Below, in pieces: positions 1 to 64,000 of a stretch of DNA of 64,000 bases; within the stretch, counting starts at the first letter, position 1; every line of letters starts with the position of its first letter. The DNA lies in contig OZ023205.1 in NCBI GenBank assembly GCA_963995525.1, positions 46,739,748 through 46,803,747 of the forward strand, written 5' to 3'. The position numbers and the translations under genes were made by a program. The notes beneath the pieces were generated by a model, which ran no database searches, had not been told where the DNA came from, and worked only from the letters and a program-made list of their open reading frames with translations. This DNA is from Escarpia spicata (taxonomy: Eukaryota; Annelida; Polychaeta; Sabellida; Siboglinidae).

Positions 1-70
1 CATGACATTCGTTCAAAGTGCCGCTTCAGGCCTCTTTCCTCAAGCACTAGCCATACAATATTACTGAAAA

Positions 71-1138
71 AAAATGGGCCAAGTGGCCCTGAAGTCCTTT
101 GGACTAATACGTCTATAAGTGTCCCCTGACCAAATGAGTGATAAGTCGGAAAAATGTTAACATTGTTTTCTTACATTCTTGTAGAGGTTGGGTAGGGTGC
201 TTTACACAGTTTCAAAAATTATGACTGTTACAAAAATTTGTGAAGTTATGAAGCATTGAACATGGTAGGGATCAAAAAGTGAAAATGAAGAAAACGGCTG
301 TTGAAGTTTTACATTATATATGCAAATGGACTGCATGGAAATATTACATGCATGACATTCAAATGTGGCACACAGTACGTATGTTATGTTGCAATGATAC
401 ACTGGAAGTACAAATGTGCTGCTACAAAAACTTATCAAGTTGTGCTAGATTATGTCTTTATATGTAAAACTAAGAGGACAGATTATTTGAGAGCAAAAGA
501 TAGACTCGCTGTTTGACACAGTTTACAACCTACAGGCAGCTGTCCAGTTTAACAGGAGTCTATCAAACAATAGCAGGCACTACCACATGAAATGTCTATG
601 AAAAATTAGAGAAAAAATTACTGAACAGTTTTTAAAAAAAATGGGCCAAGTGACCCTGAAGTCCTTTGGACTAATAGGTCTATATGTGACCCCGGCTGAC
701 CAAATGAGTGATAAGTCGGAAAAATTGTAACATTGTTTTCTTACATCCTTGTAAAGGTTTGGTAGGGTGCTTTACACGGTTTCAAAAAATATGACTGCTA
801 CAAAAATTGGCAAAGTTATGGAGCATTGAACATGGTAGGGATCAAAAAGTGAAAATGAAGAAAACAGCTGTTGAAGTTTTACATTATAAAACAAATGGAT
901 TGCATGGAAATATAACATGCACAACATTCAAATGTGGCACACCGTATGTAATATGTATGTTATGTTGCAATGATACACTAGAAGTACAAATGTGCTGCTA
1001 CAAAGACTTATCAAGTTATGCCAGATTATGTCTTCATGTGTAAAACTAAGAGGACAGATTATTTGAGAGCAAAAGGTAGACTCACTGTTTGACACAGTTT
1101 AAAACCTACAGGCAACTGTCCAGTTTAACAGGGGTCTA
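71..1138. repeat. Direct duplication of a ~490-bp repeat
   Basis: Two diverged copies lie head to tail, about 71-560 and 640-1138. Both begin with a run of A, then a motif around 'gggccaagtg' and 'gtcctttggacta', and both end with 'gtccagtttaacagg'. Short open frames inside are matching accidents of the two copies and show no protein family. Related pieces recur at 1140-1240, 4960-5050 and 6350-6430, so this belongs to a local dispersed family, probably the untranslated part of a LINE. Confidence 0.75.
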
Positions 1139-1428
1139 GTGGCTTAATGCTGTCTGTTGATACAAGCTACTGCCAGTGACCAATTACACATTAGTCACAG
1201 TTTTCATCAAACAATAGCAGGCAGAAAATCTTAGCTCCACAGCTGGGTGTAATACACAACCAATGTCCTCATTGCTGAATAGATCAATTAAACCTGCCAA
1301 GTGGGTGTCATTCTGCACAAGTGTTCATTAATCCTTAGTGATTGTTCAGAACACCAGACGGTCAGTCTAAACAAAGCGAATGTAATAGGTGAAGAACAGG
1401 CAGTGTTCAAATAGGGGTATTGGTTGAA

Positions 1429-1567
1429 TTGTATTTGTCTCGACGCAAAAGGCTTTATTGTGCCTTCATCGATTATAAGAAAGCATTTGATTTAGTAGAC
1501 CGGTCCTCCCTGTGGTCTAAGATAATTTCATGCGGTATTAATGGTACTGTGTTGAAAGTTGTATACA
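1429..1567 (+). pseudogene. LINE reverse transcriptase fragment, first part
   Basis: The plus-strand frame gives a non-LTR reverse-transcriptase palm segment containing FIDYKKAFDLVD, where the first Asp is the usual catalytic palm residue. The frame runs up to base 1567, where the LTR element at 1568-4282 begins, and resumes at 4283 after the 4-bp duplicated target. Only a fragment of the LINE is present, so it is dead. The clade is not certain; it looks like the CR1/Jockey side of LINEs. Confidence 0.75.
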
Positions 1568-1699
1568 TGTTAAGACCGTGAATATAAGCACAATAAAGAC
1601 GATAACAAACAACAGTGTGAGTGATAAATGACAAATTGTATTTCTCTAGTTTCCGTCGTCGATCCCAGTGAACGAAACTGTATGTTTAGTGTCCCTACA
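1568..1699 (-). repeat. 3' LTR of the Ty3-type element
   Basis: This is a 132-bp direct repeat with TG...CA ends, matching 4151-4282 except for one T/C difference. On the minus strand it follows the end of the integrase frame. A short purine stretch (gcgcgggg on the minus strand) just upstream may be the polypurine tract. Confidence 0.9.
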
Positions 1700-1731
1700 G
1701 TATACCCCGCGCCAGTCACGACAGTAGCGTT

Positions 1732-2712
1732 TTAGACAATGTCTCTGAATCGAATCGGCGGACGCACTGTTCTGTTAGACCGCCGCACGACCAAGTCTTC
1801 CACACGATCGTCGTTCCTGTCGCCGTTTGCTGTGCCGACGACGTCGGTGGTCGGTTCACGACGATCCGTCTCGTCCTCATAGAAAGGTCGTAGTCTGTCC
1901 ACTGAGACAGTATCCTCGCGATTCTCCATCTGCAGACGGAAGCACTTGCCCCAGCGGCGCAAAACCCGAAATGGGCCCGTGTACTTCGGAATGAGTGACG
2001 GTTGCACCTTGTCTGCGTGCACTAATACTCGCGTCGCCGTCCACAGATCATGTGAGCGACCTCGCCGTTTTCCATGCCACGGATTTTCGTTGAATGTCTG
2101 AGCCGCCATAGCCGATGACAACTCTTTGCCGAACGAGGAGGTGTCGTCGATACTAGCTCGCTGTACAACCAGCTGGCCTGGTAGTGCAGGTTGCTGACCA
2201 GTGACTAGGATGGACGGAGAAACACCAGTGTCGTGGTTAGCAGCCGCTCTCAATCCAAGCATCACCCACGGGAGTTCTGCTAGCCAATTCGTTCGTCCGA
2301 GAAGACGGGCGCGAAGAGAGTTCTTCAAACAACGATGCATACGTTCAATTTTCCCATTGTGCTGGGGATGGTAACTTGTAGTTGGGTCTCGTGCAATTCC
2401 CATCAGGCTGCAAACCTCCAACCACAAGTCTGACACTAACTGGGACCCGCGGTCGGATGTGATGACATCTGGCACGCCCCACCTGGAGAGCCACTCACGC
2501 ACTAGCACCGTTGCACATGCTTTAGCGTTTGCTGCATCACCGTGCATCGTCTTGGGGTAAGCCTCTGGCCAGCCTGTCCATCTGTCGATGATAGTAAGCA
2601 AAGTGTTCTTGCCTTCACACGCTGGGTTTAGTGGACCAACTATATCGATGTGAATATGGCTGAATCGTTTAGTAGGCGCAGGCAATCGTTCCAGTGGCAT
2701 TTTCGTATGCAC
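1732..2712 (-). pseudogene. Integrase catalytic core and C-terminus (Ty3-type)
   Basis: This DDE integrase core shows HIDIVGPL (first Asp), VITSDRGSQL (second Asp) and HPQHNGKIERMH (catalytic Glu), in the usual spacing. A basic C-terminal part follows with RRWGKCFRLQ and a tail near FYEDE. It inserts the retrotransposon cDNA. It is separated from the upstream zinc-binding part (2728-3324) by a single in-frame TAG at 2725-2727. The three catalytic residues are present, but the missing upstream pol domains make the element non-autonomous. Confidence 0.85.
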
Positions 2713-2727
2713 GTGAATCTTGGCTTT

Positions 2728-3324
2728 CTAGCAAGATTCACACGATTTCGTCCATTTCGCGACATCCCTGCTGATACCTTGCCACCAGTAGGAACGCTTG
2801 ATGAGGATCAGTCCGGCCTTTAAACCTGGGTGTGCGAGACGAAGGAGATTGTCAAACACAATGCGCTGTAGCGTGGTCGGAACGAGAATGCGCGCGGGCG
2901 TAGCGCTGATGTCCGCCCACACACTAGTGCCGTCCTCACATTTGACCAAGGCTGGTCTGAACCTGGATGCCGAAGAACGATGATGAGCAATCCAGTTCTG
3001 CAATGGCTGATCGCGTTCTTGTAAAGACCCGATATCTGAAGGTGAAGGCAAGGCGACGAGTTGTGCTGGTGGTGGTGTGAAAATCGCACAACACGCTTGC
3101 ACTGACGCAGTACGGTTATCAGCGTCTGAGAACTCGTGACGAGTGGAGGGTGAAGACGAAGTTGACACCTCTGATGAAGCCGGTGTTGTCACGCAGTCTG
3201 CCAATGACGTGTTGGCAACATTGAGTGACGGCGTTGCTGGAACAAATACCGGAGCCCGTAGCTGCTTCCAATGCATGTCTCGCTGATGTTTGAGATGCTG
3301 TACGAACATCTGATCAACGAGCAC
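2728..3324 (-). pseudogene. Integrase zinc-binding domain with RNase H/integrase linker
   Basis: The C-terminal third has an HHCC-type signature: LRLAHPGLK, then SYWW, then KSCESC just before the stop. This is the integrase N-terminal zinc finger that follows RNase H in Ty3 elements. The first half is a Ser/Pro/Thr-rich linker with no recognisable motif. It reads in the same frame as the integrase core downstream apart from the TAG at 2725-2727. Confidence 0.75.
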
Positions 3325-3416
3325 ATCTTCCTATATCGCATGACGTGATCCTTCTGTCGGTAAGGTATCTGCATGGCACAGATCATCCTGCTGCGACGAC
3401 CAGATGCCGATGGCGT

Positions 3417-4026
3417 TCATCGCGGTGGCGACTTTCGACTGCAACAGCACCCAAGACAGTGCTTCAGGTAGTGTAGTTGGTCCACAAACTGTGCGATTTT
3501 GAGTAAATGGCGCCGCGGGATCGGAAGTGCAGTGTCAGCCTTCTTGGTAACGGAACCAACAAGAGGCTTGTGGTCCGTCCGAACGATGATAGGCTGACCT
3601 TCGAGGTACAAACGGAACTTGTCTACCGAGTATGACACAGCAAGCAGTTCTCGGTCCGTGGCCGAGTAGTTGCGCTGTGCTTTGTTAAGTTGCCTACTCC
3701 AGAAGCTGAGCGGTTTCCACATTCCGCGTTGAAGTTGGTGGACGCAGAAGGTGGACGAGTAGAGTGGCGGTAGCGATCGCGGCTTTCACGTCCACAAACG
3801 CGCGGTCATGTTCCGGCCGCCACGCCTCTTCGAAATCCTTCTGGCGGTTGACGCTCTTCAATCGTGAAAGCGATGCCATTTTCCTGGATGCATGCGGCAC
3901 GAAGCGATGGAAAAATGCACAGATTCCCAAGAAGCGTTCCAACTCTTTTGGGGTCGTTGGCACCGGAAACCGTCTGATGGCCTCTACTCGCTCCGGGGGA
4001 ATTACAATGCCTTGCAAGTCTACCAC
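3417..4026 (-). pseudogene. RT thumb and RNase H fragment of the Ty3-type element
   Basis: Two overlapping frames cover this piece. The first (3694-4026) has the RT-thumb motif KELERFLGICAFFHRFVP. The second (3417-3722) has the RNase H motifs PLSFWSRQLNKAQRNYSATDRE and LLAVSYSVDKFR, then VRTDHKPL. The two are joined by a frameshift near 3700-3720. The RT palm with its YxDD motif is absent because of the internal deletion. Confidence 0.8.
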
Positions 4027-4131
4027 GTGACCAAGAAACGTAAGTGATGCACTTTATCACTGTCTATTGTGCGATTGTTGCGTTTGATTGAGCACAGAAT
4101 GTATTTTGATCTCGACTAAGTCTCTAGAATA

Positions 4132-4149
4132 ATCACGTCAGGGTCACCA
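4132..4149 (-). promoter_or_regulatory. Primer binding site, tRNA-Trp type
   Basis: Read on the minus strand, this begins TGGTGACCC one base after the end of the 5' LTR. It is complementary to the known 3' end of animal tRNA-Trp except for one position. It marks the start of minus-strand DNA synthesis for the LTR element and supports placing it near the CsRn1 group. Confidence 0.7.
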
Positions 4150-4150
4150 T

Positions 4151-4282
4151 TGTTAAGACCGTGAATATAAGCACAATAAAGACGATAACAAACAACAGTG
4201 TGAGTGATAAATGACAAACTGTATTTCTCTAGTTTCCGTCGTCGATCCCAGTGAACGAAACTGTATGTTTAGTGTCCCTACA
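4151..4282 (-). repeat. 5' LTR of the Ty3-type element
   Basis: This is a 132-bp copy of 1568-1699. It is followed on the right by TACA (4283-4286), which repeats the four bases left of the other LTR. The short LTR contains no obvious core promoter that I can identify. Confidence 0.9.
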
Positions 4283-4600
4283 TACAACATGTACAAAAAT
4301 TCTAAATCATGTATAAATTAGGGCCAGTCTGTGTCAGCCTTCTTCTCATGTGATGTATAGGTATGGCAAGGAGAAAACTTGTGTCCTTTGTTATTTGCTA
4401 TTTACCTGAATCATTTTGAACACTGTTAGTCACAATTATAACGGACTTGACATGGCAGCTGGTGAAATTTACAACAACTTTAGTGATGATGATGATGTAG
4501 AAAATGTATGTTCTACTATATGCTGACGACACTAGCGTTATTCAATCAAATACAGATTTCTTGCTTGTGTATAGCAGAACTATGTCAACTCTTCTAATGG
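4283..4600 (+). pseudogene. LINE reverse transcriptase fragment, second part
   Basis: This continues the LINE fragment interrupted at 1567. It covers the RT region after the first palm motif, including a stretch like 'GENLCPLLFAIYLN', and a decayed region where the YADD box should be. Several stops and shifts are present. A sister copy of the same segment lies at 6017-6310. Confidence 0.65.
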
Positions 4601-5240
4601 TTGACATTTGGTTGTTTCAGGTGTCAACTATATTGTGAATCTGTAATTATTAGTCTATATTGATACGATTGATTTACACAGTACCATGTCTACACAAGGC
4701 ATGGCAAGCGTAAACAGAACAGTAGAATGCATTTGATATCAATAAAGTGTAGGATATTTCACTCTATAGTTGTCCAGAATATTAATTTTCTATGTTTGTC
4801 ACCTACAGGTTTCTACAAACAATACATCTTTAACCAATAGACACCACAGTCACACCATTTTATAATAATTAAATGAACATCAAAATAAACACAACTTGCA
4901 ATTATAGAAAATCAATAGTTTTGAAGATAAAAAGTGTTAGGAAACTGTGCAATCTAACAGGGGTCAAGTGTGTCTACTCTGCCTGGGCACTGTGACCAAT
5001 TAAAGATTAGTCAAGGTCTCAATGGAACAGTAGCACTAGGCTGCAGAGTTTAGTCATGGTGTTGACTTTGTGGCACATTAAACAAAATCTACTGTTGGGG
5101 GTGGTCTCAAGGGCCCTTCTCAAAACCACATCACTAGATAATGTAAAACTTCTGCACTTTGGGGGCCCCTTAGGTGCCCTTAGAATGATTCAATCAAATA
5201 CAGATTTCTTGTATATAGTGGCAGCACCCTAAGATACATC
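4601..5240. other. Gene-free repeat-rich stretch
   Basis: No coding region is seen. From 4960 to 5050 and 5150 to 5240 the sequence matches the local repeat family also present at 1140-1240 and 6350-6900. The rest is A+T-rich and unassigned. Confidence 0.5.
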
Positions 5241-5352
5241 TATGCAAAATTAGAGAAAAAGTTGCTGAACAGTTTCTGAGATACGGCAGCTAACGGCGGA
5301 CGGCGGACGCAGAGTGATGGCAATAGTCCCTTGGACCTTCGGCCAAAGGACT
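5241..5352 (+). repeat. Terminal module of a local repeat, with hairpin
   Basis: This is nearly identical to 6946-7061. It runs from 'gagaaaaagttgctgaac' through 'ggcggacggcggacgcagag' to a hairpin formed by CCTTGG and CCAAAGG around a short loop, followed by ACTAA. Two copies ending at the same point show this is the end of a transposon-like unit. The superfamily is not clear. Confidence 0.6.
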
Positions 5353-6016
5353 AAAGACAGCCCCACAGAACTAATTATAGTTATTGCTAAGATGTTTATT
5401 ATCTATTATCTGACATTGCGCCAACAGACTGGTGTATTGGGATCATTAAGCCTATATAATTATTATATAAACATAGCAGCAGACACTGGGAGAGTGTGAC
5501 TGCTGCCTAGCTAAATGGATGCAATGGTGCTTTGAAGTTAGTTCTTCTGCCAACTATCATTTTCACACATGCCTATAGGTTTAGTAGCTGCCAGCACACT
5601 ACTGAGCCTAAACTACCATGCAGGTGTGAAAAACGTCCTGATGTATTTGAACTTGACCCACTAATTAACTGTCCACTAAGCAGTAGCAGAACAGTTTATA
5701 ATAATAATAATCCACAAGTTAAGTGGCAGTAATCTTCCTTTTATCATTCATGTGATGTTTATTGTGAGCAGGGCAGACAAATGGTTATCATACGTAGACA
5801 GGTACAGAAAGAAACTGATGTTTTCTATAAAAAGAACACGTTTGCCTATCAATGGTATGTATTTCCTATTGTTGCCATTTCTGCCGGGCAGAAACAGTTT
5901 CTGCCCGGCAGAAATCAAACAACCCTGTAGGTAATTATTAATCAAATGTTTTTTGGTGAATCATAGTTACAGATCATTAAGGGTTATGATGGAAATCAAA
6001 TGTTGACATGTTTACT
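5353..6016. other. Gene-free stretch with a strong palindrome
   Basis: No gene is seen. At 5878-5914 there is a compound inverted repeat: TTTCTGCCGGGCAGAAAC is followed at once by its reverse complement, and each arm is itself nearly palindromic. The 60-66 residue open frames on both strands across it are due to this symmetry. Confidence 0.5.
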
Positions 6017-6310
6017 ACATTTTGGGGGGCTGTGTCAGCCTTCTTCTCGTGTGATGTAGAGTACAAGGAGAAAACTTGTCTCCTTTGTTATTTGCTATTT
6101 ACCTGAATGATTTTGAACACTGTTAGTCATAATTATAAGGGACTTGACATGACAGCTGGTGAAATTTACAACCTTAGTGATGATGATGTAGACATTTTCT
6201 TGCAAATATATGTTCTACTATATGCTGATGACACTAGAATGATTCAATCAAATACAGATTTCTTGTATATAGCGGAACTATGTCAACTCTTCTAATGGTT
6301 GACATTTGGT
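6017..6310 (+). pseudogene. Second copy of the LINE RT fragment
   Basis: This repeats the segment seen at 4320-4600. One frame retains the catalytic box as VLLYADDT near 6213-6240, which the other copy has lost. Upstream the frame breaks at stops. It is a dead LINE fragment of the same family as the one split by the LTR element. Confidence 0.7.
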
Positions 6311-6540
6311 TGTTTCAGGATGACCCCTTAGAATGTAGGCACAACTGTTCAGGGGTCTAGAGGGTGTTGTGTGTCTGTTGACCCAAGCATCTGCCAGTGA
6401 CCAATTACAGATTAGTCACACTTTCCACCTGCAACCACAGTGAGGTGTGACAGATGTTGTGGGAAAATGGATTAGTTGAACAAAAGAACTGCTAGCCTGC
6501 TAGATCATCTGCTGCAGTAGACCATTTAGTTAGCAAATTT

Positions 6541-7061
6541 AGCATTTTAGGGGACCTTTGGTGCCCTTAGAATGATTCAATCAAATACCGATTTCTTGTG
6601 TACAGTGGCACTACCACATGAAATGTCTATGCAAAATTAGAGAAAAAGTTATTAAGAGTTTTTTGAAAAAATAGGCAAAATGTGAAAATTTACCAGTTTT
6701 TGGGTCCTTTTTGGTGGGTCATTAGGTGCCCTTAGAATGATTCAATCAAATACAGATTTATTGTGTACAGTGACACTACCACATGAAATGTATATGCAAA
6801 ATTAGAGAAAAAGTTGCTGAAAAGTGTTTTGAAAAAATAGGCAAAATGTTACAGTTTTGGGGTCCTTGGAGGCCCTAGGGAGCCCTTAGAATGATTCAAT
6901 CAAATACAGATTTCTCGTACATAGTGACAGTGCCCTCAGATATGTATATGCAAAATTGAAGAAAAAGTTGCTGAACGGTTTCTGAGATACGGCAGCTAAC
7001 AGCGGACGGCGGACGCAGAGTGATGGGACTAGTCCCTTGGACCTTCGGCCAAAGGACTAAA
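6541..7061 (+). repeat. Tandem ~150-bp repeat ending in the hairpin module
   Basis: Three diverged units start near 6545, 6710 and 6860, each with 'gcccttagaatgattcaatc' followed by 'tgcaaaattagagaaaaag'. The last ends in the same module and hairpin as 5241-5352. No coding content. This probably represents the untranslated tail of the LINE family seen just upstream. Confidence 0.6.
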
Positions 7062-7172
7062 AAGCTGTTCAAGCACACAATTCCACAACTTTCTTTCGGC
7101 TTGTGCTCATAAATACAGAGCAAAATACAACACAAATAACAATGACTGCAGTCTTTATCACACATCTACTAC

Positions 7173-7301
7173 CTGCAAGTTGATGACAATGACATCGACT
7201 GCAGATGACACCCCCGCAGGGATGAGTAGTTCCTTCGTCTCAGACGTTGGGAGACCACCCACTCCCACAAGGGAGCTCACCCACGGGCACGAGGAAGAAC
7301 T
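7173..7301 (-). CDS. Plexin exon 10 (post-PSI2 segment)
   Basis: This 129-bp exon (43 codons, phase 0 to 0) is bounded by a tttcag acceptor and a gtagta donor. It contains CPWVSS and then KELLIPAGVSSAVDVIVIN, which fits the extracellular plexin segment just after the second PSI domain, where a conserved 'Cys-Pro ... ILIPVG' stretch leads into the next domain. It is the last plexin exon I can place; the following exons should be left of the window or hidden by repeats. Confidence 0.8.
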
Positions 7302-7654
7302 CTGAAAGTAAAAGAAAAAAATTCGCTAAATGTATCCAGAATGTTTGCATAAATTAATTGACGGATCCACACGACTTGTTGCCTAGCAAGCCATAAAAAA
7401 AGGCTGCCAAACTCGTGGAGCATTTGCATATTCCATCCTATATATTGTTGAAATTCCCGCCCCGAACATTTTTCTTTATAACAAAAACAGGTTCTTTTAC
7501 TTCCCCTGGCATAGACACCAGATAGAAGGGAATTCCCCAAGTTTCGACACGGCAACCGAACCAGTACCGAACCACCGTCCTGTGACACCAGGATTCGAAC
7601 CCCGATCCCTCCGAACTCTAATCACTCGACCACTGCACCCCACATGACACTCAC
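7302..7654 (-). repeat. tRNA-derived SINE filling a plexin intron
   Basis: On the minus strand a tRNA-like head (about 7580-7642) has an A-box-like TGGTCGAGTGATTAG and a B box GGTTCGAATCC, the internal promoter of RNA polymerase III. A ~270-bp body without coding content follows down to the polypyrimidine tract of the next acceptor. The head begins only about a dozen bases after the donor of exon 9, so the 353-bp intron is almost entirely SINE. Confidence 0.75.
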
Positions 7655-7757
7655 CGATATATCCTGGTTGTTAGTGCACTCAGACGCATTGTTGACACAG
7701 CTGCCATCTAGTGGACACCACACACAACCAAACTTTGTTTCCGTACAATGAGCACAG
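7655..7757 (-). CDS. Plexin exon 9 (second PSI domain)
   Basis: This 103-bp exon starts after ttttcag and ends at gtgagt. It supplies the third base of a split codon and then CAHCTETKFGCVWCPLDGSC, followed by a further Cys. The Cys spacing and the CVWC box are those of a plexin PSI (plexin-semaphorin-integrin) domain, a small disulfide-rich extracellular fold. Phase enters at 2 and leaves at 0, matching both neighbours. Confidence 0.9.
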
Positions 7758-8031
7758 CTGAAAATAGTTTCAAAAATTATATCAATTTACATATTATGTG
7801 ACATGGTTGGAAATGACTACTATCAATGATGCAATACAATACTTAACAATAACTTTATTGTCATTTATATAACTGTGTGTGTGCATGAATGCATGCATGT
7901 AAACATGTGTATGTGTGCATGCGCAGAAGTATTTGGGAATTTAATAATCACAAACCTTAACTACCTTTGGTCAACTAATGAAAACTCATTGTACAAAGAC
8001 TTAATGTTCCATGTCCGTAGGTTCAACCAAC

Positions 8032-8122
8032 CTGTCCATGAAGGAGCACTGGTAGACAAAGACTGGCCTCGAGGCAACCTTTGTGTCATTCATCACAACA
8101 CTGAACTCCAGCTTCACAAAAC
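8032..8122 (-). CDS. Plexin exon 8 (strand leading into PSI2)
   Basis: This 91-bp exon enters in phase 1 and leaves in phase 2. It encodes FVKLEFSVVMND, then PVFVYQCSFMD, matching the end of the IPT-like stretch that precedes the second PSI domain in plexins; the Cys after YQ is the conserved 'Y-x-C' position. The acceptor is gttgtag and the donor gttggt. Confidence 0.85.
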
Positions 8123-8738
8123 CTACAACATCAAACACATCTTCTATTGTTTGATGCCCCAAACATTTGAGGGTGGTACATACACAAGGCGCAGTGATGC
8201 TTTCGCCAACACAAGGGGTGTACAATTTACATAGCATTTTTGTCATACATAGTAGTACTCTGATACTAAAATGTAGAATTAGCCAAACAAATCAATTTTA
8301 TGATCTGAACATTAAAATATACAAATTTCTTACAAATTACTTAATGTTAAATGTTTAAAACGTATGAAACAATAATCTATGAAGACAACCCCACTATTCT
8401 ATGCATTATTTATTTAGTTTCTTTGCTGTTTACAAATTTGCTAATTACTCTTGTAATTTTTTGTAATTATGCTCCTGGTGTAATAGGTGTTTCATAATTA
8501 TTACACTGCGATAAAGATGGCATAAAATAAACATTGTCAGATGGTTACTTGGATATCTCTGACTTCACATAAACGTTGATTGAAACTTAGTTGTGAGGTG
8601 ACTGTATTACCAAGGTGACCTTAGTTGTGAGGTGACTGTATTACCGAGGTGACCGTAAAGCGAGGTTCAGCTGTATTGCTTTTCAGTGCAAGAATGTTGA
8701 GATAGATATCCAGATGGTGAGGGGTGAAGGGGCGGTAC

Positions 8739-8904
8739 CTGTGTCTTTGGGCACTGATGGGGTGGATATGAAGGGTCGACAGGTGACCGTGTCAGAGGTC
8801 ACACCCTCTGTCGTACTACTCAGCTTCAGCTGGGTCGACTGAAGTTCACATCCGAGTCCCGACTGATCCACAGTGAGTTGTACATTGCGCAGGTTCACAA
8901 CAAA
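8739..8904 (-). CDS. Plexin exon 7 (linker between PSI1 and PSI2)
   Basis: This 166-bp exon (phase 0 to 1) starts FVVNLRNVQLTVDQSGLGCE and ends near TPSVPKDT. It corresponds to the region between the first and second PSI domains, with the conserved 'V-x-N-x' beta strand and two Cys residues (GLGC, VTC). The donor is gtaccg, a weaker match than the others. Confidence 0.85.
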
Positions 8905-9346
8905 CTATAACAAAGTTTACAATAAACTGTCAACAAGCAAACACATAAGTTGTCATATAGACAGGGAACCTGTTCATATCATCAACATGTAATCTGAAAT
9001 GATTACAATTAGCAGATACCAAATTTCACAGGGTTCTGTCAATAGTCTCAAAGCCATTTTCAAAGTCAAAAAGTATAGTATCATGAATGTGTAAAATTCA
9101 TCATCAGAATGGAGGAATGCCAAGGATTTAGGGTGAAAATGAAATTTCAGACAACATTATGTCAAGTTTTTTGCACAGGATAGCTATAGTTTCAGGTGAT
9201 TCTGAAGTGATGGGGAAGGTAAATCCAGATTTTCTGCCGAGCTACAGCGAAAGCATGCTGTGAGATAGATGATCTCAGTGGCCTGGGTTACCAGTTGTGA
9301 ACTTTTGACCATACAAGGGAGAATCACGACACACAAACCAACCTAC

Positions 9347-9479
9347 CTTTGTATCGCGGAATCTTGATTGGTCAACCATGTATGGGGTCAAGGCACTGAT
9401 GGCTGGACAGCCACTGCCTAGAAAGGAGACCCAGTTGTGGGCGATGTCCGAGCCTGCGCACTCGGTGGGCAGCGTGCAC
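9347..9479 (-). CDS. Plexin exon 6 (end of first PSI domain)
   Basis: This 133-bp exon starts after ctgtag, completes the codon split at the end of exon 5, then reads CTLPTECAGS, NWVSFLGSGC and ALTPYMVDQS. It is the Cys-rich tail of PSI1 and the start of the linker. The donor is gtaggt and the exit phase is 0. Its acceptor has to be joined across the minisatellite at 9697-12078. Confidence 0.9.
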
Positions 9480-9696
9480 CTACAGTCAGTGAGACAGTGG
9501 TCAGAAGATACTCATAGAGGTAACAAGGTAACTAGTGCTGACAGAAAGCTGGTGCCTGAGTGTATGAGGAGCATAAGAGGAGTGAGACAGCCAGTTTGTG
9601 TAACTCAGAGACAGAGACTCGAAACAGACAGACAGACAGACAAACAGACAAAAAGTGCTGGAATGAAAGTTTCAAGCAGGAGATGAATCACGGATA

Positions 9697-12078
9697 CCTG
9701 TTCTGTAGCATATAGCAGCCGGGGGTGCTGATGCGATATGACGGTTATGACCATTGACTCACCTGTTCTGTAGCATGTACCAACCATAGTGGGGGTCTGA
9801 GGTGAGATGACCATTGACTCACCTGTTCTATAGCAAGCACCAGCCACAGCGGGGTTTGAGGTGAGATGACCATAGACTCACCTGTTCTCTAGCATGCACC
9901 AGCCACAGCGGGGTTTGAGGTGAGATGACCATAGACTCACTTGTTCTCTAGCATGCACCAGCCACAGCGGGGTTTGAGGTGAGATGACCATAGACTCACC
10001 TGTTCTCTAGCATGCACCAGTCACAGTGGGGTTTGAGGTGAGATGACCATAGACTCACTTGTTCTCTAGCATGCACCAGCCACAGCGGGGTTTGAGGTGA
10101 GATGACCATAGACTCACTTGTTCTCTAGCATGCACCAGCCACAGCGGGGTTTGAGGTGAGATGACCATAGACTCACCTGTTCTCTAGCATGCACCAGTCA
10201 CAGTGGGGTTTGAGGTGAGATGACCATAGACTCACCTGTTCTCTAGCATGCACCAGCCACAGCGGGGTTTGAGGTGAGATGACCATAGACTCACCTGTTC
10301 TCTAGCATGCACCAGTCACAGTGGGGTTTGAGGTGAGATGACCATAGACTCACCTGTTCTCTAGCATGCACCAGCCACAGCGGGGTTTGAGGTGAGATGA
10401 CCATCCATAGACTCACTTGTTCTCTAGCATGCACCAGCCACAGTGGGGTTTGAGGTGAGATGACCATAGACTCACCTGTTCTCTAGCATGCACCAGCCAC
10501 AGCGGGGTTTGAGGTGAGATGACCATCCATAGACTCACTTGTTCTCTAGCATGCACCTGCCACAGCGGGGTTTGAGGTGAGATGACCATTGACTCACCTG
10601 TTCTATAGCATGCACCAGCCACGGCGGGGTTTGAGGTGAGATGACCATAGACTCACCTGTTCTCTAGCATGCACCAGTCACAGTGGGGTTTGAGGTGAGA
10701 TGACCATAGACTCACCTGTTCTCTAGCATGCACCAACCACAGTGGGGTTTGAGGTGAGATGACCATAGACTCACCTGTTCTCTAGCATGCACCAGCCACA
10801 GCGGGGTTTGAGGTGAGATGACCATAGACTCACCTGTTCTCTAGCATGCACCAGTCACAGTGGGGTTTGAGGTGAGATGACCATAGACTCACCTGTTCTC
10901 TAGCATGCACCAGCCACAGCGGGGTTTGAGGTGAGATGACCATAGACTCACCTGTTCTCTAGCATGCACCAGTCACAGTGGGGTTTGAGGTGAGATGACC
11001 ATAGACTCACCTGTTCTCTAGCATGCACCAGCCACAGCGGGGTTTGAGGTGAGATGACCATCCATAGACTCACTTGTTCTCTAGCATGCACCAGCCACAG
11101 TGGGGTTTGAGGTGAGATGACCATAGACTCACCTGTTCTCTAGCATGCACCAGCCACAGCGGGGTTTGAGGTGAGATGACCATCCATAGACTCACTTGTT
11201 CTCTAGCATGCACCAGCCACAGCGGGGTTTGAGGTGAGATGACCATTGACTCACCTGTTCTATAGCATGCACCAGCCACAGCGGGGTTTGAGGTGAGATG
11301 ACCATAGACTCACCTGTTCTCTAGCATGCACCAACCACAGCGGGGTTTGAGGTGAGATGACCATAGACTCACCTGTTCTCTAGCATGCACCAGCCACAGC
11401 GGGGTTTGAGGTGAGATGATCATAGACTCACTTGTTCTCTAGCATGCACCAACCACAGCGGGGTTTGAGGTGAGATGACCATAGACTCACTTGTTCTCTA
11501 GCATGCACCAGCCACAGCGGGGTTTGAGGTGAGATGACCATAGACTCACTTGTTCTCTAGCATGCACCAGCCACAGCGGGGTTTGAGGTGAGATGATCAT
11601 AGACTCACTTGTTCTCTAGCATGCACCAGCCACAGTGGGGTTTGAGGTGAGATGACCATAGACTCACCTGTTCTCTAGCATGCACCAGCCACAGCGGGGT
11701 TTGAGGTGAGATGATCATAGACTCACTTGTTCTCTAGCATGCACCAGCCACAGTGGGGTTTTAGGTGAGATGACCATAGACTCACTTGTTCTCTAGCATG
11801 CACCAGCCACAGCGGGGTTTGAGGTGAGATGACCATAGACTCACTTGTTCTCTAGCATGCACCAGCCACAGCGGGGTTTGAGGTGAGATGATCATAGACT
11901 CACTTGTTCTCTAGCATGCACCAGCCACAGCGGGGTTTGAGGTGAGATGATCATAGACTCACTTGTTCTCTAGCATGCACCAGCCACAGCGGGGTTTGAG
12001 GTGAGATGATCATAGACTCACTTGTTGTCTAGCATGCACCAGCCACAGCGGGGTTTGAGGTGAGATGACCAGACTCAC
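9697..12078. repeat. Minisatellite (~59-bp unit, ~40 copies) made of exon end plus splice donor
   Basis: Read on the minus strand, each unit contains the last ~27 bases of the PSI exon (coding CGWCMLEN), the donor gtgagt, and ~25 bases of intron, then repeats. Most units are 59 bp; some are 63 bp through a duplicated CCAT. The first unit is continuous with exon 5 at 12079. Open frames within the array (for example 10413-10622 and 11070-11279, minus) are products of the repeat, not genes. Confidence 0.95.
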
Positions 12079-12179
12079 TTGTTCTCTAGCATGCACCAGC
12101 CACAGTGGGGGTCAGCTGCAGCATGGCACGCACCACAACTCTTGTAGGGAGAACAGTTTGACAACTGCACCATGTGCAC
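12079..12179 (-). CDS. Plexin exon 5 (first PSI domain)
   Basis: This 101-bp exon (phase 0 to 2) follows tgttccag. It encodes VHMVQLSNCSPYKSCGACHA and then DPHCGWCMLEN, the classic PSI pattern with Cys pairs and a DPxCGWC core. The donor aa|gtgagt is the first of about 40 near-identical donors, because the exon end and donor have been tandemly multiplied to the left. In this unit the last split codon becomes Lys when joined to exon 6; most array units would give Arg. Confidence 0.92.
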
Positions 12180-12284
12180 CTGGAACAAATAAAAAAATAT
12201 AATATTGTATATAAAAGGATGGTCTCATGGGTTTACATGGTCCAATGTCACATTATGCATCTAGAATTGGTTCAAACCAACGCC

Positions 12285-12535
12285 TCATATAATATAGAAT
12301 ACACTGGAGAAAACAACGAGGCATATAGAATATACTGGGGAAACACAACAATCTAAAATAAAATGGGAAAAACAATGATATATCAAGAATATAATGGGGG
12401 AAACAGTGATATATCTAGAATATAATGGGAGAAACCAATGATATATCCAGAATATAATGGGGGAAACCAATTATGTATCTAGAATATAATGGGGAAAACA
12501 ATGATATATCTAGAATATAATGGGTAAAAACATTT
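12285..12535. repeat. A+T-rich tandem repeat, ~37-bp unit
   Basis: About six diverged copies of a unit containing 'tagaatataatggg' and 'aaacaatgatatatc' lie in the intron between plexin exons 4 and 5. Open frames across it on both strands reflect the repeat. Confidence 0.75.
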
Positions 12536-13480
12536 ATATTTCCTGTATTTCAGTCTTCACAATTTTTTTGAAAACTTACTATTTTTTTTATAAATCAAGA
12601 AAAGCTCAATCATTCAACCAAATATACCCATTGAAGGGTTCATAAACATTCTAATCTGCTGACTAAATTAAATTGTAAAAATATTTTTCTTCCATGTATT
12701 ATATACATAAATAATAGTTTTACCATTATCAGCTTTCATGTACCCCATACTAATTTATGTGTGCATGTTGAACATACCTGTCGTTAGCTTTGTCAAGTTA
12801 TCTACACTACTGACCCATATACTTTGTACTGTGCACTTTACACGTCCTTATTTAGGTGTTGACATATACACTGTCATTATGTTGTGAAGAGGCATCAACT
12901 GAAGTCCTCCATTCAATAAGCGGGGCACATTAAGCTGAGATAATCTCTAACAAGATCAGATTGTATGCATCTCCTACAAGTTCACCATACCAAATTTATA
13001 CATTTAGTAGTCGTGTACATAATGGGTTATGGCACTGATACACACCACACAAATGTATCTACATGCTTAAAACATAATTACTTATATTTAGGGCAAGACT
13101 GAACACTGCCGAGTTCTATATTACTAGGTTGTGCCCTTACATTTCTGCCGAGGCAATGCCATTATGTCGCTTATGAATGTCATTAGAAATTGAACATGAC
13201 ACTCTAGAAATATGAATAGACCACACACTGTCTGCAAGTCATGTTAAGCAAACCGAAGACACACATTTAATGTCAAGGTCACAATCAAGGTCAATCTCAC
13301 AAAGGTCAAATATTATAATACACACTCAGTGTCGTCACAATCAGATCAACATCAAAATTATATAGTAAAAAATGCACAAAAATACACACTTTATACAAAA
13401 CAAAATATTCAAGAACATCAAAATTAAATCCAAGGTCAAGACAGATAGTCAAGGTCAAGTTCCGTCTGATGCACTGTTAC
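12536..13480. other. Plexin intron, nothing recognised
   Basis: A+T-rich intron sequence between exons 4 and 5. I see no gene, repeat array or transposon end here. Confidence 0.5.
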
Positions 13481-13621
13481 CTTTGAAGATGTTAGTACGT
13501 ATGCATGTGTGTCGCTGGAGTTCAGTAAGAGGTCATGCTGGATGGCCATTCCAAGTTCAATGTCCACTATATCATAGACAGGGTCGGGTGTCTGTGGTCC
13601 AGTGCTTGGCCAAAGCACCAT
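13481..13621 (-). CDS. Plexin exon 4 (end of Sema domain)
   Basis: This 141-bp exon (47 codons, phase 0 to 0) lies between ctcccag and gtaaca. It encodes PDPVYDIVDIELGMAIQHD and ends THAYVLTSSK, the last blades of the Sema beta-propeller, where plexins have a conserved 'Y ... V ... I ... DL' run and a 'LYVMT' like strand. It joins in frame to exon 3 upstream and the PSI exon downstream. Confidence 0.9.
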
Positions 13622-15412
13622 CTGGGAGACAACAGGAAGGACAGCTCTATCAATGGCAGCAAGACAATCAGTGTGATCCAGAATTTGATTTTAAAATAGA
13701 CAGAAATGAAACAAGTTGTCTTTTTATTCGGTTTAGTAATAAATGAAAAACATATGGTAATTAAAATGGTTTTACAACAAATGACAAACATAATTAAAAT
13801 GTCTTTATTAGTATTTGTTTGTTGCTTATTTAAATATGTATTCAGTTGACAAAATCACAACTCCGAAATCACAGCACTGGAATAAGTATATAACATGAAA
13901 TGTGTACAGAAATCAAATAAAGATTTATAAATGATAAAAACCGGCCTTTTGGGATGTTGTACACCAAAAGATAAAAAACACCCTGAAAAGCTATGAATTA
14001 AACCCTAACCAAATATTTTAATTCAAAAATGTTCACATAAAAACCTGGCCAGGGACAACATTGCCAACATTTTGAGGGCAAAATTGTTTTTATTTCGCAT
14101 GACTCTTTGTAAAATGAACAAGAACAAAATTGTTGATTTGTCCACCACCAAAATTGTGTATTTGAGAAGTGTCCTAAGTGACCTGAATATTATTAGGGTC
14201 ATTACGGAATAATTTACTCCCCCATGACAAGGCACCAGGGGAACTGAAGAAGGAATTTGAGTTTTAGTGTCTACTTAGCATTATTAGACATGTGTTTCCA
14301 ATGTCCTCCCCTTATGCAAGTGCTAGGATGGTGGCAATTAAGATGTGCTGAAATGATTGAAACACTGACTCACTGAGTGGACTTGGTGACTGCTGATTAC
14401 CAAGAAGAGGCATAATCTTAAGCCATGGCTGGTAGCCTTGTACTGTAGGCCTGTAGCTATAGAGCACAGACCACAATAGTATCAGTGCTAACATTTTTGT
14501 TTTATTATAAGGAGACTGGGCCATCAAAAATGCTGAAACGTCCTTTCAGTCTCAGCCACTGCAATAATTTCATTGATTATGCTGGACAAGTTTAGTTTAA
14601 ATTGTATCTCTCTAGTGTCTTTTAATCATGCTTACCCTAAAAACCGGCAGTCTTCACCCAATAATAATATGCCCAATATTATTGTGTTACCACCAAATAC
14701 TTACACACCACTAAATGCATACAGACTGCTTCATGTTTGACTCTTTTAATCATGCTTACCCTCAAAATTGGCAGTTTTCACCCAATAGTAATATGCCCAA
14801 TATTATTACTTTTTGGAATGCTACAACCAAGCATCTACACACCGTGAAATGCTATCATGGAATTCACACTGCCTGGGTTAGCGCTAGACCTAAATTCTCT
14901 TGGGCAAATTTGGCTAAAAGGAGTCATTTTGTTTAACTAAATAAAATATTTGTTAACCAATTGTTTTAAATATGAATTGTGATCTATCCCCACGACTGAA
15001 ATTAAAGATAAAGTTGCGCCACCTACCAGATTTTCTGGTGGAACTAACGTATACATGTAAAGCGAGTGAATTTCTTGTATATTTTGATCGATAAGACAGT
15101 ACATTTATTTTTTAAATCACGTGACCAGTGTATATGTGTACAGTAGGTAAAGTAGATATATGATGTGAAGTTTGATGACTATAGGTGACCGTTTTCATGT
15201 TTTTTTGGAGGTGCAGGTCTAAACTGCAAAACTTAAACTTTCAGTTTTAAAGTACAACTTGTTTCTGATTTTCTTCCGACCGTGCATGTATTTCGACTCC
15301 GGCCGGCTTGACTGTGATATGTCACATGACAGATTTGTGTTAAATGGTTTAAGGGATATTTGTGTTATCTTTTAACAATAATTTGCCTATGCATTTAAGG
15401 ATTTTCTTTAAA
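13622..15412. other. Plexin intron left of the TTAA transposon
   Basis: No gene is seen. A short diverged direct repeat at 14610-14700 and 14735-14825 ('aatcatgcttaccct' and 'caatattatt' in both) is the only structure noted. Open frames here lack family features. Confidence 0.45.
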
Positions 15413-15416
15413 TTAA

Positions 15417-15521
15417 AGGAAAACAAAAGGCAACGTTTTGGTGTTGAGCATCCAAAAGAGTTAATACAAACTAACAATTTCCAACTACAATCAAATTTAT
15501 AATGTCAGCGGTTTACCATGA
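15417..15521 (+). repeat. Left terminal inverted repeat of the TTAA transposon
   Basis: This matches the reverse complement of 20884-20984 over about 100 bases with scattered differences; the shared blocks include AAAAGAGTTA and GGTTTAC. The outer end directly abuts TTAA. Confidence 0.85.
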
Positions 15522-15709
15522 ACAATTTTTGAACACACAATTACCGAATTTCTATGGACTACGCCATTGTTAGAAGAAAATGACATCACACTGTCGTAAC
15601 TCACTTCGTAAATTTTCTGCGTACTGTTTGTTCCCAACTCCGTTAGGTGGCGCTATGGTAAGTGTACCAATTAAACTATGTGCGCATGCGCTGTGACTGT
15701 GTAAATAAG

Positions 15710-18059
15710 ATGGCTTTCCAATTCTTCGGAAGACAACGAAAACCAAATCGATTTCGAAGCAGCTGGTTACCAGGTTTGAACTACAAAAACAAGGGCCTGT
15801 GTTGGAAGATAGGGCAGAGGCGCGTGCCAGTGGGCACGAACAGGAAGGCCCATGGGCAGTGGAAATGTTGAGGCACATACCATGCCGAGATGACATTAAC
15901 TGGTGTCGGTGTGGAAAATGCTGCAGCGATCTCCTTGTTCAGGAACAAGAACTGAATATGTCTGTTGCCAGGAGGCGGTTGCTACTTGACAGCAACGCTG
16001 TTGGTGAAGGTAATTATTAATCTGTTTAGCTTATTGTTTAAATAACCGATGAGCCTAAGTTCCGGGCTGCGTATGAACAGCGAGAGATGATCGCTCGGGC
16101 AGGGACACGTCACTTGTCTTACATTTGGGATTGGTTGACGTTTAACTTAGACGTTAGATCTCACTCTCAGTGCCACTGAACTCAGTGTTTGAACTTTGAC
16201 ATGTCCATTTTCGAATACCACCCATGGCTGTACCCTCACTTTTTAAAAGAAATGTAGCTGAATGGTTCCATGATTCATGTGATCCAAAATTGTACAGGGC
16301 AGAGCTATGATAGAAAATAAGCAGGAATTAACTCCCCTTTTTCTATCCCTGTCGACACTCTTCACATTCGCAGTAATGGCTATGCATGTATGAACAATAT
16401 GTGGCAGTACTACTTTTTAAACACATGGCAGGTAGATAGATTATTTTTAACTTTATGCATATTGCAATTTTTCCGCCCAAAGTTTACATTGGCTCTTATG
16501 AATAAAATATACCTTGAAAATTTTTTAGCCAGAGCCCCCATTTGTTTTGGTGACAAAGAAAATGACCACCGTTTTGTGCAAATATTGACACATTTCAAAA
16601 CGGCCTTCCTTAATCTGCATGATATTTCTATAGATCCAGGTATAATACTGGGATGAATACAGTTAGAGGATCGTGATGCATTCTTTGTGAAATTTGTTCA
16701 GAATAATAATCCATGTTTGCTTAACATTCGTGTAAAACTATTATTTAAATGCTTAATTCTTTGTTACAGGTGGACTGCTGTGCATTACAAACAGCAGGGG
16801 ATTTAGAATTCTTTGTTTGGAGCAGGTGATGCTGCAGAATGGGAATTATGCCGTCCAACAAACAAGTACGTATATATGTGCATGCATTGTTACAAGACCA
16901 GTGAAATGTGTTGTTAAATATTTATTGAAATGTATTAATAATGAACACAATACAACATCATAGTAGCACTAGCAATAAAAATATCTATAGATAATTTTAT
17001 CAGCAATCTCATGCCTGATGCCCAAATTATTAACAATCTTCCAGGGAAATTACTTAGTGGACTTACCATACGTCATCTACCATAGACATGCTAAGCAAAT
17101 TCACATAATTGAACCGACTACCATTTGAACCTAACATCAAGAAAGATCATGTATTCAAAACTAACAAGTATGTCGCACTAATCCATGATGTAAACAATAA
17201 CGGAATAAAATCAGAATTAACATGCATTGAATTAGGTTGCAGAGGCTGTGTATCTGATCCCAACAAATCTAAGACTGACAACCTCCTTAAAATCTCTTGG
17301 AATAAAACCACCAACAAAACAACTAATTCAATCGTATGCTTGTCTAAACTAGCCCTGCTAACGCCATTCACCCTTTCTAAATGTAAAGACGAACCACACT
17401 GGTTTGACCCAAGACTAATTTAAATATGATGACCATCACCCTAATATGACAATTACAAAATAAAATTCCGCTCAACAGCAAGTAATCCTACATAAATGTG
17501 TTCATTTTCAATATGACTTACTTTAACCGTTAGTCATTATTTACCTTAGCCGGCTACAATATACTACTATACATAGTTATTTACTGTATTCACACATGTA
17601 CTTGGGTTATCGTTTCACACTTTATTGTATTCTACTGTATGAATAAAGTGATACTCTCTCACTACAGATCAAATTATAATGGTTCCACTTAAGTTATCAT
17701 AATGTATAGATACAATGTTTGTTGCACCGTCATAATTTGTTCTGTAGTGCAAAATTATCAATATTTGCCTTATTCCAGATGAACACGTTTAAAGGTAAAC
17801 AATTGATATAACGGAATGGTGTCGTTATAGAACCAATTTTTATGTCATTTATTTACAATGTCAGATGTTTGTTTGAGCCTAATTTATTTCAGGTCTCTCA
17901 GGTGGGCTGCATACAGAGTTTACCTGGTGGATCCATGGCAAACTGGGATGAATGGTACAGAGAGTTCTACCAGCATGCGCCAGCCATGGAATAAGATCAA
18001 GGTTCCCTGCCCCCGATGGGGGACAACACGAGGGATACCACGCTGGACTTGAAAACTAA
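15710..18059 (+). pseudogene. P2X7-ballast-like (P2RX7_C type) protein, broken, three exons
   Basis: The parts resemble the Cys-rich cytoplasmic domain of P2X7 receptors (Pfam P2RX7_C), which binds zinc. Exon A (15710-16010) has an acidic start (SSEDNENQIDFEAAGYQ), then NWCRCGKC, the first Cys cluster. Exon B (about 16770-16861) has GLLCITNSRGFRILCLEQ, like the family's Cys-Ile-Thr ... Gly-Phe ... Cys-Leu stretch. Exon C (about 17893-18059) has RWAAYR, then WWIHGKLG, then IRSRFPAPDGGQHEGYHAG. Breaks: a frameshift just after the start, one near 15775, one near 17915, and an in-frame TGA near 17948. No P2X channel part is present. It is the plus-strand partner gene of the transposon. The DNA-level role of this family is unknown. 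Confidence 0.65.
17109..17423 (+). pseudogene. Retroelement C-terminal fragment (uncertain)
   Basis: The 104-residue frame contains KYVALIHDVN, CIELGCRGCV and ISWNKTTNK. It resembles the tail that follows reverse transcriptase in some animal retroelements ('E-V-G-x-R-G-F'). It lies in the intron between exons B and C of the ballast-like gene. Followed by AATAAA-like signals near 17640. The assignment is tentative. Confidence 0.35.
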
Positions 18060-18111
18060 ACTAGACAATGTACATGTGACCTATGAAGGTGTAGGTTGAT
18101 CGTGGCAGTAT

Positions 18112-20653
18112 TTACTGTTTCTTTACAAATTGACTGACTCTTGCTGCCAGCAGATCCTCCTTCTCTGGTTTTGGGACATCTGCCCCAGTGACTGATCGCA
18201 TGCAGTGTGATATTTCTTTATAAACACATCTGTCACTCGATCCGTGAGCATTTGTAGGTGGGTACGTGGGTTCACCTGCTGTGGTCTGTTATGCAGCACC
18301 CATTGCTTGCGTCTTTTAGACCACATGACACCAGTCTCAACAGGTTTGTCTGGGCTGGGACGTGGTCGGTAGTTCCACTCCAGAGCAGACAGCATCAATC
18401 TAGCTTTCATTCCAACAGTGAAGAATAGTGCATGCAGTATTCTAATAAAATATCTGCAAACAACTGGTGTAACACACCAGTCTATATGTTGTTAGTAAGC
18501 TGCTGTTATTTACCTTATGACTGTAGCATTCAGTGAACTTTAAAGTGCTTTTCCTGTGTAAAGTGTTGGTTGTTTTAGTAACAATACAATGGTCAATCAT
18601 GGTAATCATAATGGTACATTAGTAAACCGATACTGATCCTTACAAATAAGGCATTCCATCATCAAATTCCTTCACATAATTTATTATAACTTGTTTTTTC
18701 TTCTTAATTTCTATATCTACTGTATATACAGTCACTGTATTTGGTCATCAAGTTGGTCATCAGGAACTTTGACTATGTAACATTTTTGGTCCCATACATA
18801 AGTCGGTGGTCCACATATTAACATATAACATGTAAACAGCATTTACATTATCAGTTTGGGAAGTCTGAATAAACACATTTACTGATAAGGTAGTAGTCAT
18901 GCTGGCTGGTACTTTTGAGTAGCCATCCTGAAAAAAACGAGTTGGATGCCTATGAAATGCAGTAATTTTGAAAACTTATTATAATGTTAGTTATGCATAG
19001 GAGCTGATTTAGTGTATTTGGGATTCAAGTCGGTAACTGGAATTCACCTTACACTACGTGGGTCATGGTCCCTACTCATCATCTACTGATTGAAAATCTA
19101 AAGGTTACTTGTTGCTTTGGACATGCCCCAGGTATAAAATGAATACATATCAAGTTTGGTACTTACTCCAGCAACTGTGCGTCACCGTTGCATGTTGCAC
19201 AACACCACCACAGATGGTTTGATACATTCTGTATCCAATGAAGGAGGTCCTCGCATCCCTTGCCACGGGCCTTCACAGTAAACTTGCGGCTGATGCCTTT
19301 CCCCATGTGCCACATCATGTTGGTGATCGAGCTGAAATGCAAATTACAATTATTTATATTTTTGATCCAAATTCAAGATATTTTCACAACAGCTGTTACC
19401 TGTTTTTGCTGTTAGTGTGCAAAAAAAACAAGTTAGTGAAGATGTGTGCACATGGTATATTATTAAAGATATATAATATATGATTATTGAGTGATGCCAG
19501 TATTTTTATAATACAAACATGGTGTATCTGGTGAGCTCATTGATAACTATATTTGGATCACATAATTACTCCCAGAGATATCCTTCCAAATGCAGAATTT
19601 AAATGTTTTTTTAGAAAATGGCCATCAAATGTGGCATAATGGATAACAATTACTTGATACTGACACCCTTATTCCATGGATAAGAGTGGTTTAAATGTAT
19701 GTAATTGTTGTAAAATGATATCTATTCACAGTAAACATAATAAGCTATCATAATCTGGCATAAAAAAAACATTTTAGTATTTTTTTCTATAAAAAAAACA
19801 CTTTCACCTGGGTTGTATCCCCTTAACTAAAATTGAGTAACATTATGTAATTTTACTAAATACAAATGACGCCATTTTAAACATTTTACAATAGAGTAAA
19901 TAGTGATATTCTTCACCACATAAACAGTAGTCACACATAATTATATACAAAGTCCAATTATATAACATCATGACATAAATAATAGGCCAAACATTTCGAT
20001 ATATGACAATGTCTAATGCAATATTATTGAATGCAGAACATATTTTTGTTCATTTAACACAAAATACAGTAAGTTTTGCAAACGACAATCATTCCAGCCC
20101 ATGTTAATCCGTTACTGTAATATCGCTCACGCAACTTAATTGCCGTTAACTTTTGCTATTCGGCTATCTTCTAAAGGCTAAAGTCTAAACTCTTTGTGGT
20201 GCAATATAGCATATTCTGGTACTGTTCTGGCTTGCCTCCAGCATATCTTGCATCTCAAATGTCAACAGATTTTAATTGGATACCAAGTAACTCAGTACTA
20301 ACCTTCTTGCGATTGATTTCTCGGCGGCGGCGCGTTTGACCGAAAATATGCGTCCCTTCGACGGCTGAGGTCCGTTACTAAATATCGTAGGCACTGCACC
20401 TGGCTTCAAACATCGACGTCGGCGATGTTTTGTCGGATCTTGTGTCATTAACTGATGATATAGATTTCCTTCGAAGCACGTTTCTTCAAAATGATCTGAA
20501 CATAGTGCGTTGTATTTTGAAGGCTTCCAACCAGCTCGTTCACAGTTGTGAATCCACTATTTCACTTCTGGTTGTTTCAAAGGGAAACAAAAAAGACAGC
20601 TCATTATCCTTCGCTGTACTATTGTTACAACCGTATGTAGAGCAGTGTGGCAT
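18112..20653 (-). pseudogene. THAP-domain transposase (Kolobok-like), broken
   Basis: Exon 1 (20303-20653) starts MPHCSTYGCNNST, then LSFLFPFE, then GWKPSKYNALCSDHFEE and LKPGAVPTIF: a complete C2CH THAP zinc finger, interrupted by a frameshift and a TAG near 20560. The donor is gttagt. Exon 2 (19167-19331, ttcag to gtaagt) reads MMWHMGKGI, GCEDLLHWIQNVSNHLWWCC and GDAQLLE, typical of THAP transposases with a 'WH..KG' motif; the Asp usual before Trp-His is Met here. Exon 3 (from about 18441) reads VGMKARLMLSALEWNYR and ends with a frameshift near 18195 before the TAA at 18112-18114. Middle exons were not found. It should bind the termini and cut at TTAA. Confidence 0.7.
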
Positions 20654-20883
20654 ATTGCAAGTCACGTTTTCACTGTAAGCTAAACTTATACTAATACAAC
20701 GAACCGCATCCGATGAACATGAACCAACCACGCGAACTACACAAGACAGTGTGTCGTACACGGCAAAAATAATGCTGCTCATTTATTGGTTGCTTTCGGC
20801 CAAATGAACGCATCATCAGTAAGATGGCAGTCTACATGTTATCGCAGATTTCGTTAGAATCTTCCACTTTAAGACTACATTCC

Positions 20884-20984
20884 GAGTAAACCACTGAACA
20901 GAAAATTTTGTTTGTAGATGCAAATGGTTAGATTGTGCTAACTCTTTTAGGTGCTAAACACCACAACTTTGCCTTTTGTTTCCT
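20884..20984 (-). repeat. Right terminal inverted repeat of the TTAA transposon
   Basis: This is the reverse complement partner of 15417-15521. It ends in ...TTTCCT immediately before TTAA at 20985-20988. Confidence 0.85.
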
Positions 20985-21519
20985 TTAAATACAAACTTAC
21001 AATCGTTGTGTCTTGTGCAGACGCCATGCTAGCCTTAGGAAGTTTGGTTGTGCGTGGCCAAATTTGTGATAAGGATTCTCATTGGCTAGAACCCCGCGGC
21101 TATTGACCAACAACAGTTCAGTTAACATAAATTGTCATAAAAGCGTCCTTCACAGCTGAACGATCAGGCGAATGCAAGAAATTGAAGAACTATTTGAAAT
21201 CAGTGACATTTAATCAAATAAAGATATAAAACCAGCATTTCGCATCAGTATTTCTTTCATGTTTCGCAAATTTGGCGATCACGTGCATTTTTCTTTTTGC
21301 CAAACAGTACAAAAATTAGTGCATGGTGAATGGCAAAGCCGTAGCGCGAACGCTGACTGCCAAACATCTGACATTTCATGCAATCCAACCAAGCTGGCTG
21401 AATACAGACTTTACTTCTTGGCACTTATGTCACTAACATCAGATAGATTGAGTATTTGTAGGCACTACATTTCCAGAAGTATAATTCTGGACTGACCCCT
21501 GTTATCATCAATCACTCAC

Positions 21520-21693
21520 CTTCACTAGTTGACCCTGGTCAGTTCCCAGCAGGGCCACTATAAACTGACCAACAGGCTTCATTGCAAGACTGGTCACCAC
21601 GTGTCCAGTCAGGGGGTGTACATTAAATGCACGGATGGGATGTTGCCCCTCGATTGGGTAATTACCATCATATTGTCCACAGCCAACATAATT
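21520..21693 (-). CDS. Plexin exon 3 (Sema domain)
   Basis: This 174-bp exon (58 codons, phase 0 to 0) lies between ttttcag and gtgagt. It encodes NYVGCGQYDGNYPIEGQHPI and later MKPVGQFIVALLGTDQGQLV. The 'CG ... PIEG' turn and the 'A-LLGT-x-x-G-x-LVK' strand are hallmarks of plexin Sema domains. It joins in frame to exon 2. Confidence 0.92.
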
Positions 21694-22859
21694 CTGAAAA
21701 ACAATGTACCAAGACATAATAATAAAAGTAAAAATTTAATTCCAAACAAACAAACTAGTCATTTCACAAGAGTACAAATGTGAATATATAATGATTAAGA
21801 AAATGACAGCATTTTGTGTTTTCAACAGTAAAAGTCTCATTTATAAATTTATATTCACAGTAGCCAAGGTATATTTATGAAACTGAAATAGATGTTTCAC
21901 AAGTTTCATTCACTGGATGTATTTAATATTTTAAAGTTGATTTAAAATAGCATTTGTTAAAATCAGTATGCATATTCAAGACTTTTAAAAACTTAGAGAA
22001 ATTAGACCTAGATACATTTGTGACATTATTCATTTCAAATGTAATTCTTCCACATAAAACACAGATTGCAATCGTAGTAAAGGCCATTAGTAATGTTACA
22101 GCTTGCATATTAACACATCTGCTGTGATATTGATACCATCAGCATTTTGTGTTTAATGTAATTTGTTGGTGGGACAAGTAGATTTCTGTTCAGACAAGAA
22201 AACATTCATGAATTTGAACTTGTCCTACAGGACAAGTGGTTTCTGGGAATTAATGTCGAGCCCTGACATCTGAAATAAGAAAGGTGAAATAAAATGATGT
22301 CAAGACCAACTGTTTCAAGAGAAAAAAGTGGCATTACATTAAACAAATTATATCCTAGATTTTCTATCCAATAATATATGTTATCATGGAGTTTATCAAA
22401 CATGCAGAAAATGGAAAGTAATAGTTATACTAAAAATATTCACATTTCAACAGCTCTACAATGAACTAGCATGACCACGATATTTCAAACATTTAAAGGT
22501 CCTCAATTTGGGTTTTTCTTTGCTCGTCTTGTTTTAAAACTATTTCATGTAAAATTGAATCCATCTACTGGTAGTATTGGCTAAAACATGCTAGTATAGT
22601 AGCTTGTTTGCACAAATATGTTATAATATAATTTTGGTGAAATCATCAAACAAAGTATGGAACTATGTTTATCTTGATCTGCAAAAAAATTGGCGATTGC
22701 GGGAAAAGTACTCCAGCTCTATATTTATTATATAACTTATGGCTATTTACACTTCAGCAAGTTTCCCGATTTAACCACCAAAGTCAACTTTGCAACAGCA
22801 GCACATCATGAACATATATAAATATGTTTTTCAAAAAGGAAAAGTAATATGGTACATAC
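21694..22859. other. Plexin intron between exons 2 and 3, nothing recognised
   Basis: A+T-rich intron of 1166 bp. Short frames inside lack family features. Confidence 0.5.
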
Positions 22860-24015
22860 TGCTTTTGTACAATCCTGAGGCGACACGAGATGAGCAGGTC
22901 CAGTCGTCCCCTCACCACGGAAACATTCTCTAATATTCCGCATAAACACAACTTCCACATGCCCCATCGAGTAAGCACAGATAGCAGCATCCTTAGTCGT
23001 CTTTGCCGTGTTTCCCTCCGCTGTAGAGAACGACACAAATAACGCATCCCCAGCATCGTTGAATCGGGGAAATCGCTGATTTGGGCGGGCAAGATGAGCG
23101 GCCGTCGCAAGGGTGTATGTGCGATTGTCCACCGAGCATTCAAGCGGAACTTCGATGTACGATTGGAAGTGATCATCCCCGTGACATACGCGCACCAGCC
23201 ATGTCGAGTACATATGCAGATCATTGACAAGTTTTGGTCGTACGACGACAAAATAGGTGAACGTGGCATGCGAGAATCCAGCCTTGAAGTAGACCTTGAA
23301 TTTGTTGGTAAGATACCGTGGTAGGAGGCCAATGAATGAGGACCCTGTTAAGCTGGTGATGTACTTTAATGTGTTCACGTCACGGCTTGAAACCATTGGG
23401 ACTTTGTTATTGAATCTGGCAAGACCTCTAGTACTGTGCGTGGCTCCGATGTACAGCCTCGCAGGGCGTGAACCCCCCGCATCAGTGTCACCACCATTGA
23501 TCACCATGACAACCGGTTCATTTTTGTCATTCGAAACAACGTGTGCATACACTGTCTCCACGTGTGTCAGATTGTACAGGCTGAATTTCTCGCAGTAGCC
23601 ATAGTAGAGGGTACTGCAAGCAATCAGGAGACCTTGCCAAGGCACGATCACGAGTGCCTGGTTTATGCTGTCCTCAGCGATGCGACTGTAGTTGACGCTG
23701 CATGCCTGCTTTGGATTCGGCTGACAGTTGAGATTGTCTGGATGTGGTCCAGTCTCAACGTGAGCCAACAGCTCCAGTGATGCCGACAGCTTGTAAAGGA
23801 CATTGACGCCGCCGACATAGACATCACCTGTACTGCCGTCAATGGTGACATGTCGGAATATTGTGTCTGACACCGATGAGGGGCTATCAAAGTGGTGCAC
23901 AACCTGTGTCTGGCCTTGACCAGTCAGCATTGCCACAGCCAACCATAATGACCACAGCGACAGTGACATAGTCTCTCATTTAGTTCTGTAGCCGGTTCCT
24001 AAACCTGTCAAGCAT
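22860..24015 (-). CDS. Plexin exon 2: start codon, signal peptide and most of the Sema domain
   Basis: Plexins are single-pass receptors for semaphorins that steer axons and cell movement through an intracellular GAP domain. This exon begins after cttgcag (24016-24017). The start ATG is at 23967-23969 and 370 codons run to the gtatgt donor at 22859. Residues 1-20 (MSLSLWSLWLAVAMLTG...) are a signal peptide. The rest is the Sema propeller: TIDGSTGDVYVGGVNVLYKL, CQPNPKQACSVNYSRI, LYYGYCEKFSLYNLTHV, PARLYIGATH, VCHGDDHFQSYIEVPLEC and later ICAYSM. One large exon carrying most of Sema is usual for A-type plexin genes, but the subtype is not proven. Two upstream reading frames lie in the leader (see regulatory entry). 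Confidence 0.95.
23887..24015 (-). promoter_or_regulatory. Two upstream ORFs in the plexin leader
   Basis: The exon begins exactly at an ATG (24013-24015) that opens an 11-codon frame ending TAA at 23980-23982. The next bases are ATG (23977-23979), same frame, opening a 30-codon frame that overlaps the plexin start by about 80 bases in another frame. Whether they act depends on the upstream exon and use of this acceptor. Confidence 0.6.
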
Positions 24016-26511
24016 CTGCAAGGAAGAAGGTATATATAATTATGTATATATATGCCAACATATAGTATGTGAGAGCCATGTGATGGAACTATAATAGCCA
24101 TATATGCATGTGATATAGTGATATAGTAAGACAAATAATAATGTATTGGTGGCATTCACAAAAAATAGACAATTGTCTAGGGCTAAAAACTTGCCATGTA
24201 GCTTATAATGGTGTCCCCCCAAATTCTAAAGTCTTGGCCAACTGGTCTTGTCCTAAAGTTTGCAAATTTTTTAGGTACATTTAAAGAATGGAAACTTCTT
24301 GGCTTCCCTAGCAAATTGACACCCGGTGTCAGATGTCAAATTTGAGATGGAGTGCCCAAATGTGTACACAATTGGATTGGGATACACGTCAGGATTGAGT
24401 TTATATAGACAAGCAAACAATCACACGATTACTAAATTCAATCTTACATTCCTCCATCACACCTATTCAGCATGCAATTGATCCAAGGACTGATAAGCAG
24501 TCTATAGTATAAGAAAATATTTGGGACATAGTTTACTGTAATATTTAGAAATATTGATAGACTAAACTAAATCAAAGGCTTCTGAGCCAGGCATAAAATG
24601 TCCTACGGAGAAATCCTGATATGAATGGTCCAAGTCCATTACTATGATAATATTTGGCTATGAAATCAATGACTCTGTACATGCTACCTGACATTTGGGA
24701 GGGCGGGTACTTTTATCATAGGGCAGTTCGATATATCACAGGGTCCAAATATCATATAATACTGGGAAGACCTAATCGTGGTGAAATTTATGTATGGGTA
24801 TGATTTTATAAATCAAGTTATCAACTTGAGTAATAGTAAGTTCACAATATAATGTAGAATTCAGTAAAGCACGGCCAAAAAGCATTGCATTCTCCACAAA
24901 AGATATGCATTTCTGCATAACTACCAAACTGTTGGACGACCCAATTTAAATATTTAGCTTTTTCATTATGTACAAAATATGAAAGGTAGCTTCCTGGTGA
25001 TCTTTTTTCAATAGATAATTGTTTACCAATTTACTAGAAAATGTCCTACATATTTATTTATCATGAAACGATCTACCAAGGGCATTGATGCAAAAGCCTA
25101 CAACAATATAATACTTGAACATATCAATGTATTCATGACAGAAAAAAACATTTTATTCTACTAAGAAATCATGGTAGACCATGAACAACTTTGACACTAG
25201 CTAAATTATGACAACTAGATCTTACAAGGATGAATTAATCAAACATTTGTATTACATTTAAGAAAAAGTTCATAAACAATCAAAGTATGCTTAAATGCAA
25301 AGATCTTCTTTCCATCGATGAGAGGTGAACATTTTGTATAGTAGTAACTTAGAAAATCAACATGTCGTTTTACAATTTAGTGTTTATAAAGCATAATATT
25401 TAGTAGCTGTGTTATTCCTGTATTTGTCAAGACTTTTTGAAGAAACTCAACCTTGTGAACGATTTATAAACATCAGTTATATTATTTTGTGAAAAAATGT
25501 ATAAACATTACTTTTCATTAGGGGCCTGATATAAGGCTAAACAGAAGACTCAACTGCAGGTATATGACATACTAAAAGTAATAATACAAGACAATTGTGA
25601 AGCCTAGTAAGGACATAATATCTAGGAAAGGCAAGTGGTTGCAAGTGATTGGCAGTAATTTGATCTAGATGTTGTGCAGTAGCATTGGCATCAGACAAGT
25701 GCATCACTCTTAACTAAAGTGATTTGAGTGCCTAGAGCAATATTCTTAAGTGGAAATGGCCGCTCATACAGTATAAAAACAATAACCTAAACCAATGACT
25801 GCACAGTGCACAATGTAAGCCTAGCAACGATAACTATCTAAAGTTAGAATCTAAGGCTGTAACAGAACGGTTTATTATGTCAAGTCAAAGAAAGAGCAAG
25901 CCAAGGCCAAGACTAAGATCAAGGTTGCATACACACTTGTAACAGGACAACTGACCTATCAGATTGGAACCGAAATCATATAGTAATCAACATAATAATA
26001 AATGTGTGCCCGAAATTATTGTAAAACGATTGGCAAAGTTACGACTACGCATGAAGACGTTATCTCTGTCAGAAATTAATGCTCGGCTCTGCCTCACTCA
26101 GGCTCTGGCCGGTCTGGAAGCGGAGCGGTTTTAAGTTAACTGACAACGCAGACTTAAAAAAAGTGAATGGATTTGTCGAACTTCTGTACCGATATCTTAG
26201 CCATTGCAATGCATGATGCTGATGCGACGACACTGGTAGTAATCTAACGCATATTTTGAAATGCATTCATGAATTCCGGCGTAAATTCTTTCCCGGAAGT
26301 AAATGACCGGTCTGTCATCGCCATCGGTGCCGTTGCCATTCTGTGCATTCCCGGACCGATCCTTCCCGGAACATATTGAAATAATTTGGAACGCTCTGAA
26401 CTAGCAAAATAAAAAAACACATAATGAACCTGCATGAACGTTCTGGTTTTCGCTACTTGATGATGTGGGTTTAAATTTTGACGGTATTCCATAAACATGA
26501 CCTAAACTTAC
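24016..26511. other. Plexin intron 1 (2.5 kb), nothing recognised
   Basis: A+T-rich, no gene or transposon end recognised. The exon boundaries proposed on both sides (acceptor at 24016-24017, donor at 26510-26511) fit the canonical rules. Confidence 0.4.
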
Positions 26512-26660
26512 GGTCCCCGTTTCCCCTTGCAAGTTGGGAGGTCCGCCACTTTCACAAACTTCCGGTCATTCCCCGCCTGTGGCGACGTGTAGCGGGTGGC
26601 GCAGGGTGAACGCAAGGCCGCGCAGAAGGCAGCGCCACACCGCGGCGTCGGCATAATTAA
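26512..26660 (-). promoter_or_regulatory. Likely plexin non-coding first exon and CpG-rich promoter
   Basis: On the minus strand a C+G-rich stretch with many CpGs ends at a strong donor, acc|gtaagt (26510-26511). It contains ACCGGAAGT at about 26558-26566 (minus), the core of an ETS-factor site common in TATA-less promoters; another CCGGAAGT lies near 26294 on the plus strand. Position and strand fit the 5' end of the plexin transcript. The transcription start is not determinable here. Confidence 0.45.
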
Positions 26661-26776
26661 AGGTAGGTACGAGTTTGTTTTTACGATTGTTACGCCCTAC
26701 ACCAAAAATAAAGGGAACATTCTTTCACGAAATCATGCCTTTTTAATGTGGATAAATGTTGCGGCTATATGAGCTG

Positions 26777-27073
26777 GGTGGGTGGGTGAGTGAGTGAGTG
26801 AGTGAGTGAGTGAGTGAGTGAGTGAGTGAGTGAGTGAGTGAGTGAGTGAGTGAGTGAGTGAGTGCGTGCGTGCGTGCGTGAGTGAGTGAGTGAGTGAGTG
26901 AGTGAGTGAGTGAGTGAGTGAGTGAGTGAGTGAGTGAGTGAGTGAGTGAGTGAGTGAGTGAGTGAGTGAGTGAGTGAGTGAGTGAGTGAGTGAGTGAGTG
27001 AGTGAGTGAGTGAGTGAGTGAGTGAGTGAGTGAGTGAGTGAGTGAGTGAGTGAGTGAGTGAGTGAGTGAGTGA
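26777..27073. repeat. (GTGA)n microsatellite, ~300 bp
   Basis: About 74 tetranucleotide units with a GTGC variant block near 26864-26879. The open frame on the minus strand (THSL repeats) is an artefact of the repeat. Confidence 0.98.
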
Positions 27074-27164
27074 AAAAGTCAGCGAGGCATTGACGTGGTG
27101 CATGAATAGATAGGTCTCCATTTTCAAATTTAAATCTTAAGCACAGTTAGAGGGTTTTGCTGAG

Positions 27165-27390
27165 CATCGAGGGGTGCATTTGAACGTCTCATGTAGGGGT
27201 GCATTTGGACGTCTCAGGTAGGGGTGCAGTTGGACATCGCAGGTAGGGGTGCAGTTGGACGTCTCAGGTAGGGGTGCAGTTGGACATCGCAGGTAGGGGT
27301 GCAGTTGGACGTCTCAGGTAGGGGTGCAGTTGGACGTCTCAGGTAGAGGTGCAGTTGGACGTCTCAGGTAGGGGTGCAGTTGGAGTGAGA
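27165..27390. repeat. 25-bp minisatellite at the end of the Polinton block
   Basis: About nine copies of a unit containing 'aggtaggggtgcagttggac'. The array supplies the last codons and stop of the small basic Polinton gene at 27339-27686, so it has replaced or eroded that gene's end. Confidence 0.9.
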
Positions 27391-27686
27391 AGGTCGGCGC
27401 CGGCCTCCTTCGCGCGTCGTTTCATCGACTGTTTCAGGTCCCCGCCGGCGACGACGTCCCGCGCCACGCGCACGCCCGTCTTGAGCGCTCGTTTCCCCAA
27501 CGCCATGGCGCCTCTCTTGATAAGCGGCATGGCGCTTCGAAACAGGCTCCCGAACAGATTACCCAAGCCGTGTCCCCGCTGCCCCTGGCCGCCGACGAAG
27601 ACCGGTAGATGGCCACCGACCTGTCGAACGTAGTAGTCCTCGTACACGCTGCGGCCGGCGGTTCTCGTCACTTTCCTCCGCCTCAA
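27339..27686 (-). CDS. Small basic glycine-rich Polinton protein (virion core/pX-like)
   Basis: The 115-codon frame shows YYVRQVGGHLPVFVGG, then GHGLGNLFGSLFRSAMPLIK and ALKTGVRVARDVVAGGDLKQ. This layout (Gly-rich turn, amphipathic helix with LFRSAMPLI, basic tail) recurs in Polintons next to the capsid genes and recalls small adenovirus virion proteins. The first codon in the open frame is TTG overlapping the stop of the capsid gene (27683-27686), and no ATG lies upstream in frame, so the start has probably been lost. The C-terminal codons come from the adjoining minisatellite. Confidence 0.6.
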   Translation of the reverse strand: MRRRKVTRTAGRSVYEDYYVRQVGGHLPVFVGGQGQRGHGLGNLFGSLFRSAMPLIKRGAMALGKRALKTGVRVARDVVAGGDLKQSMKRRAKEAGADLLTPTAPLPETSNCTST

Positions 27687-28531
27687 AACAGTTTAGATTT
27701 ACAGCGTCTGATGTGAAGCGTCGCCACGAGTTTCCCCTGCTCGAATGGTATTGGTTGACCGATGTCGTCTCTTATATCTATCTCGATCGAGTCGAATTGT
27801 CGCCGCAGGAGCGGCACGTATTGGACGCGGTCGAAGACCTCCGAAATAATGCTCCCGTTCATCCCGTAGGCGGGTATGGATCGAAGGAGCGGGGCGAATA
27901 CATCACCGACGATGCGCGGTTCCACGAGGTCCGTATACACGTACAGGGTGTCGACTCCCCCTTGCATGTCCACCGTATACCGACCCTTGTGCTCGTAGGT
28001 ATACGCGACGGAGGTGGTCTCGTCCCGGACGACATCCGCCGAGAGAGGGCTCGCGATGATGCCCGAGTCGAAGCCCAGTACGGTCTTCAGACGGCTCCCG
28101 TGGGGAATATGAAATTCGACACCCGGTGATAGGCGCAACGTCATCCGGTTGAAGACGGGGCAGTACTCCAGTCGGGCCTTGACGGTGTCGGTGTTCAGTT
28201 TCATCAGCGCCTCGTTGATTTTATGCATCAACTCGTAAGCGCTATTGTAAAAGCCGTGCGGGATGTTGCCTTGCCGGTGAATCGAAGTGCCGTCGGCGCT
28301 GCGGTACGTTCCGTATTCGCCCGTCGCACAAGACAGGTAGAAGTACGCGTCCTTCTCTCTCACGTTGTACCACGTATGCGGATACTGTTGCGTCACCAGA
28401 CCGCATTCCCACTCCCCCGACAGGTCGATGCGTTGCGGCAGGTTCGTAGTGTAGTGAGTCAACGTGTTTTTGGGGTGCGCCTTCATAGACGCGTTGCTCG
28501 GCAGGGTCAGGTAAAAGTTAGTCGCCGCCAT
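27683..28531 (-). CDS. Polinton minor capsid (penton-type, single jelly-roll) protein
   Basis: 282 residues, ATG start at 28529-28531, intact. The N-terminus MAATNFYLTLPSNASMKAHP with TLTHYTTNLP, then LSGEWECGLVTQQYPHTWYN, is the recurrent opening of the Polinton minor capsid protein, which forms the pentameric vertices of the predicted particle. It overlaps the membrane-protein gene upstream by 14 bases and the basic gene downstream by 4. It is among the best preserved genes of the element, although no major capsid partner is in the window. Confidence 0.75.
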   Translation of the reverse strand: MAATNFYLTLPSNASMKAHPKNTLTHYTTNLPQRIDLSGEWECGLVTQQYPHTWYNVREKDAYFYLSCATGEYGTYRSADGTSIHRQGNIPHGFYNSAYELMHKINEALMKLNTDTVKARLEYCPVFNRMTLRLSPGVEFHIPHGSRLKTVLGFDSGIIASPLSADVVRDETTSVAYTYEHKGRYTVDMQGGVDTLYVYTDLVEPRIVGDVFAPLLRSIPAYGMNGSIISEVFDRVQYVPLLRRQFDSIEIDIRDDIGQPIPFEQGKLVATLHIRRCKSKLF

Positions 28532-28850
28532 CCCCCCTCCGCCTCATAGACGAACTCGGGAGTAGGTAACCGAGACAGCTGCTCAACAGGGCCGTCCACA
28601 GGTTGGAGTCGCCCTGGCCCCGCGTTAGATTGTATATACTGACGACGATAACCGTGTACAGGACGACGATCTGACACAGGAAGATGATCTCGGCTTTAGG
28701 ACATTCGTTCCCGCAGAACCGCCATGGAACGTGTTCGCGGTCGGAGTGGGTCGTAGACTCGGTAGCGTCGACGTAGTCTGCGGGCGTGCCGCGCTCGCAG
28801 TCGTTTGAGGCGGAGTCGTCGGCTTGGACCTCCGTAATCGCGTCGGGCAT
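28518..28850 (-). CDS. Polinton two-helix membrane protein
   Basis: From the first ATG (28848-28850) the protein has 110 residues. A polar acidic first half (ADDSASNDCERG) is followed by a Cys pair (CGNECPKAEI), a hydrophobic helix IIFLCQIVVLYTVIVVSIYN, and a second shorter one LWTALLSSCLGYLLP. Proteins with this ending are common in Polintons beside the capsid genes; the role is unknown, perhaps envelopment or membrane escape. A longer non-ATG extension to 28913 is open. Confidence 0.6.
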   Translation of the reverse strand: MPDAITEVQADDSASNDCERGTPADYVDATESTTHSDREHVPWRFCGNECPKAEIIFLCQIVVLYTVIVVSIYNLTRGQGDSNLWTALLSSCLGYLLPSSSMRRRGDGGD

Positions 28851-28978
28851 AGTAGCACCACCGCAGTCGGTTAATGCTGCACGCTGTAGGGTAGTCGTCG
28901 ACGGCAACGTCACGTAGTAAGCGCCAGCACATCGAGCGTCGTGTCCACATAACGACTGCCGGCCGACGTTACGGTACC

Positions 28979-30118
28979 CTACCCTTTATAGTCCACGAGG
29001 GTCTTGGCAGCGATCCAGCTGTTGAAGGAGGCCGGATAGCCGCTCCATTTAACGAGCACCTCCTCCGCCTCAGCACCCCGACGACGACGCCGTTGTAGAA
29101 CGGCCTCCACGCGATACAGTTTATCCTTCGGAACGACTAATCGTTGCAGCTCCGGCTCGTAGAAGGCGCCGTCGAGCACCGTCCCAGCGTCGTCTTTCAG
29201 GCGGTAAACGGGCGGGTCGAACGGGTGCGTTTATACGACGGTGAAGAGCTCCTCGCTCCAGTTAGCCATGTACCCTTTCTTGAAAGGCGCCTTCGCCTTA
29301 CTGATGCGTACGCGGTCTCCCTCTCGTAGTTTCGGCTTACTCCCTCCGCGACCTCGGCTGCCGTACAACCGTTGCCACACGCTCTCTTGGTTCGCGGCGT
29401 TGACGCTCGCCGGCATCCTACCAATGCTTCGGTGATAGGTGTTATTGTACGACCGCACAAAGTTCGGTAACGGCTCTACGTAGCGCAGTGTCTGATACTT
29501 CGTAAAGTACCTCCACATGCGCGTCTTTAAGGTTCGATTGAAGCGTTCGACGACACTCGCTTTAGTCTCCTCGTTATGCGTCACCAAATGGTGGACGCCG
29601 TAGTCCTTCAAAAGTTTCTGAAAGGGTCGGTTGAGAAACTCCGTCCCCTTATCGGTCTGAAGCGCGTTCGGCACACGCCGCTGCTGCTGTAGCAGGTGCT
29701 CGAAGGCCGTAACGAGCGCCGGGCCGGCTTTACTCTTCAACGGGACGCACCACGCCACCTTCGAGAAGACGTCGATGACCGTCAATAGGAACGTTACACC
29801 GTCGTTGTGCTTTTTCAGTTTAGCGACGTCGACGAGGTCGGCTTGCCACTGCTGGTTTCGACCGCCTACGATAACGCAACGTCGCTTGAAACGTCGTTTC
29901 ACCGGCTTGTGTAGCGTGTAAGTATCCTGCGCCGCTAGCCACTGCTTCACGGCCGGTTTGCCTACCGTCGACGCCACCGCCCGATGCAAGGCGTCGACAC
30001 CGCCGTAACTGCCCGCCTGCTTCGGGTTGAAATAGGCGCGCTTCAGGCGGGTGTCGTCTCGTTGTCGAGTACGCCGCTTTCGTTGCGTACCACGAGGCCG
30101 CCGGGGCACCATGACCAC
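28979..30118 (-). pseudogene. Polinton integrase with C-terminal chromodomain, one in-frame stop
   Basis: One frame spans 380 codons from ATG 30116-30118. Residues ~90-200 are the retroviral-type core: QQWQADLVDVAKL (first Asp), LLTVIDVFSKVAWC, ALQTDKGTEF (second Asp), SVVERFNRTLK (Glu). A basic segment near KPKLREGDRVRI follows. A single TAA at 29231-29233 interrupts the frame before the chromodomain, residues ~330-375, with YRVEAVLQRR, EVLVKWSGYP and FNSW. Chromodomains at this position help target integration to marked chromatin in other elements. The stop is either recent decay or allows a core-only product. Confidence 0.85.
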
Positions 30119-30216
30119 GACGACGACGACGATCGGTTTACGACGAATAATATATACACCAAGGCCGCCGCACCGACGACGAGGACGACGCCGACTACCG
30201 TCCTTCGTAGGTACAT
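30043..30216 (-). CDS. Small single-pass membrane protein of the Polinton
   Basis: 57 residues, ATG at 30214-30216, overlapping the integrase start in another frame. MYLRR is followed by a strong membrane segment (TVVGVVLVVGAAALVYILFV), then a Ser run and a polar tail ending NETTPA. No named family recognised. The size and position between conserved genes suggest a real small gene. Confidence 0.45.
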   Translation of the reverse strand: MYLRRTVVGVVLVVGAAALVYILFVVNRSSSSSWSWCPGGLVVRNESGVLDNETTPA

Positions 30217-30250
30217 TGTGAATGGGTCGGACGTCGACGTTTCAAGCTCT

Positions 30251-30985
30251 TTAATACGTCTCCTCCTCCCACTTGGGCGGTAGGTCCCAGGTACGTCGAC
30301 GACGATGATACCGGCCCCTACCGGGGGTCTTCTCCTCATCCTCCTCCTTCGGTCGTTTCGACTGCTGCTGCTGCTGCTGTATGTACGCTCGATGCCGGGC
30401 GTTACCGACGAGCTCCATGGGCACGTTCAGTCGTCTCATACCATCCCCGAACGCTTCCCATCCGACCGGCGGCACCCCCTTCTTCCTCGTCCGCATAAGA
30501 TCGTTCACGAGATCGACCATGTTACTCCCCGCGATAGGCCGACCGGCGTACACGAACTCACCGCGATCGTTCCATCGATACAACGAGTCGGTCTTCATTT
30601 TCTCGATCAGGAGACGGGCTTTTCCTCTCAGCGTTTTCGGCACGCTTTCCACGATCTCGCGCTCTATACCCTGCAGCGGTGCCTGACCGCCCGTCGGCTG
30701 AGGCGGCGGCGGCGGTACCTGGCCGCCCTCGGTCGGCACCACGGACACGCGTACCGGCTGCGCCGCTCGAATCGCCTCGATCGAGTTGTAGCGACTCAAC
30801 AGTCGATTGTACGACGCCACCTTCTCTCGTTCGGATAACTCCGACCAGTCTAGCACGTCCTTCATGTCGCTGTCCAGGCTACTCATCGCACGCGACCGGA
30901 TCGTGCTCGGCGGCTGGTCGATCAACGGCAGCAGGCTCTCCACCAACTGCGGGTCTACCAAGGCCATCTTCTTGGCGTACTGCAT
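30251..30985 (-). CDS. Conserved Polinton protein, 244 aa, function unknown
   Basis: ATG at 30983-30985, overlapping the stop of the upstream gene (TGATG). Features: MALVDPQLVESLLPLID near the start, a Pro-rich linker (QVPPPPPQPTGGQ) around residue 90, then LLIEKMKTDSLYRWNDRGEF and a conserved-looking VPMELVGNARHRAYIQ, a Gln run, and a basic tail GRYHRRRRTWDLP. Proteins with the 'LYRW ... GEF ... NVP-x-E-L-x-G-N-x-R' layout occur beside capsid genes in Polintons. No catalytic motif is visible; it may be a scaffold or virion component. Confidence 0.6.
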   Translation of the reverse strand: MQYAKKMALVDPQLVESLLPLIDQPPSTIRSRAMSSLDSDMKDVLDWSELSEREKVASYNRLLSRYNSIEAIRAAQPVRVSVVPTEGGQVPPPPPQPTGGQAPLQGIEREIVESVPKTLRGKARLLIEKMKTDSLYRWNDRGEFVYAGRPIAGSNMVDLVNDLMRTRKKGVPPVGWEAFGDGMRRLNVPMELVGNARHRAYIQQQQQQSKRPKEEDEEKTPGRGRYHRRRRTWDLPPKWEEETY

Positions 30986-31320
30986 CAGCCGATCACCTGT
31001 CTGAGCAGCGGCAGCAGGACGGTGCTCGCCAACGGCGATGGCAGCGCCGCCAGAAAGGCGCCCGAGCCCGTTTGCAAGATTTGCCGCTTCTTCTTAAGAC
31101 CCACCTTTTTGTTCACCAAACTTCGCAGATGTTTCTTGTATTTTATCAGTGTTTTTTTCTGCGCCACCGTCAATTGCACATTCCCTTTCAATAGGTTGTA
31201 CGCGCAGTCACACAGGCTACAAATGAAGTCAGAGTCCGCGTTTCTGATGATAGCCCTGCTCACCTTAGGCTGTTTATGTTTATTCAAGAGGACGTGCTTC
31301 TTGATACGCTTCAGCGTCAT
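30985..31320 (-). CDS. Conserved basic Polinton protein, 111 aa
   Basis: From ATG 31318-31320: MTLKRIKKHVLLNKHKQPKV, then FICSLCDCAYNLLKGNVQLT with a Cys pair, AQKKTLIKYKKHLRSLVNKK, and a hydrophobic end RQILQTGSGAFLAALPSPLA. The 'YNLLxGNVxLT ... LxKKRxILQSGGFL' pattern is a familiar Polinton small protein of unknown role, which I recognise only as a recurrent family. An upstream non-ATG extension to 31353 is open. Confidence 0.6.
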   Translation of the reverse strand: MTLKRIKKHVLLNKHKQPKVSRAIIRNADSDFICSLCDCAYNLLKGNVQLTVAQKKTLIKYKKHLRSLVNKKVGLKKKRQILQTGSGAFLAALPSPLASTVLLPLLRQVIG

Positions 31321-31358
31321 CCTGACGAATGAGGCCCCCCGCGTAACGCTCACCTCTT

Positions 31359-31981
31359 TTATGATCTCGTCACGTAGACGTACTGAATACGATCATCGGG
31401 AAAGATACAAGTGCGCAAGCGCATATTTTCAGCTGTTTCCTGTTTTAGATCTGCTAGTAGATACCCGTAAGGTGCTGACGTGGCATCTTTGAAGGCTTCC
31501 ATCATAAATTTAGCTCGACCCGGATACATCTGCTTCGCCAGGTGACCTACTTGGCCGGCGTCGCGTGGGCTCTTGAATAACACCATATATTGCGCGTTCA
31601 AGCTGATTGTGCGGTTTTCTTTCCCTTTCGGAAACATATTCTGCACAAGCTGTACGACGGACGCGTTGCAATGATGGCTTTTTTAGTGAACAAGGTCGTG
31701 ACCCCGCTATTGGTTTCCTCCATAAGGTCATCGAGTACTATAAGGGTCCTCGTTTTGCCGTCTAGAAGCTTCGGATCCGGTAAACCGTCTACGAATTCTA
31801 TATCGACTGACATAGAGGTGTAGGCGCTTTGCCATTGACCGTAACACCATAGAATCTTCTCCGGAGGCGGCTCTATCATAGAAGAAGCAAACTGTAGCAG
31901 GCTAGTAACGAAAGTAGTCTTACCACACCCCGTAGGGCCGGCTACTATACACGTAAAAGGGTGTTTCCACGTCCCGCTCAT
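31359..31981 (-). pseudogene. Polinton packaging ATPase, frameshifted
   Basis: This is an FtsK/HerA-type (A32-like) genome-packaging ATPase. The first frame (31598-31981) starts MSGTWKHPFTCIVAGPTGCG (Walker A GPTGCGKT) and has TLIVLDDLMEE (Walker B). The second frame (31359-31646) continues with MFPKGKENRTISLNAQYMVL, SPRDAGQVGHLAKQMYPG (a conserved Arg region) and APYGYLLADLK. The switch occurs at or just after an A6 run on the minus strand (31679-31684), consistent with loss of one base there. Motifs on both sides are otherwise well kept, so the break looks recent, or is a sequencing error or ribosomal slippage. Confidence 0.85.
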
Positions 31982-32018
31982 ATCGACGACTGGCGTGCAC
32001 GAAACGAACGATGACTTA

Positions 32019-32477
32019 TTATTCGTTTATTCTATACGCATCGCGCACCTCCATCAATAATTTACCAAGCATATTTTGACCTACTTTACCGTCTTTACCG
32101 ATACCCCAGAAGCCTTCGGGCGACGGCACGCACTCCACCAATTCGACTTTCCCGGTAGCCAATAGGAGGCCGTTCAACCTTTTTGAACCTCTGAATTTGC
32201 TCATCAGCAGCGACTTCATACACCCGACCCTAACTGCGTTCCATTCGGCGCTCGTTCTCTTCTTCACGATTCTGTAACTTCGACGTTTCGCTATATAGGC
32301 CGTCCGCGCTTCTTTGATGTACACCGCGCTTTTCTCGTCTTCATTAAACATTGCTTTTCTAAACTGGTAAGCGTGCTCGACGGATTTGAAACTTAGACCG
32401 TACGCCTTGACTCGACAAGCATAGAAATTCGATAGGTATGATGCCGAACCGCCGAACTGTATAGGAGACTCCATCAT
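32019..32477 (-). CDS. NADAR-family (YbiA-like) protein carried by the Polinton
   Basis: 152 residues, intact, ATG at 32475-32477. The pattern QFGGSASYLSNFYACRVKAY, SFKSVEHAYQFRKAM, AYIAKRR, WNAVRVGCMKSLLMSKF, LLLATGKVELVECVP, FWGIGKDGKVGQNMLG and LLMEVR is the NADAR fold (formerly DUF1768). Known members cleave N-glycosidic bonds of riboflavin intermediates or of ADP-ribosylated nucleobases, the latter reversing DarT-type DNA modification. The conserved Glu of 'SVEHAYQ' and the Trp-Gly of 'FWGIG' are present. It lies 38 bases upstream of the ATPase on the same strand, so it is part of the element. The substrate here is inferred only. Confidence 0.85.
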   Translation of the reverse strand: MMESPIQFGGSASYLSNFYACRVKAYGLSFKSVEHAYQFRKAMFNEDEKSAVYIKEARTAYIAKRRSYRIVKKRTSAEWNAVRVGCMKSLLMSKFRGSKRLNGLLLATGKVELVECVPSPEGFWGIGKDGKVGQNMLGKLLMEVRDAYRINE

Positions 32478-32539
32478 ACTGTCGACTAATGACTACCAGA
32501 CCTCGTAAATAGACCCCCCTATATATAGACTGAGGTGTA

Positions 32540-32660
32540 TAGACGCCAGGGGGGCTATATGTAGAACGCCATGGGGCATAGCCGCTAGGGGGCAGCAGTA
32601 AAATGGTACTGTCTCGCATAGCCGCTAGGGGGGCAGCAGTGAAATGGCACTGTCTCGCCA
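32540..32660. repeat. Short direct repeats at the right end of the Polinton block
   Basis: Two ~48-bp copies (about 32577-32612 and 32618-32656) share 'catagccgctagggg' and 'cagcagt' and 'ggcactgtctcgc'-like segments; a partial third lies near 32545. They may be promoter-side repeats of the element or the truncation point. Confidence 0.55.
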
Positions 32661-32879
32661 CCTAATTAAAACACCTCATCAATCATACAGTTTTTTTATA
32701 AGTAAGCTGTCAAAACCAATTAAGATATTTCATTTTTTATAAGTAGATTTTTCGTTGGTGTAGGTCAAATTTCTTGAACTTTGCGATAGCGGTGCCTTTG
32801 ATCTCCTTTGAATTTCCTTTGATCTTACACCAGTCTCGGGCCAGCGCAGCCTCTCTTACTACTATCGCGGGATAATCTT
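32661..32879. other. Junction between Polinton and Ty3 remains
   Basis: A+T-rich and then mixed sequence with no gene. A repeated 'cctttgatctcctttgaatt' like stretch occurs near 32795-32825. The Ty3 coding frame becomes recognisable at about 32880. Confidence 0.4.
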
Positions 32880-35800
32880 GACCTACACCTCGATGCCCTT
32901 GTCGTTAAAGACTTGGATGTCGATGTACTTGCAGGAACACCATTCATGACAACCAATTACATATCCGTTCGTCCCGCCAAAAATCAGATCAGCATTGACG
33001 AAACTGTGATATACTACGGGATGGAGAACGTCAACCGTTCCCAATATCACACGATTCGCAGAGCGCAGGCCTACGTGTTGCGTGCGCCACCCGCGTCCAC
33101 TACTGTTTGGCCAGGCGACTACATAGAACTGTCTATTCCATCAGCACTCGACGATCTTGTAGTGGCGAACGAACCTCGTAACGATCATAAGTCAACATTG
33201 CACTACCAAGATTGGCCCCAACCTGCCATTGTCGAGGCAGTCGGGGACAAAATCCGTTTACTAAACACGTGTACACATCCCTTGAAAATAGGACGCAACG
33301 AGCACTTTTGCCAAGTGCGTGGTACCACAGCATGTGACACCAACTACGTGGAAGACATCGTAGTCAAAAACACAAGCACACACGCAGCAGCCGTGCAATT
33401 TTCAGACACTATCGAACTAGACAGTGGCAACCTCTTGTCTGACGACTTGCGCAACCAGTTCCGGAATCTGCATCAACAATTTGACACCGTGTTCAACTCG
33501 AAAATCGTAGGATACAACGGGAATGGGGGCCCATTCACAGCAACTGTAAACATGGGACCAGTCCAACCCCCGCAGCGAAAGGGGAGGTGTCAGCAATACG
33601 CTCGCGACAAACTCGTCGAACTTCAGGAAAAGTTTGATGATTTGGAGGCGGCCGGTGTATTCCGTCGTCCAGAAGATATCGGGGTGGTGGTCGAATACCT
33701 TAACCCGTCATTTCTCGTACGCAAAGCTAATGGAGGATCACGACTCGTCACTGCCTTCACGGAAGTAGGACGTTACAGCAAGCCGCAGCCTTCTCTCATG
33801 CCAGACGTGGATTCGACACTAAGATCCATAGCTTGCTGGAAGTACATCGTTGTATCAGACTTGACGAATGCATTCTATCAGATCCCTCTATCGAAGGACT
33901 CACTCAAATACTGCGGAGTTGCGACACCCTTTCAAGAGCTACTAGACAACTGGAGTCGTGTCCTTGATGCCCTTGCTTGATGCGACTTACGACTTTCAGC
34001 AAAGAAGACCAGGGTTTGCCCCAAATCAACGACCATCCTAGGCTGGGTGTGGTCAGAAGGTACACTACATGCCAGTCCTCACCGCATCGCTACTCTGGCA
34101 TCGTGCACACCGCCACAAACCATTCTGGGACTTCGTTCCTTCGTTGGAGCATATAAAGTGTTGGGACGCGTCATCTCTCAGTGTTCCAAAGTACTTGCAC
34201 CCCTCGAGTCGTACATTGCGGGCATGAAATCACAGGAGGCATTGACATCGACTGATGACATCCGCGAGGCGTTCCGTGTAGCCCAAAACACACTCTCCAC
34301 CAACAGATCGATCACATTACCGCGGCCCAGTGACCAACTATGGATCGTTACCGACGGTTCGGTTACCAAACGTGGCATCGGATCCACACTATACGTTTCG
34401 CGAAATGGACAGACCCGTCTTGCCGGGTTTTTCAGCGCCAAACTAAAGAAACACCAAGTTACATGGCTACCCTGCGAAATCGAAGCGTTAGGCATTGCTG
34501 CAGCAGTCAAACACTTCAGCCCGTACATCATACAATCAAAATCGAAGCCGTGTCTACTCACCGACAGCAAACCGTGTGTGCAGGCCATTGACAAACTATG
34601 CCGTGGCGAATTTTCATCTAGCCCTCGCGTGACATCGATTCTGTCAGTTGTCGCACGATACCAAGTCACAGTGCGCCACCTGGCGGGTTCATCAAACATA
34701 CCATCCGACTTCGCAAGCAGAAACGCACCGGAATGCCATGAATCACATTGCCAGATATGCTCTTTCATATCGCAAATCGAACAATCTGTCGTTATGAGTG
34801 TTGCTGTGGAAGATATCATATCCGGTTCCACTCGCCTTCCGTTCACGAGCAGGTCCGCATGGCTCTCTACACAATCAGAGTGCCCTGACCTACGGCGCGT
34901 CAGAGCTCACCTAAAACAAGGCACACGTCCATCCAAAAAAGTAACCAACGCCAAGGACGTAAAACGTTACTTATCTACTACAACGTTGGCTCGCGACGGC
35001 GTCATCGTTGTCAGGTGCAACATACCATTCGCGCCAACCAAAGAACTTATCGTAGTTCCACGATAAGTGTTAGATGGCTTACTAACAGCGATCCACCTAA
35101 AGCTGAGCCACCCATCAAAACACCAACTCAAACTCGTAGTTCGTCGTAACTTCTTCGCATTGGACATCGACAACGCGATTGAGCGAGTGGCCGACGCATG
35201 CCATACATGCATGTCACTAAAAAATATCCCGACTACACTCATCGAACAAACAACGACCGACGCTCCCAAAGCGATTGGTGTTTCGTTCGCAGCAGATGTT
35301 ATCAAGCGTAACCGACAACTCATATTTGTCGTCCGCGAAACCGTTAGCTCATACACTTCTACGTGCATCATCGAGAGCGAACGCCATGACGCGTTACGTG
35401 ACTGCCTCGCTCGACTCTGCATAGAGTTTCGACCCCTCGACGGGCCTCCTGCGATCATCCGCGTGGAACCAGCCCCAGGGTTCATCGCTCTCGTGAACGA
35501 CCCAACTCTGCTACGTTTGGGTATTCGTTTGGAGATAAGGACAATCAAAAACTCTAACAAAAACCCCATAGCCGAGAAAGCTGTGTCAGAGGTTGAAGAT
35601 GAGCTGCTACGACAGGAGCCTGGCGGGGGACCGGTGTCACCTCTTATACTGGCAATTGCTACCTCTCAACTCAACCTAACTCCAGAATCCGCGGTCGCGG
35701 CCTATCGGCACGCGAAATATGGTTCCAACGAGACTAGTTTTCCAACGCGCAGTTGCCTATTTTAGATCGTGCCATCATCGCTGAACAACATCAGTCTCGC

Positions 35801-36210
35801 CTACAAAATCACGCACACAGCCAGACGTCGAAGGCTCCTCGCGGCAAAGAGGCGCCTGTACCGATAATTCATATCGGTGACTTGGTTTACGTACTATCCG
35901 ACCGCAATAAGTCTCAAGCCGGTCATGTGTCGACCACAATACCCACGCGCCATCGTGAGGATGGAGATGACACAGAAGACGTCCCGCCATACGAAGACGA
36001 CACCCCGCCTGATGCCCAAGCGAATGCAACTCCACCCGAAATCCCATTAGTGATCGCAGCACCGCCCAAGGCTACGGGATGGAGAACGATCACAGCGCCA
36101 CCTGAGGCCCCTACCGAAACCACCAACCACACCCAGTGACAACGTGAGGCCCACTCGGCCCATCCGCAGACGTAATAAACCTGCATATCTACAAGACTAT
36201 GAGTTATAAT
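32880..36210 (+). pseudogene. Ty3-type pol, 5'-truncated, RT catalytic box deleted
   Basis: One frame runs from about 32880 to 35765 with only two in-frame stops, TGA 33978-33980 and TAA 35064-35066. In order: the end of an aspartic protease (DVDVLAGTPFM), RT fingers and palm (EYLNPSFLVRKANGGSRLVT, VVSDLTNAFYQIPL, YCGVATPF), RT thumb (GLRSFVGAYKVLGRVI), RNase H (LWIVTDGSVTKRGIGSTLYV, CEIEALGIAAAVKHFS, LLTDSKPCVQAID), integrase zinc part (HLKLSHPSKHQL, ACHTCMSLK) and core (APKAIGVSFAADVIKR, LRDCLARLCIEFRPLDGPPA). The segment that should hold YxDD, right after GVATPF, is missing. A frameshift near 35750 leads to the C-terminal part (IHIGDLVYVLSDRNKSQA). Confidence 0.85.
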
Positions 36211-36545
36211 ACATGTGCCATGGACCTATTGACTCTACTGCATATTTTGTGTGGCATATGCCCATATTGACTCTACTACATATTTGTATGTCATATGGAC
36301 TATCACGTTATAACCTTACATGCTTATGTGCTATTATTAGATCAGTGAAGGAGAAAAGAAAGTGGTCACGCCATATTGGATAAGTATCACATTTCCGCTT
36401 CCTGTATTATTGCGTCGGTTAATTCCATACCTTGTTCCTTGTTGTACGTTCTCTTGCCTCGACTTCCGCTTTGAGATAAGTCTGTTCAATAAATGTTCTC
36501 GTCGTTATCGAGTCTTTCCCTTCTATATTGGCGTACACCTATTAT
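36211..36545 (+). repeat. Probable 3' LTR of the second Ty3 element
   Basis: It starts TGTGCCATGG just after the end of the pol-derived frame and contains an internal ~45-bp duplication ('tattgactctactacata') and a poly(A)-type signal AATAAA near 36487. No partner LTR exists in the window because the 5' part is truncated, so the ends are guessed. Confidence 0.4.
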
Positions 36546-38180
36546 AACTACTAAAATTGAAATTAATACAATTGTAGGATCAAATAATCGACCAAAACGT
36601 CATGCATATTGTGAATACCGGCAATGTGAAATATGGCTGTGTCTATTACCTCTACAACATGGTATTTCAAACACTGTAACATTTTTTTTGGCACAATCAT
36701 CTACTTAGAATCGAGAGTACGTATGCGGGTAGTTTAACGTTTTTTTCTTAGACGGCGTGAACCTCGAGCGCCAAAACTTTCAGGGATTAAAGTACGATCC
36801 ATAGAATAGGAAGTAAGACCTATATATTTTCCAAATACCCTATATATAAATATTCTAACCTTTTATGTGGTAAACCAGTTGTTCAGAATGTAAAACGTAA
36901 TATGAGCGTAATACGTAAAACGTAACATAACAATCGCAGGAACCACGCGCGCGCGGCAAATACTTCGGGAAAACGGCCCCTGCGTCATGGACGTAGCAAC
37001 GCGCAGTCGACGCAGACAAAATAATGCTTATGCCTACCCTCATGCCAATAATATAGCAATATGAATATTATTTGACAATTCTTCACTATCACGACTGGGG
37101 CCTATCGATGGACGTGAACTTCACATTCTCTCCGACCTTCGTCATTTTGAACAAACGACAAGCGCGTTATGGTGTTTATATAACGATGCTGTGTGTTTTC
37201 TAACATTTTGTAACTATTATTAATACGACTGTCATCTACCAAGGCATTTTGCTAGTAATAATAACAATCACAACATGTATTCCAAGTATGCCCATTTCAA
37301 CGACAAACGTTTATACACATTGGTATGGAAGTATAACTGCTTTCGTAGCGGGTTGTGCCAAAACCACTATAACCAATGTTTCAAAAAATGTGTGGCCATT
37401 GTCGATGTTGATATAATAAATACTGCACGTGAACAACATACGATACAGTATGAGAAGTTAATAACATCACACAATTGCAAGATCACTCGTTAAATAATAC
37501 AATAATCTGCTGTTGTATTATTAAGTTTTGTACTTGTTTGATCTACCGCGATTTTTGTGGGTTTTTCAGTATACGGATTTGAACAACAGAGTGCAAGAAA
37601 TGTGGGTAAGTCACTTTATAGAAACACCAGGATGGCGCCATTCGCGTCATTGAACTACAAGTGCAGTGATGACGTCATTCACGTCACCGATCTTTTCAAT
37701 GAAGGCACATAGTCATCACAGCCCCTGCTGGATTTGCTAAATGAATGCGCGGAAATGTATTGATGTAGTTATTCACATAAATTAAAATTATACACTTTCC
37801 ACGGTGCCCTAGCCAAGTAGGCCGTATGTTATTAAATATTAGTGCCTTTTAATAAATATATAGTTCTGTCAAACACATTAAAATAATATAAGTTATTTTA
37901 CTTTTAATTGTATTAACTGGACATACAGTATACAATAGTGCTGAAACATAAGTAGGCCCTATGTTAGTATGATATATGGTCAATCGCGTAAAGGCATGAA
38001 CAGTCGTTTGTGTCCATTCGACATTTCTGCCACCACAGTTTGTCGGTTCTACATGTGTCGCGTAAACAATAAATTAACCTGTAGACAGTTTCGTGATTAT
38101 TGTATTTAACAACGCTTTGTAGATACGCTTCAAGGAGACGGAACAAAAGCTTGTCAAGTTAGGAAGCACGGCAGCCGAGC
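36546..38180. other. Gene-free stretch, nothing recognised
   Basis: A+T-rich sequence with short open frames that show no family features. No transposon ends or long repeats noted. Confidence 0.45.
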
Positions 38181-38214
38181 AGATAGAACGGTGAATACAA
38201 CTGCAATAGTTCCC

Positions 38215-38570
38215 CGTTCAGCTGCCCATCCAACACCCCCTCTCGCCAACGGCCCCTCTCCACAACGGCCCCGATCTTCAATATCCCCTCTCTCCAATAT
38301 CCCCTATAACCAACGACTCCTCTCTCCAACGGCCACTCTCTCCAACGGCCACTGTCTCTCATACATCCACTCTCTCCAACATTCCCTCTCTCCAACGACC
38401 TCTCTCTCCAACGGCCACTCTTTTCAACGTTACCTCTCTCCAACGGCCCCTCTCTCCAACGGCGTCTCTCTCTCGAACGTCACCTCTCTCTGACGGCCCC
38501 TCTACCCAACGCCTTCTCTTCAGCGGCCCATCTATCCAACGACCCCCTCTCTACAAAGGCCCCTCTTACT
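38215..38570. repeat. Degenerate minisatellite, unit near CTCTCTCCAACGGCC
   Basis: About twenty diverged copies of a 13-17-base pyrimidine-rich unit. Open frames on both strands (plus 38191-38493, minus 38159-38443) follow from the low complexity. Confidence 0.9.
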
Positions 38571-38740
38571 CTTCCTAAGTTGGTTACACAAATAGAATGC
38601 TCTATGATGTGGTAACATGTTGTTGAGTGCCGCGAGGATCGCGCCACTCAAAATTGTACCGTCAATGTGCTTGACTATAGAATAGGTTGATGCGCACTGG
38701 ATCAAACTATTAATCTCGCACATGAATGAACACATTGTTG

Positions 38741-38960
38741 TTACTCTTCTCCTGATCCTGTGCTGTACAGAGTGAGGGTCGGGTACAATATTGCCGAACC
38801 ACTCGCTGTGTTTTTTCTTTCCATCTTTCCACTATCTTTCATCCCCGCCTCCCCCCACCCGATATTTGTGTTGTTCCGCCTGTATTCTGCTATTTTTCCT
38901 GCATCCATCCTTGCCATCTGGCCTGCCCATCTCATCTGGTTTCTCAATAATCCTCCTGTT
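38741..38960 (-). pseudogene. LINE C-terminal fragment
   Basis: The minus frame begins RNQMRWAGQMARMDAGKIAE, the 'R-W-x-G-H-x-x-R-M' motif found at the C-terminus of many RTE/L1-like reverse-transcriptase proteins, followed by a charged tail. No RT core is near, so it is an isolated 3' fragment. Confidence 0.6.
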
Positions 38961-39039
38961 ATGCTGTATTGCTTTTAAACCTCTTCTCTCAGGTCGGTCA
39001 TCCTTCTTCTGTCTACCCTTTTTGTTCTTGTTATTCTTC

Positions 39040-39880
39040 TAACCATATTGTAAATAATGCATAATATGGATTTACGATATGATAGTTGGTTGATAGTATA
39101 CATGACAAATTAAATGTTATTGATTCAAGGGTTAGGTTTATATGTCGAAGATTGGCTGAAACAATGGCATCCTAATACTGCGGTGTTGATTGTAGGTTGG
39201 AATTCCTTGAGAACGGCGCAGGTGAGTACAGTTACGAGGAAACGGAAACGGAATCAGAACAGGAAGCTACGTCACTAGAACGAGAGGCGGGAACAGCACG
39301 CGAGGGTTGCAAAGAGGAAGCCATATTGGTTGACGACAATAATTATAAATTAGAGCAAACTGTTGTTTCGCAGAGAGAACCAACACGTTTGTCTGAATCA
39401 AAATGTGCTGGTTCACCATTTCCATCGTTTCTGCACTATGACTGTATGTCGCCGTCGACGTTTTCCTGATCCAGACCTATGATTCGTTTCGCTTGTGCCA
39501 CATCAGTTGACACCGAGTGATGACCGCGATGCATCCGTGGCTCAACGGCAGAACCGGTGATTACGTCACTGGGGCAGTTTGTCGTAGCCGCATAGGAGGG
39601 TGAATCGATGTGTGCGTGTGTGCGTGTGTCCGCGTATGGACCGTGGTCAGACGATCGTAGGCACGTGGCGTGTATAGTAAGATAGAATGGACAATTTGCG
39701 TCAGTTGTTCCGTACTTATGAATAACACTGTATTGCAAAAGTTTTGATAATAAATATAGTGCGAAATAGACGTGTAAGGTACTTGTAACATCACACTATC
39801 TATATCATCATCGTTGTTGTCGCATTTTACGTCGACCTCGTCATCTATAATTGTCGATGGTTTTCGATAGTCGTACATGA
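39040..39880. other. Gene-free stretch with one acidic open frame
   Basis: A plus-strand frame at 39197-39469 is rich in Glu (YEETETESEQEA) and followed after 30 bases by a possible donor; it matches no family I recognise. The remainder shows nothing. Confidence 0.35.
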
Positions 39881-39884
39881 TCGT

Positions 39885-40255
39885 CGACATCAATCGTTGG
39901 TCATCGATCATCACCGTCTTCAATTGGCGTCGTGTTCAAACGTCGTTGTCGTCCATCGTCGTCCATCGTCGATCATTGTTGTCTATCGTCGCCGTCGTCC
40001 ATTGTCGTCCATCGTCGTCGTCCATTGCCGTCCATTGTCATCCATCGTCACCCATTGTCGTTCACCGTCGTCCGTCGTCGACCGTTGTCGTATATCGTCG
40101 TTGTTGTCGTCCATTGTCGTCCTTCGTCGTCCATTGTCGTCCATCGTCGTCCATCGTTTTCCATCGTCGTCCGTCGTCGTCCGTCGTCGTCCGTCGTTGC
40201 CCATCGTCGTCGCCGTCGTTGCCGTTATCACCGCCGCCGCCGCCGCCGTTGTCGT
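39885..40255. repeat. Degenerate GTCGTCCATC repeat
   Basis: Roughly 370 bases of imperfect 9-12-base units (gtcgtccatc, gtcgtccgtc, gttgtcgtcc). All three plus frames and two minus frames stay open across it, which explains the long apparent proteins here. Confidence 0.93.
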
Positions 40256-40479
40256 AATGCACGTTTGACGTGGTTGTTAACTACCATACAATCGTCCGTA
40301 ACTTTGATACCCCCATTGTCCACCGGTTCTCAAACTGGGTGTTTTGGCCGCCTGGGGGTTCGTTTGGCAATTTCAGGGGGGCCGTGGGACGACACCTCGT
40401 AAAAGTAATTCGTGTGCTGTTAAAACGTACTATTACTCGCACTTGATATTCACAAAACGCACAAATCAATTCATTATGC

Positions 40480-41540
40480 CGCTGCAGAATTCTTGTTTTG
40501 AGATGACATCGAGTTAACATCCAAAGGGGAAGAAGACGTGATGGATAAATTGACTGAATTCTTTGAAGCCGAAGGCCTTGACTGGAACAATCTATGTGGT
40601 GTGCGTGTGTGTACCGACGGGGCCCCTGCAATGCTTGGATCTCGATTAGGATTTGTAACCCTCGTCAGATGAAAAGCTCCACGTGCCTTCTCACTTCATG
40701 ATACACATACAGGCCCTTGCGCCAAAGACACTGTCCAGGCGGTCCTGGATACCCTTGACATAATCAAGAAAACTGTGAACTTTGTGAAAGCAAGTGCCCT
40801 CAAATCATGCCTGTTCAAGAAACGTTGTGAGGACATGGACTTTGTTTATGAAACCCTTCTGTTCTACACACAACTACGCTGGCTCTCCAAAGGCAATGTT
40901 GTCCGACGTGTGCTTGCTCTCAGAGAGGAAATCAAACTTTTCCTCCGTGTCCAGAACAAAGTGGATATTCTTTATTCATTGATTTTATTGAAAAAAATCA
41001 AAGCTTTCGTGCGTAAGCTGGATAATTGGAGGCGCAAGTTTGGAATGCAATGTTGGAAACGGTATCAGAAGTCACCAAAGACTGTGATGACACAACACAG
41101 AGTTTGATAATTGAGCACCTGAAAGCACTGGATGTGGTATTTACAAGATACATCCCGGAGATATCTAGTCAAACAACTCGGTTGTTGAGGAATCCATTCG
41201 CTGTGCCAGTGACACGTTTAACACATGACAACGATGCTGCACAAACAGAGCTTCTTGGTGTCCAGGAAGATTCAGGTGCCAAGATGAAGTTCGAATCTGA
41301 AACTGCCACAGTGTTCTGCTCATCCATGGAAGTTAAACTTGTGTGACTTTTCCCTGCGTCTCCTGCTACCATTCGCTTCAACCTACCGCTGTGGGGCTGC
41401 GTTCTCTGATACACATTAAGACAAAGTGTCGCAACAAACTAAAGGTGGAGCATGATCATCGGTGTGAACTCGCTATAACGAAACCCAGAAACAATAAGCT
41501 TGTTGATGCTTTGCAGCATCATCACCCCTTTAATTGAAGT
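40480..41540 (+). pseudogene. ZBED5-like hAT transposase, broken
   Basis: Segments in order: FFEAEGLDWNNLCGV and CTDGAPAMLGSRLGFVTLV (a catalytic Asp region), TVNFVKASALKSCLFKKRCE, FYTQLRWLSKGNVVRRVLAL, a frameshift near 41020-41030, then IIEHLKALDVVFTRYIPE, SLIHIKTKCRNKLKVEHDHR and KLVDALQHHHPF at the end. This is the hAT family with host relatives ZBED5 and SCAND3. The first exon with the BED finger is absent, and several stops and shifts are present. Confidence 0.8.
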
Positions 41541-41587
41541 TTGAACCGACCAACACTGAGAGTTCTTTGTGCAACGTCAGTAAGATA

Positions 41588-43460
41588 TAATAATAATAAT
41601 AAGTTAACTTCTATTGCGCCTAATTCTATTCCAGTTGTCAACAGATGGGTCAAGGCGCTAGGGAGCTATGGTGGATAAGCAAGGTTATAAAGATAATTTT
41701 TTTAAATGACGACGGAATTTTGTAATATTTTCAACTGATCTAATACTAAGAGGGAGCATATTCCAAAGATTTGGTGCAGCAACAGAAAAAGCCCTGCAGT
41801 GGTGGTACAGAGCAAGAAAAACGAGGAGATTTTGTAACTAATCTTGCTAGACAATTTTGGACTCGCTGAAGTTTGTGCTATCCTTGCTAGCGATATTATA
41901 AAGGAGGGAATTGCAATAGTTAAATCTGCTGCTAACAAGCGCTGTTGGGTTAGTTTTAGCATCAGAAGTTGACATTTACCGACGAATACGGCGAAGGTCA
42001 CGAATATGATCAAAACAGCCGTGACACATTTAAGATGTGTGTTGTCGGAAATTGAAGTTACTATCAAAGATCACTCCTAGATCCTGCACCGAGGTTGCTG
42101 GCGTGATATACTGATTCAAAATACGCGTACGGAAAAACCACCAAGTTTACTACGTTGCATTGGAGTACCAATAATGATCAATTAAGTTTTATTTGCATTT
42201 AATTTCAACTGTCAGTCATCCAGTGGAAGATATCTTGAAGGCAATCACTAGTTGGTTAAGGGAGCGATTTGTATCCGCGGTAGCCAACGAAATGTAGATC
42301 TGAGTATCAACAGCATAACGATGATGACCCAAGTTATGTCTTTGTATAACAAAGCTTAGTGGCGTTGTGTAAAGAGTAAAAAGCAAAGGCCCAAGAACAG
42401 AACCCAGGGGAACACCAAATAAAGTCGGCAGTGCAGCTAAAAAGCAGTTCCCAATCTTTATAGTTTGGTATCTATCAGTTAGATATGAAGAAAACCAGCT
42501 TAGAGCTGTGTCAGATATGCCGTACCACTTTAATAAGCGTTCAATGAGAATGTTGTGATCAGTCGTGTCAAAAGCGGCAGAGAGATCTAGTAAGGTAAGT
42601 GCAGTCATTTTACCATTATTAATGTTCAAGTTAGTGTCATTATGAACCTTCAAGAGGGCAGTCTCTGTTGAACGAAACTGCCTATATGCTGATTGTGACA
42701 CATTAGTTAAGACATTTGTGCTAATGTGAGACCTCAGACGACTTGCTACAACCTTTTCTAGTATATTGGAAATAAAGCTGAGGTTAGAAATAGGTCTATA
42801 ACTGTTTAGGTCTTGTCTAGGCAGATATGACTTCTTAAGAAGTGGTGTGACATGGATGTATTTGAAATTATCAGGAAAACAGCCAGAGCAAAATGATGCA
42901 TTTATAATATTTGTTATAGGTCCAATTAATGTATCGAGACATGCTTTTAGCAGTATTGTTGGAAATGGATCAAGTGCACAACATTTATTTGGGGAGGACA
43001 TAATTATTTTTATAACTTCGTCAACTGTTGTAGATTCAAATGATACAAATGGAGAATTTACTTGTGGAAAGTCCACACTGACATTACTTAAAGTATGACG
43101 TGGGAAAGCAGAACGAATAATACTTATTATATTCTTAAAGTGACTAGAGAACGAATCTCATAGATACTTAATTTACACATGATCAGTTAGCGATGGAGCA
43201 AGCCGTCTATGTAGACTGTTATTGATGCAGTTCCATAACTGGCGCGGGTTATCAGACTTATTTATGACCATATTTGTATAGTAATTTGATTTAGCTTTGG
43301 TCATTTGTCTATTACAGAGGTGACATTGCTTAGAATTGCGCGACCTGTCTAAAGGCGAGCGCGATTTGCGCCATAGACGCTCTAAATAACGACGACGTCT
43401 TTTATATAGTATAATTTCGGAAGTCATCCATGGAGCCGGTGTTCTGACATACATTGGGAT
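41588..43460 (-). pseudogene. LINE (CR1/Jockey-group) reverse transcriptase, 5'-truncated and broken
   Basis: On the minus strand 43173-43454 gives the pre-RT region (APWMTSEIILYKRRRRYLER), 42216-43076 the RT with NSYRPISNLSFISNILEKVV, LTLLDLSAAFDTTDHNILIE, WFSSYLTDRYQTIKIG and GVPLGSVLGPLLFTLY. The catalytic box reads YAVD instead of YADD. The C-terminal part at 41700-42070 has RRIRR, then VSSRFNYCNSLLYN and APNLWNMLPLSIRS, with stops. The 3' end (41588) finishes in a TTA-type microsatellite tail. It lies inside the tandem tail of the hAT element. Confidence 0.85.
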
Positions 43461-43840
43461 TAATTGTTGGTATTATACAGCGTCACCTATCTGAATGAAC
43501 GAATCAAGGTAAACGTTTCTTTCTGCAGCGTCAGAAAGATAAATAATTCACAAACATTAAGTTTGTTGGTGTCATGCCTCGTCACCTTTGATTGAATGGA
43601 CCAAACGGACATTTCTTTATGAAGTGTCAGTAAAATACCACTTTAAATCATTCATAATCACGAAGCTTGTTGGTGTTATGCAGCGTCACCCATTTGATTG
43701 AATGGACGAAAATGGACATCTCTTTGTGATGTATCAGTATGATACGACTTCGAATAATTCACAATCATGAAGCTTGTTGGTGTTGTGCAGCGTCACCTAT
43801 TTGATTTTAAATATTACTTCACATAAAGGTGTATTCATCT
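43460..43840. repeat. ~115-bp tandem repeats from the transposase 3' end
   Basis: Three to four diverged units contain 'aagcttgttggtgttatgcagcgtcacc' like blocks. They resemble the last codons of the hAT transposase (around 41495-41535), so the unit includes that coding end and the flanking untranslated part. The LINE at 41588-43460 splits the array. Confidence 0.75.
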
Positions 43841-44262
43841 CCAACTGGCTTTTAGAGTAAACAATGGTTACTTTAGATTTACTGTGGGTGTTAGGGGGCC
43901 ATTGTGATGATTATCTGAGAAAAAGGGGTTGTAGTGCAAAACAGTTTGAGAAACACTGAATCCATACTATCGATACCATCCCAACCGTTGGTAAGTTTCA
44001 CCCTGCGAGGATCATACATGTCAATGTCGTTCTCCACGGTGGTACGGCGTGTCCCTGTCGATGAATATAACGCAAATTGTTGATGCTCTTAACGGAGCAC
44101 CTATTTCTAATTTGGTTCATACGCCATTGCCCATTGGGTCCTTAATAGGAAAGACATTAAACTTTTACATTACTATACATGTCGTTGTTAGTTAGAACGC
44201 ACCAATTTTCAAAACTAGTATCATGACTGTTTCTGTCATTTTCAGATTTGTTTAACAAATAT

Positions 44263-44340
44263 TTACGCACACACATACGCGCGCGCACGCAAGCACGCAC
44301 CCCCCCCCCCACACACACACAGGCCCCTACACACACAACG
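44263..44340. repeat. Low-complexity (CA)/(CG)/C tract
   Basis: A short alternating purine-pyrimidine tract with a C13 run at 44301-44311 and flanking CA repeats. Confidence 0.85.
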
Positions 44341-44734
44341 TCTAGCCTCGATTACCCAGGCGCAGTGACATGGCAGCATTGTTTGCGTCCATCACATCTG
44401 CCTGGAATATTATACGACTTCTGTTCGCCGGTAGGTGACCTTACCCCGAATCCAGGTAAAGATGATGATGATTATTATGTTTTGCTCTTAGGCTAACTGT
44501 ATAAGTAATACATTATATAAGAGTAATTTTTATTAGTTTATGCATTCGAAGCTATTCAAAATTTTACTTATATTGGAACATGTCACATGAAAAATAAACC
44601 GCAATTAAAATTGTTAATATCCCTTCTATATCACCCGTTTAGTCACTAGGAGGCGAATCGCACTTTGGGACTATAAATACAAACCGAGAAATACTCTACT
44701 TATAATCTACAAACAAGATATCATACGAGAAATG

Positions 44735-46424
44735 ATTATGGCATCAAAGAGCCAGAAGAAAGCCAAAAGAACACAGGCACTAGGCCCAGACAGACTGATT
44801 ATACTCCTAAACACGCAGGGTAGAGAAATACAAGACCAAGCTATGATCATCGAACGAATAGACGAATTCTACACCGAGCTATATACGACAGTGAACAGAG
44901 TACCATAATTCACACCGACCCAAAAGAGGTACTAGATATAACACAATGGGAGGTGGAAGCAGCGCTAAGAGAGAAGACGAAAGGAAGACATCAGGTAACG
45001 ACCATGTAAACATTGAAACATTAAAAGCAGGAGAAGATACCATCTCAAAGACACAGGCTAAGCTGTATACTAAGTGCTTATCTGAAAGACGAATACCCAC
45101 CGCATGGAAGAACACAAAGATGGTGATAATCTTCAAGAAGGGAAATAAGAAAGACTTCAAGAACTACAGACCGACATGTCTGTTACCAAACATCTACAAG
45201 TTTATCACAAAGATACTAACGATTAGGCTAGAGAAGACACTCGACAAAAACCAACCACGATAGCAAGCAGGATTCAGAAGCAGGTACTCAACGACAGACC
45301 ACATACACGTCGTAAACCAACTGGAAGAGAAGTGCCGAAAATATAATATACCGCTCTGCATCTCTTTCGTCGACTACGAGAAAGCTTTCGACTAGATGCA
45401 AACCCAAGCAATACTGAACTGCCTTCAAGAACATGGGATAGAAGTTGTGTACATCGATCTCCTGAAAGACATCCACACCAACAGCTCGGTGACAGTCCAC
45501 CTACATAAAAAGAGCAACAAGATCAACATCAAGAGATGAGTACGATAGGGTGATACCATATTACCCAAGCTGTTAACGGCAACACTCGAAAGCACATTCT
45601 GAAGACTGGCCTGGGAAACCAGAGGCTTGAGGATAGACGGAGAATATCTCAGTCATCTTCGTTTTGCCGACGACATACTCATATGCGCTACTACACCGCA
45701 AGAACTACAAAAATGCTGCAGGAGCTAGCTGATGAAAGTAAAAAACAGGGAATGAAAATGAATATTTCGAAGACAAAAGTGATGCTAGAAAATGACACCC
45801 CAATATATATAACACCACGCAGATAGAGAACGCTGAAAACTACGTCTAGCTGGGACCGCGATACAGTATCAGAAACAAAAACAAAAACAAGGAGATTCAA
45901 AGAAGAATCACCGCCGGCTGGACAGCAAACGCCAAACACCGCGACATTTTCAAGGGTAACTTTGGAACCTGCTTGGAGAGACAAGTCTACAACTCATGCG
46001 TACTTCCAGCGATGACATACGGCGCGGAAACATGGGCATTCACCATTCAGGCAAAGAACGAGCTAGCAGCCGCACAAACAAATATGGAAAGAAGTATGTT
46101 AAACACCACCTATCTGGAGAGAAAAACAAACATCTGGGTAAGAGAGAAGACAAAGGCCATAGACGTGATAGAACAAATCAGAAGACAGAAATGAACGTGG
46201 GCAGGGCACATCAGCGGACTACGAGATAACCGATGGACATCGCGTATCACAACATGGAGACCTTACGAAGGGAATCGATCTAGAGGAAGACCGGCGAGAC
46301 GGTGGAGAGACGAACTAGACGAGTACTGGAAACGTACCAACCGGCAGATTTGGAAACGACATGCTGATGCCTTCGCACAACCACGGGACACTGCGGCTGC
46401 ACAATGATGATGATGATGATGAAT
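44735..46424 (+). pseudogene. RTE-type LINE reverse transcriptase, broken
   Basis: Pieces: EQFYTEL-like IIERIDEFYTELYTT (44840), RRIPTAWKNTKMVIIFKKGN and KDFKNYRPTCLLPNIYKFIT (45080-45200), then QAGFRSRYSTTDHI, SFVDYEKAFD (45365) and LRFADDILIC (45660) with the catalytic Asp pair intact. The C-terminus 45973-46390 has RQVYNSCVLPAMTYGAETWA and WAGHISGLRDNRW, then RGRPARRWRDEL. At least six stops or shifts. It ends in a GAT-type microsatellite (46404-46424), usual for RTE elements. Confidence 0.85.
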
Positions 46425-46648
46425 CGAGCTTCCGTATGTATGCGGGTGAATTGCACGCATAATTTTTATTTTTATTGATGACTTGTTTTCATGTGTTTGT
46501 TCCGCAATATGTCTCAACCAAAATTTAAAAAAATTACTAGCGAGTGTACACAAATCTCAGATATCATTAAATAAAAAAGACTCCGGTAATTCTAGCGTAT
46601 ATACGGACCATATAAACATCAATAATTAGTATAGCATGCACACATATG

Positions 46649-49600
46649 CAGGAGCGGATCCAGGGTTTAAAAAGGGGGGTCCGAGATAAGTCCTGTAACA
46701 TTATGGCCCTACCACCCATTAATTTTGTCGTTTGCTTACGCAAAAGCACTTCAAATGGTGTAATCTAGGCTACCCATTACCAGGTGAGTGATTGCAGACC
46801 TAATATACCTAAGTTGTAAACTTCAACCCACAAATCTAATTTGCGACATCCTACAAATGTTCTGTACGCAATACGGATTATTGGAAGAAGTATGACCTTC
46901 GACCATATCCCGTTTTAAAACAATACCTAAAATAAGTATAGTACTGCAACTGCAACTGTTTAATAAAAAAAACCATGCTACAAATAATCGTTATAGCTAT
47001 GTATCGGAATTATTGTAAACTAGGAAGACACGTTTGTGCTGTAAACTGTATATTTATTCGTACGACAATGTATACAACTTACGTTTACGTTAGTGCTGTA
47101 AACATGTATAGTTATTCGTACGACAATGTATACAACTCGATACGTTTTTTTACTTAGTTTTTAGCCACCTCATCTGTGTTGCTTTTGGCTTGAAATATGT
47201 TGTATATCATGCGGATGAACAAGTACGTTTACTTACTTACTTAATTCAGTTACAATCTCTTTGCACAGAAAGAGACTAACATATGTTTAACTAAAAAGGT
47301 GCTACACACATTTTCTATATTATTCAGCGCATCTTTTGTTAAGGAAACTGTGTTAAATAGTTTCTCCAGATAGTGATAATCACAAAACCCAAAATGTAAA
47401 TGTAATGATTTTCATATCCGCCTTCCTGCCAAAGTGCTGCATTCAAGACGCAGACCGGACATGGCATATTTGGTGTTTAAACCTGGCTCTCAACATTGGG
47501 GACTGCTATCCGGTGTGACTCGGAGATGTAACTTGAGAACATTTTCCGTTTGTTCCTTTCTATGATCAATATCCAGAACAATATCCGTGCTGTGGTTCAT
47601 GTTCATTAGGGTGAGCCCAGAAATCCTAGTTTACCCATCCAGTAGGTAGGTTTTAACCCGTCGCAGGTAGGATAATGAACGTTCTGCCTCACATCTTCCA
47701 ACAGGAAGAGTGCAACCGATCCTCAACAGGGCGAAGATGTTCGGGTAGATACCTTTCATGTGTGAGCTCGAGACATTCAGTCAGGTTAAGGGAGGAGGAA
47801 GACTGTGTGGGTTCCGTGGTTCTCCAATAGCGCTGCCATTCCGTCACCTTTTCTCGCAGTGAAGAGACGCTTGGCATGTCTGACTTCCAAAACATCAATC
47901 CGTCCACAACATTTTGTACATTTCCACTCTCTGTGACGATCCCAAAGAGTGGAGCATGAATATCTATACCGTTCTTGCTTTCTGGGTTAAGTTGATTGTG
48001 GAGTTCGGCAGACAGGTGGTCACAGAACGGGATTGCCAGACTGCGCAAGTAGTGCTACGGTGGGGATGTGCTGGAGGGCGTTGGCTCTCTGCATCTGCCG
48101 GGACAATCGAGGTGTCCTTGGTGCCGAGATGGATGTACCAAGAAGTGTGACTAAACGTGTAGCATGTTTATACCACTCGCTGTATTCATGGTCTTTCTCC
48201 TGTCTCATCGTTATACTTCGTTCTTGGTTTTGGTCGATCAGGGTGTATGCTAGGTATATAACGAAGTCCCTCTTTTGGAGCTTGGAAGCCATGAGCCTAA
48301 CATTCTCCAATACATTCTTGGTGATAATGAATGCAATGATGGTATGTGACGACGTGAGATTGATTAGAAGCCATTCTGGTTTCGTCCTAGTCTCCTGGTC
48401 CCAACTGCCAGTCCATGAAGCCTCCTCGCAGATGTCACGATATGCAGACGGATTCAGTATGGCTTCCAAATATTTACACAATAATTCTTACATCTCGTAA
48501 AACGTGTCGTAGCATGTGTAATTCTCTACCCATCCCATCTAGTCTTACCCAGTGCAACAAGCTTCTTTTCCTTCATATTTTGCGAGAGGTTGTTTTGTCA
48601 TCAGTTCCATGAATCGTCATCGATTCGGGGATAGGTCCAAGAAGAGGCTATTATTTTTGCTATTATGTTTTCTTCTCTCGGTGATAGCATGAGATATAGC
48701 TTCGCCAGTTGCCCTCTCTGTGTATATGGAATCAAAAAAGAACTCTTTGAATTTACACCCACTCAAACACACTGAGATAATCTTCTGATTACCACGTGGA
48801 TTTGTGACTTCATCTGCCACGAAGGAAAAGAAGGCATATTCATCTTCAAGGCATTATGTATTCTCCTTTCTAATGCATTCAGCTACTACATCAATCACTT
48901 CATTCTGAATGATTCTTGATATGTACTGCGCGTTCTTCTTTCTTGTCTCAATATATTCTCGGAGTATGTCGTCTCGTTTGGCCATCATCTCCAGAATTGT
49001 CAAGAAGTTTCCCCTGTTGGACAATGTACTTGTCAGATCATCCCTATGGCCTCGAAATGGCAAATTTTGTTTCCCATAAAATACAACTGATTCAATAATG
49101 CCTTTCAGGACGTGCATCTAAGAAGTTCCTATGAATTATAACCACACGGTATAATAACGTAAGTGTCTTTCAATCAAAGAAGTCTGGTGGTGATCAGCTG
49201 GTATGGAAGAGAGGTCTACACTTGTATCACCTTTGTTTCAAAGTCGCTGCAACATTGCTCTTGGTTTTGTGTTAAAATGACCTCACTTGACAGCATCATA
49301 ATGTGAGTTGAAAAAACGTGTATTACTTGATATTACTATTAAGATATTCAAATAATTTCGTGATAAGATAGGGTAGTCGAAAGTTGTATCTGTAAAAATG
49401 TAAACAATTATCTTGAAACTCTGGTCTGAAGAACTGATGGAGACGATTTTCATCAAACGACCAGAGCGTCTTTGAGAGCCAAACAGTCTCAGGCATAGTG
49501 AGTTCATCCTTTCGCGGGGAGACATGATCAAACATGAGGTGTGCGTGTGTGTGTGCAGTGAATCTATGAACGACGTCACCGATGATGCTAGACAAACGTT

Positions 49601-49821
49601 TGATGATCGCCTGGACGCCATGTATATTAGATCGCTTGTGCTAGATAAGTGTCTGAAAACGTCGGACTGCTGCAAAAGAATTCGTACGTAGTAAGCGACT
49701 AGTTTGACATTGTTTTGTTTTGGCAATGCCTTTGTCCCCCGTTGACTTACAATTGCAATGGAACTCAACTTGGGACTCAAAAAGGGGGGTCCGAACCCCC
49801 TGGACCCCTCCCCTGGATCTG
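46649..49821 (-). mobile_element. hAT transposon (DUF4371 type), decayed
   Basis: Inverted ends start CAGGAGCGGATCCAGGG on the left and CAGATCCAGGGGAGGGG on the right (reverse complement), each followed inside by a shared block aaaggggggtccga. CATATG directly flanks both sides (46643-46648 and 49822-49827), perhaps the remains of an 8-bp target duplication. Contains the transposase pseudogene 47560-49120. Confidence 0.75.
47560..49120 (-). pseudogene. DUF4371-hAT transposase (52-kDa-repressor-like), broken
   Basis: From 49117 downward: FYGKQNLPFRGHRDD, NRGNFLTILEMMAKRDDILR and YISRIIQNEVIDVVAECIR (DUF4371 part), MADEVTNPRGNQKIISVCL, ATGEAISHAI, then after a gap RDICEEASWTGSWDQETRTK, LENVRLMASKLQKRDFVIYL, RSLAIPFCDHLSAELHNQLN, and in the last piece CEAERSLSYLRRVKTYLLDG, the hAT C-terminal dimerisation region. 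At least four frames are needed, so it is inactive. Host relatives include the P52rIPK and ZMYM families. Confidence 0.85.
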
Positions 49822-49911
49822 CATATGAATATGTAGGAATTAATCCAAAGTTGTGATGCCGACTAATGACAACTGGTATTGTATATGCCATCTGTCGGAT
49901 AACATTCAGAA

Positions 49912-50027
49912 GTCGTCTACTCCGCGAGACTCTCACGGTGAAGTTAAGCAGCCGGGGGATAACAAGTCGTCTACTCCGCGATGTTCTCACGGTGAAGTTA
50001 AGCAGCCGGGCGAGAGTAGGTTAGGCG
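49912..50027 (+). repeat. Duplicated 5S-rRNA-like fragment
   Basis: Two ~54-bp copies each contain 'cggtgaagttaagcagccgg', close to the internal control region of animal 5S rRNA genes (GAAGTTAAGCA...GGGC). Neither copy is a full gene. It may be the head of an old 5S-derived SINE or chance similarity. Confidence 0.35.
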
Positions 50028-50072
50028 AAACTAGCATAAACTGACAAAGTATGCATGAATAATAAAAAATAC

Positions 50073-50166
50073 CGCCCGATAAGGGACTCGAACCCTTGAC
50101 CCTCAGATGGCTAAGGAGAATTTCAGCTTTAAAAGTCTGATGCTCTACCGACTGAGCTAACCGGGC
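50073..50166 (-). tRNA. tRNA-Lys (anticodon UUU) with a ~21-nt intron
   Basis: The minus strand reads GCCCGGTTAGCTCAGTCGG, an anticodon loop CTTTTA, an insertion of about 21 bases (50109-50129 region), then TCTGAGGGTC, the T arm with GGTTCGAGTCC, and the acceptor strand ATCGGGC plus G. All seven acceptor pairs form (one G-U), as do the D, anticodon and T stems. The insertion lies after position 37, the standard place for eukaryotic nuclear tRNA introns. Without it the tRNA is 73 nt. A T6 run just downstream (minus; 50063-50070) is a Pol III terminator. A and B boxes are intact, so it is probably functional. Confidence 0.93.
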
Positions 50167-50365
50167 CACGATAACCACAGGTGCGCTTTGGAGGGTCGCA
50201 GTGGCCGCAACGAGTTCGGTGGTGATGTGTTTAAATGGATTTGTGAATATAAAACCTCAGAAATATTCACCCTAGAAATAAATTAAACATAATACTGCAG
50301 TTTTATTCTGCTGTATATACAGCATATGCCCTCATAAATACTAAAAGTTACAATAAGGTACAATT

Positions 50366-50691
50366 CATAGGCGCCGGAACTAAATTAATATTGGGTTGGC
50401 TGAGCGTAACAGCACCACTCCGCTGTCGGATCATGACACGTGGGGGTGCTGTCACGGCTATTTTCCAAATTTATGAAGCTCACCAGAAATATCGATTTGC
50501 ATTCCCTTCTTGAGGCTTGCCCAAAAAACCCACCTTCAAGGTTTCAAAAAACTCGATTTTCATCCCCCCAGGCTCGCCCAAAATCCACCTTCACTCTCTA
50601 AATATTTGGGTGCTAATCCTATCTCCAGCCCCGCACCAAACATATTGGGGGCTCATCACCCCTCCCAAACCCCCCGGTCTCAGCACCTATG
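50366..50691. mobile_element. Short TIR element (MITE-like), ~326 bp
   Basis: Begins CATAGGCGCCGGAAC and ends with the approximate reverse complement (ggtctcagcacctatg). A diverged relative lacking clear ends lies at 55076-55255, sharing 'ggggg ctg' and 'caaatttatttggg'-type blocks. No protein coding. Confidence 0.5.
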
Positions 50692-52430
50692 CATTACATC
50701 TTGACATCATTGTAATGGCTATAGGTGAGGTACCGGGTAGTTCTTAAGATATGGGGATAGTTGGCTTGACTTTCATCTTTAAATCTGACAAAAATATGAA
50801 TGTCGGCGAAGATCAGACATGTAGCTTTCGGTTACTCCGTTATAAAGATACAGGAATAAGAGGCTTTTATCAAAATCGTGAAATTTATAACGCGCCGGTC
50901 CAACAATCGTTGCTCACGACGCCGATGGGCGCCATCTTTAAAAAAGACGGATATATGAATGACGGTGAAGGTCAAAATTAATATATTTGAAATTGTCGTA
51001 GGCCTATCTGAAATCCTCTGTTTTGACACCAACTACCTAAGGCCAGGCCCGTAGCCAGGGGTGGTTCACGGGGTTCACGTGAACCCCCCTTTTTGTGAAC
51101 CCACTTTCTCCAAAATATGAACCCCCCTCAAAATTGCATCTTTAAAATATGAACCATTAATTGTATTCCATGTTTCTCAAAAGCGTTAACCCCCTCCCTC
51201 CTAAAAGCTGCTGGATAGTGTTCAATCATAACACGGAAAGCCAAGAAAGCCTGATTTGTGCAGATGATAAAGGGGGAACCATTATCTATTAAGTGATCAT
51301 CACTGAATGTATGGGAGCCTGCTTGAGACGTCTGTTCCAAATTCCATGTGAGAAAAGGTCAGTCACTAGAGGAATGTGTATCAAAGGACCATTGCACCCA
51401 AATAGCGATGCAGAAGGACTTCACACTATCCCAGGGTCTCCTGTTATGAAAACGCACGAGGTAACAAATACACAAGAAGCCAGTTTTACGTCAAACGTAA
51501 AATTATGAGTCTAATTGTAGTCACTCAGAGGTGACAGATGGAGACAAAATACTGGTGAATGAACGGGGTGACGATGATTTAACAATTATGACACACCCAC
51601 ACTCCTCGGTGCCTCGTTTATTATATTAATATGATTATATTCAAAACAATTGCACACACGGCGAAGGGTTTCGGGTAAATAATCATAATCAGTTATATTA
51701 ATAACAAACTATCACTGCGTGTTGGCTTTTATTAATACAATTGGGTGTAAATTAGGCTTATTGGTTTCTATACTCCCAGAGATTATTAAAATCAAGGCAT
51801 TCAACTTCTAGTATACAGTTTCTCCATCACGTCTTCGCCTTTAGTTGTTGGCTTGATGAAGTTGACGTTGTCTTCCTACAGTTGTATGTGGACCAGACCA
51901 GCCTTCACTAATTCCCGTATCACCTGTTGTTTGAGATCCAGAGAAACCTTACATATTCTATGGTGGACAGTATCTTTCAACATTGAAATGTCTCAAAGAC
52001 TTTCAGTACATGTCTCCACAAAAAAAAAAACATGATTGCTCATGGTATTGGCACCAGGTGCAATCAGATGATGCCGTATAGTAGGAGGCTTATTTTTTCT
52101 TGCAATTTCCAAAGACACAAGAAATTATGTGTCCACTGTATCTTACATACTTTCTAAATCATGTTAGATTAGTTGCGTGTTGTGGCACGCGAATTAAAAT
52201 TACTCATGGTCGTAGGGAAACCCTGTGAAATTTACAAACAATCCCAGAGGATCAAGACCCGCCCCCCGGTATGAAAACCGCTCTATATAATAATATAGGC
52301 CTACAACTTAAGTACCGGCTACTAGTAGTATCGAGACTTCCCAATTCTCGCAATTATTTTGCTGTCTGTAGACTTATTTTGACCATGAACATATGGCCAT
52401 ATTTGAGATTGTTAAATATTTGCCTGAGCC
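50692..52430. other. Gene-free stretch with a transposon end
   Basis: Near 51047 a sequence CAGGCCCGTAGCCAGGGG is followed by repeated 'ttcacg' and 'gaacccccc' blocks that fold on themselves (51064-51100); this looks like a hAT-type terminus. A similar CAGGCCCGTAGC start occurs at 58990 in the same orientation. No transposase is recognised in the frames between. Confidence 0.4.
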
Positions 52431-53270
52431 TACGGGAAGTAGTGCAATGAGTAAGCCTACAGGAAGTGCAGCGCGCAGTAAGCCTACAGGAAGTAGTGCA
52501 AGGAGTAAGCCTGCAGTCAGTGTAGCGCGCAGTAAGCCTACGGGAAGTAGTGCAAGGAGTAAGCCTGCAGTCAGTGCAGCGCGCAGTAAGCCTACGGGAA
52601 GTAGTGCAAGGAGTAAGCCTGCAGTCAGTGCAGCGCGCAGTAAGCCTACGGGAAGTAGTGCTATGAGTAAGTCTGCATTCAGTGCAGCGCGCAGTAAGCC
52701 TTTACGGGAAGTAGTGCAAGGAGTAAGCCCACAGTCAGTGCAGTGCGCAGTAAGCCTACGGGAAGTAGTGCTATGAATAAGCCTGCAGTCAGTACAGCGC
52801 ACAGTAAGCATATACGGGAAGTAGTGCAAGGAGTAAGCCTACAGTCAGTGCAGCGCGCAGTAAGACTACGGGAAGTAGTGCAAGGAGTAAGCTTGCAGCC
52901 AGTGCAGCGCGCAGTAAGCCTACAGGAAGTAGTGCTATGAGTAAGCCTGCAGTCAGTGCAGCGCGCAGTAAGTCTATACTGGAAGTAGTGCAAGGAGTAA
53001 GCCTACAGTCAGTGCAGCGCGCAGTAAGCCTACAGGATGTAATGCTATGAGTAAGCCTGCAATCAGTGCAGCGCGCAGTAAGCCTACAGGATGTAATGCT
53101 ATGAGTAAGCCTGCAGTCAGTGCAGCGCGCAGTAAGCCTATACGGGAAGTAGTGCAAGGAGTAAGCCTACAGTCAGTGCAGCGCGCAGTAAGCCTACGGG
53201 AAATAGTGCAAGGAGTAAGCCTGCAGTCAGTGCAGCGCGAAGTAAGCTTACGGGAAGTAGTGCAAGGAGT
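52431..53270. repeat. 54-bp minisatellite before a Kelch-like pseudogene
   Basis: About fifteen units, each made of two ~27-bp halves: 'aagcctacgggaagtagtgc aaggagt' and 'aagcctgcagtcagtgcagcgcgcagt'. Units of 54 bases keep long open frames on both strands (plus 52393-52776; minus 52374-52829). Later units have one-base changes that shift the frame. The array runs directly into the BTB-coding sequence. Confidence 0.92.
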
Positions 53271-53280
53271 CACGTAGATA

Positions 53281-54378
53281 TCTGGCGACGCTCATCTGCC
53301 GTGCCACCAAGACGTTCTAGAGGCGGCTAGTTCATACTTCACGGCAGTGTTCTCATCTGGCCTTGAAGAAAGCGCGTCGGCAACAGTGCATATGACGAAA
53401 GACCCGGCAACGTTGTGCGACGTCGTCGAGTATATTTACGGTGCTGATGTGGAGATCACTGCCTCCAGTGCGGAAAGTCTGCTCAAGGCCTGTGAGTGTG
53501 AGATGATGCTATTGTCGGAAGACCTGAAGACCCGATGTGAAGACGTCTTGTCGGAACGTATTGACTTGTCTAATTGTGTTCATTTATTCCGGTTCGCTAA
53601 ACAGTATCGTCTTGAGTCGCTCTATGTAAATGCCATGCGGATGATGCTTAAAGAGTTAAACTTCATGGAGATGTCCTTCAGTGAACTAGCCATGTACATC
53701 AGCGACGTCGCGGTCAACAGAAACGCAGAGTACGGCATAAAGGACGCAGTGCATACATGGGTGGATCACGACCCGGAGAACAGACGGCTGAAACACCAAG
53801 TCCGCACCGTGTTCTCGCCGGTCACGCTGGTGCATGCACCTCCGCCAACAAATGTAGCAGTATGTCGCGACTGCTGCTGGCTGGAAGAGGACTGGGTAGA
53901 TCCGAAATAACGTACGAATGCGAAGTGCTGAGCGGCCTGCTGCTGACCGGCGGAGACTACGGACGAGGTGGCAAGTGTTGGTTGTTTGAACCGGCTACTA
54001 GAAAGTAGACGGAGACCGCGCCTCTACCCACTCCACGCTAATCCCACAGCGATGTCGCACTGCACAACGCCGTCTATGTACTGGGGGGAGCAGACGACAA
54101 CAACATGCCACTCGAAGCTGTCGAACGCTTCGACCTCAAGTAGCATCAATGGACGCTCGTGTCAGCAATGAAAAAGAAGCTCTTCCAGCCTGTGGCAACG
54201 ACATCTACGCGGCCTCAACGCAAAGGACAACGTTCACCGCAGGCTTTACGTCTACAACACAGAGTCTCCATGGCGTGTGGCGCTGTCTGGCGGATATGCC
54301 AAAGCCGTGCCGTACCGGTGCAGTGGTCACGTTGATATAGCAGCAACATTGAGGAGACTTTTTTGTGAGACAAAATAA
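53281..54378 (+). pseudogene. Kelch-like (BTB-BACK-Kelch) gene, broken
   Basis: KLHL proteins are substrate adaptors of Cullin-3 ubiquitin ligases. A BTB domain starts near 53288 (SGDAHLPCHQDVLEAASSYF; CDVVEYIYGADVEITASSAE), followed by BACK (LSNCVHLFRFAKQYRLESLY; WVDHDPENRRLKH) up to about 53800. Then two other frames give VLSGLLLTGGDYGRGGKCWL, HNAVYVLGGADDNNMPLEAV and later YVYNTESPWRVALSGGYA, i.e. Kelch repeats. At least three frameshifts or stops (including TAG at 53278-53280 in the BTB frame) make it a pseudogene. No introns are seen, so it could be a processed copy or a single-exon paralogue. Confidence 0.8.
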
Positions 54379-54598
54379 GTCAGGATAATTAAAGGTGCAA
54401 AGAGGGTGCAGTAGAGCTGACTTGGGCGATAACATTTCTGGACAACCAATGCGGTTGTTCAAGACAGGTGGTCGCCCACGACAGGTTGCACGCATACAAT
54501 GAGAATATTAATTTTATATGTGTACTTCTTTTATATGTGTACTTCGTCTTGCCATGGCCCAGTGAGCATACGGTGTTAGTATGTAAATATAGTAGGTA

Positions 54599-54926
<328 letters not shown>

Positions 54927-55075
54927 ACAAGATGGAGCCACATCATGATGGCGCTACACGTGTGTATGTTGATGTTATGTGTCTGTGGTTGCTGGTTGTA
55001 CCAGCAAGTAGATCAACTTATATGATACTCCCCAAAGCAGGCTAAGCGGAATATTACCATAGACATAGTAAATAC

Positions 55076-55684
55076 TGGGGGCTGTACCCCTGTCGAGGCT
55101 CTCCAAACCCTCCAACTGCACCCAACTGAGGCTTACAAAAAACGTCCAACTGCACTCTCCCCATCGCAAACTTATTTGGGACTAAACATATCCAGCCACC
55201 ACCACCCAAAATATTGGGGGCCTGATTGCCCAAGCAACCCGGTTCCGACGAATGTAATTATATATGAAGCTACTAGGCCCTATATTCAATGCATGCAACA
55301 ACTAAACCGTGTTTGCTGACAGCATAGCGCAGACAGACTTTAACATTTTGAATCGCGACTCGAGCCACCTCTCGGAATTTCAAATCAAATCTCGTCACTA
55401 TTTACTAACAAACGTTGCACACCGCCCCACGATAGCCAACACACAATCGCATATGTTTACTTGGTTGTTGTACACATGGCGTTGGGTCTATTCGTATAGC
55501 ATGGTACCTGCTGCAAGAACAAGAATTCGAGCTGAGGAAGAAGCTTTAAAGATGCATTCTGAGACCATCCGTCGGACCTGGCGATCGGTAATTTCGCAAA
55601 AGCATAATTTATCGAGTAACTTAACCAAATGCTAAAATGACATATATATATGGTAGCAAATATTATCTAATAAGCAAATATTAA
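55076..55684. other. Repeat relative and unassigned sequence
   Basis: 55076-55255 is a diverged relative of the 50366-50691 element. The rest has an open frame at 55309-55635 without recognisable family features. Confidence 0.4.
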
Positions 55685-56646
55685 CTCCTGCGTTATGAGT
55701 AATGCCATACACTTTCCTAAATATAGTTAACGATGATAGTTTACCTCAGAACGCAACTTTAACAATACGGTTGCTACACTGGACGAGGACTAGTCCGATT
55801 TATAAAGTCTAAACACGTGGCGTCTGGTTAAAAGTTAAACATAATGGATACTGAATCAAATTATCCTCAACATTTTCACCTCATAGAACCATTATTCAGT
55901 CCCTGTGCGTTTTTTGATGTGCGACTGCAGGCTTATCAAAAACCTCCTAATGCACTCCGAAAAACGGTTCACAAACAGGTTATCTTAAGCCCCAAATTCC
56001 GTTCCGCATGGTATGTTTTACGAGTCCGTTTTCCACGTAGGCTGGCGAAACTCTACATATATTCCATGGATTTGTATGGCAGGTCGTGTGGAACAAATGT
56101 CTCACTAAGACTATCTCATCCTCCAATATATCAGCTGGCTGACAAAGGGGAGATCTATTCAAGATACCCTGGGGGGAATATTCAGAGGAATAAGAAATAC
56201 TGTTATGTACACACGCACGCATACACTCACGCATAGACGCACGCTCGCACGCACGCGCACACGCGCACACGCGCACACGCGCACACGCGCACACGCGCAC
56301 ACGCGCACACGCGCACACGCGCGCGTGGAGATACGCAGAGTATGCGCGTGTGCGCGTGTGCGCGTGTGCGCGTGTGCGCGCGTGCGTGTCACATCTGTGG
56401 TGAAACTGCTGTTGATTGTGAGTCCGGCCTTCTGACTATAGGCTTATAGGCCGTCTACAGTTTTGTTGTTAAGACGCGATCCGCATACAGAGCTGTCGTG
56501 TTTCGCTTAACGACACGGCCGAATCGCGTCGTAAAACAAAAGACGCTGTGCCCGTGCGTTGGCGATCAGAACGAAAAATCAGATCAACTCAGCAGGGTGA
56601 CTAAAAATTACGTCATACAAGGCATTACTCATAACGCAGGAGTTAA
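55681..56646. mobile_element. TTAA-flanked inverted-repeat element (958 bp)
   Basis: TTAA (55681-55684) is followed by CTCCTGCGTTATGAGTAATG, and the exact reverse complement lies at 56621-56642 before TTAA (56643-56646). A perfect 27-bp inverted repeat including the TTAA. No transposase frame inside, so it is non-autonomous; piggyBac or Kolobok machinery are candidates. It contains the palindromic tract at 56210-56395. Confidence 0.8.
56210..56395. repeat. Large palindrome of CGCACA / TGTGCG repeats
   Basis: The left arm is (GCGCACAC)n with CGCACG variants, the right arm (GCGTGTGC)n, around a ~15-base centre 'gagatacgcagagta'. The two arms pair over about 50-70 bases. Alternating purine-pyrimidine sequence favours Z-DNA or cruciform formation. 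Open frames here are artefacts. Confidence 0.9.
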
Positions 56647-56647
56647 T

Positions 56648-57565
56648 GTCGTTTCGTAAGCAGTGCTTTCGAAATGACGCAGTTTGCCTTGTACATAGTG
56701 AATTGTGTAGATTATTTGTACTCGGTTAGCAAACTATATTTTGTATTTCCTCTTGAAAGCATATGCTAATGCTATTTCTTTAATTGTTTTATATTATTCC
56801 ACCAAAGTTAAATTCACTTGACAGCAGTGAGTAATAACGAACTTCGCATGGCAAAACACCGTTTGCTGATGTATGAAATAAACAATTTAATAACTATAAA
56901 AACAATTATTAAAGTTAAATGCTTCCAGTTTCAACAGTTTAAAACAGCTATAATGTGCTGACAGAGTAGTAGTTAAGGTGATTAAATGTGGCATTGTCCT
57001 TTATGGGCGTCTTTCTATTCAAGATGTGTCTGAGTTTCTCCAGATTTCCTAATATTACGTGGTAAAACCAAAAAGGTATTACAAATAACAATAATAGACG
57101 ACGAGCTGTACACGGCGCAGTAGCGCCTACGACAAGTTCTCATTAATGGTTCATTAACTGGTTTGGTGTATACGCCTTCGGTCTGCTTCGTGTATTCTTT
57201 TGATTTGTTCTTGTTGATGAACATTTATCACCGCGTAAGTTAAACCAAACTATGTTCATTAGTTTTAAAAGTTAGTGTGAAAAGACTCAATAACAACGTG
57301 CGCGGGTGATATGTGAAGTGACTTGACGGGATTGTAAATACCGGGCGAATTCAGCAGCATTCGATCAGCCCATAGTACACCTTGCGAATGTAGGGGATCA
57401 TCAGGTCAACGCTGGCCTCAAGAAGACGGCCAAGGATGACACAGTGTTGGCCAGAGAGGACAATTGCTGGCGCAGAAAGATAAGCGAAACATAAGAAATA
57501 CTCGACTGGCACCCATCGATCAAGAGAGGCGACTGTTACAACCTTCCCACGGTCTTCGTGGAACT
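56648..57565. other. Gene-free stretch, nothing recognised
   Basis: A+T-rich to mixed composition, no family features in the short frames. Confidence 0.45.
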
Positions 57566-57585
57566 GTTATCATGTGACGGTGACT

Positions 57586-57696
57586 AACATGATCACAAGA
57601 CACCGGCTAGCAGCTCGCGCTAACATGATCACAAGACACCGGCTAGCAGCTCGCGCTAACAGGATCACAAGACACCGGCTGGCAGCTCGCGCTAAC
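57586..57696 (+). repeat. Three tandem 36-bp units
   Basis: The unit 'aacatgatcacaagacaccg' plus 'gctagcagctcgcgct' occurs three times (third with AGGATC and GCTGGC changes). It stays open in one plus frame but matches no protein. Confidence 0.9.
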
Positions 57697-57699
57697 GCC

Positions 57700-59430
57700 G
57701 ACGGTGGAATCGAGAAGGTCCCGAAATCTCAACAGAGCCCATTATCAAGGCACTGAAAGATGGCTAACACTTCTAAACCCATGCATCTGAATGTCTTGTT
57801 GACATTTCAGGATAACGTATTGACTTTGGCCAGCATGCTTAAACATACCATTCCCTTGTTAGAGCAACAACCTTACTCGACATGAGGCCACCAGCTTCTT
57901 AATATAAAATATAGTTGTGTCGTCAGAAAAGTTAATACAATTACTTAAAGTTGTACTGTTCAGCGTGTTGCGTTGTATCGTGAAGTATGGCACTTTGTGT
58001 GCCAATACAATGCATGACTATTTACCAAAATTAATCCTCTGACTCACTCATGATGTAGCTTATTGTAATAGTCAATGTTATAATTGAGTTTTCAACCGAT
58101 CTAAAGTCAAAGGTTGTAATAGGCCAATGAAATTGGGTGATTGCGTCCCAGCGTATTAAACTGCGTCGTTTCATAAATTTAAGACATTAATTTGTTATAT
58201 GAATAATGTATGCAATTAAATATACGAATAAACTTCGTTTCGAATAATTTGGAAACGATCCACAAATAAATGACCTACTGCAAGCATGGGCTATTTGAAA
58301 ATGGAGAACCCTGGTAACTCGAGCACGCAGTTTTATGAATGGGTTTGTTACCTATAAAGGATCGTGGACTAACAAAAGTGATTCATACAGTCGCAATGTA
58401 GCGATATCTTTGCGACACGACATCCGGTAATGAGCACTGTGTATCTTCTCTCGGGCTTTACGCCTTGGTCTTTGTCCGCGCACTGATTACATCCAAGGCT
58501 TCGTTTGGCGCGCTGATCGATAACGCGGAACAACACAATTTCACCTGATGCCGAACGATAAAGTGACGTACTATGGGATTGTACAGATCACGTGGTTAGG
58601 TGCTTAAAGAGATGTGTATCGGACCGCGCTATCGTCGTAGCGCCAAGGGGTTGTATCGACGGCTATCCGTATCGACAGTTGATCGAGATCGTGACGCGTG
58701 GAGTCAGTGAACAAACGATAATGTGATTGATATAACGAGCATCAAGTGCACTTGTGCAGCCGGCAACTGACGTTACATTACCGACCACAACGACAACAAA
58801 AACAACCGTAAATTATCAACGCCAGCAACAGCACTCATATCACCAGTCGGCGGTTGGCACGGCGTTATGGAATTAAGAGATAACGCAGTATCTGACGTCC
58901 ATCGATGTCTGATTAAGATAACTGTGACGAAGCCGGAATCTTCACTCTCTGTGTCACATTCGTAGGTTTGTTACTAAGATTGACAACTCAGGCCCGTAGC
59001 GTGATTTTGGGGTGCTTTTTGCTGCTTGGGATTGCACATTTCCACTAAACATCCATCATATTTCAGCCAGAGCCTCGTCGACGGGGGTAGTGTTGGAGAA
59101 TAATGTCCACGGTCAAGTGGGGGTAATGTTGGAGATTCTTTGCAGTCGAATGGGGTGATAGCGTTGGACTTTTTTGTCACGGTCGAGGAGGTAGTGTCTG
59201 ATATCGTGTTAATTTTGTTTACGTCACAATTGTTATTCAAACACAACTAGTTCCCGCCAAGCGGCACTGCTTTACCCCTAGCGGCACGCTTCCATCACAG
59301 GGAAGGGGATGCGTACGCACCCCTCGCACCTCCTATAGTTGACGTATATTTCTTTGTTATGTTACGTATAACGCACTGCTCCGCAGTTCAGCCACGGCAG
59401 CCGGTAACTAAAGGTGTTGGGTATGATGCC
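57700..59430. other. Gene-free stretch
   Basis: No gene recognised. At 58990 a CAGGCCCGTAGC sequence resembles the hAT-type end at 51047. At 59085-59170 a ~35-base motif ('gtcgacgggggtagtgttgg') is repeated three times imperfectly. Confidence 0.4.
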
Positions 59431-59444
59431 TATCTCCGTCAGAA

Positions 59445-59690
59445 AGTCTGTCATGCTATGTTTGACGTCTGTCTTGGTACGCTCTGCGTGACGTCTGTCT
59501 TAGTATGTTCTGTTTGACGCCTATCTTAGTACGTGTGGAGTATGTTTTAGTACATTCTGTGTGACGTTTGTCTTATTACGTTCTGTGTGACGTTTATATT
59601 AGTACTTTCTGTGTGACACAGGTCTTAGTACGGTCTGTCTTGCGTATGTTCAATTAGTACGCATTTGTAACATGTCACATTTAGTACTTT
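59445..59690. repeat. Degenerate ~26-bp minisatellite
   Basis: About nine diverged copies of a unit around 'tcttagtacgttctgtgtgacg'. No coding. Confidence 0.85.
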
Positions 59691-60349
59691 ATGCGTGACA
59701 TCCGAGTGGGTCAGTTCGCCTTGACCGACGTACTCGCCATTTATATGTTTTTTGATTAAGGAAACCTCTACCCCTTGTTCCATATAATGACACCAATATT
59801 CCATTAACTTTATTAAAAAGGCAAAGCTTATAAGGAATTCTTACAATGGTTTTTTCATTTGTTTTTGCCCTCATCGAAACCCACTGGCCGGACCAATACA
59901 AAACGTTTATATTTTACTAATTTTATTTTGATTACTACCATAAGACAGTTTCTTCAATGTTGTATATTAAAAACTGTGAGCTCCTACGTAAAGGTGCTGA
60001 TGTAGCCGTAGCAATCTTCTACGCCGTCTACAGCACGGACAGACTACCACGACAATCGTCAGGTGGCGCTGCAAGGCCACCTGTCAAACATACCTACCGA
60101 ACCGTGACGGCGCAGCCACGCGGAACAAAGACTGAAACGGCACCGGCGTGTGGCTGGTGGGTGCTCCACACTGGCCGCGACGAGCTAGCGACACAGCGAG
60201 TTTCGCGGTGTGCTACAAAAGTTACACGGACGGCTAATGACGCCGGCTCCTTTGGCCACAGCCAGTGAATGAAACAAGTCACCGTGGCGAAAACTGCCGC
60301 CGCGCGCAAAGTTAGCCTTCCCTTGCGGACGCTATTGGGATGAAGCGGG

Positions 60350-60453
60350 ATACGACGGGCGACAGAGAAGGACCTGATACTCATCTCGGCTGCTCCCGGG
60401 AAAGGCCCGGGTCTCGGATGGATGCGCTCCTCGCTACGTTGCGTTCTGAAGTG
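60350..60453 (+). other. Candidate C+G-rich first exon (uncertain)
   Basis: A CpG-rich stretch leads to ATGGATGCGC (60418) and, 36 bases on, to a strong donor GTGAGT at 60454. The 12-codon peptide start (MDALLATLRSEV) matches nothing I know. No following exon is identified, so this is only a candidate. Confidence 0.2.
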
Positions 60454-60956
60454 GTGAGTAGCCTCCCTTGTGTGGAATCCTAAAGTCTGGTGTGTGGTGG
60501 TCGTGCCATTTCAATTATCTCGTTGATATCACCATGCATGTGTTTGTCATTGTTCTCATCGTCCTGATAAGTACGCGTCTGGAGATGATCGTGTGGGGAT
60601 TATTGGAGAGCTGATGTACCGTCGAATAATCTGACAAGTCCATGTATTGTTATATTTATATGGTGGGATATATTCACATCACTTCAGCCCCTAACCGGGC
60701 GGTCACAGGGTGTCACTTCTACGGAGACTTTATTCCAGCCTTCTGTATTCAGCTCTGTATTCGTTCCTCTAAAGTGTCCCGTCAGTTTTTCTTTAAACGG
60801 CCCCGTGTTCTCTTACACTCCATGCAGGATGCCTTACAGGATGTTTTTGTGAGATGGCATAGTGTCGACTGACGGGGCAAACCCAAGAGAACTTGCATCG
60901 TTTCAACGTTGAGAACAAAGGCTCTTGTTTTCCACTGCGGGAGTCCATTTATAGAC

Positions 60957-61109
60957 TCACATGTTTTCCATCGAGGGAGTCAATTTTAGTCTCACATATT
61001 CTTTTGTGATGTGCTCGCTGTGCGGAATGACGAGAAGTCTCCTGAAGCGTTTGAAGTCAAATGTGTTTACCCATCTCTCTGTTTCTACTGTCAAAGTCCA
61101 ACTCTCGCA
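60957..61109 (-). pseudogene. LINE C-terminal fragment
   Basis: The minus frame reads GCESWTLTVETERWVNTFDF, then RFRRLLVIPHSEHITKEYVR, matching the conserved 'G-x-E-x-W-x-L ... F-E-x-K-x-x-R-x-x-L-x-I ... N-E-x-V' stretch after the RT domain of many animal LINEs. No RT core nearby; a 3' remnant. Confidence 0.7.
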
Positions 61110-61119
61110 TCCCTGTGAT

Positions 61120-62720
61120 GATGGATACGACGAGTGCTTTGCTCCTCCAGGGGTAAAACAAGTCCCAGTTCCTACAAAAACGCAACATTGCACATATGTA
61201 CAATAAAATTATCACGTGTAAATTAAATGTTTCGCGAAATGACCGTTTAACGAAAAACTTACGGGCCACTAATTGCAAGATAACTGGTTTTGCTGAAATG
61301 GCTTGAAGATAATAAATGCACAAATTTACCATTGAAAAGTAGGTAATAATTTTTATCTCAACATATACAATGGTTAATAAAGATAATACGATTATTATTT
61401 TGTGGTAGGCATATATAATCGCTACATACTATCGCGTAATTCGTTATGTATCAACAAACTCGTCGCGTGGTTACCTGTGCTGATCAGTCGGTCGACTAAG
61501 TGGAGAGCAAATGTTGATCAATTGGTCACTTAATCGGTCACCAATCAGTTGTGTGTTTGACCACTGTTCGGACAATCTGAATTCAATAACCTGGCCGTGC
61601 ATGTTTTGTTACGTCAAAGAAAGTGTCTGTCACTAAAGTCGCAGCTGCGATGTTGCGGCGTGGACGAAAGACTAGACAAAATTGCCCAGTCGCAAACGAC
61701 GTAACTGTCAAGCCATCGTTATGTGGCCATTAACCAATGACCCGCCTGGGGGTACGAAACACCCCCCCCCCCCCCCGTCTCCGCCCCTCCACTAAACAAG
61801 CACAGCGATATGCGGTACTTTGATATCATATCACCTTGCCCGTATCAATCGAGCCAGATCATGTGGGCAAGGATCGAGTTCATACGATAGTTCTTTATAG
61901 ACAGCGGCCGTTTAATATCCGGATCGAAATACAGTTTTATTGTTGTGCGCTTCCGTGTCGTCGGTTAGCTTGCATTTGACCAGTTAGGTGAACGTAACAA
62001 ACCTTTCTTTGGTGAACATTTAAAGATAGTTCCTAAACTTTAAATAATTTTATAATTGAAAAATTTATAGGATATAAAGTAATGTAACCAGATTTCAGTT
62101 TGTTAGATCGATATTCACACATTTGAAGCTCAGCTTAAAGACATTCAGACGATCAACATGTTAGAATGTATTTAGTTGAACTGTTCTCACAATATAATAA
62201 TACTATTAATTTAAACTTTGACAATGATTGATTTAAGCCTATATGTTGAAAACATTCCATAGTGTGTTGAATATGTACGTAAAACACTAGGCCTACTATA
62301 GTGGTTTTGAGGGTGAATGTTTTGAACTTATAACTACACCGAGGTATGATGTAGACTGTAGAGTCGTAGATTGGGGCTAGAGTAGCAGTCGAGCCCAGCG
62401 ATAACAAAAAGGCGCCCGACGGAACAATACACTAATCGGCCACTTACGACGCCACGCCAATAGAGTGCCAACAAGTGGTCGCTTCAGGTCGCTTCACGTC
62501 GTCCGGCCACCGTGGCACACGTCAGGTCCTCTTGATAAACATAGCGCCATATCCGACGAAATATCATTCCGACCGTATCAAGGCGCATTAGTGATACGGT
62601 CCGTCTGTCGATGGCGCCTATGGAGACCACGGCGCTCCGAGTTTATTGTCAACTTTAAATCAAAAAATAGCACACGTACCTCGTTAACCTTCTGTCATGA
62701 TGGAAATGTAACCCTTATGG
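61120..62720. other. Gene-free stretch with a C-run
   Basis: No gene recognised. A C16 run at about 61767-61783 followed by 'gtctccgcccctcc' may be a hAT-type end. The rest is A+T-rich. Confidence 0.4.
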
Positions 62721-64000
62721 GTGTTTTTAAACTATCAGAATAACAAACAATAGTAGTGATATTTGTAGTAATCGGGGAATATGATTCTTCCTTTCCCTTG
62801 CGAGCGGGGTCCATATCATTTGGTAGCTTCGTTTGTTTCGTTTACTATTACTCTCCAACTCTCGTGGTCTTCTTCCATGGTTTTCAAATCTTGGCCTGTC
62901 CTTTCTAGATCTCGTTTTACGCTGTTTTTTTATCTCAGTTTTGGTCTTCCTCTTCTTCTTCCTCTTCTTCATCTACCGCCGTCTTCTGTTTTCCCTATTC
63001 TTTTTGTCACTCGCTCATCACTCCTCCTCCTCTCTACATGTACATCTCAGTCTCCTACCAACTACTGCAATTTTCAGCGATTTTTCATGCCAATCTCTTC
63101 TCTCAGTTCCTTCATCTTCCTTCTATCCCATCAGGTTACTTTGCACATTCTTCGGATTCAATTAATCCATTACACGTATGTCATGTTTAACTTAGAGAAA
63201 TATAAAGTGAGACGAAAAGTCCTCCACTTTCAAATCGTCTTACATACTTATGTCAAACGATACTTAGTCTAACCATTTTCAACGAATATAAACGATAATT
63301 GCAATAATAACTAGCTGAAAAATGATTCGTGTGCAACAGCGGCAGACTAATAAATTTAGACCCCTAAATAGGTTTTCCTAAAAAGCGAAGAATTGTATGA
63401 ATCACACATTGGGTGGTACACATGTGTAACACCTCGGTGGTTTTATAAATGAAACATTGGCTTCCATGGGAATGCTGACGTCAGAGTTTTGTGGCAATAT
63501 AGTGGTGTTTGATCAAGCGCCATGGGGGTTTGAAGAGGTGTCTTACGTTTTGTTTTCGCGAAAAATGTGCTGTATGTAAGTTTGAATGGGCCTCGCTTAA
63601 TTCAATAACTCTCTCCGGTTAACGTCCCCTTCGCAAATCAAGCGTGCTCCCTTATTGTGTGGTCGACACCGTCTCGTATTGACTTACACTGCGAGGTGTG
63701 CTATGTAGTTGGGGATAGTATCAAACTATCGAATATAAAAATAAAAATACGCATCTTTTTGATAACAAATAAAACAAAAACAAAATTAATGTTTGCTGCA
63801 AGAAGTCGAATCTGTTAGAACAATTCAGTGAGTGGGGTAACCAGGAACTACTATGACCATTCGCGACGGTCCCTACAGTGTTGCCTGTATGCAATATGAG
63901 CAACTGGCAACTATGATAGACGGTATTTTATGACGACAATACAGTATTTGATTACACGCGATATCAACGAGACGTTCTTGTCGGAGAACTGTCGTCGTGG
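62721..64000. other. Pyrimidine-rich tract and unassigned sequence
   Basis: 62930-63130 is rich in C and T on the plus strand (ttcctcttcttcttcctc), giving Lys/Arg-rich frames on the minus strand. It may be an eroded LINE C-terminus but I cannot support it. Nothing recognised to the window end. Confidence 0.35.

Follow-up and report, generated by a model that had tools for sequence, protein, structure and literature searches.

The 64,000-nucleotide stretch of Escarpia spicata DNA analysed here (the window) contains an element of 5,568 bp (15417-20984), bordered by a TTAA site on each side and carrying two convergent genes. Very probably it is the decayed remnant of an ancient cut-and-paste element from the Kolobok superfamily of DNA transposons, and the two-gene Kol0 lineage is its most likely place there. 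Both genes are broken, a point absent from the preliminary description of this DNA, and as far as the reading frames show neither protein can be made by this copy. Transposons of this type are said to have given the P2X7 receptor its ballast domain, and the element preserves one of them as a legible fossil.

The connection between these transposons and P2X7 has been published. Kojima and Bao (2022) described KolX as the second protein of Kolobok transposons of the Kol0 lineage, having the fold of the P2X7 ballast (PMC9587614). The segment of human P2X7 that KolX clearly resembles comprises residues 476-595, and the origin of P2X7 is attributed there to a P2X4-like gene fused with KolX (PMC9587614). 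According to the same article, earlier work on ballast proteins does not mention their Kolobok membership. Within the literature searched, KolX is named in PMC9587614 only, and PMC9319628 mentions P2X7 and Kolobok once each. The preliminary description proposed a Kolobok-type element with a ballast-like second gene and knew of no description of this link. The first part is supported by our results, but the novelty is contradicted by the 2022 article, which states the KolX-P2X7 fusion, so that the central idea was already in print. The gene pair reported here is one more copy of the Kol0 arrangement, and it supports the published link without being its discovery.

Boundaries of the element

Four features delimit the element:

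15413..15416, no strand: left TTAA target-site duplication (read in the sequence)
15417..15516, plus strand: left terminal inverted repeat, which starts AGGAAAACAAAAGG (repeat finder, end alignment and random-pair control)
20886..20984, minus strand: right terminal inverted repeat, which finishes GTTTCCT (repeat finder and end alignment)
20985..20988, no strand: right TTAA target-site duplication (read in the sequence)

TTAA is found directly outside the left (AGGAAAAC...) and right (...GTTTCCT) ends, and the termini AG...CT have the form 5'-RR...YY-3'. The arms returned by the repeat finder (15407-15516 and 20886-20995) have a length of 110 nt and a complementarity of 78%. They extend outward over TTAA and a few bases of the flank, so that about 100 nt per arm belong to the element. 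The inverted repeats are imperfect, and near the tip a single A distinguishes the two ends in the alignment. Local alignment of the two ends gave a score of 64. Random segment pairs of the window averaged 9.6, and none of the 1,990 pairs drawn equalled the element ends, the best reaching 51. Among the 13-base words of the left end, one recurs within the window and is located in the right end. Since TTAA is common in the window (306 occurrences in 64 kb), the weight of the evidence rests on its combination with the inverted ends. The TTAA duplications and inverted ends of about 100 bp announced in the preliminary description are thus present. Reading frames and Pfam matches also bear out its two convergent genes within these ends, a THAP gene on the minus strand and a ballast-like gene on the plus strand. 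The distance between their stops, however, is 63 bp in the frames read here and not 52 bp as it had stated.

The minus-strand THAP transposase-like gene

Three pieces of the transposase-like gene are readable:

20302..20653, minus strand: N-terminal THAP domain (CxxxxC, CxxH and AVPTIF; frame change near 20555)
19163..19330, minus strand: middle piece (MMWHMGKGISRKFTVKARGKGCEDLLHWIQNVSNHLWWC)
18123..18491, minus strand: C-terminal frame (MKARLMLSALEWNY...; stop TAA at 18123-18125)

The THAP gene claimed for this strand was confirmed by a Pfam match to the THAP domain (PF05485, E=1.2e-10, on 20272-20556) and by an exact AVPTIF box at 20380-20397. The first Cys pair of the C2CH motif lies across the frame change, in a piece that matches DUF7478 and not THAP. 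This match, from the start of the THAP region, was below the cut-off (E=0.003 and 0.0069 in two scans).

The middle piece (19163-19330) had no Pfam match, and the longer frame at 19163-19372 gave a weak match to zf-C2H2_6, below the cut-off. Weak matches to DUF6863 and DUF1798, both below the cut-off, were obtained for the C-terminal frame. We take the frame 18491-18123 to resemble the C-terminus of a Kolobok transposase and the frame 19330-19163 to resemble a later part of such a protein, and no Pfam family confirms either likeness. In the middle piece, MMWH occupies the position where we would expect a C/DxxH motif. Minus-strand frames between 19340 and 20290 reach 68 codons at most, and the catalytic core is therefore missing or beyond reading. 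No DDD/E core is readable in the reading frames of the element, which leaves this copy without an assignable place in the Kolobok tree.

Comparison with viral contigs gave no pattern match for the C-terminal piece and one for the middle piece, which tblastn did not confirm. An exact stretch of 27 bases from the right end had no match in these contigs.

The plus-strand ballast-like gene

The gene on the plus strand, referred to here as KolX-like, is read in three predicted exons:

15710..16009, plus strand: first exon (ATG at 15710; end predicted from GT at 16010)
16770..16865, plus strand: second exon (LLCITNSRGFRILCLEQ...; splice sites predicted from AG and GT)
17893..18059, plus strand: last exon (acceptor predicted from AG; stop TAA at 18057-18059)

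The first exon harbors an acidic stretch (15726-15773), the sequence WCRCGKC (15901-15921) and a CC pair in EYVCCQEAV (15954-15980), with three frame changes between its pieces. The last exon reads LRWAAYR, EFTWWIHGKLG and RVLPACASHGIRSRFPAPDGGQHEGY, with a single frame change and an in-frame stop. The gene, whose pieces are in changing frames, is taken as a pseudogene. An open frame of 104 codons (17109-17423, plus strand) is present inside the predicted second intron. It has no Pfam match and resembles a retroelement remnant.

The ballast domain has three defined cysteine clusters (PMC7016195). In the KolX-like gene the first corresponds to WCRCGKC (15901), the second to EYVCCQEAV (15954) and LLCIT (16775), which are separated by a predicted intron, and the third to LPACASHGIRSRFP (17967). 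All seven cysteines of these clusters are readable by eye in shifted frames. The P2X7-type clusters of the preliminary description could therefore be recovered, though across several frames.

The same description had proposed a profile search of the plus-strand exons against P2RX7_C (PF20478; cut-off 23.5 bits), and the Pfam scan, which took in 24,736 families, gave two collinear matches, both below this cut-off. One is on 15712-16011 (E=0.035, profile positions 30-96) and the other on 17952-18056 (E=0.038, profile positions 167-190), and in each case P2RX7_C was the sole family found. Three of the five plus-strand pieces scanned had no Pfam match, and there was none for the second exon (16770-16865) taken alone. 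The first exon gave in another frame a weak match to zf-RVT (E=0.076, below the cut-off). Unrelated families matched other pieces as weakly in the same scan (DUF6863, E=0.027; DUF1798, E=0.091), so that the weight lies on two pieces sharing one family in collinear order and not on either match by itself. Sequence searches of the PDB returned no match for 17952-18056. For 15712-16011 they returned no P2X7 chain and one irrelevant match (angiopoietin-related protein, E=0.49).

Loosened versions of the first and third cysteine motifs each have a single occurrence when all six frames of the window are read, and both occurrences fall in the KolX-like gene in collinear order. The second motif (CC plus R, Q, K or E) has 41 occurrences in the window and is uninformative alone. 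In 150 first-order Markov resamplings of the window, the first motif occurred 0.13 times on average and the third not at all, and in no resampled window were the two found on one strand within 3 kb. This control is generous, because both motifs were loosened after inspection of the sequence.

Individual Pfam matches that are no stronger than the chance matches of other pieces, together with this post hoc choice of motifs, would suit a THAP transposon alone whose ballast likeness on the plus strand arose by chance. Such a coincidence is exceedingly improbable, since two separate pieces agree, in collinear order, on a single family out of 24,736, both motifs together were absent from all the resampled windows, and seven cysteines are in place.

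Identity of the element and proposed mechanism

The features described for Kolobok elements include a THAP domain with C2CH, the P, W and F residues and AVPTIF, in addition to AG termini and TTAA sites (PMC6004289). RR/YY termini with TTAA are given for Kolobok in contrast to piggyBac (PMC9587614). The element found here has a TTAA duplication, RR/YY termini, inverted ends and a THAP domain with C2CH and AVPTIF. It also has the trait of the Kol0 lineage, a second gene with a P2X7-ballast domain, seen in two sub-cut-off P2RX7_C matches and seven cysteines. A piggyBac element was considered and rejected, given the AG...CT termini, the THAP domain and the absence of a piggyBac family from the Pfam matches of the scanned pieces.

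Two other origins of the gene pair were weighed. A THAP transposon may have captured a host ballast-domain gene at this one locus, in which case the ballast gene would not be a normal part of the family. The single copy seen would agree with such an event, but Kol0 elements are described as characterized by this very pair of genes (PMC9587614), and the genes are convergent with stops 63 bp apart, which makes a local capture very unlikely. It is hardly credible that two domesticated host genes came to lie between inverted repeats by chance. Domestication of Xenopus Kolobok transposases and of KolX (as Nanor) is reported elsewhere, but here frame changes break both genes, a poor fit to a selected host gene, and the TTAA sites and ends match an insertion exactly. 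A Kolobok transposon carrying both genes is therefore the preferred reading. The TTAA sites, inverted ends, THAP domain and ballast domain occur in one bounded unit, which supports the published origin of the cytoplasmic ballast of vertebrate P2X7 from KolX of this kind.

In a living element of this kind, the THAP zinc finger of the THAP-DDE transposase would bind the inverted ends, and the transposase would excise the element and insert it at TTAA, duplicating this site. The cysteine-rich ballast domain of KolX would most likely belong to an accessory protein of transposition, while any specific role proposed for KolX is doubtful.

Other features of the window

Several other frames were detected in the window, among them retroelement or virus-like ones, and together they suit an animal genome. 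A group on the minus strand (27683-32492) comprises an integrase frame (29234-30241; Pfam rve, E=3.4e-14), a packaging-type ATPase frame (31601-32026; Adeno_IVa2, E=8.5e-06), a frame for a NADAR-domain protein (32022-32492; E=1.4e-26) and a frame of 286 codons with no Pfam match (27686-28543). This cluster resembles a Polinton/Maverick or adintovirus-like element. At 1732-3330 (minus strand), a further integrase frame (rve, E=1.1e-11 on 1735-2727) adjoins another frame, and the two are presumably a remnant of a Gypsy-type retrotransposon. The reverse transcriptase frame at 42216-43157 (minus strand; RVT_1, E=3.2e-21) is, we suppose, the remnant of a LINE. A frame of 389 codons (22806-23975, minus strand) gave a weak Sema match (E=0.0032, below the cut-off) and is perhaps an exon of a host plexin or semaphorin. 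On the plus strand, 53278-53910 encodes BTB (E=1.6e-10) and BACK (E=4.7e-09) domains and represents a Kelch-type host gene or a fragment of one.

Comparison with known systems

The closest system is the Kol0 lineage, represented by Kolobok-1_XT, which has a DDD/E transposase and KolX (PMC9587614). It shares with the Escarpia element the TTAA sites, the RR/YY termini and the presence of two proteins, the second with a ballast domain. It differs in that the Escarpia copy is decayed, with a catalytic core that does not allow comparison. Another TTAA-site system with a KolX-like protein is described in the same article; it lacks most of the seven cysteines, whereas all seven are readable here, and the Escarpia element has Kolobok-type termini (PMC9587614).

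The XKol Kolobok elements of Xenopus have in common with this copy the AG termini, the TTAA sites and a THAP domain with C2CH and AVPTIF (PMC6004289). In Table 5 of that article, five of the ten elements start with AGGA at both ends or at the left end, and lengths range from 6.8 to 13.9 kb, against 5.6 kb for the element found here (PMC6004289).

The C-terminal ballast of P2X7 (PF20478) is the domain common to the plus-strand gene, although the channel part is absent here. The ballast of P2X7 is encoded by one long exon (PMC7016195), while at least three exons are predicted in the KolX-like gene.

The invertebrate ballast (ZCD) genes and Nanor share the three cysteine clusters and their order with the KolX-like gene (PMC7016195). 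They are described as genes, and the words "transposon" and "transposase" are absent from the main text of that article. It does present an Ixodes gene model that joins 'TAHP' (sic; taken as THAP) to a ballast domain, and it reports, for animals ranging from sponge to sea urchin, an 'ancestral synteny' in the neighbourhood of ballast genes (PMC7016195). We tentatively suggest that this synteny might, at least in part, consist of genes carried by Kol0 elements or lying beside them. If this is true, most stand-alone ballast genes of invertebrates are mobile KolX copies and not an old family of host genes.
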